A stretch of 56,051 nt of DNA. Origin: Lachnospiraceae bacterium. Its GTDB lineage: Bacteria; Bacillota; Clostridia; Lachnospirales; Lachnospiraceae. The DNA is taken from NCBI GenBank assembly GCA_017462755.1, contig JAFTQM010000009.1, positions 1 through 56,051 on the forward strand, in the 5' to 3' direction. Positions 1 through 56,051 of this stretch are shown in pieces. A model generated the notes under the pieces. It made no database searches, was not told the origin of the DNA, and saw only the letters and a program-made list of their open reading frames with translations. The position numbers and the translations under genes are program-made. How positions within the stretch are numbered: position 1 is the stretch's first letter; every line of letters starts with the position of its first letter.

Positions 1-807
1 CAATACCGCATCCGAAGCATGCTGCACCGGCATATCCAGATAATGACATACCTTCGGTTCTGTCTTGATTGCATGAATCAGTTCATCCGTAATTTCCTCC
101 GGATAACAGTAAAGCAGACGTATCCATTCCAGCCCGTCAATCCGCCCCAACTCATGCAACAGCTTTGGCAGCGTTTTCTCACCGTACAAATCAACACCGT
201 ATACCGTCGTTTCCTTTGCCACCAAAATCAGCTCCTTACCGCCGCCCTCTGGTAAAAAGCGGGCCTCCGCCAGCAGGGCCTCCATCGGTACACTCCGAAA
301 ATCACCGCGCATTTTTGGAATCGCACAATAGGTACAGTGCTTATCACAGCCCTCCGCTATCTTCAGATAGGAATAATATCCTCCGGTCGTATTGACACGT
401 TTCGTTTCCGGTAAGGAAAGATAATTGATATCGTGAAATACGTTCTTGCTCCGCTGCTCTAACACACTGTCAATGACTTCAAGAATGGCATCCTGACTCG
501 TAGTTCCGAGCAGTGCATCCACCTCCGGAATTTCCTTTGTAATCTCCTCCTTATAGCGTTCTGCCAAACAGCCTGCTACAATCAGAGCCTTCAGTCTGCC
601 TGCCTTCTTATACTCCGCAAGCTCCAGAATCGTATTGATACTCTCCTGCTTCGCATCGTGTATAAAGCAACAGGTATTGATTACGATAATATCCGCTTCC
701 AGCTCATCGTTGGTCAGCGAATAACCGCGATCTCTAATCAATCCCAGCATTTTTTCCGTATCCACCAGATTCTTATCACATCCAAGGGAAACAAAACATA
801 CATTCAT
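1..807 (-). CDS. rimO: Ribosomal protein S12 methylthiotransferase RimO, N-terminal part (cut by window edge)
   Basis: The minus frame is open from the ATG at 807 to base 1, giving 269 codons. RimO-type enzymes are about 440 residues, so the C-terminal TRAM domain lies outside the window. The product begins MNVCFVSLGCDKNLVDTE, the hallmark N-terminus of the MiaB/RimO methylthiotransferase family. It has the further UPF0004-domain cysteines (NTCCFI, VAGCLAE) and the radical-SAM CxxxCxxC triad (EGCDKHCTYCAIP, near residue 150). RimO adds a methylthio group to an aspartate of ribosomal protein S12, using two 4Fe-4S clusters and SAM. The SLGCDKNLVD form separates RimO from MiaB. A GAGG lies nine bases before the start. 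It follows folD by 36 bp on the same strand. Confidence 0.93.
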   Translation of the reverse strand, partial: MNVCFVSLGCDKNLVDTEKMLGLIRDRGYSLTNDELEADIIVINTCCFIHDAKQESINTILELAEYKKAGRLKALIVAGCLAERYKEEITKEIPEVDALLGTTSQDAILEVIDSVLEQRSKNVFHDINYLSLPETKRVNTTGGYYSYLKIAEGCDKHCTYCAIPKMRGDFRSVPMEALLAEARFLPEGGGKELILVAKETTVYGVDLYGEKTLPKLLHELGRIDGLEWIRLLYCYPEEITDELIHAIKTEPKVCHYLDMPVQHASDAVL

Positions 808-843
808 GTACTCAATCCTCGTTTCGTTATTCTCGCGCCTATA

Positions 844-1692
844 TTATTTTCCTGTCATCTCAGCGCTCTTTAAACAATTTACCATCAGCATGGCAATCGT
901 CATCGGTCCCACACCGCCCGGTACCGGCGTAATTGCAGACGCCTTTGGCTCCACACTATCGAAATCAACATCTCCGCACAGCTTATTGTCTGCATTACGA
1001 TGAATACCGACATCGATCACTACGGCACCATCCTTTACATACTCTGCGGTAATAAACTTCGGCTTTCCGATTGCTGCCACCAGAATATCGGCACGCTTGG
1101 TTACCTCTTTCAAATCCTTGGTTTTGGAATGACAAACCGTAACCGTACCATTCTCCCGAATCAACAGTGCTGCCATCGGCTTTCCTACGATATTGCTACG
1201 GCCGATTACCACACATTCTTTTCCTGCAATTTCTACATCAGAACGCTTTAACAATTCAATAATGCCTGCCGGAGTACAGGACACAAAGCCGTCCGCACCG
1301 ACACTTAAACGTCCTACATTCTGTACATGGAACCCGTCTACATCCTTATCCGGCGAAATTGCCTGAATTACCTTATCCTCACTAATCTGCTTCGGCAATG
1401 GCAGCTGCACCAAAATACCGTTCACATCCGCGCGGTTGTTCAACTCCTCTACCAGCTTAAGCAGCTCTGCCTCTGTCGTTTCCTCCGGAAGCTCATAGGA
1501 CAGAGACTGAATTCCTACATACTCACAAGCCTTCTTCTTGTTGCCGACATACACGCTGGACGCCGGGTCATTTCCTACCTGAATTACGGCAAGTGAAACC
1601 TTCTTGCCCTCTGCTGCCAGCTTAGCAACAGCTTCCTTTACTTCTTCCTTAATTTCTGCAGAAATTTTCTTTCCGTCAATTAAAAATGCCAT
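844..1692 (-). CDS. folD: Bifunctional methylene-THF dehydrogenase / methenyl-THF cyclohydrolase FolD
   Basis: FolD interconverts 5,10-methylene- and 10-formyl-tetrahydrofolate, supplying one-carbon units for purines and formyl-methionine. The 282-residue product has the family length. Visible landmarks are the [17 protein letters not shown] segment with the catalytic YxxxK, the ILVQLPLP signature, the Rossmann loop GRSNIVGKP and the C-terminal [11 protein letters not shown] motif. An in-frame ATG exists 12 bases upstream at 1704, but GGAGG (1698-1702) overlaps it and sits five bases before the ATG at 1692, so 1692 is the better start. The gene lies between cls and rimO on the same strand and is probably co-transcribed with rimO. 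Confidence 0.95.
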
Positions 1693-1773
1693 CTGTTCCT
1701 CCATCCCAGAGCCAATGCCCTGTTTCCTTTTTTATTTATTGTTTCTGTTTATCACTATTACATCAAATCCACT

Positions 1774-3312
1774 CTAAAACAACGGTGCCAGCAATCGCAA
1801 AAGTGCCTGCTTTAACATTCTGCCCGGCTTATGCTGCTGTTTTAATACCTCTGCGGTAATCGGAATGCTCTGTTCTATTGTCTTTAATGCATCCGCCTTA
1901 ATCTGCTGTACCGAAGCCGTCCGGTACAAATATACACCGCATTCAAAATGCAGATACAGACTGCGGTAATCCAGATTAACCGTACCGACTGTCGCTGTGG
2001 TATCGTCGCTGACAAAGCATTTTGCATGAATAAAGCCCGGTTCAAATTCGTAAATCTTTACACCGCCCTGAATCAGCTGTCCATAATAGCTCTGGGTCAG
2101 CATAAATGCAAACTTTTTATCCGGAATATGCGGCGTAACAATGCGGACATCCACACCACGTTTTGCCGCCAGACACAATGCCGTTATGATTTCATTGTCA
2201 ATAATCAGATAAGGTGTCGACATATATACATATCGCTTAGCCATATTAATAATATTCAGATATACGTTTTCACCGACATTTTCAAAATCCAGCGGACTGT
2301 CGCCATACGGCTGTACAAAGCCGTCGCCTGTCACCGGCTCTTTTTGGTATACCTGCGGACGGAACTTATCAAACTCCTGATCTGTCGGACAAAGCGCATT
2401 CCACGTCTGCAAAAACATCGTGGTCAGATTCCAGACCGCATCCCCCTTTAACATGATACCGGTATCCTTCCAATATCCAAAGCGCTCTTTTTCATTGATA
2501 TATTCATCTGCCAAATTAATGCCTCCGGTAAATCCGGTATGACCGTCAATAACCAAAATCTTGCGGTGGTCACGATTGTTCATAACAACCGAAAAAAACG
2601 GAACAAATGGATTAAAGACCTCACATTTGATGCCGTAGCTGCGAAGCGTTTTATAATAATCAAACGGCAGCAGATGCAAACATCCCACGTCATCATACAG
2701 CAGACGCACATCCACACCGGCAGCAGCCTTTTCCTTCAAAATCTCCAGAATACTATTCCACATTCTTCCTTCATCGATAATGAAATATTCCATGAAAATA
2801 AAATGCTCTGCCTTTTTCAGTTCTTCAAGAATATACGGGAAGTTCTCCTCACCACTCGAAAAATAAACCGTCTCTGTATTCTGATACACCGGCGCATTGG
2901 CATATTTTGCAAGATACCTCGTCTGACCATACGCCTGCTCATCCTGCGCCTTCAAGCACTCCAATACCTCTTCCTTCTGCTTAATATGCGGTTTTATGGC
3001 GGCTTCGCTACGCTCTAACTTGTTTCTCAGCTTTTTAGACGGTCTGCGGGTTCCGAAGCATAGAAACATCAAGCCACCCAACAGCGGAAAAATCAAAATC
3101 GGTACAACCCATGCCAGCTTATACGCCGGATTCTCCCATCGGTTAATCACCACCAGCACTGCGGCGACACTAATCAAGGTAAAGGCTGCACTAATCCATA
3201 CCGAGTACTTTGTTAACGAAAGCAGAAAATATACAAGCCATGCCAACTGCAATATAATCAAGGCTCCGACAATCAGAATCCGGTAAACCATCATCTTCTT
3301 GCTCTGTATCAT
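1774..3312 (-). CDS. cls: Cardiolipin synthase, phospholipase D superfamily
   Basis: The 512-residue membrane protein is predicted to make cardiolipin from phosphatidylglycerol. Two hydrophobic segments cover roughly residues 10-55, with a further hydrophobic stretch near residues 65-85, as in bacterial Cls. Both HKD catalytic motifs are intact: HRKILVID (H249, K251, D256) followed by GFTGGIN, and HAKCFVSD (H429, K431, D436) followed by GTVNLDYRS. The start at 3312 is chosen because AAGGAGG lies seven bases before it; an upstream in-frame ATG at 3342 has no such site. A good sigma-A promoter lies at 3368-3396. A broader PLD-type transferase is possible, but the domain order is classical Cls. 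Confidence 0.93.
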   Translation of the reverse strand: MIQSKKMMVYRILIVGALIILQLAWLVYFLLSLTKYSVWISAAFTLISVAAVLVVINRWENPAYKLAWVVPILIFPLLGGLMFLCFGTRRPSKKLRNKLERSEAAIKPHIKQKEEVLECLKAQDEQAYGQTRYLAKYANAPVYQNTETVYFSSGEENFPYILEELKKAEHFIFMEYFIIDEGRMWNSILEILKEKAAAGVDVRLLYDDVGCLHLLPFDYYKTLRSYGIKCEVFNPFVPFFSVVMNNRDHRKILVIDGHTGFTGGINLADEYINEKERFGYWKDTGIMLKGDAVWNLTTMFLQTWNALCPTDQEFDKFRPQVYQKEPVTGDGFVQPYGDSPLDFENVGENVYLNIINMAKRYVYMSTPYLIIDNEIITALCLAAKRGVDVRIVTPHIPDKKFAFMLTQSYYGQLIQGGVKIYEFEPGFIHAKCFVSDDTTATVGTVNLDYRSLYLHFECGVYLYRTASVQQIKADALKTIEQSIPITAEVLKQQHKPGRMLKQALLRLLAPLF

Positions 3313-3367
3313 TCCGCTCCCTCCTTCACTTCCTTCTAACACGTATATAAATACATTATACTAAAAT

Positions 3368-3396
3368 ATTATAAACGAAATCTTCTTTTCATTCAA
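3368..3396 (-). promoter_or_regulatory. Sigma-A promoter of cls
   Basis: On the minus strand TTGAAT (3391-3396) and TATAAT (3368-3373) are separated by exactly 17 bp. The -10 box lies 55 bp before the cls start codon, just past the terminator of the hydratase gene. Confidence 0.7.
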
Positions 3397-3420
3397 TAGG
3401 ACGAATCATAAACTTTGTAT

Positions 3421-3460
3421 AAAAACGCTGTAAATCCTTTTTAAAAGATTTACAGCGTTT
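3421..3460 (-). terminator. Intrinsic terminator of the hydratase gene
   Basis: A perfect 14-bp stem (AAACGCTGTAAATC with its complement) encloses a 10-nt loop and is followed on the minus strand by TTTTT. It begins five bases past the hydratase stop codon. It separates that operon from cls. Confidence 0.85.
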
Positions 3461-3465
3461 CTTTC

Positions 3466-5751
3466 TTAACGATAATAATTAATCAAACAGCCCTTTAAGA
3501 TGATCTCGCGCTCATCATCGGTCAGCTCGCCCAGACGCAGTGTAAACTCCTTTAATTCCTCGCCTACCACATACGCCTTAATCTCAGAATGCTTCTCTTC
3601 GATTGCCTTCTTGATATCCTTAATCAACAGGTAATCGCCATTCTCAAACGGAAGCTCCGCATCAAACAGGAACGGAAGCATACCCCAGTTAATCAGGTTC
3701 GAACGATAACGCTTTGTCGCATATTCCTTTGCGATATTAGCCAGACCGCCCAGTACCTTCTGGCAGCTTGCTGCCTGCTCTCTTGCCGAGCCGTCACCCG
3801 GCTTTACCGCATAGATTACACTACCGATTTCGGTCGTCATCGGATTTACCTCAAAGGTACGGTTGATGGTCTCGAACACCTTCTGAACCTCCGGAAGTGC
3901 TGCATATACAGCCTCCTTGTTTTCGCCGGCAGTTCTTGCCTTTTCACCCAACTGCACCTCTTTTGCTCTGCCGACATACTTCGGATCCTTTCTGGAGAGC
4001 GTAAACTCAGCCAGACCCAGCGGATTCGAACGGAAGGAAGAGGTCTCGCCCGAAGGAATCAACTCGTCCGTCGTCGTAACCGGATCATGGATTACCGATA
4101 CTACCTTCAATACCAAATCATCCGTCAGCTCACTCATTGCCGGCCAATCCTTGATACCAGGACCGAACTTTACTTCAGCGTTCTTATCTGCCTTGCCTAC
4201 ACCGTCAAATACACGGTTGTCATAAATCGACTTATCAAAGAAATACTTCGGCTTCGTGAACTCCGCATCCACATGCTCTGCCGAGGTCAAATAGCCCTTG
4301 TTTGCTGCTGTTGCTGCAATCGAACGTGCATCCATCAGCGCTACCGATGCAATCTGTCCGTTCGTAATCTTCGAACCCTCGCGGTTCGGGAAGTTTCTCG
4401 TCGAATGACGGATACTCAAACCGTTGTTTGCCGGTACATCGCCTGCACCAAAGCATGGTCCGCAGAATGCAGTACGCACGGTCGCACCTGCCTGCATCAG
4501 CTTCGCTACGGTTCCGTTCTTTACTAACTCCATAAATACCGGCTGACTCGCAGGATATACACTTAACGAGAACTCGTCCGCACCAATGTTGCGTCCGTTT
4601 AAGATGTCTGCAGCATCACAGATATTTTCAAAGCCACCGCCTGCACAGCCTGCGATAACGCCCTGCTCTACATACAGCTTACCGTTGCGAATCTTGTCTC
4701 TCAGGCGATATTCCACCTTATTGTTATCAAGGCTTACCAGAGCCTTCTTCTCTACTTCTGCCAAGATATCATCCAGATTTGCATTCAGCTCATCAATGGT
4801 ATAGGTATTGCTTGGATGGAACGGCATTGCAATCATTGGCTTAATCTTCGCCAAGTCAACATAAATCAAACCATCATAGTAGGTTACCGCACCCGGCTTT
4901 AACTCCTTGTAGTCCTCTGCTCTGCCGTGAATCTCGTAGAACTCCTTCACTGCATCGTCAGTCTCCCAAATGGAGCTTAAGCAGGTCGTCTCCGTGGTCA
5001 TAACATCGATACCGATACGATAGTCTACACTCAAATTCGCTACACCGTCACCGATGAATTCCATTACCTTATTATTTACATAGCCGTTTGCAAATACCTC
5101 ACCGATAATCGCCAATGCGATATCCTGCGGTCCGACAAACGGAGCCGGCTTTCCGGTCAGATATACTGCTACTACCTTCGGCATATTGATGTCATAGGTC
5201 TTCTTTAACAGCTGCTTTACCAACTCCGGTCCACCCTCACCAACTGCCATCGTACCTAACGCACCATAACGGGTGTGGGAATCCGAACCAAGAATCATCT
5301 TGCCGCCGCCTGCTAACATTTCTCTTGCAAACTGATGAATAACTGCCTGATGCGGTGGTACATAAATACCGCCGTAACGCTTTGCACAGGAAAGACCAAA
5401 CATATGGTCATCCTCGTTGATTGTACCGCCTACCGCACAAAGACTGTTATGACAGTTGGTCAATACATAAGGAACCGGAAACTCCTCCAGTCCGCTGGCT
5501 CTTGCTGTCTGGATAATACCTACAAAGGTAATATCATGCGAAGTCAGCTTGTCGAACTTAATCTTTAACTTGTCCATATTGCCGGACGTATTGTGTGCTG
5601 CAAGAATTCCGTATGCCATGGAGTTCTTTGCCGCCTCTGTTTTCTCCGGTGCTTCTCCGAGCTTTGCAGCCAGTGCTGCTGCACATTCTGCGTTTTCTTC
5701 AATAATCTCTCTTCCATTTAAGACATATGCGCCTTTTTCAAAAAGTTTCAT
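3466..5751 (-). CDS. Aconitase-superfamily hydratase (YbhJ-like)
   Basis: The 761-residue protein has the full aconitase architecture. It shows the DSHT substrate loop ([13 protein letters not shown]156-H158), three cysteines placed to bind a 4Fe-4S cluster (C369 in AGCAGGG; C430 and C433 in FCGPCFG), and a C-terminal swivel domain with [10 protein letters not shown], matching the GSSREHAA motif of aconitase. Length and motif spelling resemble the YbhJ-type hydratases rather than AcnA/AcnB or the two-subunit LeuCD. The substrate is unknown. Citrate/isocitrate is possible in an anaerobe lacking classical aconitase, but this is inference. It follows a small membrane-protein gene by 24 bp and ends at a strong terminator. 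Confidence 0.85.
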
Positions 5752-5775
5752 GCCTTGCCCTTCCCTTCGTGTCTT

Positions 5776-6300
5776 CTATTCGTCCAGGAACAAATCCTGT
5801 GTTTCATCACAGTCCGTATTTCTTGTGGACTGGAATAATCCTGTACCTGCTTTAATGTCTACCGTAATATTTTCCGGGTTTTCTGCATCCTCCTTGAATA
5901 CAAGCTTGATTCTTCCATCAAAGCTGTTCACAAAGTATCCGGAATACAAAAGTACTTTATCTCTTCCTTCAAACTTTATTTCCATCATCATGGATGCTCC
6001 CGTCAGGTAGCCACCGCCAACCGTTTCAAAACGGCCTGTTTCTTTCGCCCCTGCCGCTACTGAAAGCTCGGCAATATTTTCCGAACGAAAATAATCATCC
6101 TCATACTCATTTTCCAGATAGAGCACAATGGATTCAATGTCCGTCCCAGTCTCATTGATAATGGTATATCTTCTGGAGCCTGCAACCTCTGCCACCAGTA
6201 TCACCACCACCAAAACTACTACCGCTATTATTGCTGCAATCAGCTTTCCGCGCAGATTCTCTGTCTTTACGGACGACTCTTTTGCTGTCGTTCTGCTCAT
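5776..6300 (-). CDS. Single-pass membrane protein of unknown function
   Basis: The 174-residue product is not recognised. After a short charged N-terminus it has one hydrophobic helix at about residues 18-40 (AAIIAVVVLVVVILVAEVAG), and the remaining 130 residues are acidic, beta-rich in appearance and predicted to face outside. The start at 6300 is preferred over the ATG at 6345 because GGAGG lies five bases upstream. It is the first gene of a two-gene unit with the hydratase, driven by a promoter at 6355-6383. Nothing in the sequence ties it to metabolism; the operon link is the only functional hint. Confidence 0.7.
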   Translation of the reverse strand: MSRTTAKESSVKTENLRGKLIAAIIAVVVLVVVILVAEVAGSRRYTIINETGTDIESIVLYLENEYEDDYFRSENIAELSVAAGAKETGRFETVGGGYLTGASMMMEIKFEGRDKVLLYSGYFVNSFDGRIKLVFKEDAENPENITVDIKAGTGLFQSTRNTDCDETQDLFLDE

Positions 6301-6354
6301 TTCTTCCTCCATTCCCTGAACTTTTTTCCAAGCTCTGAAATTCACATTATTCTT

Positions 6355-6383
6355 ATTTTAATCGTTCTACTTATATTTCGCAA
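6355..6383 (-). promoter_or_regulatory. Sigma-A promoter of the membrane protein-hydratase unit
   Basis: The minus strand carries TTGCGA (6378-6383), a 17-bp spacer and TAAAAT (6355-6360), about 55 bp before the start codon at 6300. It lies back to back with the sigG upstream region. Confidence 0.65.
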
Positions 6384-6452
6384 GTATTTTTCTTATATTT
6401 TTCTTTGTTTTTTATTTTTCCACATTATGTCAGATTGTTTTTTCTGTTCTGC

Positions 6453-6482
6453 GTATAATTTTTTACCAAAAGGTACATTCTT
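6453..6482 (+). promoter_or_regulatory. Possible forespore-type promoter of sigG
   Basis: GTATA (6453-6457) and CATTCTT (6476-6482) resemble the -35 and -10 elements seen by sigma-F/sigma-G in Bacillus, about 60 bp before the sigG start. The match is imperfect. A TATAAT overlaps at 6454-6459 but has no good sigma-A -35 partner at 17 bp. Confidence 0.25.
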
Positions 6483-6543
6483 ATGGTATCACAGGAAATC
6501 TCCTGAAACTCCTAAGGAATCTGCAGAAAGGCTTGGTACAATT

Positions 6544-7326
6544 ATGGCAGTATATAAAGTTGAAATCTGTGGTGTAAATACCTCGAAGCTGCCGCTCATC
6601 AGCAACGAAGATAAGGATGCACTTTTCCAAAGAATCAAAAGCGGAGACCGCGCTGCCAGAGCGCTCTACATTGAGGGCAATCTCAGACTGGTTTTGAGTA
6701 TCATTCAGCGATTTTCCGCAAGCAACGAAAATGTAGATGATTTATTCCAGATTGGCTGCATCGGACTCATGAAAGCCATCGACAATTTCGATACGACACA
6801 GGGGGTAAAATTCTCAACCTATGCGGTTCCCATGATCATCGGAGAAATCCGCCGCTACCTTCGTGACAATAACTCCATCCGCGTTTCCCGTTCCTTACGC
6901 GATAACGCCTATAAAATCATTTATTCCAAGGAGGCATTTATCCGCGACCAAAACCGAGAACCCACCATAGAAGAATTGGCAGCCGCTTCCGGACTGACCC
7001 GCGAAGAAATTGTTACCGCAATGGATGCGATACAGACTCCGGTTTCCCTCTATGACCCTGTTTATTCCGAGGGCGGCGATACCTTGTATATCATGGATCA
7101 GGTCAGCGACAAAAAGAACCGGGAAGAAAACTGGGTAGAAGAAATTTCTCTGAAAGAAGCAATGAAACGACTGCCGGAGCGTGAGAATACGATTATCCGC
7201 CTGCGCTTCTTCCAAGGGAAAACCCAAATGGAGGTCGCAGAGGAAATCCATATTTCTCAGGCTCAGGTCAGCCGTCTCGAAAAAAATGCTTTGAAAAATA
7301 TGCGCAACTATCTCAGCGCAAAATAA
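6544..7326 (+). CDS. sigG: RNA polymerase sporulation sigma factor SigG
   Basis: The 260-residue product begins MAVYKVEICGVNTSKLP, which is diagnostic of sigma-G: the VEICGV(N/D)TSKLP segment is nearly invariant and absent from sigma-F and sigma-B. Region 2 (NLRLVLSIIQRF, DDLFQIGCIGLMKAIDNFD, STYAVPMIIGEIRRYLRD), region 3 and region 4 (KTQMEVAEEIHISQAQVSRLEK) are complete. Sigma-G directs late gene expression in the forespore. The frame extends upstream to 6427, but the extra residues do not belong to the family. In Bacillus and many Clostridia sigG lies beside spoIIGA-sigE; neither is present here. It converges with the GGDEF gene, only 16 bp away. Confidence 0.93.
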   Translation: MAVYKVEICGVNTSKLPLISNEDKDALFQRIKSGDRAARALYIEGNLRLVLSIIQRFSASNENVDDLFQIGCIGLMKAIDNFDTTQGVKFSTYAVPMIIGEIRRYLRDNNSIRVSRSLRDNAYKIIYSKEAFIRDQNREPTIEELAAASGLTREEIVTAMDAIQTPVSLYDPVYSEGGDTLYIMDQVSDKKNREENWVEEISLKEAMKRLPERENTIIRLRFFQGKTQMEVAEEIHISQAQVSRLEKNALKNMRNYLSAK

Positions 7327-7342
7327 CCGGCACCACGCTCAT

Positions 7343-9043
7343 CTACAAGCCCAGATGCGCGCGAATTTCCGGACTATCTACCGTTACACGGTCTCTGCCA
7401 TGCTTTTTGGAATAGTACATTGCCCAGTCAGCGTGCTCCAGCAGACCATAACGGTTGTCACAGCACTGCGGATATGCGGTCACACCGACACTGACATTGA
7501 CCTTCACATAAACACCCTCATACTCCAGCTTCATATGACGGATTGCCTCTCGCATCTCTTCTACAATGGCACAGCACTCCTCCACCGTCCGGTCCTGAAA
7601 TGCCAGTACAAATTCTTCGCCGCCGTAGCGTGCCGCAAAGCCATGATACTTCTTCGACATCTGATTTGCAATCCCTGCCACCGTCTTGATGACCAAATCA
7701 CCAAACAAATGACCATAGCTGTCATTGATATTCTTAAAATGGTCAATATCAAACAAAGCAACCGAAAGAGATTTCTTCTCCTGCTCTGCCTGCTCCGAAA
7801 ACTTATCCATCATCAGATTCAGGTGACGACGATTGTAAATTCCCGTCAAACCGTCACGGATTGCCATCTGTTCGATATGAGTATACAATCTCGCGTTATC
7901 CAGCGAAATCATAAATTGCGCCATTACCGTACTGAAAAACACTCGGTTCTCCGCAAAAAAATCAAAACGCGAATGACACGCTAACAGCGCACCCTCGATT
8001 TTGTTTTCTTTTACCAATGGTAAAAACAAAACACTTCCAACATCGCTATCCTGCAAAAAGCTATACTTTCCGGCTCTTACATGATTATCAATATACACAT
8101 CCTCTGCATTCAGAAAGCCATCCAGCGCACCCTCGCAAAGCTGCGTCTGCATACTCTCCTCTGCTTCCTCAGTACTGTTGGATGCAATCACACAAATCGG
8201 CTCGTCCTTCTCTAAGGTTTCTTTATACAACAAAATCGTACAATTGGACAACTCCAGATTTTCCTTTAATATCTTGGTCATTACCTCTAAAAGCTGACCC
8301 ACATCCATCACCGAAGCCGTCTGCCGCAATATCTCATTTTGCAGAATCATCTCGGTATTCGCACTATTAATCCGGTTGTATGCCGCCTCCAGCTTAATTC
8401 TCTGCACACCAATTTCTTCGTTTACCTTTTTCAGCTTTTCCTGATGTGCCTTTAATGCTTCGTTGATTTCTTTGGTATTATCCGCCATTCTCCGCTGCTC
8501 GAACAGCTTCTGTTCCACCTGATTGATATCGATAATTGCTACATTGCCCAAGGTTACTACCATCAGCACAACTGCAAACAGTACACAGACCTTGCCGAAC
8601 GCCTCCTGCGAATCCGAATAAACCACCAAAAGACTGACAATCATCGCAATAACGGAAGGCGTAACGCTCAATGCAAGCACCATCACTCTGGTAAACATAT
8701 CACTGTAATCACAAGAAAACAGCATCTGAAAATACAGCAGCGAAAGTGCCAGCGCAAAGAACGCCACTGGAAATGCCCCTGTTACAATAACATAACAAAT
8801 CGAATATATAACCAGTTCCACTACTCTCAATACGACCCATTGCTTCCTGCGATGCTCAAAGAATGGGCTACACAAAAACAAATCAAACAGAAAAAACAAT
8901 GCCGTTCCTATCGCTCCTGCCATTCCGAATTGGCTTGTTTTTGACACCATACCCAAAATACTGTCCAGCAGCATAAAAAAGCTAAGCGAGACATTTACCT
9001 TTGATGACCTAGACTGTAGTCTGGTTAATTGATGTTCCCCCAT
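7343..9043 (-). CDS. Membrane-bound GAF-GGDEF diguanylate cyclase
   Basis: The 566-residue protein has about six N-terminal hydrophobic helices (roughly residues 15-175), a coiled-coil linker (about 185-235), a GAF-like sensor domain (about 240-390) and a C-terminal GGDEF domain. The active-site loop reads ARYGGEEF and the metal-binding helix FDIDHFKNINDSYGH is intact, so synthesis of cyclic di-GMP from GTP is expected. The RxxD inhibitory site normally five residues before GGEEF is absent (K and G at those positions), which suggests no product inhibition through that site. The signal sensed is unknown. It follows the FtsA/PilM-like gene by 50 bp, and a second c-di-GMP protein lies 8 kb away. 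Confidence 0.88.
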   Translation of the reverse strand: MGEHQLTRLQSRSSKVNVSLSFFMLLDSILGMVSKTSQFGMAGAIGTALFFLFDLFLCSPFFEHRRKQWVVLRVVELVIYSICYVIVTGAFPVAFFALALSLLYFQMLFSCDYSDMFTRVMVLALSVTPSVIAMIVSLLVVYSDSQEAFGKVCVLFAVVLMVVTLGNVAIIDINQVEQKLFEQRRMADNTKEINEALKAHQEKLKKVNEEIGVQRIKLEAAYNRINSANTEMILQNEILRQTASVMDVGQLLEVMTKILKENLELSNCTILLYKETLEKDEPICVIASNSTEEAEESMQTQLCEGALDGFLNAEDVYIDNHVRAGKYSFLQDSDVGSVLFLPLVKENKIEGALLACHSRFDFFAENRVFFSTVMAQFMISLDNARLYTHIEQMAIRDGLTGIYNRRHLNLMMDKFSEQAEQEKKSLSVALFDIDHFKNINDSYGHLFGDLVIKTVAGIANQMSKKYHGFAARYGGEEFVLAFQDRTVEECCAIVEEMREAIRHMKLEYEGVYVKVNVSVGVTAYPQCCDNRYGLLEHADWAMYYSKKHGRDRVTVDSPEIRAHLGL

Positions 9044-9093
9044 GGTATTTCATCCTTTTCTCCATTTTATTATATAGTTGAAATATCCTGCTT

Positions 9094-11169
9094 TTATTTT
9101 TCCCAATATAAATCCACTTGATTTCCGGCCGTAAGCATCGTCGTAAAGTCCGCATCCTGACCATTGACACGAATCACTACCCTGCTTCCGTGTGCCGTCG
9201 AAACATCAAACGCATATACATCCAGAATATCCACTACCCGGTAACTAGCCTTACCCTTTAAGGTTACCGGCGTCCCATTGACCATAATCACGATTGGCAT
9301 AACCACCGGTGCTTCTGCAGGCTTTGGTGCCTCCGGCACCGCTTCTTTATCAGAAAACTCCTCCGGTACTTCCTCTTCCTCCGGCTCACTGGTCACAGCT
9401 GCTTCCCCATACGGATACTCTACCGTAAATTTTTCGTAAACCCGGGTATCCGGCTCTGCCATGGCGTGATTTACCCTAATTCCTTCTTTATACGGCAAAT
9501 CCATAAAATGAACCAGCTGCTCTAACGTATAATAATCCAGCTGCTCTAACTCGTCGCCCTCCTGAATTTCATAAAACTCCGAAACCAGCTCATTTCCCAC
9601 TCGAAGGAACTTCGGGCAGACAACGTTTTTGCCGTTTACAATAAACTCGATCGTCCGATGATACTCCGGCAATGCCCCTACCGTAAGCATCGCAGGCAGT
9701 CCCGTCGTCGATTCAATAATCTCAATTACATCATTCGCCTCAATCGGCGTATTGATTCCTGCCGACTTTCCGTTCAGCTTAATGACTGCAGCTTCGCCCG
9801 CCTCACCGCGTACCATCCGCTTGGTACCGTTTAATGTATAGGTCAACGGTGTACCACGCTTCGGGAACAGGCTCTCGTTCGGAAAACCGATGGTCAAGGC
9901 TGCATCCACAACACTCAGACGGCTGTTATCGTACAACTTAATCCGTTCTCCGTTTACCTGAACAAAAATAAAGCTGTTCTTCTGCTCATAATAATTCAGA
10001 CAGATACCAATCGGCGTAACCAAAAGCGGATCCTTCTTGATATCCTGCAGGAAGGTCACTGCAGAAAGCACCTCTGCTCCGCGCAATGCCACACGCTCCT
10101 CCGACAGCTTCAGATGCTCTGCCAAAAGCTTGGTAAAGGTCGGCAGCTTTCCGCCACCGCCTACTACAAAGACAGCACTTACGGACTTACCTCCGTTTAA
10201 TTCAATAATCCTCTCCGCAATCCTTCCGGTAATCTCCTCTACCGTCGACCTTGTTTCCTCCAGTAAATCTGCCGGAGTCGTCTTTGACGACAAGCCCATA
10301 ATATCCTTATATGCAATCGTCTTTTTCTTACCGGAAGCATCTAACTTCATCTTCTCAGCCGTTTTAAAATCAACCAGATGCTTCTGCACGATAACATCCG
10401 TAATCGCATCACCGGCCGCCGGTATCATGCCATATGCGGTAATCGTACCCTCTTTGGTAATACAGATATCCGAGGTACCTGCTCCAACATCCACCAATGC
10501 AATGTTCAAGAGACGAAACTTCTCCGGAATCGCTACATTAATTGCGGCAATCGGCTCCAAGGTCAGATTGTCAACCTCTAAGCCTGCCTTTTCTACCGCC
10601 GAATACAGACCGTCAATAACCTCCTCCGGCAGGAACGTCGCCAATACCTCTGCCGAAATCTTCTGTCCGCGATGTCCCTCCAGATTCATCATCATCGAAT
10701 CATTCAGATAATAATGTACTACCGTATAACCGACACAGTAGAAATTGATATTCTCATCCTTCGTCTCCTGACGGATAATCTCGTATGCCTTTTCTATTCC
10801 GAGCATTTCCAAGGAATGAATCGTTTCCTTCGAAATCAGCTCCTCACTAAAGTTTTCATCTCCGTAATTTTCATCCACGCGCACCGTAACCGTCTTTAAT
10901 ACACGACCCGCTGCTGCGATACATACGCGCGAAAGCTTTCTGTCTATCTGCTTTTCCAGTTCACGGCGCACCTGTGCAATCGTATCCGCAACCTTTTGAA
11001 TGTCATGAATCTGTCCATCCATCATTGCGCGTGTTTCATGGAATCTGACACATTGTGCTGCCACCACAAAGCTGTCCGCCGTCTGCTTATATCCCACAGT
11101 TCCCACAATACTTCTGGTTCCGATATCCAAACCAAAAACAAGATTTTCCGGTAATGTTCTGTTATCCAT
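9094..11169 (-). CDS. FtsA/PilM-like actin-fold ATPase with C-terminal extension
   Basis: The 691-residue protein is an actin-like (ASKHA) ATPase. It has the phosphate-1 loop FGLDIGTRSIVG near the N-terminus, the phosphate-2 loop VDVGAGTSDICI (about residue 225) and the adenosine motif FVVGGGGKLPTF (about 325). This core matches FtsA/PilM-type proteins, which are 350-450 residues long. About 300 further residues look like repeated small beta domains (VNGERIKL, VNGKNVV, VNGTPVTL, VNGQDADF). Such long FtsA-domain proteins occur in Clostridia. The ATG at 11169 is chosen because GGAGGG precedes it; the frame begins at 11208. Proximity to pilT makes a pilus-related role possible, and division or shape is the alternative. 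Confidence 0.78.
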   Translation of the reverse strand: MDNRTLPENLVFGLDIGTRSIVGTVGYKQTADSFVVAAQCVRFHETRAMMDGQIHDIQKVADTIAQVRRELEKQIDRKLSRVCIAAAGRVLKTVTVRVDENYGDENFSEELISKETIHSLEMLGIEKAYEIIRQETKDENINFYCVGYTVVHYYLNDSMMMNLEGHRGQKISAEVLATFLPEEVIDGLYSAVEKAGLEVDNLTLEPIAAINVAIPEKFRLLNIALVDVGAGTSDICITKEGTITAYGMIPAAGDAITDVIVQKHLVDFKTAEKMKLDASGKKKTIAYKDIMGLSSKTTPADLLEETRSTVEEITGRIAERIIELNGGKSVSAVFVVGGGGKLPTFTKLLAEHLKLSEERVALRGAEVLSAVTFLQDIKKDPLLVTPIGICLNYYEQKNSFIFVQVNGERIKLYDNSRLSVVDAALTIGFPNESLFPKRGTPLTYTLNGTKRMVRGEAGEAAVIKLNGKSAGINTPIEANDVIEIIESTTGLPAMLTVGALPEYHRTIEFIVNGKNVVCPKFLRVGNELVSEFYEIQEGDELEQLDYYTLEQLVHFMDLPYKEGIRVNHAMAEPDTRVYEKFTVEYPYGEAAVTSEPEEEEVPEEFSDKEAVPEAPKPAEAPVVMPIVIMVNGTPVTLKGKASYRVVDILDVYAFDVSTAHGSRVVIRVNGQDADFTTMLTAGNQVDLYWEK

Positions 11170-11277
11170 ATCGTCCCTCCAACCCAAGCAAAGCCATTCT
11201 TTGCTCATTCTCTAAAATTCTATCACAAAATCTTTTTTATTTCTACTGGCTTTGCTGAATTTCGAAAGAAATTTCTC

Positions 11278-11874
11278 TTATTTTAGTAATTCCAAAAAAC
11301 ATTTGTACAATTCCTGCTCTGTCCGTCCATCCGAATTGTCGATTACCGCCGTTGCCACACTGCGATACGCCTCCTCCGACTGCTGTCTGGCAAACAAATC
11401 CGCAATTTTTTCCTCCGAATAACCACGACTCTGCTTTAAGCGCTCTCTCCGCTCTGCCTCCGGTGCATAGACATACCACACCTGATCACAGAACGCATCG
11501 TAATGCCCTTCAATCAGCAGTGCAGTCTCAATCACTACCGCATCATAACGGGCGGCCGCACGCTCCTGCGTTACAATCTCTAACACCCGCTCTGTTACTG
11601 CCGGATGCGTCAGCGCATTCAGCTGCTGTAGCTTTTGCGGGTCTGCAAATACGACTGCTGCCAACCCCGCACGGTCTATCGTCCCATCCTCCGCCAGTAT
11701 TCCGGTACCAAACGCCTCAACCACCTGCGAATACACGGTTCCGCCCGGCTCCATCTGATGTCTGGAAATGTCGTCCGTAGACACCTCCAGACAATGAAAA
11801 TATTTTTTCAAAACCGAAAGCACCGTTGACTTTCCGCTGCCAACGCCCCCGGTCAATCCAATAATCTGTGTCAT
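11278..11874 (-). CDS. coaE: Dephospho-CoA kinase CoaE
   Basis: CoaE phosphorylates the 3'-hydroxyl of dephospho-CoA, the last step of coenzyme A synthesis. The 198-residue product has the family length and starts with the P-loop GLTGGVGSGKST, followed by the CoA-domain motifs DDISRH and LTHPAV and the lid region with conserved arginines (RLKQSRGYSEEKIADLFARQ). The acyl-CoA-binding VIETALLIEGHY strand is present. It lies 53 bp after polA on the same strand, a gene order (polA-coaE) common in Firmicutes. Confidence 0.94.
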   Translation of the reverse strand: MTQIIGLTGGVGSGKSTVLSVLKKYFHCLEVSTDDISRHQMEPGGTVYSQVVEAFGTGILAEDGTIDRAGLAAVVFADPQKLQQLNALTHPAVTERVLEIVTQERAAARYDAVVIETALLIEGHYDAFCDQVWYVYAPEAERRERLKQSRGYSEEKIADLFARQQSEEAYRSVATAVIDNSDGRTEQELYKCFLELLK

Positions 11875-11927
11875 CTATTCTATTCCTCCGGTCCAAAGCA
11901 TTCTAAGGAACTTCTGCAGCCTTCCGT

Positions 11928-14855
11928 TTAATGCGCCTCAAACCAGCTGCCACCCTGCTCTGCCGATACCTCAAGCGGCACCCTAAGCTCTGCTGCCTTC
12001 CGCATTTCCTCTTCTAACAGCATTCGCACACGTTCTGCCTCCGACTCCTTCGCTTCAATCAGAAGCTCATCATGAATCTGCAGCAGTAATCGGGATTCAA
12101 AGCCTTCCTCTATCAGTCTGCGATTGACCCGCAGCATGGCAAGCTTGATAATATCCGCAGCGGTTCCCTGAATCGGCGCATTCATTGCCACACGCTCCTC
12201 CGCGCTGCGCTTCAAATAATTTGTACTATTAATATCCGGCAACGGACGCAATCTGCCAAGCATCGTTCTGGATACCTGCATCTCCTTGCCGTCTGTCACC
12301 AGCTTTTCCATAAATTTTTTCACGCCCGGATACGTCACAAAATAATCCTTAATATATTCCTCCGCCTCCGTCCGTGAAATCCGTAAGCCCTGTCCCAAGC
12401 CAAAGGAACTGATTCCATACACGATACCGAAATTAACTGCCTTGGCACGGCTGCGCTGCTCACTGGTCACATCTTCAAACGGAGTATGAAATACCTGTGA
12501 TGCCGTAATCCGGTGAATATCCTTCTCTTGATTGTAAGCGTCAATCAGCCGTTCGTCCCCGGACATATGCGCCAGTACTCTAAGCTCAATCTGGGAGTAA
12601 TCCGCGTCAATAAACACAAAGCCCTCCTGCGGCACAAATACCTTTCGAAGCTCCCTTCCAAGCTCCATCCGAATCGGAATATTCTGCAGATTCGGGTCCG
12701 TGCTGCTGATTCTTCCGGTCGCTGTTACCGTCTGATGGAACCTGCCATGAATTCTGCCATCCTCCTGTATAAATGCAGTCAGACCATCCGCATAGGTGGA
12801 TTTCAGCTTTGTCAGCTGACGATACTCCAAAATCATCGGCACAATCTGATGCGCCTCTGCCAGATTTTCCAGCACATCTGCCGCCGTCGAAAAGCCACTC
12901 TTGGTTTTCTTACCGCCCGGAAGCGAAAGCTTTTCAAACAAAATCACGCCTAACTGCTTCGGCGAATTGATATTAAAGCTTTCCCCTGCCTGCTCGTGAA
13001 TACTTCGCTCCAGCTCCTGAATCCGTTCTGCCAGACGCACGCTGAATTTCTCCAATTCCTCCTTCTGTACCCGGATACCGCGCACCTGCATATCATACAG
13101 CGTAAAGAGAAGCGGCATTTCCAGATTCCAGTACAGCTCTGCCATCTGCTCTGCTTCTACGCGCTCGGTCAGATACTCTGCCAGCAGATATGCCGTCCAA
13201 CAAGACTCTACCAGCCACTGCTCCGGCTTCTCCGGCTCAAAAAGCATTAACTCCTGTATGGACAGTTTTCCAAACAGCTCCTTCTTCTCCGCAAACTCCT
13301 TCTTCCAATATGCAGCCGCCAATGCCGGATGCTCATAGGAACTTGCCAACGGATTCAGCAGATACGCTGCGATTGCCACGTCCACCAGCTGATGCTTTTC
13401 GCACACGGAATACATCCACTCCGGCAAAAGCCCCGCAAGCTGCTCCTTGCAATGCGTTGTTACCAGACGCATTCCCTGCTCTACTGCAGTCGCAAGAACC
13501 TGCTGCACCCGTTCTCTCTCCGGCTGCCATACGATTCTGCACACACCGTCTGCACCGCAAAATGCTGCAGCCCAAAGCACGTCAGCCTCCATCAACAGGG
13601 AAAATGCCAGCTTCGCCCCCTGCTGATACATCGTATCCGGCAAGTCATCCTTTGTTACCACCGGCTCTTTATATTCCGGTACCGGAAGCTCTTTTTTAAC
13701 CTCTTCCGACACTTCTTTGGTCTCCTGTTCTTTAAGAAGCTCCGCTACAAACGGACTATCCTCCATCGTTCCGTCAAACGGATTGGCTTCCACCGGCACA
13801 AACTCCTCCGACACCGGCTCCTCAAGCTTTAACGACTTAAACTCTAATCGTGCAAATTCCTCCGCTGCTGCCTGCCGGTCAATGCAAACCTCCAAATCCT
13901 GCAAGCAAACCGTAAGCGGAATATCCTTTTTAATCGTTGCCAGCAGCGTACTTAAACGCGCCGCCTTTTCTCCTACCAGCTCTGTTTCGCTCTCTTTTAA
14001 TAATGCTCCCATCGGAGAACGCTTGATTCCAAGCGCATTCTTCCAATATTCTGCCAGCTTCTTTCTGCCGGCCTCATCCGTTTCGCGCAGAACACGGTAC
14101 AATTCATCTACCGACTGATATTCATGAATCAAGGCAACCGCAGTCATCTCTCCAATTCCAGGCACACCCTTAATATTGTCCGACGCATCTCCCTGCAGAC
14201 CTTTCAACGAATTGACCGATGTCGGCAGAATACCAAATTCCTTTTCCACCAATTCCGGCGTAAACGGAAAGGTTCGATCCGGCACATTATAATCCTTCTG
14301 CCGCATACCGTATTTTTCGTACAGCTCCTCCGTCTTTTTCGCCGTCGAATGAATCATCCAAAGCTCCGTCCGCTCAGACACCAGCTGCAGATAGTCATGA
14401 TCCTTGGTCATAATCCGCACCGGCACCTGCGATTCAAACAAAGCCGTCAGCGTACCCGAAAAATCATCCGCCTCAAAATGCTCATCCATAAACTGCGGAA
14501 TGTTCATTTTTCGCAGCACCTCCTGACAGAGAATAAACTGCTCCTTTAACGGCGGCATCGTCTCGCCACGATTTCCCTTATAATCCGGATACAGCTCCCT
14601 GCGGAAGGTATCCCGGCTGATATCCCAGGTCACTGCCAGATATTTCGGTCTCTGCTCCTTTAATATTTTTAACAACACCCGTAGAAAACCATATACCGCA
14701 TTCGTATAGATTCCCTGCGAGGTCTGCATAATTTTAGGAAAGTAAACCGCTTTTTCCTCCATCGTCTTTGCAAAAATGATTTCACGCGGTAAATTTCCAA
14801 AAAACTGTGTTGTCAATAAACTGGAACCATCAATAATTAATAAATAATCCGTCAT
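11928..14855 (-). CDS. polA: DNA polymerase I, proofreading domain apparently inactive
   Basis: The 975-residue protein has three parts. The N-terminal 5'-3' exonuclease (DGSSLLTTQF, DISRDTFRRELYPDYKGNR, DHDYLQL, GIGEMTAVALI) covers about residues 1-310. A central region of exonuclease size spans about 395-580. The C-terminal polymerase has motif A (DYSQIELRVLAH), motif B (RSRAKAVNFGIVYG) and motif C (QIHDELL). The central region has lost the metal-binding DxE of the 3'-5' exonuclease (the strand reads LAFSLLMEAD) and the YxxxD of its third motif, so it should not proofread, as in Bacillus PolA. The start at 14855 follows GAGGAA; the frame reaches 14873. It is followed by coaE. Confidence 0.95.
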   Translation of the reverse strand: MTDYLLIIDGSSLLTTQFFGNLPREIIFAKTMEEKAVYFPKIMQTSQGIYTNAVYGFLRVLLKILKEQRPKYLAVTWDISRDTFRRELYPDYKGNRGETMPPLKEQFILCQEVLRKMNIPQFMDEHFEADDFSGTLTALFESQVPVRIMTKDHDYLQLVSERTELWMIHSTAKKTEELYEKYGMRQKDYNVPDRTFPFTPELVEKEFGILPTSVNSLKGLQGDASDNIKGVPGIGEMTAVALIHEYQSVDELYRVLRETDEAGRKKLAEYWKNALGIKRSPMGALLKESETELVGEKAARLSTLLATIKKDIPLTVCLQDLEVCIDRQAAAEEFARLEFKSLKLEEPVSEEFVPVEANPFDGTMEDSPFVAELLKEQETKEVSEEVKKELPVPEYKEPVVTKDDLPDTMYQQGAKLAFSLLMEADVLWAAAFCGADGVCRIVWQPERERVQQVLATAVEQGMRLVTTHCKEQLAGLLPEWMYSVCEKHQLVDVAIAAYLLNPLASSYEHPALAAAYWKKEFAEKKELFGKLSIQELMLFEPEKPEQWLVESCWTAYLLAEYLTERVEAEQMAELYWNLEMPLLFTLYDMQVRGIRVQKEELEKFSVRLAERIQELERSIHEQAGESFNINSPKQLGVILFEKLSLPGGKKTKSGFSTAADVLENLAEAHQIVPMILEYRQLTKLKSTYADGLTAFIQEDGRIHGRFHQTVTATGRISSTDPNLQNIPIRMELGRELRKVFVPQEGFVFIDADYSQIELRVLAHMSGDERLIDAYNQEKDIHRITASQVFHTPFEDVTSEQRSRAKAVNFGIVYGISSFGLGQGLRISRTEAEEYIKDYFVTYPGVKKFMEKLVTDGKEMQVSRTMLGRLRPLPDINSTNYLKRSAEERVAMNAPIQGTAADIIKLAMLRVNRRLIEEGFESRLLLQIHDELLIEAKESEAERVRMLLEEEMRKAAELRVPLEVSAEQGGSWFEAH

Positions 14856-14888
14856 TCTGTGTTTCCTCATCAAACTTTCTATTTCCTG

Positions 14889-15515
14889 CTATTCCTCTGT
14901 CGACAGCCAAATCGTTATTCTGCGCGGTACCGACTCCGGCGCCCCATCCACAGACATTGCTTCCGTTGTCTTTCGCACCGGCATCAGCACTCCGGTAAGC
15001 TCTTCTCCCGCCGCCATAAACCTTGCTAGCGGCTGCTCCACCAATTCATATTCCAAATTCCCTCCCGGCTTTAGCGTATGCAGCATCGGAATATCCTTTG
15101 CATACACACTCTGTCGCAGCATCATACAGTTCTGCTGCGCACCGGACAGTTCTGATACCATCAACACATTCGGCTTCTTCCGGTTACTATCCGCCTGAAT
15201 CCCCAGACTCATCCATACCGCCAACAATGCAAAAAAAGCAGTCAAACGAAATCTGCGCAGTCTGGAGGTCCGGATTGCCTGCTGATGCTCCTTTTCCACC
15301 TGCAAAAGCAAGCGCTCCACCGCCGCTTCATAGTCGCGATAAACCGTCTGGTCTCCAAACTTTCCGATGGTATCATACACCACAAAATAAAATTCCAGCT
15401 CTGAGCGGCATTGACTACAACCGCGTATATGCCGAACCAGCTCCCACTTTTGGTCTAATGTCAGATTATTTTCCAAAAATGAAGTAATCAGCATCTGTAC
15501 CTCACTACACTGCAT
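14889..15515 (-). CDS. Zinc-finger (zf-HC2-like) single-pass membrane protein, anti-sigma-like
   Basis: The 208-residue product opens with C3 and then H29-x3-C33-x2-C36 (HIRGCSQC), the arrangement of the zinc-binding anti-sigma domain. A hydrophobic helix at about residues 92-107 (LTAFFALLAVWMSLG) follows, and the rest is predicted to be extracytoplasmic. Anti-sigma factors of this type hold ECF sigma factors at the membrane, but no sigma gene is adjacent. The only ECF-type sigma in the window is 8 kb away on the other strand. The gene sits 33 bp upstream of polA on the same strand. It may instead be a membrane regulator unrelated to sigma control. Confidence 0.65.
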   Translation of the reverse strand: MQCSEVQMLITSFLENNLTLDQKWELVRHIRGCSQCRSELEFYFVVYDTIGKFGDQTVYRDYEAAVERLLLQVEKEHQQAIRTSRLRRFRLTAFFALLAVWMSLGIQADSNRKKPNVLMVSELSGAQQNCMMLRQSVYAKDIPMLHTLKPGGNLEYELVEQPLARFMAAGEELTGVLMPVRKTTEAMSVDGAPESVPRRITIWLSTEE

Positions 15516-15545
15516 AAGACCACCTCCTGTCGTCCTAAAAACACA

Positions 15546-15586
15546 AAAAGCTCCAAACCATACATTTTCCGTCTGGTTTGAAGCTT
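15546..15586 (-). terminator. Intrinsic terminator after tRNA-Leu
   Basis: The minus strand has a 13-bp stem with one G-T pair (CAAACCA core, flanked by AAGCT/AGCTT), a 13-nt loop and a TTTTT run. It starts seven bases after the tRNA 3' end and closes the tRNA transcript before the zinc-finger gene. Confidence 0.75.
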
Positions 15587-15592
15587 ATGAGA

Positions 15593-15675
15593 TGCCGCAG
15601 GCGAGACTCGAACTCGCACGAAGTTGCCCCCGGCAGATTTTGAGTCTGCTGCGTCTGCCATTCCGCCACTGCGGC
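15593..15675 (-). tRNA. tRNA-Leu (anticodon CAA)
   Basis: The 83-nt minus-strand sequence folds into a complete cloverleaf. The acceptor stem is GCCGCAG/CTGCGGC with discriminator A. The D arm is GCG...CGC. The anticodon stem GCAGA/TCTGC carries the loop CTCAAAA, giving anticodon CAA for UUG codons. A long class II variable arm follows, then a T arm GCGAG-TTCGAGT-CTCGC. The long variable arm is typical of leucine tRNAs. CCA is not encoded. It has its own promoter and terminator. Confidence 0.96.
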
Positions 15676-15706
15676 AAATTCGTCAAGCTTACGCTCAACG
15701 AAACTT

Positions 15707-15735
15707 ATTTTAACACATACGTTTTGAAAATGCAA
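15707..15735 (-). promoter_or_regulatory. Sigma-A promoter of tRNA-Leu
   Basis: TTGCAT (15730-15735), a 17-bp spacer and TAAAAT (15707-15712) lie on the minus strand 31 bp before the mature tRNA 5' end. Confidence 0.72.
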
Positions 15736-15790
15736 GCGTTTTTTTATATTTTTTGTACAAATGACAAAATTTCTTTTGAAATCTTTGGAT

Positions 15791-16846
15791 TTAATACAAC
15801 TTTCGTTCCATTGTAAACGGGTCCTGCGCATATTGCAACGCCTTTTCCGAGTCAATCTTCTTTTTCTGGTACATTTCATAAATCGCATCATCCATCGTCT
15901 GCATACCCATCTTGGCATTCGCCTGCATCACTGCCTCAATCTGATGCGTTTTTCCTTCTTTGATTAAATTCTTTATCGTCAGTGTAGTGTGCATGACCTC
16001 AAACACCGCCGCTCTGCCGCTTCCATCCATCATCGGAATCAGCTGCTGCGAAACCACCGTTCGCAATGCTGCCGCTAACTGCACACGAATCTGTTGCTGC
16101 TGATGTGGCGGAAATACATCAATAAGACGCTCTATCGTATTGGCAGCACCAATTGTATGCTGGGTCGAAAAGACCAAATGACCGTTTTCTGCCGCCATCA
16201 GCGCCAGCGAAATGGTCTCCATATCCCGCAGCTCTCCGACAAAAATCACATCCGGATCCTCACGCAATGCTGCCCGCAATGCTCCCGCATAGCTTTCCGA
16301 ATCCAGTCCGATTTCACGCTGATTTACTACCGAGCGCTTATGATTGTGCAAAAACTCGATTGGATCCTCCAACGTAATAATATGGGAATCATAATTCTCA
16401 TTGATGATATTCAATAGCGATGCCAGCGTCGTCGATTTTCCGCTGCCCGCCGGTCCGGTTACCATAACCAGTCCTCTCTTTTTCTGGGTCAGATTGATTA
16501 CCGATGGCGGAAGTCCCAAATCCTCTGCATTCGGAAGATTGGTACCTACAATACGCATTGCCAGTGCATAAGAGCCGCGCTGCTTAAAGATATTGGTACG
16601 ATACCGTCCCATACCCGGAATCGAATAAGCGAAATCGACTTCGCCCTTCTTTTCCAGCACTTTTCGGGTCGCATCCGTTAACATCGGCTCAATAATTGCC
16701 GTAACATCGGTTGGTGTAATATTCGTATAGCCCGAATCCACCAGTCTTCCGTTGATTCGCAGCTTCGGCGGAATACCAACCGTAACGTGCAAATCCGATG
16801 CCTTACGCTCCTTCGCCGCAATCAGTAATTCTTCTATCGTAATCAT
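15791..16846 (-). CDS. pilT: Type IV pilus retraction ATPase PilT
   Basis: PilT is the hexameric ATPase that disassembles type IV pili and powers twitching. The 351-residue product matches the family length. It has an N-terminal SDLHVTVGIPPKLRING segment, Walker A GPAGSGKST (131-139), the Asp box TLEDPIEF, Walker B VIFVGELRD and the His box STQHTIGAA. The C-terminal ERKLY tail lacks the AIRNLIRE element in its usual wording but has TIKNLIKEGK. It lies 18 bp downstream of a GAF/EAL protein, which suggests that c-di-GMP turnover and pilus retraction are co-expressed. No pilin or assembly operon is in the window. Confidence 0.93.
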   Translation of the reverse strand: MITIEELLIAAKERKASDLHVTVGIPPKLRINGRLVDSGYTNITPTDVTAIIEPMLTDATRKVLEKKGEVDFAYSIPGMGRYRTNIFKQRGSYALAMRIVGTNLPNAEDLGLPPSVINLTQKKRGLVMVTGPAGSGKSTTLASLLNIINENYDSHIITLEDPIEFLHNHKRSVVNQREIGLDSESYAGALRAALREDPDVIFVGELRDMETISLALMAAENGHLVFSTQHTIGAANTIERLIDVFPPHQQQQIRVQLAAALRTVVSQQLIPMMDGSGRAAVFEVMHTTLTIKNLIKEGKTHQIEAVMQANAKMGMQTMDDAIYEMYQKKKIDSEKALQYAQDPFTMERKLY

Positions 16847-16864
16847 ATTTCAAACGTCTCCATA

Positions 16865-18712
16865 TTAAAACATTTTTCCAAAATCTTCACCAAGCAAATC
16901 ATCAAAAACCTCTATCTGCATCGGCTTTCCGTAATAATAGCCCTGTACCAAATCACAGTCTGCCTGCGCCAAAAAGCTTGCCTGCTCCTGCGTTTCCACG
17001 CCCTCGCATAACACCTTGATATCCATTTGCTTTGCCATTTTAATGATATTGCTGATAATCACGGATTCTTTTTTGTCGAGCGTACCGCTTGCCAAAAAAT
17101 CCTTGTCCAGCTTTAATACGTCAAAATCCAGCTCCTTTAACAGATTCAAGGAGGAGTAGCCCGAGCCAAAATCATCCATCGACACCAAAAAACCGGCCTC
17201 CCTCAGTCTGCGTATTGCTACTCTGGTCTTTTCCAAATGGTCAATAAATACACTTTCCGTAATCTCAAACTCCAAATAATTGTGCGGCACCGCATAGCTG
17301 TCTACCAGTCGAATCACGCGCTCCACAAAATCATCTGTTTCAAAATGCATCCGGGATACATTTACCGAAATCGGTACAATGCTCTGTCCCTTCTTGATTC
17401 GCTCTCTTAAATAACGACAGACCTCGGTATAAACCATAAAATCCAGCCGGGTAATAAAACCATTCTTTTCAAATACCGGAATAAATTCATCCGGAAGCCA
17501 TTTCTTTCCGTTACTCTGCTTCCAACGCACCAATGCTTCCGCACCAATCACCGTATTGGAATCCAGATTAATCTTTGGCTGCAGTTCAAAATAAAACTCA
17601 CCCAAGAACAACGCTGCCTCTGCTTGCGAGGTAATCTCGATTTCCTTCTTCTGCTGCGCCTCCATGCTCTCATCATATACCAAACAGGTCGCACCGAAAT
17701 TCTTCTTTAACCGCTTTCGTGCAATATTGGCACAATCCACATAATTCAATATACTGATACTGTTATCCTTTATAAATGCAATACCCGAAGCCACACTTAC
17801 CTTCGCGTCCGGATAAATCTTTAGAAGTGCTTCCGCAAATCTCCGGTTCTGCTGCTCCAACATTGCCACCAGCATCTGTTCGGTGGTAAAATTCGTAATC
17901 TTAACCAATGAAATAAAATAATCCGAAAACAAACGGGTCGCAACCAGCTGCAACGGACTGGCAGAAAGCAACACCTGCTCAAACTTTCGTAATATATCAT
18001 CCCCTGCCAGATAGCCATAATATTCATTTACATACTTAAAATTATTAATATCTGAGTAGACAATCGCATATACTGCATCAGTTTCATCATTCCGATAAGT
18101 TCCTTCCGCAACCTGCAAAAAGCTTTCGTACTTCATCAGACCGGTTACCATATCGTAATTCTTTACCCGTTGCAGCTCCATACGATCCGTTTCGTAATTC
18201 CGTACCGGCAGCAGATATAAATTTACCAGCTGGCGTGCCATCGCAAAGCTCATCTTCTCTTCCTCTGAGAATATATGCCCTGCTTCTTTATATTTAAACA
18301 GCAGCGCTGCCGCTTTTTCTCCCTGATGCTCCAGCAAAGCAATGCAAAAAGCACCTCCGGTACTCCGATTGACACTGCTCAATATCTTATCATTTCCGGC
18401 TGCTTCCCCGCTCTCGTAATACATCATATCTTCCTTCAGGAATTTCAAGCTCTGCTGCCATTCCTCCTGCGTAAAATTCAGGACATGATTCCGCTTAACC
18501 GGACATCCCTGACCACAATACTCATATGTAATTGTAAAGCTTGTCATTCTCTTTTGCTTTTCTACAAGCGCAATATGGTACAAACCAAAATGTTCCCCCA
18601 CCATCTGCAACAGCTGTTTGATGACACTGCCTACCTCTTTGCGCTCTGCCATCTTTGACAAGACAAACTCTGTTACCTTTAAAACAAATTCCCCTTCCAC
18701 ACGCTTCTCCAT
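16865..18712 (-). CDS. GAF / degenerate GGDEF / EAL cyclic-di-GMP phosphodiesterase
   Basis: The 615-residue cytoplasmic protein has an N-terminal GAF-like sensor (about residues 10-165), a GGDEF domain whose signature is replaced by LFSDYF (about 250) and a C-terminal EAL domain (about 360-610). EAL catalytic positions are present: EALVRW, SVNVSR, EITES, MDDFGSGYSSL, LKLDKDF and EGVET. So c-di-GMP hydrolysis is expected, with the dead GGDEF probably regulatory. A promoter at 18746-18774 lies partly inside the longer frame that begins at 18757, so transcription starts near 18739 and the ATG at 18712 is the first usable one. Its ribosome binding site is weak. pilT follows in the same transcript. 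Confidence 0.87.
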   Translation of the reverse strand: MEKRVEGEFVLKVTEFVLSKMAERKEVGSVIKQLLQMVGEHFGLYHIALVEKQKRMTSFTITYEYCGQGCPVKRNHVLNFTQEEWQQSLKFLKEDMMYYESGEAAGNDKILSSVNRSTGGAFCIALLEHQGEKAAALLFKYKEAGHIFSEEEKMSFAMARQLVNLYLLPVRNYETDRMELQRVKNYDMVTGLMKYESFLQVAEGTYRNDETDAVYAIVYSDINNFKYVNEYYGYLAGDDILRKFEQVLLSASPLQLVATRLFSDYFISLVKITNFTTEQMLVAMLEQQNRRFAEALLKIYPDAKVSVASGIAFIKDNSISILNYVDCANIARKRLKKNFGATCLVYDESMEAQQKKEIEITSQAEAALFLGEFYFELQPKINLDSNTVIGAEALVRWKQSNGKKWLPDEFIPVFEKNGFITRLDFMVYTEVCRYLRERIKKGQSIVPISVNVSRMHFETDDFVERVIRLVDSYAVPHNYLEFEITESVFIDHLEKTRVAIRRLREAGFLVSMDDFGSGYSSLNLLKELDFDVLKLDKDFLASGTLDKKESVIISNIIKMAKQMDIKVLCEGVETQEQASFLAQADCDLVQGYYYGKPMQIEVFDDLLGEDFGKMF

Positions 18713-18745
18713 TCCGAATGTTTTACATTCACAAAAACTGTGAAA

Positions 18746-18774
18746 ATTATACCACAATTCCTCTGCATAAGCAA
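18746..18774 (-). promoter_or_regulatory. Sigma-A promoter of the EAL protein-pilT unit
   Basis: The minus strand has TTGCTT (18769-18774), 17 bp and a perfect TATAAT (18746-18751). It decides the start of the EAL gene, because the in-frame ATG at 18757 lies upstream of the predicted transcription start. Confidence 0.8.
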
Positions 18775-18874
18775 GGTTCTAACAGCAATTTAACCAAATC
18801 AGTATAAATTACACAAAATTTATGACACTTCTTTCCGCGATTTTCTAAAGATTTTATTAAGAAAAATTATTTTG

Positions 18875-18903
18875 TTGAAGTTGCGCCTGTAATGTCGTAT
18901 AAT
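18875..18903 (+). promoter_or_regulatory. Sigma-A promoter of the 1408-aa activase gene
   Basis: TTGAAG (18875-18880), 17 bp and TATAAT (18898-18903). The transcript would carry a leader of about 120 nt containing a small hairpin, CGAGC-AAAA-GCTCG (18958-18971), and a second weak stem around 18981-19001. The 94 bp between this promoter and the divergent one at 18746-18774 show nothing else. Confidence 0.8.
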
Positions 18904-19030
18904 TATGAATTATGGCGTTTTATACATATATATAAGAAAGCATTCATGCATCGAGCAAAAGCTCGCTCGGCAAGGGAACGCTTTAATCCGCGTTTTCCTA
19001 TAAATACTTCAGAATGGGAGAATATAATTT

Positions 19031-22000
19031 ATGGCAAAGAATTACACCTTAGGCATTGATATCGGCTCTACCACCGTAAAAATTGCAATTCTGGACGGAA
19101 ACCGGAAGATGCTGTTTTCGGATTATGAGCGTCATTATGCCAATATCCAGTCTACGCTCGCTACTTTGATTACCAAAGCAGTAACCGAATTAAAGCAGGA
19201 TCTTTCCGTTCATCCGGTTATCACCGGCTCCGGCGGTCTGTCCTTATCTAAAAATATCGGTGTTCCGTTCGTTCAGGAGGTTGTAGCCGTTGCTACCTCG
19301 TTGAAGGATTATGCTCCGCATACCGACGTAGCCATTGAGCTTGGCGGCGAGGATGCAAAGATTATTTACTTTACCGGTGGTATCGACCAGCGTATGAATG
19401 GTATCTGTGCCGGCGGTACCGGTTCCTTTATCGACCAGATGGCAACTCTGTTAAAGACGGACGCTTCCGGTTTGAATGAATATGCAAAATCCTATCAGGC
19501 GATTTATCCGATTGCGGCTCGCTGCGGCGTATTCGCCAAGTCCGATATCCAGCCATTGATTAACGAAGGTGCTACCAAGCCGGATCTGGCCGCTTCGATT
19601 TTTCAGGCCGTTGTAAATCAGACCATCAGCGGTCTTGCCTGTGGTAAGCCAATCCGTGGAAATGTTGCATTCCTTGGCGGTCCGCTTCACTTCCTTCCGG
19701 AATTGAAGAATGCATTCATTCGCACCTTAAATCTGTCCGGCAATCAGATTATTGCTCCGGAGCACTCCCATTTATTCGCTGCCATCGGTTCTGCGATGAA
19801 TGCCGACGAAAACGTCAGCGTTTCTTTAACCGAACTGGCAGAGCGTTTAAATCAGGGCGTTGCTATGGCAATGGAGGTCAATCGTATGGAGCCTCTGTTT
19901 GCCAGCGAAGACAAATATGAGGAGTTCAAATCCCGTCATGCAAAGCATACCGTGCGCAAGTGCGACTTATCCACCTACCGCGGCAAGTGCTTCCTCGGAA
20001 TTGATGCCGGCTCCACCACCACGAAAGCTGCTTTAGTTGCAGAGGACGGAGCATTGCTCTATTCCTTCTATTCAAATAACAACGGAAGTCCGCTAAAGAC
20101 CACCATCAAGGCAATCAAGGAGATTTATTCCCTGCTGCCGGAGGGTGTAGAAATCGTGCGTTCCTGCTCCACCGGTTATGGTGAAGCCTTGATTAAGGCT
20201 GCCCTTTTGTTGGACGAGGGTGAGGTAGAGACTGTAGCTCACTACTATGCTGCTGCATTCTTTGAGCCGGCGGTTGACTGTATCTTAGACATCGGCGGTC
20301 AGGACATGAAGTGCATCAAGATTAAAAACGGCACGGTCGATTCCGTACAGTTAAATGAGGCATGCTCCTCCGGTTGCGGTTCCTTTATCGAAACCTTTGC
20401 AAAGTCCTTAAACTACGAGGTCGCAGACTTCGCAAAAATTGCATTGTTTGCCCAGAATCCAATCGATCTCGGCTCCCGTTGTACCGTATTTATGAATTCC
20501 AAGGTAAAGCAGGCACAGAAGGAGGGCGCTACCGTTGCAGATATTTCTGCCGGTCTGGCATACTCCGTTATCAAGAACGCATTATATAAGGTTATTAAGA
20601 TTGCTGACCCGAAGGATCTCGGTACCAATATCGTAGTACAGGGTGGTACCTTCTACAACGATGCCGTTCTCAGAAGCTGCGAGGCGATTCTCGGTCGGGA
20701 AGCAGTTCGTCCGGATATCGCAGGTATCATGGGTGCATTCGGTGCTGCACTTATCGCCAGAGAGCATTACACCGGCGAGGCTACTACCATGCTTTCTATT
20801 GAGCAGATTAACGAACTTCGTTTCGAATCCACAATGGCGCGCTGCAAGGGCTGTACCAACAGCTGTCTCTTAACCATTAACAAATTTTCCGGCGGTCGTC
20901 AGTTCGTTTCCGGTAACCGCTGTGAGCGTGGTATCGGCAAGCAGAAGAACAAGGACAATCTGCCGAACCTGTTTGAGTACAAGCTGCACCGCTATTTCGA
21001 CTATGAGCCTTTGGCAGAAAACATTGCCACCCGTGGTACGGTCGGTATCCCTCGTGTACTGAATATGTACGAGAACTACCCGTTCTGGTATACCTTCTTT
21101 ACCAAGCTTGGCTACCGTGTAGTCGTTTCTCCGCTTTCCACAAGAAAGATTTACGAGATGGGTATCGAGTCGATTCCTAGTGAGTCTGAATGCTATCCTG
21201 CAAAGCTCGCCCACGGACATATCATGTGGCTGCTGGCTCAGGGTGTAAAATATATCTTCTATCCTTGTATTCCATACGAGCGTTTGGAAGTACCGGGTGC
21301 AGGAAATCACTACAACTGTCCGATTGTTACCTCCTATGGCGAAAATATCAAGAACAACGTAGAGGAGCTGCGCGACCCATCCATTACCTATCAGAATCCG
21401 TTCCTTTCCCTTGAGAGCGAGGAAATCGTAACCGAGCGTCTGGTACAATTTTTTAAAGAAGAAAACAAGATTCCGGAGGCTGAAATCCGTGCCGCCTCTG
21501 CTGCCGCATGGGCAGAGATGTCTGCTGCACGTTCCGATATCCAAAAGAAAGGCGAAGAAACCCTCGAATACCTTTCCAATACCGGCAGACGCGGTATTGT
21601 ATTAGCCGGCCGTCCATATCATATCGACCCGGAAATCAACCACGGTATTCCGGAAATGATTAATTCCTACGGTGCTGCCGTATTGACGGAGGATTCCATC
21701 AGCCATTTAGGCAAGGTAGACCGTCCGATGATTGTCATTGACCAGTGGATGTACCACTCCCGTCTGTATGCCGCTGCTTCCTTCGTCCGTACCAGAGACG
21801 ATTTGGAGCTGATTCAGTTAAACTCCTTCGGCTGCGGTCTCGATGCCGTAACGACCGATGGGGTTGCCGATATTTTAAATGCATCAAATAAGATTTATAC
21901 CGTATTAAAGATTGACGAGGTAAACAGCTTAGGTGCTGCCCGTATCCGTATCCGTTCCCTGCTCTCCGCAGTGAACGACCGTGCAAGAAAGGGTGTCAAA

Positions 22001-23257
22001 CCGCACGTTACCTCCTCGGCTCATCACCGCGTGGTTTTCACGAAGGAAATGAAGAAGGAATACACGATTCTTGCACCACAGATGTCGCCGATTCACTTCC
22101 AGTTCTTAGAACCTGCATTGCGCTCCGAGGGCCTCAAGGTAGTCGTATTACCGAACGATAACCGCCGCGCCGTTGACGTAGGTCTAAAGTATGTAAACAA
22201 CGATGCCTGCTATCCATCCCTGATGGTAGTCGGTCAGTTAATGGATGCCCTGCTCTCCGGCGAATACGATTTGAACCGTACCGCAGTCGCAATCACTCAG
22301 ACCGGTGGCGGCTGTCGTGCTACCAACTACATTGGTTTCATCCGTCGTGCCTTAAAGAAAGCCGGCATGGAACAGGTTCCGGTTATCTCCATCAGCAGTG
22401 CCGGATTGGAGAAAAATCCGGGTATGAAATATACCCCAAGTGTTATCAGCAAGGTATTGCAGTCGTTAATTTACGGTGATGTATTTATGCGTGTCCTTTA
22501 TGCAACCCGTCCATACGAGGTAACACCTGGTTCCGCAAATGCATTGCATGACAAATGGGCTGAAGCTTGTAAGAAATCCATCGTAAATGGCAAGTGGAAG
22601 GAATTTAAGAAAAACATCCGCGGTATCGTCCACGACTTTGACACTCTCCCACTCATCGAGGGACTGGTAAAGCCAAAGGTTGGTGTTGTAGGTGAGATTC
22701 TCGTTAAATTCTTACCTGCCGCAAACAACTATCTTGTAGACCTGCTCGAAGCCGAGGGTGCCGAGGCAGTCGTGCCGGATATGTTAGACTTCTTTATGTA
22801 CGGCTCTTACGATGCTACCTACAAGGCACAATATCTTGGTAAGAGCAAGATGGAAGCAAAGATTAACCGTATGGCAATCAGCTTCTTAGAGTACTGTCGT
22901 AAAGAGGCGCGTCTGGCACTCCGTGAAAGCAAGCGTTTCCATGAGATGCCAACCATTTACGAATTGGCTGATTACGCTGCTCCTATCGTTTCCATCGGTA
23001 ACCAGACCGGTGAAGGCTGGTTCTTAACCGGCGAGATGGTCGAGTTAATCAAGAGCGGTGCCCAGAATATCGTATGTACGCAGCCATTTGCCTGCCTGCC
23101 GAACCATATCGTAGGTAAGGGTGTTATCAAGGAGCTGCGCCGCCGCTATCCGGAATCCAACATTGTAGCCGTTGACTACGACCCGGGTGCCAGTGAGGTA
23201 AATCAGCTGAACCGTATCAAGCTGATGCTTTCGACCGCCAATAAGAACTTGAAGTAA
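19031..23257 (+). CDS. 2-hydroxyacyl-CoA dehydratase activator-like fusion protein (BcrAD/BadFG + DUF2229)
   Basis: The 1408-residue protein joins two ASKHA ATPase modules and a large C-terminal half. Module 1 starts [16 protein letters not shown] and carries C126 (ICAGGTGSF) and C165 (AARCGVF). Module 2 starts [14 protein letters not shown] (about 322) and carries C444 ([10 protein letters not shown]) and C483 (GSRCTVF). In HgdC-type activators such cysteines hold a 4Fe-4S cluster between two subunits, so this chain may build a pseudo-dimer. After residue 600 comes a cysteine cluster ([14 protein letters not shown]), then regions like DUF2229 and like the HgdB/HgdC dehydratase subunits. Relatives of about 1400 residues are common in gut Clostridia but their role is unproven; an ATP-driven radical electron transfer function is inference. 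GGGAG precedes the start. Confidence 0.85.
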
Positions 23258-23263
23258 GATAAG

Positions 23264-23469
23264 GCATATGCAAAGCTCATAAATAGCTTTGAAAAGCCCT
23301 TGCAAAATGAATCAAAACATTAACAGGCACGCTTGCGCTACCTCAGCCTCGTAACGGTACATAAGACGCTAAACTACAGCGTCTAAGTACCGACGGGCTT
23401 CGAGTACCTGTTTATGTTTTGTTCATTTGCCGGGCTTTAGCATAGATTTCTTAAAAGTTTCGCATATGC
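23264..23469. other. 206-nt nested imperfect hairpin element (structured RNA or MITE-like)
   Basis: The region after the activase stop codon folds as one long nested stem. Paired arms from outside in: GCATATGC (23264-23271 / 23462-23469), AAAGCCC/GGGCTTT (23293-23299 / 23432-23438), GCAAA..TGAA (23302-23311 / 23422-23430), CAAAACAT/ATGTTTTG (23313-23320 / 23414-23421), AACAGG/CCTGTT (23322-23327 / 23407-23412), CTC-AGCC (23342-23348 / 23396-23404), CGGTAC/GTACCG (23355-23360 / 23387-23392) and AGACGCT/AGCGTCT (23364-23370 / 23378-23384). A side hairpin AAAGCT...AGCTTT is at 23272-23290. No convincing ORF lies inside. It precedes the terminator of the gene, so it would be part of the 3' UTR. 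The class is not recognised. Confidence 0.6.
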
Positions 23470-23475
23470 TCTTTC

Positions 23476-23516
23476 AGAGTCGTATACTATAAAGCTTGTA
23501 GTATACGACTCTTTTT
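23476..23516 (+). terminator. Intrinsic terminator of the activase transcript
   Basis: A 14-bp stem (AGAGTCGTATACTA and its complement) with a 9-nt loop is followed by CTTTTT. It lies 7 bp beyond the nested hairpin element. Confidence 0.88.
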
Positions 23517-23563
23517 AATATCCGTTTCTCTTTTTTATAAATTATAATTTTCCAAAAAACCTT

Positions 23564-23609
23564 CCAACCTTTTTTCAATTTCCGTGTCTATATGATTGAA
23601 AGCTTTCAA
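23564..23609 (+). promoter_or_regulatory. Possible ECF-type promoter and palindromic operator of the sigma gene
   Basis: CCAACC (23564-23569), 16 bp and GTCTAT (23586-23591) resemble ECF promoters (AAC at -35, CGTC/GTCT at -10), which would allow autoregulation. Directly downstream is the perfect 14-bp palindrome TTGAAAGCTTTCAA (23596-23609), overlapping the expected transcription start. The ribosome binding site GAGGTGAG follows. Confidence 0.4.
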
Positions 23610-23623
23610 CGAGGTGAGAATAT

Positions 23624-25288
23624 ATGAACAGACAAGATACTGAGAAGATTATAGCAGAATATCTAAAGCCTATTTTCGGTTTTTCCCTGAAGCGCTGCAA
23701 AAGTATTCAGGATGCCGAGGATTTGTCGCAGGAAATCGTGCTAAAGGCATTCCGCACACTCCTGCTTAAGGACGATATTACGGATGTGCATAAATTCATT
23801 TGGACCATTGCGCACAATGCACTGAGTAATTATTATCGTGATACCGCGAAGGGTATTATCGGCATATCGATAGACGAAGTAGCCGAATCGCTTGCGGACC
23901 CAAATTCTGAAATCAACACGGATGACACCGGCGAATCCATTCGACAGCTGCAACAGGAAATTGCTTATCTGTCCAAGCTGCAGCGAAAAATTGTCATTGC
24001 ATACTATTTCGAAAATCGCAAGCAGGCAGATATTTCCTCCGAGCTTAGTATTCCTCTCGGCACAGTCAAATGGCATTTATTCGAAGCCAAAAAAGAATTG
24101 AAACGAGGTATGAATATTATGAGAAAAACAAGTGAATTAAAATTTCATCCAATTAAGTTCCACTCTTACGGAATCAACGGTTCTGCCGGTACCAAAACAC
24201 CGGATACCTTTTTCCGTTCGCCGTTGCCCCAGAACATTTGCTACTGCATCCGCAATACCGCAAAGACAATCAATGAAATTGCAGACGACTTAGGAGTTTC
24301 CCCGGTGTATATCGAGAGCGAAGTTGAATTTCTCGAAGAATACGGCTTTTTGCAGGCTCAAAAGGATAAATACATCGCCAACTTTATCATCGGCGAACCG
24401 ACCGCAGAACTACTTACTCTCCAGAACGATATGTATCGACAGGCTGCCGAGCTGTTTGCCAACGATTTGTATGATGAGCTTACCGGCAGCGGAATCCTCG
24501 ATGACCCGGACATCCTTTGCGGACAGACAGATGTTTCGGCTCCTCTGTCCGATACTACCCAAGCCGACCATAATTTTATTTTGTGGTCACTGATTCCTTA
24601 TATTGCAGCTTGGTCCGGTGAACACCTGCGAGATGAACGCATTTCCTTTGAAGAGGTCGCTACCATCCGCCCCGACGGCGGACATAATATTGTTAACGCT
24701 GCCGTAATTCCTGACCATATGACTTTACCGGAGGATTATGTTTACATGAAAAATTGGAGCGGTCCTATGTGGAATGGAAACGGCAGACATATCCTGTGGC
24801 AGATTGATACCGAATGGTCCGACCGCGCCACGCTGGCAAACAGAAATGTTATGAAGGAGCATGAGCAGGTAATGTCACTCTACCATGCCGAACCAAACGG
24901 CGGAATCTCAACGTTAGAATATGCATGGCTGGCAGAGCGCGGATACATCAAAACAACCGGTGACCCTAACGGGTCCTTCCAGACCGCATGGCAAATCGTA
25001 ATTCTCAAGAATAACGATATCAAAAACCGCCTACTCTCCATCGGTAATCGCATCAAAGAAAAATACCACAAGGAATTCGACGAGCTAAAAGCTCCTTATG
25101 TCGAGGCCGTTCTCAAAACAATTCCAAAGCATCTGCAGCGGGTAAAGGCATACGAGCTTCAGTCCGTCTTCCATTCCGATGGCTGGTTTTTATGCCACTG
25201 TATAACCACTCTGTTAAAGAATGGCAAACTGCAGCCACCTGCAGAGCATCAGAGAAAGGCATTGACTACAATGATTTTCCCTAGCTAA
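23624..25288 (+). CDS. ECF-type sigma-70 factor with about 385-residue C-terminal extension
   Basis: The first 170 of 554 residues are a sigma-70 factor. Region 2 (about 10-80) has QDAEDLSQEIVLKAFR and WTIAHNALSNYYRD. Region 4 (about 115-165) has LQRKIVIAYYFENRKQADISSELSIPLGTVKWHLFEAKKELK, written here in part only as the family helix-turn-helix. The remaining part is not recognised: residues about 215-250 look like a winged-helix segment (TINEIADDLGVSPVYIESEV), and the rest is soluble, tryptophan-rich and mixed alpha/beta. Typical ECF factors stop at about 180 residues. No anti-sigma gene is adjacent, so the extension may itself be the control or sensor domain (inference). Strong GAGGTGAG Shine-Dalgarno; ends at a 25-bp terminator stem. 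Confidence 0.82.
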   Translation: MNRQDTEKIIAEYLKPIFGFSLKRCKSIQDAEDLSQEIVLKAFRTLLLKDDITDVHKFIWTIAHNALSNYYRDTAKGIIGISIDEVAESLADPNSEINTDDTGESIRQLQQEIAYLSKLQRKIVIAYYFENRKQADISSELSIPLGTVKWHLFEAKKELKRGMNIMRKTSELKFHPIKFHSYGINGSAGTKTPDTFFRSPLPQNICYCIRNTAKTINEIADDLGVSPVYIESEVEFLEEYGFLQAQKDKYIANFIIGEPTAELLTLQNDMYRQAAELFANDLYDELTGSGILDDPDILCGQTDVSAPLSDTTQADHNFILWSLIPYIAAWSGEHLRDERISFEEVATIRPDGGHNIVNAAVIPDHMTLPEDYVYMKNWSGPMWNGNGRHILWQIDTEWSDRATLANRNVMKEHEQVMSLYHAEPNGGISTLEYAWLAERGYIKTTGDPNGSFQTAWQIVILKNNDIKNRLLSIGNRIKEKYHKEFDELKAPYVEAVLKTIPKHLQRVKAYELQSVFHSDGWFLCHCITTLLKNGKLQPPAEHQRKALTTMIFPS

Positions 25289-25321
25289 GGAAGCATCGTC
25301 TTATCTGAAGAATCATAACCC

Positions 25322-25390
25322 AAAAGGGGTAACAGTGGAACGGCTGACATTTTCCTTCACCCAGCCGTTCCACTGTTACCCCTTTTTTAT
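25322..25390. terminator. Bidirectional terminator with perfect 25-bp stem
   Basis: Arms 25322-25346 and 25362-25386 are perfectly complementary over 25 bp around a 15-nt loop. TTTTTT follows on the plus strand and TTTT on the minus strand. It serves the sigma gene and the convergent membrane-protein gene. Confidence 0.9.
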
Positions 25391-25394
25391 ATCT

Positions 25395-26132
25395 TTATAT
25401 TTTATTCTTTACCTTTCTTTTTATCTGACACAGCTTTTCCTTGCAATTCGCACACTGCAAATTATCATTCGTCCCATACCAAAACCGCTCCGGATGCTTC
25501 GCATAGGTGATTTCCCACTTAATCAGCACCACGCAGGAGGTAAAAAACAGACTCCAGCTAAAAAAGTTTTTGATAAAGAGCATTGGTGTGAACATCATAA
25601 AATGCCCCCAATCAAAAATCCGGCAGTTCACACAACAACGATTTTTCATAATAATTGATTGAAACGGACAATAAAATAAAATGCAAATGTAATCGCTCAG
25701 AAAGTAAAATACCGTCAGCATCAGCAAATCCGCTTCTACAATTACACCGCTCAGATAGAGTATCCCAAAAATCGCATTAAAACATAGCCAAACTAACATT
25801 ACCTGCCATGCTCTTACGTTTTGTTTTTGTACAAATTTCAAAAGCTCTAACTCCGAATATTCACCGTGCGGAACATACTGTTTCTTCTCCGCTTTCCTCA
25901 ATGCCATAGAAAACTTTTCCTTCGGAAAAATATGTCCTATCATCATGACCATAAAAATCAGCCACAGCACATGAATCGGCGAAATTCCATATCGGATGGA
26001 ACGTGTCATCAGCTGATACATCTGCTCCTTATCTACCAGATAAAAAATCAGGACACCGATAAAAATAAATAATCGAATGCAAAATTTAACCAGATATCTT
26101 TGCAACATCGGTGTTTTTATTAATTTCTTCAT
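25395..26132 (-). CDS. Multi-pass membrane protein with cysteine pairs, unknown function
   Basis: The 245-residue product is not recognised. It has about five hydrophobic helices (roughly residues 15-33, 52-66, 110-128, 133-152 and 180-205). Two cysteine clusters could bind a metal: CCVNC at about 165-169, next to a WGHFMMFTP stretch, and CANCKEKLC near the C-terminus. The lysine-rich tail is cytoplasmic by the positive-inside rule. AGGAG lies about 12 bases before the ATG. It shares the convergent terminator with the sigma gene and lies 72 bp downstream of the epimerase gene on the same strand, so it may be the last gene of that unit. Confidence 0.65.
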   Translation of the reverse strand: MKKLIKTPMLQRYLVKFCIRLFIFIGVLIFYLVDKEQMYQLMTRSIRYGISPIHVLWLIFMVMMIGHIFPKEKFSMALRKAEKKQYVPHGEYSELELLKFVQKQNVRAWQVMLVWLCFNAIFGILYLSGVIVEADLLMLTVFYFLSDYICILFYCPFQSIIMKNRCCVNCRIFDWGHFMMFTPMLFIKNFFSWSLFFTSCVVLIKWEITYAKHPERFWYGTNDNLQCANCKEKLCQIKRKVKNKI

Positions 26133-26204
26133 ACAACTGATACACTCCTACTTCTCTGTTTCCTGCTCTTGTATATTCTGTAATCTCTCTTTTGTTTTTT
26201 CTGA

Positions 26205-27104
26205 CTAGTGGATGCAAATCCGATAATTCTTGCTAAAAATTGCCGTTGGCTCCAACTCATTGATATAAGGCTTTTCTTCCAGCGTACCATCAAAATCCAC
26301 ACCATCACAGCGTCCGTACCACGGCTCGATGCAGACAAACGGTACCTCTGCCCCCTTCGGTGCCCATACTCCAAACAGCGGCGCATCAAACTTTACCGAC
26401 AGATAGATGCTGCCATTCGGCTTCGCCAGCGCCACCTCACGCGACTGATGCCCCTCGATGATATAAGCATCTCTATCGAACAAATGCTCCGATACTGCAA
26501 TCGTACCATATTTCTTGATGCCATACTCTTCTACCTTATCGAATTCCAACTGCTCCAATCCGGCAGCAGCCAAGCCATTCTCCAGCATACGGGTATTGAC
26601 AATGGAAACGCCCTCAAACATCAGCTGATACTCCTCGCGCTTTCCACCATCCAACGGGCAAAGAAATGCCGGATGACCGCCGATGGAAAAATACATTTTT
26701 TCCTCCGACATATTCTGCACTCTCCAAAGCACAATCACTTGATTCTGAAATAGTCGAAACCCAGTTTCCAGAATAAAATCAAACGGATATACCTTCTTCG
26801 TTTCCTCCGTTGCCACCAGACGATGCCAGATTTCATTCTCCGTCTTTGATACCAGTTCAAATTCCATATCTCTTGCAAAACCATGCTGACCGAGCGAATA
26901 CTCCTGTCCCTTGTAACGGTAGGTCTTATCCTTCAAACCACCGACAAACGGGAACAGAACCGGCGCATGACGATTCCAAAACTTTGGATCTCCGTTCCAC
27001 ATATATTCCTGTCCGGTTGCTTTTTTTACAATGGACAACAGCTCACCGCCATGATCCGAAACCTGTATCTTTAATTGCTCATTTTCTAAGGTATGTACTG
27101 CCAT
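26205..27104 (-). CDS. Aldose 1-epimerase (mutarotase) family protein, LacX-like
   Basis: The 299-residue product belongs to the galactose mutarotase superfamily. It starts MAVHTLENEQLKIQVSDHGGEL and carries the LacX-type landmarks EYMWNGDPKFWNRHAPVLFPFVG (shown partly), GQHGFARDMEF with the catalytic-region histidine, SIGGHPAF and the C-terminal FVCIEPWYGRCD. Such proteins interconvert anomers of free sugars; the true sugar cannot be read from the sequence. The frame starts at 27212, but GGAGGAATA directly precedes the ATG at 27104, which is taken as the start. It follows the glutamine-amidotransferase-like gene by 71 bp. Confidence 0.86.
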   Translation of the reverse strand: MAVHTLENEQLKIQVSDHGGELLSIVKKATGQEYMWNGDPKFWNRHAPVLFPFVGGLKDKTYRYKGQEYSLGQHGFARDMEFELVSKTENEIWHRLVATEETKKVYPFDFILETGFRLFQNQVIVLWRVQNMSEEKMYFSIGGHPAFLCPLDGGKREEYQLMFEGVSIVNTRMLENGLAAAGLEQLEFDKVEEYGIKKYGTIAVSEHLFDRDAYIIEGHQSREVALAKPNGSIYLSVKFDAPLFGVWAPKGAEVPFVCIEPWYGRCDGVDFDGTLEEKPYINELEPTAIFSKNYRICIH

Positions 27105-27175
27105 TATTCCTCCGTTCTGCGCTTTCCTTTGCGCTCTTGCTTCTCTTATAAATATTTTTAACTCAACATCCTGTT

Positions 27176-27874
27176 CTACGCTCTTTTCGCAGCAGAAACA
27201 AATGCCCGCCAAAGCCTCGCCGTTGCCTCATCCTGCCAAAACAAATGCTCCGGATGCCACTGCACCCCTAAAAAAAATTGATGTCCTTCTAATGCGATTG
27301 CCTCTATTGTCCCATCTGCCGCTACCGCATTCTGCACCAGCTCGCTTCCAAGTCTGGCACACGCCTGATGATGAAAGCTGTTTACCAAAAGGGTATCTCG
27401 TTTTACAATATCATGCAACAGCGTATGTCTCTTTACCTGCACCCGCTGTGTCTGCACCTCATCGCCCGCCTTCTGATAATGCGCTAAGTCTGATGAGATA
27501 TCCTGCACCAGTGTACCGCCAAATGCCACATTCATTACCTGAATCCCCCGGCAGATGCCAAGCACCGGCTTTCCGGTCATTCGAAGCTCTGCCAGCAAAC
27601 CAAGCTCTAACCGGTCTCTCTCCGGCACAATCATACCACACCCGACTGCCGCATCCTCGCCATAGCGCAGCGGATTGATATCCGGACCGCCGGGATACAA
27701 AAAACCATCAAACAAATCAAGCATCGGCAGCAGATCCTGCGGCTCACTCTCCAACGGCAACAGTACCGGTACACCGCCTGCGGCACTTATCGCACGAAAA
27801 TAATCTGCTACAATCATAATCCGGCTCTGTATCGCATCATACTGCGGCAGAACCCCTATGACCGGTCTCCCCAT
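27176..27874 (-). CDS. Class I glutamine amidotransferase-like gamma-glutamyl hydrolase (peptidase C26)
   Basis: The 232-residue product matches the PuuD-like family, which hydrolyses gamma-glutamyl amides such as gamma-glutamyl-GABA. The nucleophile elbow GICRGIQVMN and the catalytic His-Glu pair in GVQWHPEH are present, as is the oxyanion/substrate loop LYPGGPDINPLRYGE. The N-terminus PVIGVLPQYDAIQSRIMIV is typical. GGAGGAG lies before the ATG. The substrate here is unknown. It is 17 bp downstream of the YgiQ gene and is probably translated from the same message. Confidence 0.87.
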   Translation of the reverse strand: MGRPVIGVLPQYDAIQSRIMIVADYFRAISAAGGVPVLLPLESEPQDLLPMLDLFDGFLYPGGPDINPLRYGEDAAVGCGMIVPERDRLELGLLAELRMTGKPVLGICRGIQVMNVAFGGTLVQDISSDLAHYQKAGDEVQTQRVQVKRHTLLHDIVKRDTLLVNSFHHQACARLGSELVQNAVAADGTIEAIALEGHQFFLGVQWHPEHLFWQDEATARLWRAFVSAAKRA

Positions 27875-27891
27875 ACACTCCTCCGGTTTTA

Positions 27892-29949
27892 TTATCTTTT
27901 TCCCCGACTCTTTGCCGGTGCCTTTCCACTCCCCGGCTTGCTTTTCGCTGCCATTCCACGCTGTTTAAAATTATCCGGACGTTCCGAAGCCGCTTTTCTG
28001 TTTCCAGCTTTTCCTTGCTTTCCGGAAATACTTTTACTATTCTTATTGCTTTTTCCTGTCTTTCCTGTCGCTGCCGTCTTCCCTTTGTTTGAAGAACCTT
28101 TTCCGCCCTTGCCTGCCGCCGCTTCCTCTGCACGCTTTTTCTCCATAGCAAAGCGCCGCGGCTTAATCAGGCACTTCGCATCAAAGCCAATCAAATCCGT
28201 TCTTCCTGCCTTATGCAATGCCTCATATACCAAATCGTAATTCTTTGGATTCCGATACTGAATCAATGCCCGCTGCATTGCCTTCTCATGCGGCGACTTC
28301 GGTACATAAACCGGCTCCATGGTACGCGGGTCCAGCTCTGTATAATACATACAGGTCGAAATCGTCGATGGTGTCGGATAAAAATCCTGCACCTGCTCCG
28401 GCATATATCCCAAATCCCTCAAATACTCTGCAAGCTCTATCGCTTCCTTCAAATTGGAGCCCGGATGCGAGGACATCAGATAAGGCACCACATACTGCTC
28501 CTTACCCAAGCGCTCATTGATTTTTTTGTATTTCGTCAAAAATTTCTCATATACTGCATTTTCCGGCTTACCCATCAGCTGCAGTACTGTATCACTGATA
28601 TGCTCCGGTGCTACCTTGAGCTGACCGCTGACATGATGCTCACACAGCTCTCTGAAAAAGGTATCATCCTTATCATGCACCAAATAATCGAACCGAATGC
28701 CCGAGCGAATAAACACCTTCTTTACCTTCGGAATGCTTCGAAGCTTACGAAGCAGACTCAGGTAATCCTTATGATCCACCTTTAGGTTTTTACACGGAGT
28801 TGGGAACAAGCACTGACGCTTCACACATACACCCTTCGTCAGCTGTTTGTCACATGCCGGTCCTCTAAAATTTGCCGTCGGACCGCCGACATCATAAATA
28901 TAGCCCTTGAAATCCGGCTCATTTACAAAGCCTTCTGCCTCCTTGATAATGGATTCGTGACTTCTGGTCTGGATGATTCTGCCCTGATGGAAGGTCAGCG
29001 CGCAAAAGCTGCAGCCGCCATAGCAGCCACGATTGCTGGTCAGAGAGAAACGCAAATCGCCCAATGCCGGGATGCCGCCTGCCTCATCATATATCGGATG
29101 CCAGGTGCGCATATACGGCAATGCATACACCCGATCCATTTCCTCCTGTGTCAAAGGTGTTGTCGGTGGATTCTGCACCACATACTGTGTTTCCCGATAC
29201 TTCTCCACCAGACGCTTTCCGCTAAACGGGTCCGTATTGCAATACTGGATATAAAAGCTTTTGGCAAAGGTTTTCTTATCTGCCACAATTTCATCATAGC
29301 TTGGCAAAAGCTCCGCATCATAAACCGATTCCAAATCCCTTGCCTTATACACCGTACCATTGACAAAGGTAATATGCTTCACATCAATTCCACTGTTCAG
29401 CGCATCCGCTATCTCCACAATCGGATGCTCTCCCATACCATAAATCAACAAATCCGCCTGAGAATCCAACAGAATCGAACGCTTTACCTTATCACTCCAA
29501 TAATCATAATGTGCCAGACGCCGCAAAGATACCTCGACACCACCGATGATAATCGGTATATTTTTGTGGCGCTTGCGAATCAGATTACAATAAACCGTAG
29601 TCGCACGATCCGGCCGCTTTCCCATCACACCGCCCGGCGTGTAATAGTCCATTGTCCGCGGCTTCTTGGCTACCGTATAGTGGTTGACCATCGTATCCAT
29701 ATTGCCGCCGCACACCAGATACGCCAAGCGCGGAATCCCCAACACCTCAATACTCTCCTCGTCCTTCCAGTCCGGCTGTGAGATAATTCCCACCTTATAG
29801 CCCTCGCTTTCCAGCAAGCGGCTAATCAATGCCGGAGCAAAGGACGGATGGTCTACATACGCATCACCGATAATATATACAAAATCGCACTGTTCCCAGC
29901 CGCGCTTCTCCATATCCTCTTTGCAAATTGGTAAAAATCCGTGTTCCAT
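27892..29949 (-). CDS. ygiQ: YgiQ-family radical SAM protein (UPF0313)
   Basis: The 685-residue product has the YgiQ order: a B12-binding-like N-terminal region ([20 protein letters not shown]), the radical-SAM cluster motif [10 protein letters not shown] (about residue 312) and the conserved C-terminal segment with [18 protein letters not shown] and [19 protein letters not shown] (shown only in part). The last 70 or so residues are a low-complexity Lys/Gly/Ser/Ala tail that may bind nucleic acid. The family's reaction is unknown. GAGGAG precedes the ATG. Neighbours in the operon are the hydrolase downstream and the membrane glycerophosphodiesterase 17 bp upstream. Confidence 0.92.
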
Positions 29950-29966
29950 AGCGTTCTCCTCGTGTT

Positions 29967-31772
29967 TTATTTTCTCTGAATCAGTTGCTTCATCAAGCGA
30001 ACAAATCCGCTACTTACTTCTTCTCCATGAATGATTTCCCGCGCCAGCACCGGACGGTCTGTAATAATATTGTCTACTCCCAGCTGCTTCATGCGTTTCA
30101 GCTCAGTTTCCGTATTTACCGTCCATGCATGCACCTCTTTACCATAACTGTGCATCCGTTTTACCAAGCTCTCCGTAATAAAGCTCGATCGAATACTAAA
30201 AAAGTCCACATATTCCTTTTCGTAAAAGCTTCCATAAGCAAAGGACAAAATGTATCCTGTTTTTATGGATTCGTTCTGTTCCTTCACCAGCTCTAACATC
30301 GACAGATTTGCCGCACTGATAACGCATTGGTTCTCCATATCATATTCTTCAATCAGTGCTACCACCTTTGTTACCAGACGTTCGCGTGCCTCTGCATTTC
30401 GTGCAACCTTCAGTTCAATATTCAAGGCAATCTGTCCCTTGCAGAGTTCAAACACCTCTGCTAACGTCGGAACCGTCGTTCCGGTATAGTCCGGTGAAAA
30501 CCAGCTCCCTGCCTCCAAGCCTCGGATTTCCTCAAAGGTCAGCTCCGACACCAGTGCATTCGCTCCGGTCGTCCGATTCAGATTCGTATCGTGCATCAGC
30601 ACCACCACACCATCCTGCGTTTCCTGCACGTCGATTTCTACAAAATCTGCCATGCTCTCAATCGCAAGCTCCAGTGCCGGCAACGTATTTTCCGGTGCTG
30701 CATCCGATGCCCCGCGGTGCGAGGTAATATAGGTTCCAAACAGTGTTTCACGCTCTGCCAGTGTACCATTTCGAAACGAATGATACAACGAAAAAAGATT
30801 CGCCAATACAATCAATACGAATGCCGTAATCACTGCAATCGACTCTCTTTTGGAGTGTTCCTCCGTCTCCGGCTGCTGTAAGACTCGTAGTCTGCTGACC
30901 GGAAGCTGTCTCAGCGCATACATAGAGTAATGCATCGTTAATGCAACATAATTTACAATCTGTCCCGCAATCGATACCAGAATACCCGTATAAAACAAAA
31001 GTTGACTATATGCGGTCAGCATAGCTGCATTTTGGATTGCAACCGGCTTGATTCGATATAAAATATAGCAGCCAACGAACAATGCTGCAAAAAAAATCAC
31101 CAGACTGATTGCTGCGAGGGTAAGATTCGTACCAAGCAGGCGGAACACCAACCGAAACGGTCGCTTCAAAACCAGCCCCACACTACGCCGATAGCTTTCC
31201 TTTACACTATATTCGCCAAGCACGCAATAATATAACGTGTATAAACCAAAAAAGTAAAACAATAATCCAACGATCAAGACAACGAAAAGAATTCCGATTC
31301 CGGTAAGCTGCTTTAACATGGTTCCTACCAAATAGGCCGGCAGCTGTATCTGCATTGCACAAACAACCAGCAACGGAAACAGGGATACTACACCGTTCAC
31401 TGCTGCAAACAGCAGCAAAAAGCCTCTGCCGCCCCGCTTGAGCAACCGTACCGTTTCCTGTACGCCTGCCAAAAAGCCCTCTGCCACTCTTACCCTTTTC
31501 TTTTTTAAAAACTCCCGATAATAAACCAATAGCGTTACGGACTCCAACAAATAGAGTAAGGCTCCCATCAAAAGCAGCAGTACGATAACGATAAGCGTTA
31601 CCGGATGCTTCAAAAACACAACCAAATTTTCAATGGTCAAATAACTATAGCCAGTCGCCCGAAGCAAAAATGGAAATACAATCCGAAGCAAAAAATATGC
31701 AATCAAAAGAAATGCTGCCTTATACAACAATTCAAATAATAATATTGCTTTGATATTTCCCGCTTTTCTCAC
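29967..31772 (-). CDS. Membrane glycerophosphoryl diester phosphodiesterase
   Basis: The 601-residue product has about 320 N-terminal residues with seven or so hydrophobic helices (the GPDPase membrane domain) and a C-terminal GDPD barrel from about residue 345. The catalytic set is visible: [14 protein letters not shown] with the catalytic His-Arg, [19 protein letters not shown] with the metal-binding Glu/Asp and the second His, LNIELK, and HAWTVNT. GDPDs split glycerophosphodiesters to glycerol-3-phosphate and an alcohol; the membrane domain suggests a lipid or teichoic-acid-related substrate. The start codon is GTG, with GGAGG seven bases upstream. It follows the ArsR-like gene by 24 bp. 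Confidence 0.9.
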
Positions 31773-31796
31773 GCCTCTGCCTCCGGCTGTTCTTCC

Positions 31797-32711
31797 TTAC
31801 AGTGCATAATATTCTCTGCACAAAATTCCTTGGTCGTAATCTCCAAAGCCCTTTCCAAACAAGGTCATGCCGCCACAATTCACCGTATCCTTCGGTACGG
31901 AAATCCGGAAGGTAAGAACCGAGGTATAATCAATCCCAAGCTCATCAATCGTTACGTCACTGATTTTATTGCCTCCGTCAATAAAGGTCCCCTCTTCCGT
32001 TATGGACAGACTCTTTAGTAAACCGTACTGATTGCAATTGACCGGCCACCACTCCGGCGTAAAATGCCCACGCCTTGCGCCGTAATCTCCCGGACTAATC
32101 CATTTGCCCACATTCACTCCGGCAATCTCAAAATAAATATCCGACGGATAATCCTCGTTATAACCCGGATATTCCGAAGAAATCTCAAAGGACAGCTCTA
32201 ACTTCGTCAGCCGCTCTCCTGCCTTTAACCGGTTCGGCAGATGATAGGTCACAAAACCATCTCCAAACCAGAACACTCCGGCATCATAATGATTCGGAAA
32301 CATAAAGTATTTCGGTGCATCAAATTCTCCGATAATCCCGGACGGAGTCGCAATTCCGCAGGTCGGCGATACTTTACAGTCATGATATGCTCCCACCGGA
32401 ATATCATCCTCATAAAAATCAATGTTTTCTGCCTCCGGCCGCATATCAATCAGCATATGGTCAAACCGAGGCTTGCAAATCTTGGAATTGCCCCGCTTGC
32501 CCGGCACGGTCAGAATATCTATCAGACCTGCCTCCAACAGCTTGTCCATATGCATGGATATTGCACTGTTTGTCAGCTTTAACTTTCTGGCGATGTCATC
32601 CATCTTCAAATCGCCGTCCTCATACAAAAGCTCCATAATTCGTACACGCATCGGTGCGCTCAACGCTTTAAATACCAGCTCTGCTTCTCTTAACGATTTA
32701 TAATGCTTCAT
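31797..32711 (-). CDS. ArsR-type winged-helix transcriptional regulator with C-terminal ligand-like domain
   Basis: The first 80 of 304 residues are an ArsR winged helix (LVFKALSAPMRVRIMELL, DDIARKLKLTNSAISMHMDKL, and a wing at VPGKRGNSK). The other 220 residues form a beta-rich domain that is not recognised, with aromatic-rich stretches (YFMFPNHYDAGVFWFGDG, WPVNCNQYGL) that recall sugar-binding folds. Short DNA-binding plus long C-terminal halves of this kind occur in Clostridia. The target is unknown; the neighbouring epimerase could hint at carbohydrate sensing, but that is inference. It begins 6 bp after the FtsK stop codon, so it is translated from the same message. Confidence 0.8.
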   Translation of the reverse strand: MKHYKSLREAELVFKALSAPMRVRIMELLYEDGDLKMDDIARKLKLTNSAISMHMDKLLEAGLIDILTVPGKRGNSKICKPRFDHMLIDMRPEAENIDFYEDDIPVGAYHDCKVSPTCGIATPSGIIGEFDAPKYFMFPNHYDAGVFWFGDGFVTYHLPNRLKAGERLTKLELSFEISSEYPGYNEDYPSDIYFEIAGVNVGKWISPGDYGARRGHFTPEWWPVNCNQYGLLKSLSITEEGTFIDGGNKISDVTIDELGIDYTSVLTFRISVPKDTVNCGGMTLFGKGFGDYDQGILCREYYAL

Positions 32712-32717
32712 TGCTTA

Positions 32718-35678
32718 TCATCCCTTTTGTTCTATATACTGCTCAAATTCTTCCATTGTCATCAAAATCTTTCTTGGCTTGGTGCCTTCCTCCGGCCCTA
32801 CCACTCCGGCAGCCGTCAGCTGATCCATAATACGCGCGGCACGGTTAAAGCCGATTTTGTAGACACGCTGCAGCATGCCAATGGAAGCCTTTTCTTTTTC
32901 GATAATAAAACGACCTGCCTCTACAAAGTAGTCGTCCTTATCACTGCCACCGGTACTGCCCGAAGCAGCCTCTCCGCTCGCTGCTGCCGTGGTAATCTGC
33001 TGGCTTACTTCCTCGCTGTATCCGGCACCCTCTGCCTGTTCCTTTAAGAAATCAACCACTGCGCTGACCTCCGCATCCGATACAAAGGCACCCTGAATAC
33101 GCACCGGCTTCGGATAACCGGATGGGAAAAAGAGCATATCACCCTTACCAAGCAGCTTCTCTGCTCCGCCACCGTCCAAAATCGTACGGGAGTCTACCAC
33201 CGAGGTTACCGCAAAGGCAATACGCGACGGTACATTCGCCTTAATCAGACCGGTAATAACATTTACTGACGGACGCTGCGTTGCGATAATCAGATGCAAG
33301 CCTGCTGCACGCGCCATCTGCGCCAGACGGCAAATCGCATCCTCGACCTCACCGGAGGCTACCATCATCAAATCCGCAAGCTCGTCTACGATAATTACTA
33401 TCTGCGGCAGCTTCGGATACTTCGGATCCTCTAGATTCTCCGCCTTCGCCTTTTCGACTCGTTCATTGTAGCCCTTCAAATCACGCACACCCAGCTGCGC
33501 AAATTTGTTGTAACGGTCGGTCATCTCCGCAACCGCCCAGTTCAGTGCGGCACTCGCCTTCTTCGGGTCGGTCACGACCGGAATCAGCAGGTGCGGAATA
33601 CCGTTATATACGCTCAGCTCTACGACCTTCGGGTCAACCATAATCAGCTTGACATCTGCCGGGTCTGCTTTGTACAAAATACTCATAATAATGGTATTAA
33701 TACATACCGATTTACCGGAACCGGTCGCACCGGCAATCAGCATATGCGGCATCTTTGCAATATCCGACACAATCGTCTGACCGCTGATGTTCTTACCCAC
33801 CGCAAATGCCAGCTTCGATTTATGCTCGGTAAATTCCGTACTTTCTAACAGCTCACGCAACGCAACCATCGAATTTTCCTTGTTCGGAATCTCGATACCT
33901 ACCGCTGCCTTGCCCGGAATCGGTGCTTCAATATGAATATCCGCAGCCGCCCTATTTAACTTAATATCATCGGAAAGCTTGGTAATCTGGCTTACCTTTA
34001 CGCCCTGCTCTAACTGCAGCTCATACTGTGTTACCGATGGACCGCAGCTGATATTGGTTACCGTTACACGCACACCAAAGCTTTCCAGCGTACTTTGCAG
34101 CTTCATCGCCGTTTCCCTCAATGCCTGTTCGTTCTTCGCCTTACCCGGTGGCGGCGGAGCCAGTAAGCTCAATGGCGGAAACTCGTATTTCTTTTCTACA
34201 GTTGTCTGCTCAATCTGTGTTGCAATATCGGCAGCCACTCCGTTTTCTCCATTGTCAGAAACTGCAGACTTTGCGACAGGCTTGTCCGGTACAGCCTTTT
34301 CTGCCGGTGCCACAGACCTCTCCGGTGCAGTAAACTCTTGCACCACTTCCGGTTGTTCATACACTTCGGCTACACTCTGTACCATCGGTTCTTCGTTTAT
34401 CACACTGTCCGTCTGAATCTCTATCCGTGGTGTCGTTTCTCTTTCGATACATTCAGCCGTATGGATTGTAATTTTCGGCTGCACTGCTTCTACCTGCTCA
34501 GACTGCGATTCTGTATTGCCAAACTTTCTTCTCAGCTCATCCTCATAAACTCTTCCGTCAGACGCTCTTTTTATCTCGGAAGTCGTAATTTCCTGCATTT
34601 CTACAACTGTATTGTAAAAATGACGCTCCTTGGTATCCGTTACTGCTTCATTTTCTACCGCAGTAGTCTCGCCATTTCCCGACACTCCTGCACTCTCTTC
34701 CATTTGCATTACATCCGTTTTTTCTTCTACGCTTCCATTTTCAAACTTTCCACGCCACTTCAAGGAATCCACAAAGGATAATGGCTTTTCCTTTTCCGGC
34801 TTTTCTGCCTTGGTTTCCTGTACCGTCTGCTCGTCCTTGGCCGCATTCTTCTTCGGGAAGGTAATCACTCTGGCTCTGCGAATCGGCTCCTCTCCCTCTT
34901 CGTATGCCTCCAGCTCCCGCTGCAAACGCAGCTCCTCACGCTCCTCATAGGAGGCACGATGCTCGCGGATTCTCTCCCCGGTTGCCTTTTGAATATACGC
35001 AAACAGCTCTTTACCGGTCAACAGCATCAGACAAATCAGCATAACAATGACCAAAATCACAGCCGTTGCTACCGTATCAAACAACGGACACAACAGCTTT
35101 ACCGGAGTACCTCCAAGCAGACCGCCGCCATTGTGACTTGCTGCAGAAAGCTTGAAATACTCGTGCCATTTTACCTCCGGATCAAACCCGTTTGCCAGTT
35201 CATACAACGATGCCACACAAATAAAGAAACCTGCTATCGTCACAATCCTTCGCTTTGCAAGACGATTGTGTTTGTTTGAAATCGAAAATGCTACCGTCAA
35301 AAACAATGCAAACGGAAACAGATATGCAAAAATGCCAAATAAGCCGAACACTACATAATTCAGCCAATCTCCTACGGTACCGCACAAATGTATATAGCTT
35401 AAGAAAAACAAAATCGACACCAACAGGGTTACTGCCAATATAATCTCATCCCGCATCGACGCAGACATCCGTTCCTTTGCCGGTTCCTGTTCCTTCTGCC
35501 GTCCGGTCATCGAAGCTCCCTTCGTTCTGCCGGTCGTACCCTTTTGTCCGGTTGTCCGACTGCCTCCGGCTGTCTTTGTCTTTCCGGCCGTACTGCTGCC
35601 CCGTCCGCCCGTCGTCTTCTTTGCTGCCGTGGACTTGGTCGTAGTACTCCTTGTTTTATTTCCACCTTGATTTGCCAT
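32718..35678 (-). CDS. ftsK: DNA translocase FtsK/SpoIIIE
   Basis: The 986-residue protein pumps chromosomal DNA through the septum at division and, as SpoIIIE, into the forespore. It has a basic, Gly/Thr-rich N-terminal tail of about 75 residues and four transmembrane helices (about residues 85-235). A long acidic, low-complexity linker follows to about residue 500. The motor has Walker A GATGSGKS and Walker [11 protein letters not shown], and a C-terminal gamma winged helix ([22 protein letters not shown], abbreviated) reads polar DNA motifs. AAGGAG precedes the ATG. The position after tepA and uppP matches the tepA-spoIIIE neighbourhood of Bacillus and agrees with the presence of sigG. Confidence 0.95.
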
Positions 35679-35702
35679 GCACTAACTCCTTTTATCGTTC
35701 GC

Positions 35703-36554
35703 TTAAAGAACAAAATATCCTAAAAGAATGATACCCAATACAATCCGATACCAACCGAATACCACAAAATTATGCTTTCTGATGTAACTCATCAAAAAGC
35801 GGATTACAACGATGGATACCAAAAACGCCACCAGCATACCGGTAACCAGTATTCCGATTTCATCTCCGGACAATGCAAATCCGGTCTCCATCCCAAACTT
35901 TAACAGCTTAATCAGACTGGCACCTGCCATCACCGGCACTGCCAGAAAGAACGTAAACTCCGCTGCTACCGCCCGGCTGGTTCCGACCAACATGCCGCCG
36001 ATGATTGTCGCCCCGGAACGCGAGGTTCCCGGTATCAGCGCCAGCATCTGAAACAGACCAATCCAAAGCGCGGTCTTGTAAGTAATCTGCGAAATATCCG
36101 CAATCGGCGCATTGCTCTTAAGCAGCTGACCATTTGATGCCTTCAAACGTCTCTCTATCACAATAAACAGCACACCGTATACCACCAGCATCACAGCTAC
36201 AATCACCGGCTTCATCAGCAGCGCATCAATTTCATCGTCAAACAAAATGCCTATCACACCGGCAGGCACACACGCAGTTAATATTTTAAACCACATCGAA
36301 AAGGTATCTTTTTTTATGTAGTATTTTTCCTTGGTCGAAAACGGCCATAACTGTTTAAAATACAGCAGCACTACCGCCAATATCGCTCCTAACTGAATCA
36401 CCACAAGGAACATTGCCTTAAATTCCTCGGACACCCGAAGCTTAATAAACTCATCGACCAAAATCATATGACCGGTACTGCTGATTGGAAGCCATTCCGT
36501 AATTCCTTCCACCAATCCCAGAAATACCACTTTTAACCATTCCACAAAATCCAT
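35703..36554 (-). CDS. uppP: Undecaprenyl-diphosphatase UppP (BacA)
   Basis: UppP dephosphorylates undecaprenyl diphosphate at the membrane so that the carrier can be reused for peptidoglycan and other wall polymers. The 283-residue product has the family signatures EGITEWLPISSTGHM near the N-terminus and PGTSRSGATI with the catalytic serine/arginine, plus about eight hydrophobic helices. The frame opens at 36641, but GAGGAATGT directly precedes the ATG at 36554 and the family starts there. It lies between the TepA-like gene and ftsK on the same strand. Confidence 0.95.
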   Translation of the reverse strand: MDFVEWLKVVFLGLVEGITEWLPISSTGHMILVDEFIKLRVSEEFKAMFLVVIQLGAILAVVLLYFKQLWPFSTKEKYYIKKDTFSMWFKILTACVPAGVIGILFDDEIDALLMKPVIVAVMLVVYGVLFIVIERRLKASNGQLLKSNAPIADISQITYKTALWIGLFQMLALIPGTSRSGATIIGGMLVGTSRAVAAEFTFFLAVPVMAGASLIKLLKFGMETGFALSGDEIGILVTGMLVAFLVSIVVIRFLMSYIRKHNFVVFGWYRIVLGIILLGYFVL

Positions 36555-36683
36555 ACATTCCTCTTTCCCGCCCTTTGCAGGCTTTCCGTTTCCAATCTGA
36601 CATACTCTATTCAGTATAGCACAAAACGTCGCATTCCACAAGTTCTGCCGTAAGCGAAACTTTTGCAGAATGCGACAATTTTC

Positions 36684-37385
36684 TTACCCTTTCTTCTCCT
36701 GTTCAATCATGCAGTGCAGCCGTCCCATTGCCTCTCTAATCCCTCCAACCTCATCAATCAGACCACACTCCACTGCCTCCTGCCCGACCAAAATCGTGCC
36801 TAAATCCTTCGAGAGCATTCCGGTATTCATCATCATCTGCTCCAGACTCTTTTTTTCCGCCCGAGAATGCAGCGTGATAAAATCCAAAATCCGATCCTGA
36901 ATCCGCTTAAAATAATCATAGGTCTGCTTGGCTCCGATGATTGTTCCGTTCATCCTCACCGGATGCATAATCATCGTTCCGCTCGGCACAATAAAGGAAT
37001 AATCCGTCGCTACTGCGAGCGGTACTCCGATGGAATGACCGCCACCTAACACCAGCGATACACTCGGTTTGCCAAGCGACGCAATCATCTCTGCTATCGC
37101 TAAACCACTCTCCACATCTCCGCCAACCGTATTCAGCAGCACCAAAAGCCCATCCACCTCCGTACTGTCCTCAATCGCCGCCAGCTGCGGCAGTACATGC
37201 TCGTACTTCGTCGTCTTTTGCGAGGACGCCAGACACTCATGTCCCTCGATTTCCCCGATAATACTCAGCAAATGAATCCGGTGTCTTGCCGCATTCTCAT
37301 CCAACGTTACCTGACCATACTCCGATATCTTCTGGTCTCTCTGTTCTTCCTTATCCTGCTTCTTCTCTTCTTTCTCATCCACCAT
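36684..37385 (-). CDS. tepA: ClpP-fold serine protease, TepA-like
   Basis: The 233-residue product has a charged Lys/Glu-rich N-terminus (about 45 residues) followed by a ClpP/crotonase-type protease domain. It shows HLLSIIGEIEGHE, LLNTVGGDVESGLAIAEMI, the serine elbow GGGHSIGVPLA with the likely catalytic Ser, and TMIMHPVRMNGT with the catalytic His. The motifs and the position next to ftsK/spoIIIE match TepA (YmfB), called translocation-enhancing protein in Bacillus. The frame opens at 37514 inside the upstream gene, but AGGAG precedes the ATG at 37385. That site lies in the 3' arm of a hairpin (37386-37436), so expression may be limited by RNA structure. Confidence 0.87.
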   Translation of the reverse strand: MVDEKEEKKQDKEEQRDQKISEYGQVTLDENAARHRIHLLSIIGEIEGHECLASSQKTTKYEHVLPQLAAIEDSTEVDGLLVLLNTVGGDVESGLAIAEMIASLGKPSVSLVLGGGHSIGVPLAVATDYSFIVPSGTMIMHPVRMNGTIIGAKQTYDYFKRIQDRILDFITLHSRAEKKSLEQMMMNTGMLSKDLGTILVGQEAVECGLIDEVGGIREAMGRLHCMIEQEKKG

Positions 37386-37436
37386 AAAAAACACACTCCT
37401 GTCATTTTTTATAGTATCTGCAACGGAGTGTGTTTT
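37386..37436 (-). promoter_or_regulatory. Hairpin that sequesters the tepA ribosome binding site (attenuator-like)
   Basis: On the minus strand AAAACACACTCC (37436-37425) pairs perfectly with GGAGTGTGTTTT (37399-37388) around a 25-nt loop, followed by two more T and the tepA ATG. The 3' arm contains the Shine-Dalgarno GGAG, and the stem plus six T has terminator form. It could both end the M16 peptidase message and control tepA translation. Confidence 0.65.
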
Positions 37437-37462
37437 ATTCCTGCTTTTATTTTCTATGCTCG

Positions 37463-38866
37463 TTACACTGCCTGCGCCGTCAGCTCCTTCCAGATGCGCC
37501 GCAGTGCATTCCAATTACCATTTTCACGATTTCCTACCACGCAAATGCTGCAACAGCTCAAATTCAGACATTCCTTCGCCAGTTGCCTGATTTCCTCACA
37601 GGTAACTGCTTCAATCCTTTCAAGCTTTTCCTCTAAGGTATAAAGTCTTGCATCCGCCAGTGCAAACTTCGCATTGGAATCCATTCGTGTCTTTGGGCTT
37701 TCTGCATTCATAATCAACTCTGTCTTTACCTGCTGCTTGTGCATCGTCAGCTCCTCCGGAGTCAGCCCATGCTCCGTAAACTCCCTGATAATCTCTATCG
37801 TTTCCCGCAGCACCTGCTCTGCAAGCCCCGGCTGTACCGTAATATCAATATGAAACAGCCCCGCCTTCTGATAGGCGCTGCTATAAGAATATACCGAATA
37901 TGCCAATCCCTCTTCTTCCCGGATTCGCTGAAACAAACGGGAATTGTTGCTGCCACCGAACACCGAATTAAAAATCGAATACATAAACCGTCTTTCATCT
38001 CCCAGCACCAAGCCCGGAAACGCCAGATTCATATGCAGCTGCTCGATATCCTTATGCTCCGTTACAAAGCTGCAAAAATACTCCGGTGCCGTTATTGTTC
38101 CGGTCGCCCGCTCACTATGTAATTTGTTATTCTGCGACCTTTCCTCCGGATAAACCGCAAAATACGGCTCTAGTGCCAGCTCAGACTTTTTCTCTGCCTT
38201 CAGTGCCTGTGCTGCAAGCTGTGGAGAAAACGGCTTCGGTCGGATTCGCCCGAAGCTTTTTGCCAGACAGGCAAGCATCTCCTTTTCCTCATAGCCGCCT
38301 GCAACCGAAATCAGCATATTTTCACCATAATAATTCTGCTTCTGAAATGCCAAAAGCTGTTCCTTATCAAAGCTTCGCACCGTCGTCTTCGTACCGGAAA
38401 TCAAAAAGCCCAACGCATCCTCACGCCAGACACGCTTCTGCAGCAGCTCATGCACCAAGTCCTCCGGCGAATCTGCGTACATATCAATCTCATCCATGAC
38501 CACACGCTTTTCCTTCGCGAGCTCCTTCGCATCCATTTTGGTACCGGAAAGCATATCTCCTAACAACGCAATCATTTCCGGCAAATTCTCGGTAATGGTC
38601 ATTCCGTACAGCGCAGTGCATTCCTTACTGGTAAACGCATTCACATCATCCCCCATACGCACCGTAATATCCGCAATTTCCTTCGCCGTATGCTTATGCG
38701 TTCCCTTGAACAGCATATGCTCAATCAAATGACAAATACCGTTCTCTTCTCTCGTCTCATGCGAGGAACCTACCTTGACAAATGCACCAATGGATACCGT
38801 TCTCCGGTTCTCCATCGGCTCCGAAATTATCTCAATTCCATTATCCAGCCGATATCTATGAAACAT
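37463..38866 (-). CDS. M16 (pitrilysin) family zinc peptidase
   Basis: The 467-residue product has the inverted zinc motif HxxEH (H46-L-I-E49-H50, in ICHLIEHMLFKGT). The distal metal ligand region is EKRVVMDEIDMYADSPED, and the C-terminal half has the RxxY-type segment typical of M16 (EEGLAYSVYSYSS). Size and position two genes from pnp and just before tepA/ftsK correspond to MlpA (YmxG) of Bacillus. The substrate is unknown; processing of small peptides is the usual guess. It has its own promoter at 38912-38940. Confidence 0.9.
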   Translation of the reverse strand: MFHRYRLDNGIEIISEPMENRRTVSIGAFVKVGSSHETREENGICHLIEHMLFKGTHKHTAKEIADITVRMGDDVNAFTSKECTALYGMTITENLPEMIALLGDMLSGTKMDAKELAKEKRVVMDEIDMYADSPEDLVHELLQKRVWREDALGFLISGTKTTVRSFDKEQLLAFQKQNYYGENMLISVAGGYEEKEMLACLAKSFGRIRPKPFSPQLAAQALKAEKKSELALEPYFAVYPEERSQNNKLHSERATGTITAPEYFCSFVTEHKDIEQLHMNLAFPGLVLGDERRFMYSIFNSVFGGSNNSRLFQRIREEEGLAYSVYSYSSAYQKAGLFHIDITVQPGLAEQVLRETIEIIREFTEHGLTPEELTMHKQQVKTELIMNAESPKTRMDSNAKFALADARLYTLEEKLERIEAVTCEEIRQLAKECLNLSCCSICVVGNRENGNWNALRRIWKELTAQAV

Positions 38867-38911
38867 ACTCTCTTAGACCTTTCTATACTCCTGCACATTC
38901 TTCACGGTTCG

Positions 38912-38940
38912 ATTATAACAAATCTTCTCCGAAAAAACAA
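38912..38940 (-). promoter_or_regulatory. Sigma-A promoter of the M16 peptidase unit
   Basis: TTGTTT (38935-38940), 17 bp and TATAAT (38912-38917) on the minus strand. The -35 box overlaps the T-tract of the preceding terminator. No other promoter was seen down to the epimerase gene, so this one may drive a long operon. Confidence 0.68.
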
Positions 38941-38962
38941 CCGACAGAGATTTTCTCTGCCG
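38931..38962 (-). terminator. Intrinsic terminator of the small membrane protein gene
   Basis: On the minus strand CGGCAGAGA and TCTCTGTCG form a 9-bp stem with one G-T pair and a 3-nt loop, followed by GTTGTTTTTT. It lies 16 bp after the stop codon at 38978. Confidence 0.7.
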
Positions 38963-38977
38963 ATTTGTCCCCATCCT

Positions 38978-39220
38978 TTAAACCATTTCACTCACTCGCT
39001 CCTCTGCCCGCTTCAGCTGGTCTCTGCGATGAGAAATCTTCCGTTCCTCCACTAACACTACCGCTTCCTCCATCTGCCTTTGCTTCTTGATAAAGCTCTG
39101 CAGCTTTCCGTCCCGCTGTCTTTTCCGAAGCAGCAGAAACATAGTAAAAAATCCCAGAAACGCCAGTAATATAAATACCATAATTCCAATTTCAATAGCC
39201 GAAAAATCATCCAAGCCCAT
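38978..39220 (-). CDS. Small single-pass membrane protein, unknown
   Basis: The 80-residue product has one hydrophobic helix at about residues 8-31 (IGIMVFILLAFLGFFTMFLLL) and a basic/acidic cytoplasmic coiled-coil-like tail rich in Arg, Lys and Glu. No family is recognised. The ATG at 39220 is preceded by GGAGGAAGAAGG; the open frame extends to 39319 without a comparable site. It stands between pnp and the M16 peptidase gene with terminators on both sides, so it is probably expressed from its own message. No clear promoter was found in 39221-39365. Confidence 0.6.
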   Translation of the reverse strand: MGLDDFSAIEIGIMVFILLAFLGFFTMFLLLRKRQRDGKLQSFIKKQRQMEEAVVLVEERKISHRRDQLKRAEERVSEMV

Positions 39221-39365
39221 TTGCCTTCTTCCTCCATATTCCAGACATCGGCTCATGCCGTATGCCTTGCGCTTACTTTTTCCAATTTGACGGAAAATTA
39301 TGCAATCGAGGTGCCGCAAATCATTTTTTTATTTATCTGTGGACTTAAATCTGACCATAAGCAAC

Positions 39366-39395
39366 AAAACAGGCAGCCCCTTTCGGAGCTGCCTG
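39366..39395 (-). terminator. Intrinsic terminator of pnp
   Basis: On the minus strand CAGGCAGCTCC pairs with GGGGCTGCCTG (11 bp, one T-G) around a GAAA loop, followed by TTTTGTT. It lies 43 bp after the pnp stop codon. Confidence 0.85.
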
Positions 39396-39437
39396 CCATT
39401 GCTTTTATTCGATTTACATCCAAACCGTTATAACGGC

Positions 39438-41537
39438 TTACGCCTCCATACCCGGCTTGTAATCCTTAATCGAGAAGCTTACTCTGCCCATCTTGTCCTT
39501 GCCAAGGCATACTACCTTAACCACGTCGCCAAGTGTCAGAACGTCCTCTACATGCTCTACTCTTTCCTTGGAAATCTTAGAGATGTGAACTAAGCCTTCC
39601 TTGCCCGGTGCGAACTCAAGGAATGCACCAAACTCCTTAATGCTGATAACCTTACCCTCGAATACCTGACCCTCTTCGAAATCCGTTACGATGGTCTGAA
39701 TCAGCTTCACAGCCTTGTCCATTGCCTTTGCGTCAGTACCGCATACGGATACTGCACCCTCATCGGTAATGTCAATCTTTACGCCGGTCTGCTCGATGAT
39801 AGCGTTGATGGTCTTACCTCTCTGACCTACAACCTCACCAATCTTTGCAGGGTCAATCTGAATCTGAATAATCTTCGGAGCATATGGTCCAACCTCCGGA
39901 CGTGGCTCTGCGATACATGGAGTCAGAATGTTGTTGATGATGTGCTCTCTTGCTGCCTTCGTCTTGCGGAATGCTTCCTCTACGATTGGACGGGTCAGAC
40001 CGTGAATCTTGATATCCATCTGGATGGCAGTGATACCATCATGAGTACCTGCTACCTTAAAGTCCATATCGCCAAAGAAATCCTCAAGACCCTGGATATC
40101 GGTTAATACGATGTAATCATCGTCGGTATCGCCGGTTACCAGACCACAGGAAATACCTGCTACCTGCTTCTTAATCGGTACACCTGCTGCCATCAGGGAC
40201 AGAGTCGATGCACATACGGAAGCCTGAGAGGTAGAACCGTTGGACTCGAAGGTCTCGGATACGGTACGGATTGCATATGGGAACTCCTCCGGACTAGGCA
40301 ATACCGGCATCAGAGCCTTCTCTGCCAATGCACCGTGACCGATTTCACGACGTCCCGGACCTCTCGAAACCTTGGTCTCACCTACGGAGTAAGCCGGGAA
40401 ATTGTAGTGATGCATATATCTCTTGCTAACCTCGTTCTCATCGAGACCATCAATTCTCTGAGCCTCTGCCAACGGAGCCAGCGTCGTAATCGTACAAATC
40501 TGAGTCTGTCCACGGGTAAACATACCGGAACCATGTACTCTAGGAACGATATCAATCTCTGCTGCCAACGGACGAATCTGGTCAATTGCACGACCATCCG
40601 GACGCTTCTGATCCTTTAAAATCATCTTACGAACGGTCTTCTTCTGATACTGGTACACAGCCTCGCCAAGAATAGCTAACCACTCTTCATTGTCAGCAAA
40701 TGCTTCCTTCAACTTCTCCGTTACCTGACGGATATTCTCTTCTCTCGTCTGCTTGTCATCCGAGAATACAGCAACCTCCATCTCCTCCGGAGTTACGATA
40801 GCCTTCATAGCCTCAAACAACTCTGCAGGTACTGCACAGCTCTGATACTCATGCTTCGGCTTGCCGCACTCAGCTACCATCTGGTCGATGAATGCGATAA
40901 TGGTCTGATTGATGTCGTGAGCCATGTAAATTGCCTCTAACATCTTGTCCTCCGGTACTTCATTTGCACCGGCCTCAATCATAATAACCTTCTGCTTCGT
41001 CGATGCTACGGTCAGCTGCAGGTCACCATTCTTCCACTGCTCCTGAGATGGGTTCACTACGAACTCACCATCTACCAGACCAATCTGGGTCGTAGCACAT
41101 GGACCATCGAATGGTACATCCGAAAGGGATGCTGCGATTGCAGAACCAAGCATTGCAGTCAACTCCGGACGACACTCAGGGTCAACGGACATAACCATAT
41201 TGTTTAATGTAACGTCATTGCGATAATCCTTCGGGAACAACGGACGCATCGGACGGTCAATAACACGGGAGGTCAGAATCGCATTCTCGCTTGCCTTACC
41301 CTCTCTCTTATTAAATCCACCCGGAATCTTACCTACCGCATACAGCTTCTCCTCGTACTCTACGCTGAGTGGGAAGAAATCAATGCCATCTCTTGGCTCC
41401 TTCGATGCGGTAATCGTCGATAATACAGTCGTATCACCGTAATGCATAAATGCAGCTGCATTTGCCTGCGCGGATACTCTGCCGATATCTACGGTCAGGG
41501 TTCTGCCAGCCAGTTCCATTGAAAAACTCTTGTACAT
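39438..41537 (-). CDS. pnp: Polyribonucleotide nucleotidyltransferase (PNPase)
   Basis: PNPase degrades RNA 3' to 5' by phosphorolysis. The 699-residue chain has two RNase PH domains (first with FNKREGKASENAILTSRVIDRPMRPLFP, abbreviated; second with RPDGRAIDQIRPL, GSGMFTRGQTQ, SRGPGRREIGHGALAEKA and the catalytic TDIQGLEDFFGDMDFK stretch), then KH (IGEVVGQRGKTINAI) and S1 (VFEGKVISIKEFGAFLEF) RNA-binding domains. All parts are intact. In Bacillus rpsO lies just upstream; here it does not, and a structured leader (41565-41640) follows the promoter instead. AGGAGACAAAAGA precedes the ATG. Confidence 0.97.
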   Translation of the reverse strand: MYKSFSMELAGRTLTVDIGRVSAQANAAAFMHYGDTTVLSTITASKEPRDGIDFFPLSVEYEEKLYAVGKIPGGFNKREGKASENAILTSRVIDRPMRPLFPKDYRNDVTLNNMVMSVDPECRPELTAMLGSAIAASLSDVPFDGPCATTQIGLVDGEFVVNPSQEQWKNGDLQLTVASTKQKVIMIEAGANEVPEDKMLEAIYMAHDINQTIIAFIDQMVAECGKPKHEYQSCAVPAELFEAMKAIVTPEEMEVAVFSDDKQTREENIRQVTEKLKEAFADNEEWLAILGEAVYQYQKKTVRKMILKDQKRPDGRAIDQIRPLAAEIDIVPRVHGSGMFTRGQTQICTITTLAPLAEAQRIDGLDENEVSKRYMHHYNFPAYSVGETKVSRGPGRREIGHGALAEKALMPVLPSPEEFPYAIRTVSETFESNGSTSQASVCASTLSLMAAGVPIKKQVAGISCGLVTGDTDDDYIVLTDIQGLEDFFGDMDFKVAGTHDGITAIQMDIKIHGLTRPIVEEAFRKTKAAREHIINNILTPCIAEPRPEVGPYAPKIIQIQIDPAKIGEVVGQRGKTINAIIEQTGVKIDITDEGAVSVCGTDAKAMDKAVKLIQTIVTDFEEGQVFEGKVISIKEFGAFLEFAPGKEGLVHISKISKERVEHVEDVLTLGDVVKVVCLGKDKMGRVSFSIKDYKPGMEA

Positions 41538-41564
41538 TCTTTTGTCTCCTTTTTCTTTTTATTG

Positions 41565-41653
41565 GTGGAGCCTCCGAAACAACTAAAAAATCCGCCTTGG
41601 CAGACGGACTTTTCAGAAGTCTCGGCAAACGTCTCCACTAAGGTATTATTATA
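41565..41653 (-). promoter_or_regulatory. pnp promoter region and structured 5' leader
   Basis: A TATAAT on the minus strand (41648-41653) has a weak -35 (TGGATT) 17 bp upstream. The leader then has a closing stem of CTCCAC with GTGGAG on opposite sides (41633-41638 and 41565-41570). Inside it is a hairpin TCCGTC-TGCCAA-GGCGGA (41591-41608) followed by TTTTTT (41585-41590), which looks like a weak attenuator, and a small GACTT/AAGTC hairpin. PNPase autoregulation through leader stems is known in other bacteria. From 41654 to 41790 the DNA is AT-rich with nothing recognised. Confidence 0.5.
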
Positions 41654-41791
41654 CCATAGGGAGAGGTAAAAATCCAGTATTATTTTTCCTTGAGAAGCAG
41701 ATGTTTTTAAGCTTTAACTCTCAAATCTATTCTTTCTTATTCCCAATTAAATATTTTCATAATAATCGCAAAAGATGCAAGTATCACTGCT

Positions 41792-41814
41792 ATAACTAAG
41801 CAAATCTTAGCTAT
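41792..41814. promoter_or_regulatory. Palindrome upstream of the XRE gene (possible operator)
   Basis: ATAACTAAG-caaat-CTTAGCTAT is an inverted repeat of nine bases with a single mismatch. It lies 25 bp before the preferred XRE start, where an autoregulatory operator would be expected. Confidence 0.35.
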
Positions 41815-41839
41815 GGTTACCATAATACCAAATTTTCTT

Positions 41840-42151
41840 ATGGTTGACTTTGGCAACACGCTAAAAACTCTTCGTTTAAGAGATGCAATGACACAAGCTA
41901 CTCTCGCTCAAAAACTAGGTGTAACAAAATCCGTAATCAGCGCATATGAAAACGGATTACGTTTACCGTCCTATGATATTTTAATTCATATTGCAAAACT
42001 CTTTAACGTAAGTACTGATTATTTGCTTGGCATTGAGCGCAAGCAGGATATTGATTTATCCGGCTTATCCGAAGAAGAAATTTCCGCTTTACTAAGCTTA
42101 ATCAAAGCTATGAAACGCAATCAAATAAGACGAGATTTATATAAGGAATAA
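41840..42151 (+). CDS. XRE-family helix-turn-helix regulator
   Basis: The 103-residue product is a Cro/CI-type repressor. Its helix-turn-helix covers about residues 6-62 (LKTLRLRDAMTQATLAQKLG, VTKSVISAYENGLRLPSYD, LFNVSTDYLLG), followed by a short acidic tail (SGLSEEEISALLSLIKAM). The start is uncertain. An in-frame ATG at 41813 overlaps a near-perfect palindrome (41792-41814), and the ATG at 41840 fits the family N-terminus, but neither has a good Shine-Dalgarno. The gene stands alone, apparently acquired or orphan, with a shared terminator downstream. Confidence 0.82.
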   Translation: MVDFGNTLKTLRLRDAMTQATLAQKLGVTKSVISAYENGLRLPSYDILIHIAKLFNVSTDYLLGIERKQDIDLSGLSEEEISALLSLIKAMKRNQIRRDLYKE

Positions 42152-42163
42152 TCTCTCTACCCC

Positions 42164-42236
42164 AAAAAGACTTCCGCCCTTTGTTATTCAAAGCTATTGC
42201 TTCGCTCTGACACAACAAGGTCGGAAGTCTTTCCTT
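42164..42236. terminator. Bidirectional terminator between the XRE gene and the 136-aa gene
   Basis: AAAGACTTCCG (42166-42176) pairs with CGGAAGTCTTT (42222-42232); the stem can continue with CCTTTGTT/AACAAGG. A-rich flanks upstream and T-rich flanks downstream allow use from both strands. Confidence 0.7.
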
Positions 42237-42255
42237 TCTCATATTCTCTTTTAAT

Positions 42256-42666
42256 CTACAGTACCTCTCCCGCCAAATAACACTCTTTGATATAATCTCT
42301 CGGCTGGTAGAAAAAATCCGAGTTATAATTCGAAATGCTATCACTAATCCAAGATTGATATATCTTCATTAACGCAGCAATCGGCTCCTCTGTCATCACG
42401 TCTTCCACCAAGCGTGCATATACTGCGCCAATTGCCCAATAATCCGGCACCTCATATTTGCACTTTGCCACATTATCAAAGCCGCCGGTTTCGATACCAC
42501 ACATATTGATATATTCATCCGCCACTTTTGCAATCGGTTCACAATGCAATACATCCGCATAACGATAAATTCGGCGAAGTGTCTGCGCTCCCAACGTTTC
42601 TGTCACTTCTCCACGTTTTCTCTTCTGCTCTCTACCAATAAATTCAAATAGTCGTTCCAACGGCAC
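42256..42666 (-). CDS. Accessory protein of unknown function, possibly N-terminally truncated
   Basis: The 136-residue frame opens with GTG at 42666 directly after an in-frame stop (TAA). The visible product begins PLERLFEFIGREQ and ends RDYIKECYLAGEVL; it is soluble, rich in Tyr, Ile and acidic residues. The sequence resembles small accessory proteins I associate with DUF3791/DUF3990-type clusters in Lachnospiraceae, but that is memory and not shown here. A GGGAG and an ATG lie just upstream at 42680-42698 in another frame, which ends after 11 codons. A frameshift or truncation at the 5' end is therefore possible. Confidence 0.5.
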   Translation of the reverse strand: MPLERLFEFIGREQKRKRGEVTETLGAQTLRRIYRYADVLHCEPIAKVADEYINMCGIETGGFDNVAKCKYEVPDYWAIGAVYARLVEDVMTEEPIAALMKIYQSWISDSISNYNSDFFYQPRDYIKECYLAGEVL

Positions 42667-42757
42667 GGTATATTACCATTCTATCACAACTCCCTTTATA
42701 TCAACAGGACAAATTAGGGTGCTTTGTTGTTTGCTTTGTTGTTTACAAAGGAAATCA

Positions 42758-42786
42758 TTGCTTTTTTGTCCTAAATAGCCTATAAT
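42758..42786 (+). promoter_or_regulatory. Sigma-A promoter of the FlxA-like gene
   Basis: TTGCTT (42758-42763), 17 bp and TATAAT (42781-42786). Just upstream are two direct copies of GCTTTGTTGTTT (42721-42744) and the inverted repeat CTTTGT-tgttt-ACAAAG (42734-42750). A GCCTATAA string overlapping the -10 resembles a sigma-D -10 but lacks a matching -35. Confidence 0.65.
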
Positions 42787-42833
42787 CAAATTAATAGTAA
42801 ACGTGAGTACATAAGTTAAAGGAGGAATGTATT

Positions 42834-43493
42834 ATGTCAATAAGCAACATAACTCTAAACAACAATCTTCCAAGCATATCTTCCGCTCCTGTATCAACCG
42901 CAGACACCGAAAGCAAAACGCTTCAAACCCAGCTCGCGCAGAAGCAGCAGCACCTCAACCGCATTTCTTCCGATTCCGAGCTGAGTTCTGAGAAAAAAGC
43001 CAAAGAGCGTCAGGAGCTCGAACAGCAGATTGCCGAATTGAACCGCAAGCTGAAGCTGCTTCGCATGGAAAAGGAAGAAGAGGCCGAAAAAGCCAAAAAA
43101 GAACAGGAACAAAAAATGGAGCTTTTGGAAAACGCCACCGAACGTTCTTCCCAAAAAGAAGCTCGAAATGAAGATTCCGCCTTACAAGAACAGGACACTG
43201 CTCCGGAGCCGATTGAGATTTCTGCCGTAAATGTCCATAAGCTTCTCGTTGCTTCTTCCCGATTGCAGCAGACTCGCATTCAGGAAAGCGCCGTTCAGCA
43301 GAAAGAACATACCGAAAACGTTTTGAAGTCAGAAATCACCCTCGATGCACTGCGCGGCTCCGACACAACGCAAAAAGAAGAAAAACTGGAAGCTCTCAGA
43401 AATACCATCGATATTGACCTTGAGCCAAAACGTCCAAAACACAAGACCTTCTTCGGAACCGATTCCGACAGCAAAATCATTGTCAGCGATTAA
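42834..43493 (+). CDS. FlxA-like coiled-coil protein
   Basis: The 219-residue product begins MSISNITLNNNLPSISS, a Ser/Asn-rich start typical of FlxA-like proteins. Residues about 25-115 form a long charged coiled coil (KKAKERQELEQQIAELNRKL and a Glu/Lys-rich continuation). The C-terminal half is hydrophilic with no hydrophobic helix. FlxA-type genes are expressed with flagellar genes in some bacteria, but their role is unknown, and no flagellar gene is in the window. AAAGGAGG precedes the ATG. It has its own promoter and ends at a bidirectional terminator shared with the EF-G-like gene. Confidence 0.6.
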   Translation: MSISNITLNNNLPSISSAPVSTADTESKTLQTQLAQKQQHLNRISSDSELSSEKKAKERQELEQQIAELNRKLKLLRMEKEEEAEKAKKEQEQKMELLENATERSSQKEARNEDSALQEQDTAPEPIEISAVNVHKLLVASSRLQQTRIQESAVQQKEHTENVLKSEITLDALRGSDTTQKEEKLEALRNTIDIDLEPKRPKHKTFFGTDSDSKIIVSD

Positions 43494-43512
43494 GTTCTCT
43501 TTGATTACTAAT

Positions 43513-43548
43513 AAAAAAGCGGGAGACATCTCTATCTCCCGCTTTTTT
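43513..43548. terminator. Bidirectional terminator, FlxA-like / EF-G-like genes
   Basis: A perfect 14-bp stem, AAAAAAGCGGGAGA and its complement, with an 8-nt loop. Six T follow on each strand. Confidence 0.9.
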
Positions 43549-43583
43549 ATCGTCCTTTATTTCATTCTTTTATCTCGTCAAAT

Positions 43584-45656
43584 TTACTTTCCTTCGTTCG
43601 CTGCCGCTACCTTCGCCTGTACATCGGATGGTGCCGGCTCATAACGATCGAACTCATAGGAGTACTCGCCAATACCCACGGTCATTGCACGCAGGTCGGT
43701 CGAATAACCCGGAAGTGCAGACATCGGAATCTCCGCTACAATTTCCTGCTTACGATTATGCAACGAACTCATACCAAGCACACGACCGCGACGCTTGTTC
43801 AAATCGCCCATAATATCACCGGTAAAGCGTTCCGGTGCTACGACACGAATCGTGGCAATCGGCTCTAAAAGAATCGGAGTTGCATCCATTACGCCCTGTT
43901 TGAATGCCTGCACCGTAGCCGTCTTAAACGCCATTTCCGAGGAGTCTACATCGTGATAGGAACCACCGGTCAGCGTTGCCTTAATTCCAACCACCGGATA
44001 ACCTGCCAACGGACCAGCCTCTACACTGTCTGCAATACCCTTTTCTACTGCCGGGAAGAAATTCTTCGGTACTGCACCGCCGAATACATTCTCTGCAAAT
44101 ACATAAGGTGTTTCCAAATCACCGGACGGCTCAAAATCAATGATAACATGACCATACTGACCATGACCGCCGGACTGCTTCTTATACTTATATTCGGAAG
44201 TCGCCTTCTTGCGAATGGTCTCGCGATATGCAACTCTAGGCTCCTTCAGTTCAATCTCTGCCTTATAACGCTGCAATACCTTGCTTACTGCAATTTCAAG
44301 ATGCTGCTCACCAATACCGTACAACAGAGTCTGGTGATTTTCTACATCGTTGACTACCTTTAATGTCTTATCCTCTTCCATCAGCTTAGCCAATGCCTGA
44401 GAAACCTTATCATCATCCCCCTTGTTCTTTGCCTGATATGCCTTGTACTCATAAGGCTCCGAAGTCTTTGGCGGGTCAAAGGTTACCGGATTTGCCTTCG
44501 TTGCCAGCGTATCACCGGTCTGTGTATTTGCCAGCTTTCCGATGGCACCGATATCACCTGCATACAGCTCTTTGACTTCAATCTGCTCCTTACCGCGCAG
44601 CACATACAGTCTGGAGAGCTTTTCTTCTGTCTCCTGCTGTACATTGTAAATCGTATCGTCTGCCTTTAACACACCGGAGCAAACCTTAATCAGTGAGAAC
44701 TTACCGATAAACGGATCTGCAATCGTCTTGAATACCTTGGCAGTCATCTGCTTATTCGCATCATAATCCGCCGCAAAGGTTGCACCGGTCTTTGCATTGA
44801 TACCGGTAATGACACACTTGTTTGGTGATGGGAAATACTTCTCGATTGCCTGTAACAGCATATTGTTACCCTGTGCATTCAGACCCGAGCCCATCAGTAC
44901 CGGTACAATGCTGCAATCAATAACACTGCTTCGAAGTGCCGTCGAAATCTCCTGAACCGTAAATTCCTCGCCCTCAAAGTACTTCTCCATCAATTCCTCA
45001 CTGGTCTCTGCTACCGCATCCATCAGTACTTCTCTGTATTTATTTACATATTCCATCGAATAATCCGGAATCGCACATTCTTCATAATCACTCAGCTTTG
45101 TAAACTTTCTGCCGGCCATCTTTACGACATTTACGAAGCCGACAAACTTTTCGTTCTCACGAATCGGCGAATGGAACGGCGCAATACGCTTGCCATACAA
45201 CTCCGTCAGACGGTCGATAACCGCACGGAAGCTCGCATTATCATCATCCATATCCGTTACAAAAAACATACGCGGAATCTTGTATTTCTCACACATATCC
45301 CATGCTTTTCTGGTGCCTACTTCCACACCCTTCTTGCCGGATACTACGATAACCGCTGCATCGCAGGCACTGACTGCTTCCTCTACCTCGCCAACAAAAT
45401 CAAAATAACCCGGAGTATCCAAAAGATTTATCTTCGTATCTTCCCAAATAACCGGTACCACGGCAGTGTGAATCGAAAACTGACGCTTGGTTTCTTCCTT
45501 GTCATAATCACTAATGGTATTCCCCTCTTCTACCTTACCCTGACGTGTCGTAATCCCGGTTGTATATGCCATTGCCTCAACCAGAGTCGTCTTACCGGCT
45601 CCGCCATGTCCCATAATTGCAACGTTACGAATTTTTTCATACTTATACGTCTCCAT
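43584..45656 (-). CDS. EF-G-like translational GTPase (EF-G paralogue)
   Basis: The 690-residue product has the five EF-G domains. The GTPase core shows a P-loop GHGGAGKTTL, switch II LLDTPGYFDFVGE, and MDDDN/FFVTDMD where canonical EF-G reads NKMD. Domain IV has RVAYRETI and GGHGQYGHV. The P-loop GHGGAGKTT instead of AHIDAGKTT, and the VTDMD in place of NK(M/V)D, place it in the EF-G-like (FusA2-type) branch rather than the main elongation factor. Such paralogues may act in ribosome recycling or stress; the role here is unknown. Start at 45656 follows GGAGGACTTGGAGT; the frame reaches 45677. Promoter at 45721-45749. Confidence 0.88.
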   Translation of the reverse strand: METYKYEKIRNVAIMGHGGAGKTTLVEAMAYTTGITTRQGKVEEGNTISDYDKEETKRQFSIHTAVVPVIWEDTKINLLDTPGYFDFVGEVEEAVSACDAAVIVVSGKKGVEVGTRKAWDMCEKYKIPRMFFVTDMDDDNASFRAVIDRLTELYGKRIAPFHSPIRENEKFVGFVNVVKMAGRKFTKLSDYEECAIPDYSMEYVNKYREVLMDAVAETSEELMEKYFEGEEFTVQEISTALRSSVIDCSIVPVLMGSGLNAQGNNMLLQAIEKYFPSPNKCVITGINAKTGATFAADYDANKQMTAKVFKTIADPFIGKFSLIKVCSGVLKADDTIYNVQQETEEKLSRLYVLRGKEQIEVKELYAGDIGAIGKLANTQTGDTLATKANPVTFDPPKTSEPYEYKAYQAKNKGDDDKVSQALAKLMEEDKTLKVVNDVENHQTLLYGIGEQHLEIAVSKVLQRYKAEIELKEPRVAYRETIRKKATSEYKYKKQSGGHGQYGHVIIDFEPSGDLETPYVFAENVFGGAVPKNFFPAVEKGIADSVEAGPLAGYPVVGIKATLTGGSYHDVDSSEMAFKTATVQAFKQGVMDATPILLEPIATIRVVAPERFTGDIMGDLNKRRGRVLGMSSLHNRKQEIVAEIPMSALPGYSTDLRAMTVGIGEYSYEFDRYEPAPSDVQAKVAAANEGK

Positions 45657-45720
45657 ACTCCAAGTCCTCCGATACATTCATATTTTGTAGCCCAAAGCTA
45701 TCTCCAAACTACTTGATTCT

Positions 45721-45749
45721 ATTCTACTAAATTTTTGCGTAATTTGCAA
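45721..45749 (-). promoter_or_regulatory. Sigma-A promoter of the EF-G-like gene
   Basis: TTGCAA (45744-45749), 17 bp and TAGAAT (45721-45726) on the minus strand. Between it and the tyrA promoter, 45750-45881 is AT-rich and shows no convincing gene. Confidence 0.68.
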
Positions 45750-45881
45750 CTAAAATTTGAATTTTCTGAAATTGTTTTAATTTTCGTTTTTTTATCTTTT
45801 ATTTGTTCTAACACAAAATCAAAGTCTTTCTCACCTTTTATCGATGAAGCCAACCACGCCCACGTTAAAGTGTAACAATTT

Positions 45882-45924
45882 AACGCGCTAACAGATTGAC
45901 AAACAGAACGCGCTGAATTAAAAT
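45882..45924 (+). promoter_or_regulatory. tyrA promoter with flanking direct repeats
   Basis: TTGACA (45896-45901), 17 bp and TAAAAT (45919-45924). Two copies of AACGCGCT lie at 45882-45889 (upstream of -35) and 45907-45914 (in the spacer), 25 bp apart, and could be regulator half-sites. Confidence 0.75.
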
Positions 45925-45986
45925 AAAATATGTATGCGCACTGCACATACTCAAGGAAAACAATTCAGAAAGTGTGACGATATATT

Positions 45987-47096
45987 ATGAAAACAATTCA
46001 AACGATAGGATTTATTGGCTTTGGACTTATCGGCGGCTCGGTCGCCAGACTCTTACGCGAGCAATCCAAAACCTACGATATTTTTGCATATGACCATCAT
46101 ACCGACCGATGTAATCCCGGCATGGTTGCTGCTCTTGCAGACGGCACCTTAAGCCGGATTGAGCATGATTTATCCTGCTTTTCGGACGCTGACCTTGTCT
46201 TTTTGTGCGCACCGGTATTAAAAAATATTGACTATTTAACCAAATTAAAGAATATCGTTCGTCCGGACTGCATTCTGACCGATGTCGGCAGCGTCAAGGG
46301 CAATATCCACACCGCTGCACATGAGCTTGGTATGGACGCGCAGTTTATCGGCGGCCATCCGATGGCAGGCTCTGAGCTGACCGGCTACGCCAACTCCAGC
46401 ACTATGCTTTTGGAAAATGCGTATTATATCCTTACCCCGACCCCTGCTACGCCACAGGAGGTAACAGACTATATGGTGGCACTGATTCGCAGCTTCCGCG
46501 CACTTCCGATTTTGCTGAATGCCAAGGAGCACGACAATATCACAGCTGCCATCAGCCATGTACCGCATATCATTGCCGCAGAGCTGGTAAATCTGGTACG
46601 CCTTTCGGATGACCCTTCCGAGCGAATGCGCTTACTCGCCGCCGGCGGCTTTAAGGATATTACCCGCATTGCCTCCTCTTCCCCGGAAATGTGGCAGAAC
46701 ATCTGTCTGACCAATGCGGACAGCATTAAAGCAACACTGGATACCTATATTGCAGCACTGACCAAGGTCTCCGATGCAATCGAACGCGGTGATTCTGCTT
46801 ATCTGTATGAAATGTTCGATACTGCAAATGACTATCGCAGCGGTATCCCGAATTTTAAGGGCATGATGAATCGTATTTATGAATTATATGTAGATATTAC
46901 CGACGAGGTCGGTGCCATCGCTACCATCGCCATCTTGTTCGGCAGCAACGGTATCAGCATCAAAAACATGGGAATCATTCACAACCGTGAGTTCGAACAG
47001 GGTGTCCTGCGCGTCGAGTTTTACGATGAAGACGCATTGAATCAGGGTCGTAAGGTTTTGTCTGCAAGACATTATAAGATTTACGACCGGAAGTAG
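45987..47096 (+). CDS. tyrA: Prephenate dehydrogenase with C-terminal ACT domain
   Basis: TyrA oxidises prephenate to 4-hydroxyphenylpyruvate in tyrosine synthesis. The 369-residue product starts with the NAD-binding fold GFIGFGLIGGSVARLL, then LCAPV, TDVGSVKG, the substrate motif GGHPMAGSE and ISHVPHIIAAELV with the catalytic-region His. From about residue 300 a C-terminal ACT domain (VDITDEVGAIATIAILFGSNGISIKN, abbreviated) suggests feedback control by tyrosine. It is a single gene with a strong promoter and its own terminator, not part of an aromatic operon in this window. Confidence 0.95.
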   Translation: MKTIQTIGFIGFGLIGGSVARLLREQSKTYDIFAYDHHTDRCNPGMVAALADGTLSRIEHDLSCFSDADLVFLCAPVLKNIDYLTKLKNIVRPDCILTDVGSVKGNIHTAAHELGMDAQFIGGHPMAGSELTGYANSSTMLLENAYYILTPTPATPQEVTDYMVALIRSFRALPILLNAKEHDNITAAISHVPHIIAAELVNLVRLSDDPSERMRLLAAGGFKDITRIASSSPEMWQNICLTNADSIKATLDTYIAALTKVSDAIERGDSAYLYEMFDTANDYRSGIPNFKGMMNRIYELYVDITDEVGAIATIAILFGSNGISIKNMGIIHNREFEQGVLRVEFYDEDALNQGRKVLSARHYKIYDRK

Positions 47097-47114
47097 AACA
47101 CAAAATTTCCATTT

Positions 47115-47157
47115 AAAAATAGGATGACTTCGCTTTTGGAAGTCATCCTATTTTTTT
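47115..47157. terminator. Bidirectional terminator, tyrA / rhamnosidase
   Basis: A perfect 17-bp stem (AAAAATAGGATGACTTC and its complement) with a 7-nt loop and T-runs on both strands. Confidence 0.9.
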
Positions 47158-47179
47158 ACTTACTTCTTTCACTTATCTT

Positions 47180-49927
47180 TTATTCCGCAAGGAACTCATA
47201 GCTTCCCGAACCGTAGCAGCCAACAATGCACTGATAGCTTCCGCACGGTGTCCTTTCACTGTCCACCTGATTCCCGTCACAGTATATGCTCTGCATTTTT
47301 TCATTCCGAGGAATATAAATTGTCGCCTGAATTCCACACGGGATTTGCACACGCATAAAAAAATGTCCCTCTTTCTTCTGCCAGCAAACCCGCAATATTC
47401 CGTGTACCGTATCAACACTGCCATCCACCCACGCAAGCTGTCGTAATACCGCCGGGCGAATTTCTACTTCCGTATACGCAATCCCGATTCTGCGGATTCC
47501 TGCTAGATAAGTTGTAAACCATTCCTTGACATGCCCCATCATAGCATGATTTCCGGAACGTGCCATCGAATACCATAGCTCCTCAAAATTCCAGTATTCC
47601 GGCAGCGTCGTCAGCCCCTTATCTACAAAATACTTATAGCTTGGCATCGTATCGTTTCTTACCATCTGATATACGATATCGCTTCGTCCGTTCTCTGCTA
47701 ATGCATGAAAGACTTGCTTCAAGCCTACTTCCCCCGAAGTAAGATGATAACCGGATTGTTTTACGGTTTCCGTTAGGCGCTCCACTACCTGCTCACGCAA
47801 TTCTTCCTTTACTATCCCACTGTATAATACACAACCATACCCCGATTGTGTTCCGTTTCCGTAAATATAGTCTTGATTGTGACACAGAGCATATGCATGA
47901 AATGCAGTACGGATTTTTTCTGCCAGCTCACAATAATGACGTTGCCTCTCCTCATCTCCGCACAATGCTGCTATTTTGCTCATCGCACATGCCAGCTGGT
48001 AATACGCTGTTGTTTCTACCAGCTCTGTCGGCGTTCTGCCGTACTGCGTCATTTCGCCCCATTCGCCCATCTCTCCGCGAAGAATCATATCTTGTTCGGA
48101 AACACTCTCCAAATACTGCATATATCGGTTCATTACCTGATAATTTTGTTCCGAAAAAATGCTGCTATCTCCATATGCTTCATAATACTGCCATGCCGTA
48201 AGTATCATGGAACCATTCCAGTTGACATCCTCCGACAGACCTCCGATTCTGAAATACTCAGGTGCAATTGCTGCAATCCTTCCGTTTTCATACTGTGCAT
48301 CCGCCATGTCCCGCAACAGCTTCGGTATCCAGGCACGAATATCATAAGTGTGTGACATGGAATAAAACATCAGACTCGGCGTTTCCAGCCAGCCCAGCTT
48401 TTCAATCTGCGGACAATCAGTAAAGGTAAAATACATATTGCTCTCAATCGAACGTTCTGTCAGCACATTAATCTGATTCAACACAGAATCGGAACATGCA
48501 AACTGCCCTCGTTTTGCATTTTTCGCCCGCAGGAAATAGCCTCCGAAATTCTCTGCCGTCAGCTTAAGCTCCTTCGGTACCTCAACCTCCAGATAACGGT
48601 AGCCGTGATAACAAAAGCGCGGATGCCAGCATTCCTCTTCGGCTCCCTTCGCAATGTAGGTATCATAAATCAACTCTCCGTGGTCGCTGGCACTCTGCGT
48701 ACAGCTTGCCTGATTAATATGTCCTTCATAGCCGTCAAAGCGATTTGTCTCCGCCGGATACATTACAATTCTCCAGCCCCTTTTCGGATTTTTTAATCGC
48801 AATTCCGGTACACCTGCACCATTTCGTCCGAAATCCACCAAATAGACACAGGTTTTTTGTTCTTCTTTTGCTTTTACAAAGGATACTGTAATCTGTTCTG
48901 CCCTTATACTCTCTGCCCAATCAATCCCAACCGGTTCAAATTCACGCCCAAACAGGCTGCCCATCGGCAATTCCTCGTTTGATACCAAGGACGCGCTCTG
49001 CCATTTCGCACCGGATTGCTCCGCATCCGGCTGATTCCAGCCACAAATCTCCTTCGTCGCGTCGTAATCCTCTCCGCCATACCAGCTGTTTTCCAAAATC
49101 GGACTTGCCGTACAGCTCCAGTGTTCATCTGTTCCGATGATTTCCCTGCTACCATCTTCATAACAAATAACAATCTGTGCAATACCCTTTACCGTCCCGA
49201 ACATTCCCCGCACTTCTTCCGGCGTTCTTGCATCATCTACCTTGTAATATCTGCCAGACTGACGATGAAACCGATAATTCTCATATTGTCCCTTACCAAG
49301 CAAAAATGCAACCGTATGCTTTCCCGGCACGGTACTTTTATCAAAATACGGAAGCAAATCATAGGTATCGTAATATATCGTATCCCGAACATCACTCTCG
49401 CCCGGAGCAAAAAAGATTCCTTCTGCTAATGGCATTCCATTCATATACGCTTCGTACATACCGAGTCCGCTGATATACAATCGCGCAAAGCGTACCTTTT
49501 TCTCTGTTGGAACAGAAAATGTCTTTGCAAAAATCGGAGCAGCATTTCCTTGTGTCGTAATCCACTTCGCCTGCCAGTCTTCCTCGCGCAGCAAGCCCGT
49601 CTCCCAAAAGTTCTCTGTTGTAGCTTCCTCACACCTTCCGTCTTCAAACCATACCTGCACACTCCAATATACCCGCTGCATGGAGCAAAGCTCATTGCCC
49701 TCGTATTCGATTCCGTAATGACGCACACTCTCTACTCTTCCGGAATCCCAACAATTATAAATTCCGGCACCTAACTCTGCTTTTGTTGATGCTGCCACAA
49801 TCCGATATGCCCTCTGCTTCAAATTTCTTTCGTCTGTTTCTATTTTCCAGCTCAATACCGGTTGTGTTGTCTGAATCCCTATTGGATTATACAAATTCTG
49901 CGCTCTCAGTTCTACAATCTTAATCAT
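47180..49927 (-). CDS. Family GH78 alpha-L-rhamnosidase
   Basis: The 915-residue enzyme is predicted to release terminal alpha-L-rhamnose from plant glycosides or polysaccharides. It has the GH78 N-terminal beta domains (NPIGIQTTQPVLSW, WDSGRV, VYWSVQVW, WETGL and WITT), and an (alpha/alpha)6 barrel with FTDCPQIEKLGWLETPS and DVNWNGSMILTAWQYYEAYGD (abbreviated) around the expected acidic catalytic residues. The C-terminal domain is a beta sandwich. No signal peptide is visible, so it is probably cytoplasmic and acts on imported oligosaccharides. No transporter or rhamnose catabolic genes are adjacent. A palindrome at 50007-50025 may be its operator. Confidence 0.93.
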   Translation of the reverse strand: MIKIVELRAQNLYNPIGIQTTQPVLSWKIETDERNLKQRAYRIVAASTKAELGAGIYNCWDSGRVESVRHYGIEYEGNELCSMQRVYWSVQVWFEDGRCEEATTENFWETGLLREEDWQAKWITTQGNAAPIFAKTFSVPTEKKVRFARLYISGLGMYEAYMNGMPLAEGIFFAPGESDVRDTIYYDTYDLLPYFDKSTVPGKHTVAFLLGKGQYENYRFHRQSGRYYKVDDARTPEEVRGMFGTVKGIAQIVICYEDGSREIIGTDEHWSCTASPILENSWYGGEDYDATKEICGWNQPDAEQSGAKWQSASLVSNEELPMGSLFGREFEPVGIDWAESIRAEQITVSFVKAKEEQKTCVYLVDFGRNGAGVPELRLKNPKRGWRIVMYPAETNRFDGYEGHINQASCTQSASDHGELIYDTYIAKGAEEECWHPRFCYHGYRYLEVEVPKELKLTAENFGGYFLRAKNAKRGQFACSDSVLNQINVLTERSIESNMYFTFTDCPQIEKLGWLETPSLMFYSMSHTYDIRAWIPKLLRDMADAQYENGRIAAIAPEYFRIGGLSEDVNWNGSMILTAWQYYEAYGDSSIFSEQNYQVMNRYMQYLESVSEQDMILRGEMGEWGEMTQYGRTPTELVETTAYYQLACAMSKIAALCGDEERQRHYCELAEKIRTAFHAYALCHNQDYIYGNGTQSGYGCVLYSGIVKEELREQVVERLTETVKQSGYHLTSGEVGLKQVFHALAENGRSDIVYQMVRNDTMPSYKYFVDKGLTTLPEYWNFEELWYSMARSGNHAMMGHVKEWFTTYLAGIRRIGIAYTEVEIRPAVLRQLAWVDGSVDTVHGILRVCWQKKEGHFFMRVQIPCGIQATIYIPRNEKMQSIYCDGNQVDSERTPCGSYQCIVGCYGSGSYEFLAE

Positions 49928-50006
49928 ATGCTTTCCCCTCTCTGTACCTCATTTCCCTTCTCTCCAAAGGAGTGCAAATATATTTTAGCATTTCATAAGC
50001 AACTGC

Positions 50007-50025
50007 TGTTACATTCAGTGTAACA
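50007..50025. promoter_or_regulatory. Palindrome upstream of the rhamnosidase gene (possible operator)
   Basis: TGTTACA-ttcag-TGTAACA is a perfect 7-bp inverted repeat 80 bp before the rhamnosidase ATG. It does not have the T-run of a terminator and resembles a repressor or activator site. Confidence 0.4.
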
Positions 50026-50027
50026 AA

Positions 50028-50076
50028 AAAATACAGTGGATAAAATAGAAATTTCTATCTTATCCACTGTATTTTA
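50028..50076 (-). terminator. Intrinsic terminator of the DUF2798 gene
   Basis: AAAATACAGTGGATAA pairs with TTATCCACTGTATTTT and the stem continues to ATAG/CTAT, about 20 bp in all. On the minus strand it is followed by a T-rich tract; it lies 19 bp after the stop codon at 50095. Confidence 0.8.
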
Positions 50077-50094
50077 TTAGCTATGTAAAAAGAT

Positions 50095-50655
50095 TTACGC
50101 AGCCTGACGCTTTGCAATATCCTTGCGGAACAGGAACTTAAAAATTGTACGCACCAGCGGCTGAATAAAGAACAACTGCGTAAAGAATGCAAACGGGAAG
50201 TTGTAGCATACCAGCTTTAAGAAATTCGCAAGCAGTGTCACAGTATCAAAGCCTGCATAATATGGATAATACAAAAATGCAGCAATAAAGCTCATTGCCG
50301 GACACATCAAGCCTACGGTTGCGCAGATAATTGCACTCTCAAACAACACCGGATGCGTCGTCTTCGGGTCAAACACCCGACAAGCCAGCTTAAAGGAAGC
50401 CGGACTTCCCATAATATTCTCCAGCAGATAAGCCAGTACAAATTCGAGCAGAACCACAGCCCAAATCGGCACATAGCGTCCGCACATATATACTCCTCCC
50501 TGCTTATTGATAGCTTCGATGACTCCGCTTGCCTGATTAATTTCCATCAGAATACTTCCATTGACTACATACAGGCTGTAAAATACATATGCGTGCACCG
50601 TAATAATGACCGTAATCAGGGCAAAAATCATTCTCTGAAATTGGTTTCTTGGCAT
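50095..50655 (-). CDS. DUF2798 family membrane protein
   Basis: The 186-residue product starts MPRNQFQRMIFALITVIITV, the conserved opening of DUF2798 proteins, and has about four hydrophobic helices (roughly residues 8-30, 60-78, 100-125 and 140-165) that look like two repeats of the two-helix DUF2798 unit. The function is unknown. The frame extends to 50718, but AAGGAG precedes the ATG at 50655. It sits behind a strong promoter and a folded leader of about 165 nt (50656-50821), so its expression is probably controlled by RNA structure (inference). It is last before a terminator. Confidence 0.8.
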   Translation of the reverse strand: MPRNQFQRMIFALITVIITVHAYVFYSLYVVNGSILMEINQASGVIEAINKQGGVYMCGRYVPIWAVVLLEFVLAYLLENIMGSPASFKLACRVFDPKTTHPVLFESAIICATVGLMCPAMSFIAAFLYYPYYAGFDTVTLLANFLKLVCYNFPFAFFTQLFFIQPLVRTIFKFLFRKDIAKRQAA

Positions 50656-50712
50656 AGTTTTTCTCCTTTTTCTTTTTCTCAATGCTAAAACAGGTCTTTT
50701 GACAACGCAAAA

Positions 50713-50797
50713 ACACACGCAGCTCCAGTGAGTGCAAACCGATTACTCCGCAAGATGTTCCGTAATCAGATTTACGTGCCCCTGGCACTACGTGTGT
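50713..50797 (-). promoter_or_regulatory. Multi-helix structured leader (riboswitch-like) of the DUF2798 gene
   Basis: The transcript between promoter and gene can form P1 ACACACG/CGTGTGT (50791-50797 with 50713-50719) enclosing three helices. These are P2 GTGCC-AGG-GGCAC (50776-50788), P3 AAATC-T-GATTAC with GTAATC-GGTTT (50736-50746 with 50762-50773, one bulge, 15-nt loop) and P4 CTC-ACTG-GAG (50723-50732). A TTTTT run follows P1, as in terminators. I could not match it to a riboswitch class I know. Confidence 0.5.
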
Positions 50798-50827
50798 CGT
50801 TTCAGCATCTTATTTTTTTACTTCGAA

Positions 50828-50856
50828 ATCTTACCATAAGACCGAACCGCTGTCAA
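50828..50856 (-). promoter_or_regulatory. Sigma-A promoter of the DUF2798 gene
   Basis: A perfect TTGACA (50851-50856), 17 bp and TAAGAT (50828-50833) on the minus strand. Transcription would begin near 50821, about 24 nt before the P1 helix of the leader. Confidence 0.8.
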
Positions 50857-50896
50857 GAACTGATTTTTTTCGTGCGTTATCACACCGTTAATTCCA

Positions 50897-51451
50897 CTAG
50901 CTCAAGAAATACCCCAGCTCTATCCGCACCTCCTTGCGTTCCAAATCATTCGATGCGTAGCAGCAGCTGTCAAAACCAATCAGTGTAAAGCCCTCATGCA
51001 GATAAAACCCTATCGCATTCACATTGCAGGACTGCGTTTCCAGAATGATTGCGCGGCGATTCTCGATTCGTGCCTGCTCCTTGGCTATTTCCATCAGCGC
51101 ATGTCCAAGCCCCTGCTTCTGATACTCCGGTGCGACCCACAGCTCGGTTACCCGCAAACGATTCGACCAATTCTCCGGGTCGGTCTCGATTGTCGCAATC
51201 AATTCACCATTTTCAATCACGCCCCACGCATAGGCTCCCGTCCAATGCTCCTCATACAGTTTGTCCGGAAAATCATATTCCTCCGGTGTATGTGTAACCG
51301 GCGTATCAAACCGCTTTTTCTCCATGGTCATGGTAAACCCGTTTTCCTGTCTTGTGATTACCACATCATAATATTCCTTTGTCGTATAGCCCATTGGTAT
51401 CGGTGTTCCTGCCCATTGATCCTTTGGTAATGGTACAATCTTAAAACTCAT
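50897..51451 (-). CDS. GNAT family N-acetyltransferase
   Basis: The 184-residue product has the acetyl-CoA-binding motif of GNAT enzymes (VAPEYQKQGLGHALMEIA, the QxxGxG/A signature) and the following strand RAIILETQSCNVNAIGFYLHEGF (abbreviated) with the usual Asn and Tyr. The substrate is unknown. The start at 51451 follows AAGGAG; the frame extends to 51535. The first codons overlap the last 11 bp of rsgA, so the two are translationally coupled. The N-terminal 80 residues are longer than in minimal GNATs. Confidence 0.85.
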   Translation of the reverse strand: MSFKIVPLPKDQWAGTPIPMGYTTKEYYDVVITRQENGFTMTMEKKRFDTPVTHTPEEYDFPDKLYEEHWTGAYAWGVIENGELIATIETDPENWSNRLRVTELWVAPEYQKQGLGHALMEIAKEQARIENRRAIILETQSCNVNAIGFYLHEGFTLIGFDSCCYASNDLERKEVRIELGYFLS

Positions 51452-52493
51452 ACTTTTTTCTCCTTCCGCTTTCTTTTCTTTTTCTTGCATTTTTTTCAAA
51501 TCTTCTTTGTACACTTGCATGCTTTGCCTGCGCAAAATGCTCCTCTCTTTGTAGCGTCAGCCAGGAGCGAAAACGTCGTTCGGAAAGCTTCCCCTCTGCA
51601 ATCGCTTCCAATACTGCGCATCCCGGTTCCGCCCGGTGACGGCAGTCTGCAAATCGGCATTTTCCTGCCAGCACTTCTACCTCCGCAAACAATTCCTGCA
51701 CGCCCACTTCCGTTTCTCCCGCTGCTGCCAGCGTGCGGATTCCCGGCGTATCAATGATACAGCCGCCTCCGGACACCACATTTCCATCCGGCAATGTAAT
51801 CTTTTCCGGCAAAAACATACACTGCTTATATGTCGTGGTATGCCGTCCTTGCGAATCTGCCTCTCGGATAGCTCCTGTTTTCATCTGTTCTTTTCCCAGC
51901 AGCAGATTAATCAAAGAGGACTTTCCGACTCCCGATGCTCCTAACAAAACAACGGTTTTTCCGGTTGCCAAATACGTTGCAAGCCCTGCAATGCCTTCTC
52001 CGGTAACCGAGCTGATACAATGCACTGCCACTCCGGGCGCTACACGCTCTACCTGAGACAAATATTCCTCCGGATTGCTACACAAATCTACCTTCGTCAA
52101 CAAAATGACCGGTGTTCCGCCACTCTGCCATGCTGCCGTCACATATCGCTCCAGCTTCGACAGATGAAAATCCCGGTTCAGTGACATCGTAAGAAAAACA
52201 AAATCAAAATTTGCCGCAACCGCCAAATCCGGCATTCCCGGGGTCGGATTCAACCGTGAGAATACCGATTTTCGAGGGCTTATTTCCACAATCAGACTGT
52301 CTCCGCTTGGGTTTTTGATGATTCCGACCTCATCCCCCACCGTCGGAAAATCTACCACACCCTCCACATCATAAAAATCTGCTTTTTTCAAACGTGCATA
52401 CAAATTTTCCTCTCCAAAACGTAATTCATATCGCTCTCTGTGTACCGCCATTACCTTTGCGGTTCTCTTTTCTTTACCATTCAAATTTTTCAA
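51441..52493 (-). CDS. rsgA: Ribosome small-subunit biogenesis GTPase RsgA
   Basis: RsgA is a circularly permuted GTPase that checks late 30S maturation. The 350-residue product has an N-terminal OB-fold, then G4 LTKVD (about 132-136), G1 GASGVGKSS (185-193), TTTYKQ in the switch region and G3 DTPG (about 248). A zinc site follows with C279-x4-C284-x-H286-x5-C292, and a basic tail that binds rRNA. Translation starts at TTG with AGGAG nine bases upstream; no in-frame ATG fits the N-terminus. A possible promoter lies at 52576-52604. The GNAT gene overlaps its 3' end. Confidence 0.95.
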   Translation of the reverse strand: MKNLNGKEKRTAKVMAVHRERYELRFGEENLYARLKKADFYDVEGVVDFPTVGDEVGIIKNPSGDSLIVEISPRKSVFSRLNPTPGMPDLAVAANFDFVFLTMSLNRDFHLSKLERYVTAAWQSGGTPVILLTKVDLCSNPEEYLSQVERVAPGVAVHCISSVTGEGIAGLATYLATGKTVVLLGASGVGKSSLINLLLGKEQMKTGAIREADSQGRHTTTYKQCMFLPEKITLPDGNVVSGGGCIIDTPGIRTLAAAGETEVGVQELFAEVEVLAGKCRFADCRHRAEPGCAVLEAIAEGKLSERRFRSWLTLQREEHFAQAKHASVQRRFEKNARKRKESGRRKKYEF

Positions 52494-52575
52494 TAATTTT
52501 TTCTCCTCTTTTTTTGCATATTATTTGTTTCTTGGAATAATGGATTACAGATTGCACAGAGACCGAAACCTTAAG

Positions 52576-52622
52576 AATATATATCGAAACGAGTTTCATA
52601 GCAAACTCGCGCGCCGAGCGCG
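52576..52622 (-). promoter_or_regulatory. Possible rsgA promoter and tandem GC-rich hairpins
   Basis: TTGCTA (52599-52604), 17 bp and TATATT (52576-52581) on the minus strand. The -35 box lies in the loop and arm of a perfect hairpin CGAGTTT...AAACTCG (52590-52609), which abuts a second, CGCGC...GCGCG (52608-52622). Either an operator or RNA structure is possible. Confidence 0.4.
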
Positions 52623-52651
52623 GTCGCTTTAGCAACTCTTTCCTTTTACAC

Positions 52652-52686
52652 AAAAAAGCCGTGATACCTCAAAAGGATATCACGGC
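52652..52686 (-). terminator. Intrinsic terminator of the small-ORF transcript
   Basis: GCCGTGATA and TATCACGGC form a 9-bp stem, extended by two G-C pairs, and TTTTTTG follows on the minus strand. It begins 26 nt after the small ORF's stop codon. Confidence 0.85.
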
Positions 52687-52712
52687 AAAAAATCATATCA
52701 TAAAAAGACCGT

Positions 52713-52778
52713 TTATCTTTTCCAAACAGAGGTACTCATATGCAATCTCAAATTAAGTGTATTATTTAATTTCGTCAT
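52713..52778 (-). CDS. 21-residue small ORF with own promoter, ribosome binding site and terminator
   Basis: The ATG at 52778 is preceded at 8 bp by AAAGGAGG (52787-52794), one of the best ribosome binding sites in the window. The product begins MTKLNNTLNL, continues RLHM and ends STSVWKR. It is basic, has no hydrophobic helix and no cysteine, and matches nothing I recognise. A sigma-A promoter lies at 52822-52851 and a terminator at 52652-52686, so it has a complete transcription unit of about 165 nt. It could be a small protein, or a leader peptide acting on rsgA 220 bp downstream. The rest of 52494-52712 holds the terminator and the rsgA upstream region. Confidence 0.55.
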   Translation of the reverse strand: MTKLNNTLNLRLHMSTSVWKR

Positions 52779-52821
52779 AGCACATACCTCCTTTGAACGA
52801 TTTTCCAACAGTTACACTGGC

Positions 52822-52851
52822 ATTATACGCCTGCGCATTTGTCTTTGTCAA
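52822..52851 (-). promoter_or_regulatory. Sigma-A promoter of the small-ORF transcript
   Basis: A perfect TTGACA (52846-52851) and a perfect TATAAT (52822-52827), 18 bp apart, on the minus strand. It lies between the cNMP-binding gene's stop codon and the small ORF. Confidence 0.82.
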
Positions 52852-52859
52852 GCAAATTT

Positions 52860-53990
52860 TCACTCTGTGAACTTCGCTCTTAGTCCTAATGCCTGCTCGG
52901 CTACCCGCTCATCCGGACAATTCAAAGCAAGCGCACAGTAATGCGAAGCCTCCTTCTTCTGTCCCTTTAGAAGCAATAAATTCGCCAAGGACAATGCAAT
53001 CGAGCCTGCACTTACCTTTTCGGTTATCTCGCCGCTTTCCATCGCTGCCTGCAGCTTCTCCAACGCATTCTCCGCACAGTAATTCGTAAATTTATCATCT
53101 CCGGAATCCTTGCCAAGCCAGTACAAATTCAACCAAAGCGTACCAAGCATTGCATTATCGTCTGCATTGAGATACTCATTGATGTGAATTGCCTGAAAAT
53201 ATTGCATAATCAACACATCAAACGGTGTACGCTTGACTTCCTTCCGCTCCACAACCGGCGCGTGCTGCTCCTTTAATAATTTTCTGGTACGTTCTCTGTC
53301 CATCGGATTTATCTTAAAGAAGCTAAGATGGTGATTGGTATAATAGCAGTGCGGACAGGAAATGACATCATACCAAAGCGGTTCACACATAAAATACTCA
53401 ATTCGGCAATCCGGGTCCATCTTTTTTACCTTCATGATATTTCGTTTCAAATCAACAACTCGGATGGTTTGACCACAAACCGGACATCTTTGAGCATACT
53501 GTGTCACTACCTTCGGATCCTGATACGGCTCCTTTACCACATGACTAAATCCATATTCTACCGGAATTGCAAACGTGGCAATGCTGCGTTCGCGGTTCTT
53601 GTTCGGCAGCTTATACAAATCATTATTAAGCTTACGGATTCTGGCACTCAGATTCTCCAGAATTTTTTCCGTCATATCCGGGCAATTTGCCAAAAAGCCC
53701 GACAAATTGCTTTTGTTGATTGCCACGCACACGCTGTCCTCCAACGCAATACAGGATGCACTACGCGGAAGATGATCAAAAAGTGCCATCTCTCCGAAGA
53801 AATCTCCCTGTTCTAAGCGTGCTACTTCGGTAAGTGTTCCGATAGCACTCGTAAGGTATACTCCAATGGCACCCTTGAGGATAATATACATTTCCTCCCC
53901 CGGCTGTCCTTCGTGACAGATGTATTCATCCTTCTCAAATTGTTTTGGAGTAGATATTTTTCTGAGTTCATTTACCGTATCCTTGGTCAC
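52860..53990 (-). CDS. Cyclic-nucleotide-binding domain / DUF2225 protein
   Basis: The product joins a cNMP-binding domain (about residues 10-125: YICHEGQPGEEMYIILKGAIGVY, abbreviated, then GDFFGEMALFDHLPRSAS, the phosphate-binding cassette) to a DUF2225 region. That region has two zinc-type cysteine pairs (CPVCGQ and CPHCYY) and a TPR-like helical C-terminus. The FGEMA..RSA cassette is canonical, so a cyclic nucleotide is a likely ligand. No DNA-binding domain is present, so it is not a Crp-type regulator. The best start is GTG at 53990, eight bases after GGGAGG; ATGs at 54008 and 54032 are alternatives. The result is 376 residues. Confidence 0.83.
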   Translation of the reverse strand: MTKDTVNELRKISTPKQFEKDEYICHEGQPGEEMYIILKGAIGVYLTSAIGTLTEVARLEQGDFFGEMALFDHLPRSASCIALEDSVCVAINKSNLSGFLANCPDMTEKILENLSARIRKLNNDLYKLPNKNRERSIATFAIPVEYGFSHVVKEPYQDPKVVTQYAQRCPVCGQTIRVVDLKRNIMKVKKMDPDCRIEYFMCEPLWYDVISCPHCYYTNHHLSFFKINPMDRERTRKLLKEQHAPVVERKEVKRTPFDVLIMQYFQAIHINEYLNADDNAMLGTLWLNLYWLGKDSGDDKFTNYCAENALEKLQAAMESGEITEKVSAGSIALSLANLLLLKGQKKEASHYCALALNCPDERVAEQALGLRAKFTE

Positions 53991-54030
53991 TTTCTTTTCC
54001 TCCCTCATATTTTTTCTTTCCGGCATCTGC

Positions 54031-54069
54031 AAAGCTTGTCAATCATTGCACGAAATGATTTCAAGCTTT
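54031..54069 (-). other. Hairpin between the repeat protein and the cNMP gene
   Basis: AAAGCTTG and CAAGCTTT enclose ATCATT/AATGAT with a 6-nt loop and a small asymmetric internal loop. No T-run follows on the minus strand, so it is a weak terminator at best; an mRNA processing or leader structure is equally likely. Confidence 0.45.
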
Positions 54070-54089
54070 ACAAATGCCTTTTTTACTGC

Positions 54090-56051
54090 TTAGCTTGGTT
54101 TTGAAATCTTAAAGTCCCTGGTCATTCCATTACCGCAATCATAACTGTAGGTAATCTCTGTGCTTCCTGTGTCAAAGGTAAATACTCCTGCACTATAAGT
54201 ACCTCCTGATACATTTGACACTGCCGTTGCATCAAAGCCGCTCATCGATGTAAGATCCACCGTCGCAGTTCCCGCTGCCACCTCATAGTTGACATCAATC
54301 ACGCTCATTCCAATGAGCATCGTACAACCGGTCGCTTCTACATAAGCAAGTGGTCCGTTACCTGCAAACAAATCGGTCAGCGAACTACAGCCACTGACAT
54401 TCAAGCCTGTTACTGTACTACCGTACAGACTCAACGTCGTCAAGCTCGTAAAATTAGAGAAATCCAGCACACCGTTTATATTATAACAGTGATTTGCGGT
54501 AATGCTCTTGATGGAATAACGAATACTATCCCAATATATACTTTGCAGCGGCAATGAAGTACATCCGCTAACATCCAACGACTCCAATACCACCGTAACA
54601 TTGCCGATTGTCGGAAGCGTTAAGTCTGTCAGATTCGAACAATTGGTAATCGAAGCCGAAACAAGCGTTCCGATTGAAATGTTTAGTGTCCTTAATCCTG
54701 AAAGTCCGTCCAGCGTAATATCTGTTATCGAAGTTCCATTCACCTGAAGATTGCTCAAGGACGTATTGTTACTCAAATCAACCGAGGTAATATTACTACA
54801 ACTTGTCAAATCAAGTGACTGCAGGTTCGGATTATTACTTACATCAATACTTGAAATAGAAGTACCACCTACATACAAATCAGTCAGGTTCGGACATCCG
54901 CTTACATCAATGCTGCTTATGTTTGTACCGCTGACATACAACCTCTCTAAATTCGAGAAGTTGCTTGCCGGTACCGAGGTTATGGAGGTTCCATCTGCAA
55001 TAATTACCTGCAACTCCATTAAATTATCCCACGGAATCGTGCTTACCGAACAGTTGGTCAAATAAAGCTGCCGCAGATTTGTGAAATACTGCAAACCTGT
55101 CAAATCCGTAACGCCACTATCACTGCAATCCACCATAGAAACATTTTGCAGCTCTGTTCCTATCAATATACCATCATAATCTGTATCTATCCATTCCGCT
55201 TGCAGCTTACTTAAAAATGCACTATCCGGGAAATTATCACTGGTAAAATCAATCATCAGCGTACCACAGCCGGAACAGGTGGTTGCCGGAATTTCCTCTG
55301 CCTTTACATGACCAATCTTTGGAATCGCCGTCTCAGAAATTACCATACTGCATACAGTACAGGATTTGATTTCTTTTCCCTCTGCGATACAGGTCGCATC
55401 CTGTATTGTGGTTTCTACCGTATGACCGGTTGCATCGACTCGCTCGGATACTATATTAGCTCCGCAGACCGTACAATCAATGACTCGATACCCATCCGTA
55501 GTACAAGTTACCGGAATGGTATAGACCGGCGTTCCTTCTGTGTGACCTGTCGCCGGTATCTCTTCCTCTGCTACCGTATCTCCGCAAACCGTACATTTTG
55601 TGATCATTTTACCCGCCACGGTACAGGTTGCCGCCGTATCTTCCTCCGGCGTTCCCTCCGTGTGTCCGGTTGCTGGGATTTCTTCCTCCAATACCGTATC
55701 TCCACAGACCGTACATTTCGTGACCATTTTGCCTGCCACGGTACAGGTCGCTGCCGTTTCTTCCTCCGGTGTTCCCGCCGTATGTCCCGTTGCTGGGATC
55801 TCTTCCTCCAATACCGTATCTCCACAGACCGTACATTTCGTGACCTGCTTGCCTGCCACTGTACACGTTGCTGCCGTATCTTCCTCCGGCGTTCCCTCCG
55901 TGTGTCCAGTTGCAGGTATCTCTTCCTCCAAGACCGTATCCCCACAGACCGTACATTTCGTGACCTGCTTGCCTACTGTTGTACACGTTGCCGCCGTATC
56001 TTCCTCCGGGGTTCCCGCCGTGTGTCCAGTTGCAGGTATCTCTTCCTCCGC
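54090..56051 (-). CDS. Repeat-rich surface-type protein with leucine-rich repeats (C-terminal part, cut by window edge)
   Basis: The minus frame is open from base 56051 to the stop at 54090, giving 653 residues with the N-terminus outside. The first part is a tandem array of a 40-residue unit (GHTEGTPEEDTAATCTVAGK, then a CxxC pair in TKCTVCGDT and EEEIPAT), followed by two or three degenerate units. About 380 residues then form leucine-rich repeats (units such as LTDLYVGGTSISSIDVSGCPN). The C-terminus has no LPXTG or hydrophobic anchor, so attachment, if any, is elsewhere. Such proteins are usually exported in Lachnospiraceae; the signal peptide cannot be seen. Function is unknown; adhesion or ligand binding is inference. 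Confidence 0.82.
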   Translation of the reverse strand, partial: AEEEIPATGHTAGTPEEDTAATCTTVGKQVTKCTVCGDTVLEEEIPATGHTEGTPEEDTAATCTVAGKQVTKCTVCGDTVLEEEIPATGHTAGTPEEETAATCTVAGKMVTKCTVCGDTVLEEEIPATGHTEGTPEEDTAATCTVAGKMITKCTVCGDTVAEEEIPATGHTEGTPVYTIPVTCTTDGYRVIDCTVCGANIVSERVDATGHTVETTIQDATCIAEGKEIKSCTVCSMVISETAIPKIGHVKAEEIPATTCSGCGTLMIDFTSDNFPDSAFLSKLQAEWIDTDYDGILIGTELQNVSMVDCSDSGVTDLTGLQYFTNLRQLYLTNCSVSTIPWDNLMELQVIIADGTSITSVPASNFSNLERLYVSGTNISSIDVSGCPNLTDLYVGGTSISSIDVSNNPNLQSLDLTSCSNITSVDLSNNTSLSNLQVNGTSITDITLDGLSGLRTLNISIGTLVSASITNCSNLTDLTLPTIGNVTVVLESLDVSGCTSLPLQSIYWDSIRYSIKSITANHCYNINGVLDFSNFTSLTTLSLYGSTVTGLNVSGCSSLTDLFAGNGPLAYVEATGCTMLIGMSVIDVNYEVAAGTATVDLTSMSGFDATAVSNVSGGTYSAGVFTFDTGSTEITYSYDCGNGMTRDFKISKPS
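55561..56051. repeat. 120-bp tandem repeat array inside the surface-protein gene
   Basis: Near-identical units begin at 55561, 55681, 55801, 55921 and 56041 (tcttcctcc...), an exact 120-bp period equal to 40 codons. The array continues past the window edge. Differences are mostly single silent or Glu/Ala changes, so copy number may vary between strains. Confidence 0.95.

Follow-up and report, generated by a model that had tools for sequence, protein, structure and literature searches.

Bacterial MITEs such as ERIC/RU-1, Correia/NEMIS, RUP, RPE, and QMITE2 are described, in the passages of two papers drawn on here (PMC2229807, PMC10969869), as short and mostly non-coding elements with terminal repeats and often with TA ends; ERIC/MITE elements are mainly intergenic, are present in tens of copies, and have transcripts predicted to form long hairpins. 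For the RNA known as TwoAYGGAY, the relevant passage of a 2014 paper (PMC4333381) proposes binding to CsrA, and the table of a 2010 paper gives it as a probable RNA that is not cis-regulatory, while its Rfam entry (RF01731) lists it as cis-regulatory. We found no mention of mobility in the literature passages on TwoAYGGAY.

The element described here has in common with ERIC/MITEs, as those passages portray them, its short length, terminal repeats, frequent TA ends, intergenic position, multiple copies, and long hairpin fold. It differs in having an RNA core that covaries across a family and bears a GNRA loop, terminal repeats that differ among genera, and tail-to-tail pairing, none of which appears in the ERIC/MITE passages; the likeness to the 127-bp ERIC is an analogy only. 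With TwoAYGGAY, the element shares the character of a structured RNA of gut Clostridiales that is multi-copy and arranged tail-to-tail. However, it does not match the TwoAYGGAY model: in the Rfam scan it scores below the RF01731 gathering cut-off, and no TwoAYGGAY match lies at the element. Clostridiales-1 (RF01699), which the sequence-only reading had singled out for comparison, comes from the same bacterial group, but no RF01699 match was found in the window, nor in the search around the element when the threshold was relaxed to E ≤ 10. Clostridiales-1 RNA was seen near two element copies (L206:1240-1406 and L210:2326-2487). Overall, we consider it likely that the hairpin in the window is a copy of a small, non-autonomous, MITE/ERIC-like Lachnospiraceae element carrying a conserved RNA module.

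The window, i.e., the whole 56,051-nucleotide stretch of Lachnospiraceae DNA that was analyzed, folds at 23264-23469 into a single nested hairpin, running inward from GCATATGC/GCATATGC ends to an AGACGCT/AGCGTCT tip. This is the 206-nt structure that the sequence-only reading had described, and folding bears it out on both strands. On the + strand, 23264-23469 has a minimum free energy of -80.3 kcal/mol, whereas 200 dinucleotide shuffles give -44.7 ± 4.6; z is -7.68, and no shuffle equals the real fold. The - strand of 23258-23473 folds more strongly still (-94.0, z -9.02), a value that no shuffle reaches. The placement given by that reading is also correct, as the element lies directly 3' of the stop codon of the activase-like gene (23255-23257) and before a separate terminator-like hairpin (Table 1). 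The palindromes at its ends were taken as fitting a MITE, and they do correspond to terminal inverted repeats, although GCATATGC itself is a diverged version of the family repeat. Since the ends have diverged, the edges of the window copy are given to within a few bases. The 554-aa protein encoded downstream has sigma-70 regions 2 and 4 within its first 160 residues, and its long C-terminal part has no Pfam match at E ≤ 0.001.

Table 1. Features of the putative mobile element copy and its surroundings in the window.
Feature	Position	Strand	Basis
Whole copy of the putative mobile element, terminal inverted repeat to terminal inverted repeat, ~210 bp	23262..23471	.	blastn copies in own genome; folds; 200-249 bp span of 41/43 terminal-repeat pairs elsewhere
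Left terminal inverted repeat (AGGCATATGCAAAGCT), a diverged form of the family repeat AGGYRATTGCGAAACT	23262..23277	.	comparison with ends of other copies; pairs with right end in fold
Right terminal inverted repeat, diverged: AGTTTCGCATATGCTC	23456..23471	.	sequence; ends of other copies; fold
Conserved RNA core, model R1 positions 1-92	23322..23413	-	cmsearch 87.7 bits, E 6.5e-22 (window copy among the sequences behind R1); covariation
Apex: P4 (CGGUAC/GUACCG) and P5, variable stem with loop	23355..23392	-	P5 pairing in 68-69/69 rows
P6: GC-GNRA-GC hairpin, loop GCAA in window copy	23330..23339	-	alignment; GNRA in 181/193 in family
Separate terminator-like hairpin with T run, outside element	23476..23512	+	hairpin and T run
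CoA-enzyme activase-like gene (BcrAD_BadFG, DUF2229), neighbor only	19031..23257	+	ORF and domain match
Sigma-70-like factor with long C-terminal part, neighbor only	23624..25288	+	ORF and domain match

Using a 221-base blastn query, we found the element at 35 places in its own genome at E ≤ 0.01, including the window and three fragments of 36-54 bp, and at 41 places at E ≤ 10. The covariance model of the core (R1) gave 33 matches in this genome, with 35 candidates scored. The copies are dispersed and intergenic and most lack protein coding, as expected of a MITE. Among 117 copies elsewhere, 18 fall inside a mechanical ORF; the six longest of these were inspected, and all six are open frames that extend beyond the element, with the tip at residues 12-37. 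Thirty own-genome copies were folded, the strongest giving -151.5 kcal/mol for stretches of ~300 nt and the weakest being L020 (-70.9) and L030 (-53.0), the latter interrupted by a contig end. Many short copies are bounded by TAGRYRATTGCGAAACT-like inverted repeats, and a long class bears extra arms; the arms are long, palindromic, and variable between copies. Arms were considered as inverted target duplications or as guide sequences, and the guide idea was dropped because several copies in one genome have common arms. In L165 (Roseburia porci), inverted arms pair to the ends of a ~230-nt folded stretch, as if the palindrome had grown outward. Head-to-tail arrays of R1 matches occur in G115, with four copies at 164-bp spacing (C59:125138-125721) and three at 187-bp spacing (C21:12436-12901).

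Across the loci, the TAGGYRATTGCGAAACT repeat forms 43 pairs whose members are no more than 6 kb apart, all spanning 200-350 bp and 41 of them 200-249 bp. A core is enclosed by 41 of the 43 pairs, but the loci had been selected for the core, and the telling point is the absence of any longer pair. Of the remaining two, one overlaps an R1 match (L134) and the other is outside the R1 scan (L072). In G042, the 20 fetched copies (of 80 matches) form groups whose members are nearly identical inside, differ in their right-hand flanks, and share the ends TAAACTGYAG...CTRCAGTTTA; their left flanks are often common to several copies because the copy is part of a doublet. The terminal inverted repeats that characterize MITEs are seen both in the 43 pairs and at the G042 ends. 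TA, a candidate target-site duplication, is found at both ends in many copies, where it may be part of the repeat itself, and is not visible to the right of the window copy. Some other genera have different terminal repeats around a conserved core. Terminal-repeat searches of the loci examined and of G000 and G042 found no transposase-bearing or longer autonomous version; in G042, where one mismatch was allowed, none was among the matches listed, and IS copies may drop out of draft assemblies. The analysis yielded no clean empty site.

There is no fixed orientation of the element to genes. In its own genome, the four possible neighbor arrangements are represented by 10, 9, 6, and 3 copies, with two further copies lacking a neighbor on one side. 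For the 117 copies elsewhere, the gene on the 3' side of the RNA points toward the element in 46 cases and away from it in 45, with no neighbor in 8 and the 18 intra-ORF copies making up the rest. On the 5' side of the RNA, genes point away from the element in 20 cases and toward it in 9 in the own genome, and are evenly divided elsewhere (42:42). The MITE half of our interpretation, which the sequence-only reading had put forward from the terminal palindromes, draws its support from the terminal repeats, the number of copies, and their orientations.

That reading had also placed the hairpin in the 3' UTR of the activase-like gene, where it could be a 3'-UTR-derived sRNA or an mRNA-stability element. 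Its position between stop codon and terminator, where it would fold in the mRNA, agrees with this. However, the conserved RNA strand is antisense to the activase-like gene, so that the hairpin is no sense-strand 3'-UTR structure of that gene, the orientation to genes is not fixed, and the element is missing from the 3' ends of the orthologous genes in congeners. By blastn at E ≤ 0.01, five congeners have no copies of the element; the orthologous gene was found in four of the five, in none of them followed by the element, and cmsearch of these four loci gave no matches at E ≤ 1. With only 71-76% identity and with different sequence downstream, the four genes do not offer clean empty sites. A 3'-UTR role in this gene is therefore extremely improbable, and the activase-like gene is an incidental neighbor of the element.

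The conserved part of the element is a 92-nt core, which is the sole cmsearch match to R1 in the window at E ≤ 1; the window copy is among the 69 sequences used to build R1. A search of GTDB genomes for the tip pattern gave at least 117 stretches, and 79 of 135 copies were picked for <80% identity. Eight odd-looking copies were dropped before alignment A1 and two more before A2 (n = 69). In A2 the core shows strong covariation, beyond shuffled and slid controls, as expected of a structured-RNA family: 86.5% of cells in the whole structure are paired, compared with 70.7% in shuffles, although removal of the ten copies may raise pairing somewhat, and the covariation score is 0.445, compared with 0.159 in shuffles and 0.075-0.113 in slid controls. 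The separation is less sharp for pairs changed on both sides (20 vs. 17.3, reached in 7 of 500 shuffles) and for further pair types (67 vs. 60.5, reached in 2 of 500). In P5, each of the five variable positions shows four or five pair types and is paired in 68-69 of the 69 rows. Alignment of P2 and P3 is imperfect, with 74.5% of cells paired in P2 and 82.3% in P3 with P4. Because the letters of P4 were preset by the search pattern for the GTDB copies, P4 is little informative there, while P2, P3, P5, and P6 were free; P4 pair changes do occur among matches that only the model recovered, such as GGUGU/GCACC in L183. Among nearest paralogs in the own genome, stem changes are compensatory in 12 cases, wobble-keeping in 8, and breaking in 3; among nearest relatives outside it, in the same alignment, there are 22 compensatory double changes, 2 wobble-keeping changes, and 19 one-sided changes that break a pair, and a further 6 changes on both sides leave the pair broken. 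Library scans with Rfam 15 matched no family at the element, and the scans around it at E ≤ 10 gave just chance-like miRNA, snoRNA, and scaRNA matches under their cut-offs.

Read on the - strand of the window, the conserved CGCTYTCGCT becomes a GC-GNRA-GC hairpin. Our census of this loop took R1 matches from 181 of 202 loci (21 were omitted as truncated, chimeric-looking, or redundant, or as the five congener loci). It contains 197 distinct matches with 193 four-base loops, of which 181 are GNRA, none GNYA, and 12 other, mostly AAAA or AAGA; an earlier and cruder parse gave GNRA in 113 of 126 parsed loops from 134 copies. The GNRA rule is an RNA rule, and its excess on the - strand favors RNA of that strand. 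Wobble pairs lean weakly the same way, both in the core (G.U 32 vs. A.C 18 on the proposed RNA strand, p 0.065) and in the arms (154 vs. 114, from 26:15 plus 128:99; p 0.017). Because this excess is slight, maintenance at the DNA level may account for the pairing of the long arms.

Palindromic ends by themselves can yield a hairpin, and an ordinary MITE whose fold is a mere by-product of its ends, with no function as RNA, would be in keeping with the terminal repeats, the many intergenic copies, the long palindromic arms that vary between copies, and the weak strand asymmetry in those arms. By contrast, a passive palindrome would not favor GNRA on one strand, and P5 holds its pairing in diverse copies despite base changes. 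These two observations suggest that the core is selected as RNA and make the ordinary MITE unlikely. The covariation and GNRA data thus support the RNA half of our interpretation, and the structured RNA proposed by the sequence-only reading survives as the core, although in scattered rather than orthologous copies. That reading had set structured RNA against MITE; the evidence gives both at once, and the exclusivity is what fails. It had counted against itself an absence of covariation and of copies in related genomes, or a match to a known insertion sequence end. Covariation and such copies are both present.

In a sample of 120 Lachnospiraceae genomes that takes one from each genus and includes the own genome, R1 has matches in 54, and in a phylum-wide draw it matches 2 of 199, namely the own genome and another member of the Lachnospiraceae. 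Among 397 family genomes searched by blastn with the window copy, 43 gave a match. R1 matches number 45, 18, 40, 3, 22, and 25 in six genomes to which the loci led, and 80, 16, 5, and 16 in G042, G395, G195, and GAM79; as the number of candidates scored in each genome was capped, the larger of these counts are possibly lower bounds. A plasmid collection gave no element matches at E ≤ 0.01 and a phage collection two weak partial ones; four viral contigs contain the tip pattern, two of them with an R1 match. The element was also seen in MAGs labeled Gastranaerophilales, Muribaculum, Muribaculaceae, or Bacteroides (L033, L047, L050, L072, L099, L130), where mis-binned contigs are likely. In L100 and L112, the two halves of the sequence read as coming from different subfamilies, as recombinants or assembly chimeras.

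Neighboring copies are arranged tail-to-tail, i.e., a - strand copy on the left and a + strand copy on the right. Among matches <600 bp apart, start to start, 47 of 50 pairs are tail-to-tail, three run in the same direction, and none is head-to-head. These pairs were drawn from eight genomes, two of which have no such pair, with TwoAYGGAY matches included for G042 only; two further genomes, G402 and G404, show no pair that close among the matches listed. The pairs are not independent, as one unit may have given rise to several doublets in a genome. BIME/REP doublets are inverted pairs of short palindromic repeats, and the strong tail-to-tail pairing resembles that of BIMEs, which would fit a single-stranded DNA hairpin element of the REP/BIME kind, moved by a Y1 (RAYT-type) transposase. 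However, each unit here is ~200-300 bp long and has two inverted ends of its own, the strands are mixed along the single GAM79 contig (read without regard to its origin), and GNRA is an RNA signature, so that we regard such an element as very improbable.

Doublets also join the element to TwoAYGGAY. Of the 16 element matches in GAM79 (G604), 12 had their loci scanned, and in eight of these loci (L210, L214, L217, L219, L221, L223, L225, L230) TwoAYGGAY lies on the opposite strand ~90 nt away; at least in L214, L225, and L230 both modules are within one common inverted repeat. In G042, it occurs in 9 of 15 chosen regions (L253-L257, L259, L263, L265, L266), and all 12 close element-TwoAYGGAY neighbors are tail-to-tail, as are all nine TwoAYGGAY self-pairs under 700 bp in four genomes. 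TwoAYGGAY is present in 16 of 120 family genomes, 15 of which also bear the element, compared with 54 of 120 overall (Fisher p 1.9e-5). It is multi-copy, with at least 20 or 21 matches in each of four genomes (21 being the number scored), and it has no match in the own genome, for which completeness stands at 82%. TwoAYGGAY is thus probably a multi-copy mobile-element module that pairs tail-to-tail with itself and with the element.

In the non-autonomous element that we favor, an enzyme supplied in trans would act on the terminal repeats and insert units, whether single or paired, at new places between genes. The core would work as a transcribed RNA, kept because it helps the element to persist or spread, perhaps because it binds an RNase or an RNA-binding protein of the host or shields transcripts of the element, and selection would act on element lineages rather than on one host gene. 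Several observations speak against this explanation: no mobilizing gene was found in the loci, G000, and G042, no clean empty site was obtained, the wobble asymmetry is slight, breaking changes outside the own genome (19) approach the compensatory doubles (22), and genes on the 5' side lean 20:9 in the own genome.

It is also conceivable that the element moves through its RNA, like a bacterial SINE, the transcribed core being recognized by a reverse transcriptase that would copy it into further sites. A strand-specific RNA signature, covariation kept through bursts of copying, and terminal sequences that differ among genera around a conserved core would all agree with this, but paired inverted repeats with TA ends better suit a DNA transposase, and we regard it as quite unlikely. 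A broader proposal, which we offer tentatively and regard as unlikely, is that a single Lachnospiraceae mobile system, moving as tail-to-tail doublets, uses the element and TwoAYGGAY as interchangeable RNA modules, with the folded RNA itself taking part in mobility, by reverse transcription or otherwise (SINE-like or RNA-assisted). If true, this would be an RNA-assisted element in which the terminal sequence is disposable and the RNA shape is not.

The element itself was not recognized in the literature searched on sequence words, Lachnospiraceae MITEs, and Clostridia sRNAs, and our literature search recognized no family-wide covarying RNA core in a MITE, no tail-to-tail pairing of this kind, and no link to TwoAYGGAY. 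MITEs with folded transcripts are already known. Of the Lachnospiraceae genomes sampled, nearly half carry an RNA that matched no Rfam 15 family in our scans, and a single genome can hold as many as 80 matches. As it would be carried by a mobile element, the question of why a transposon keeps an RNA fold becomes testable. TwoAYGGAY, an Rfam RNA listed as cis-regulatory, is recast as a probable mobile-element module, and repeats of this kind can have an effect on how gut-bacterial genomes are annotated, how MAGs are assembled, and how terminators and sRNAs are called.
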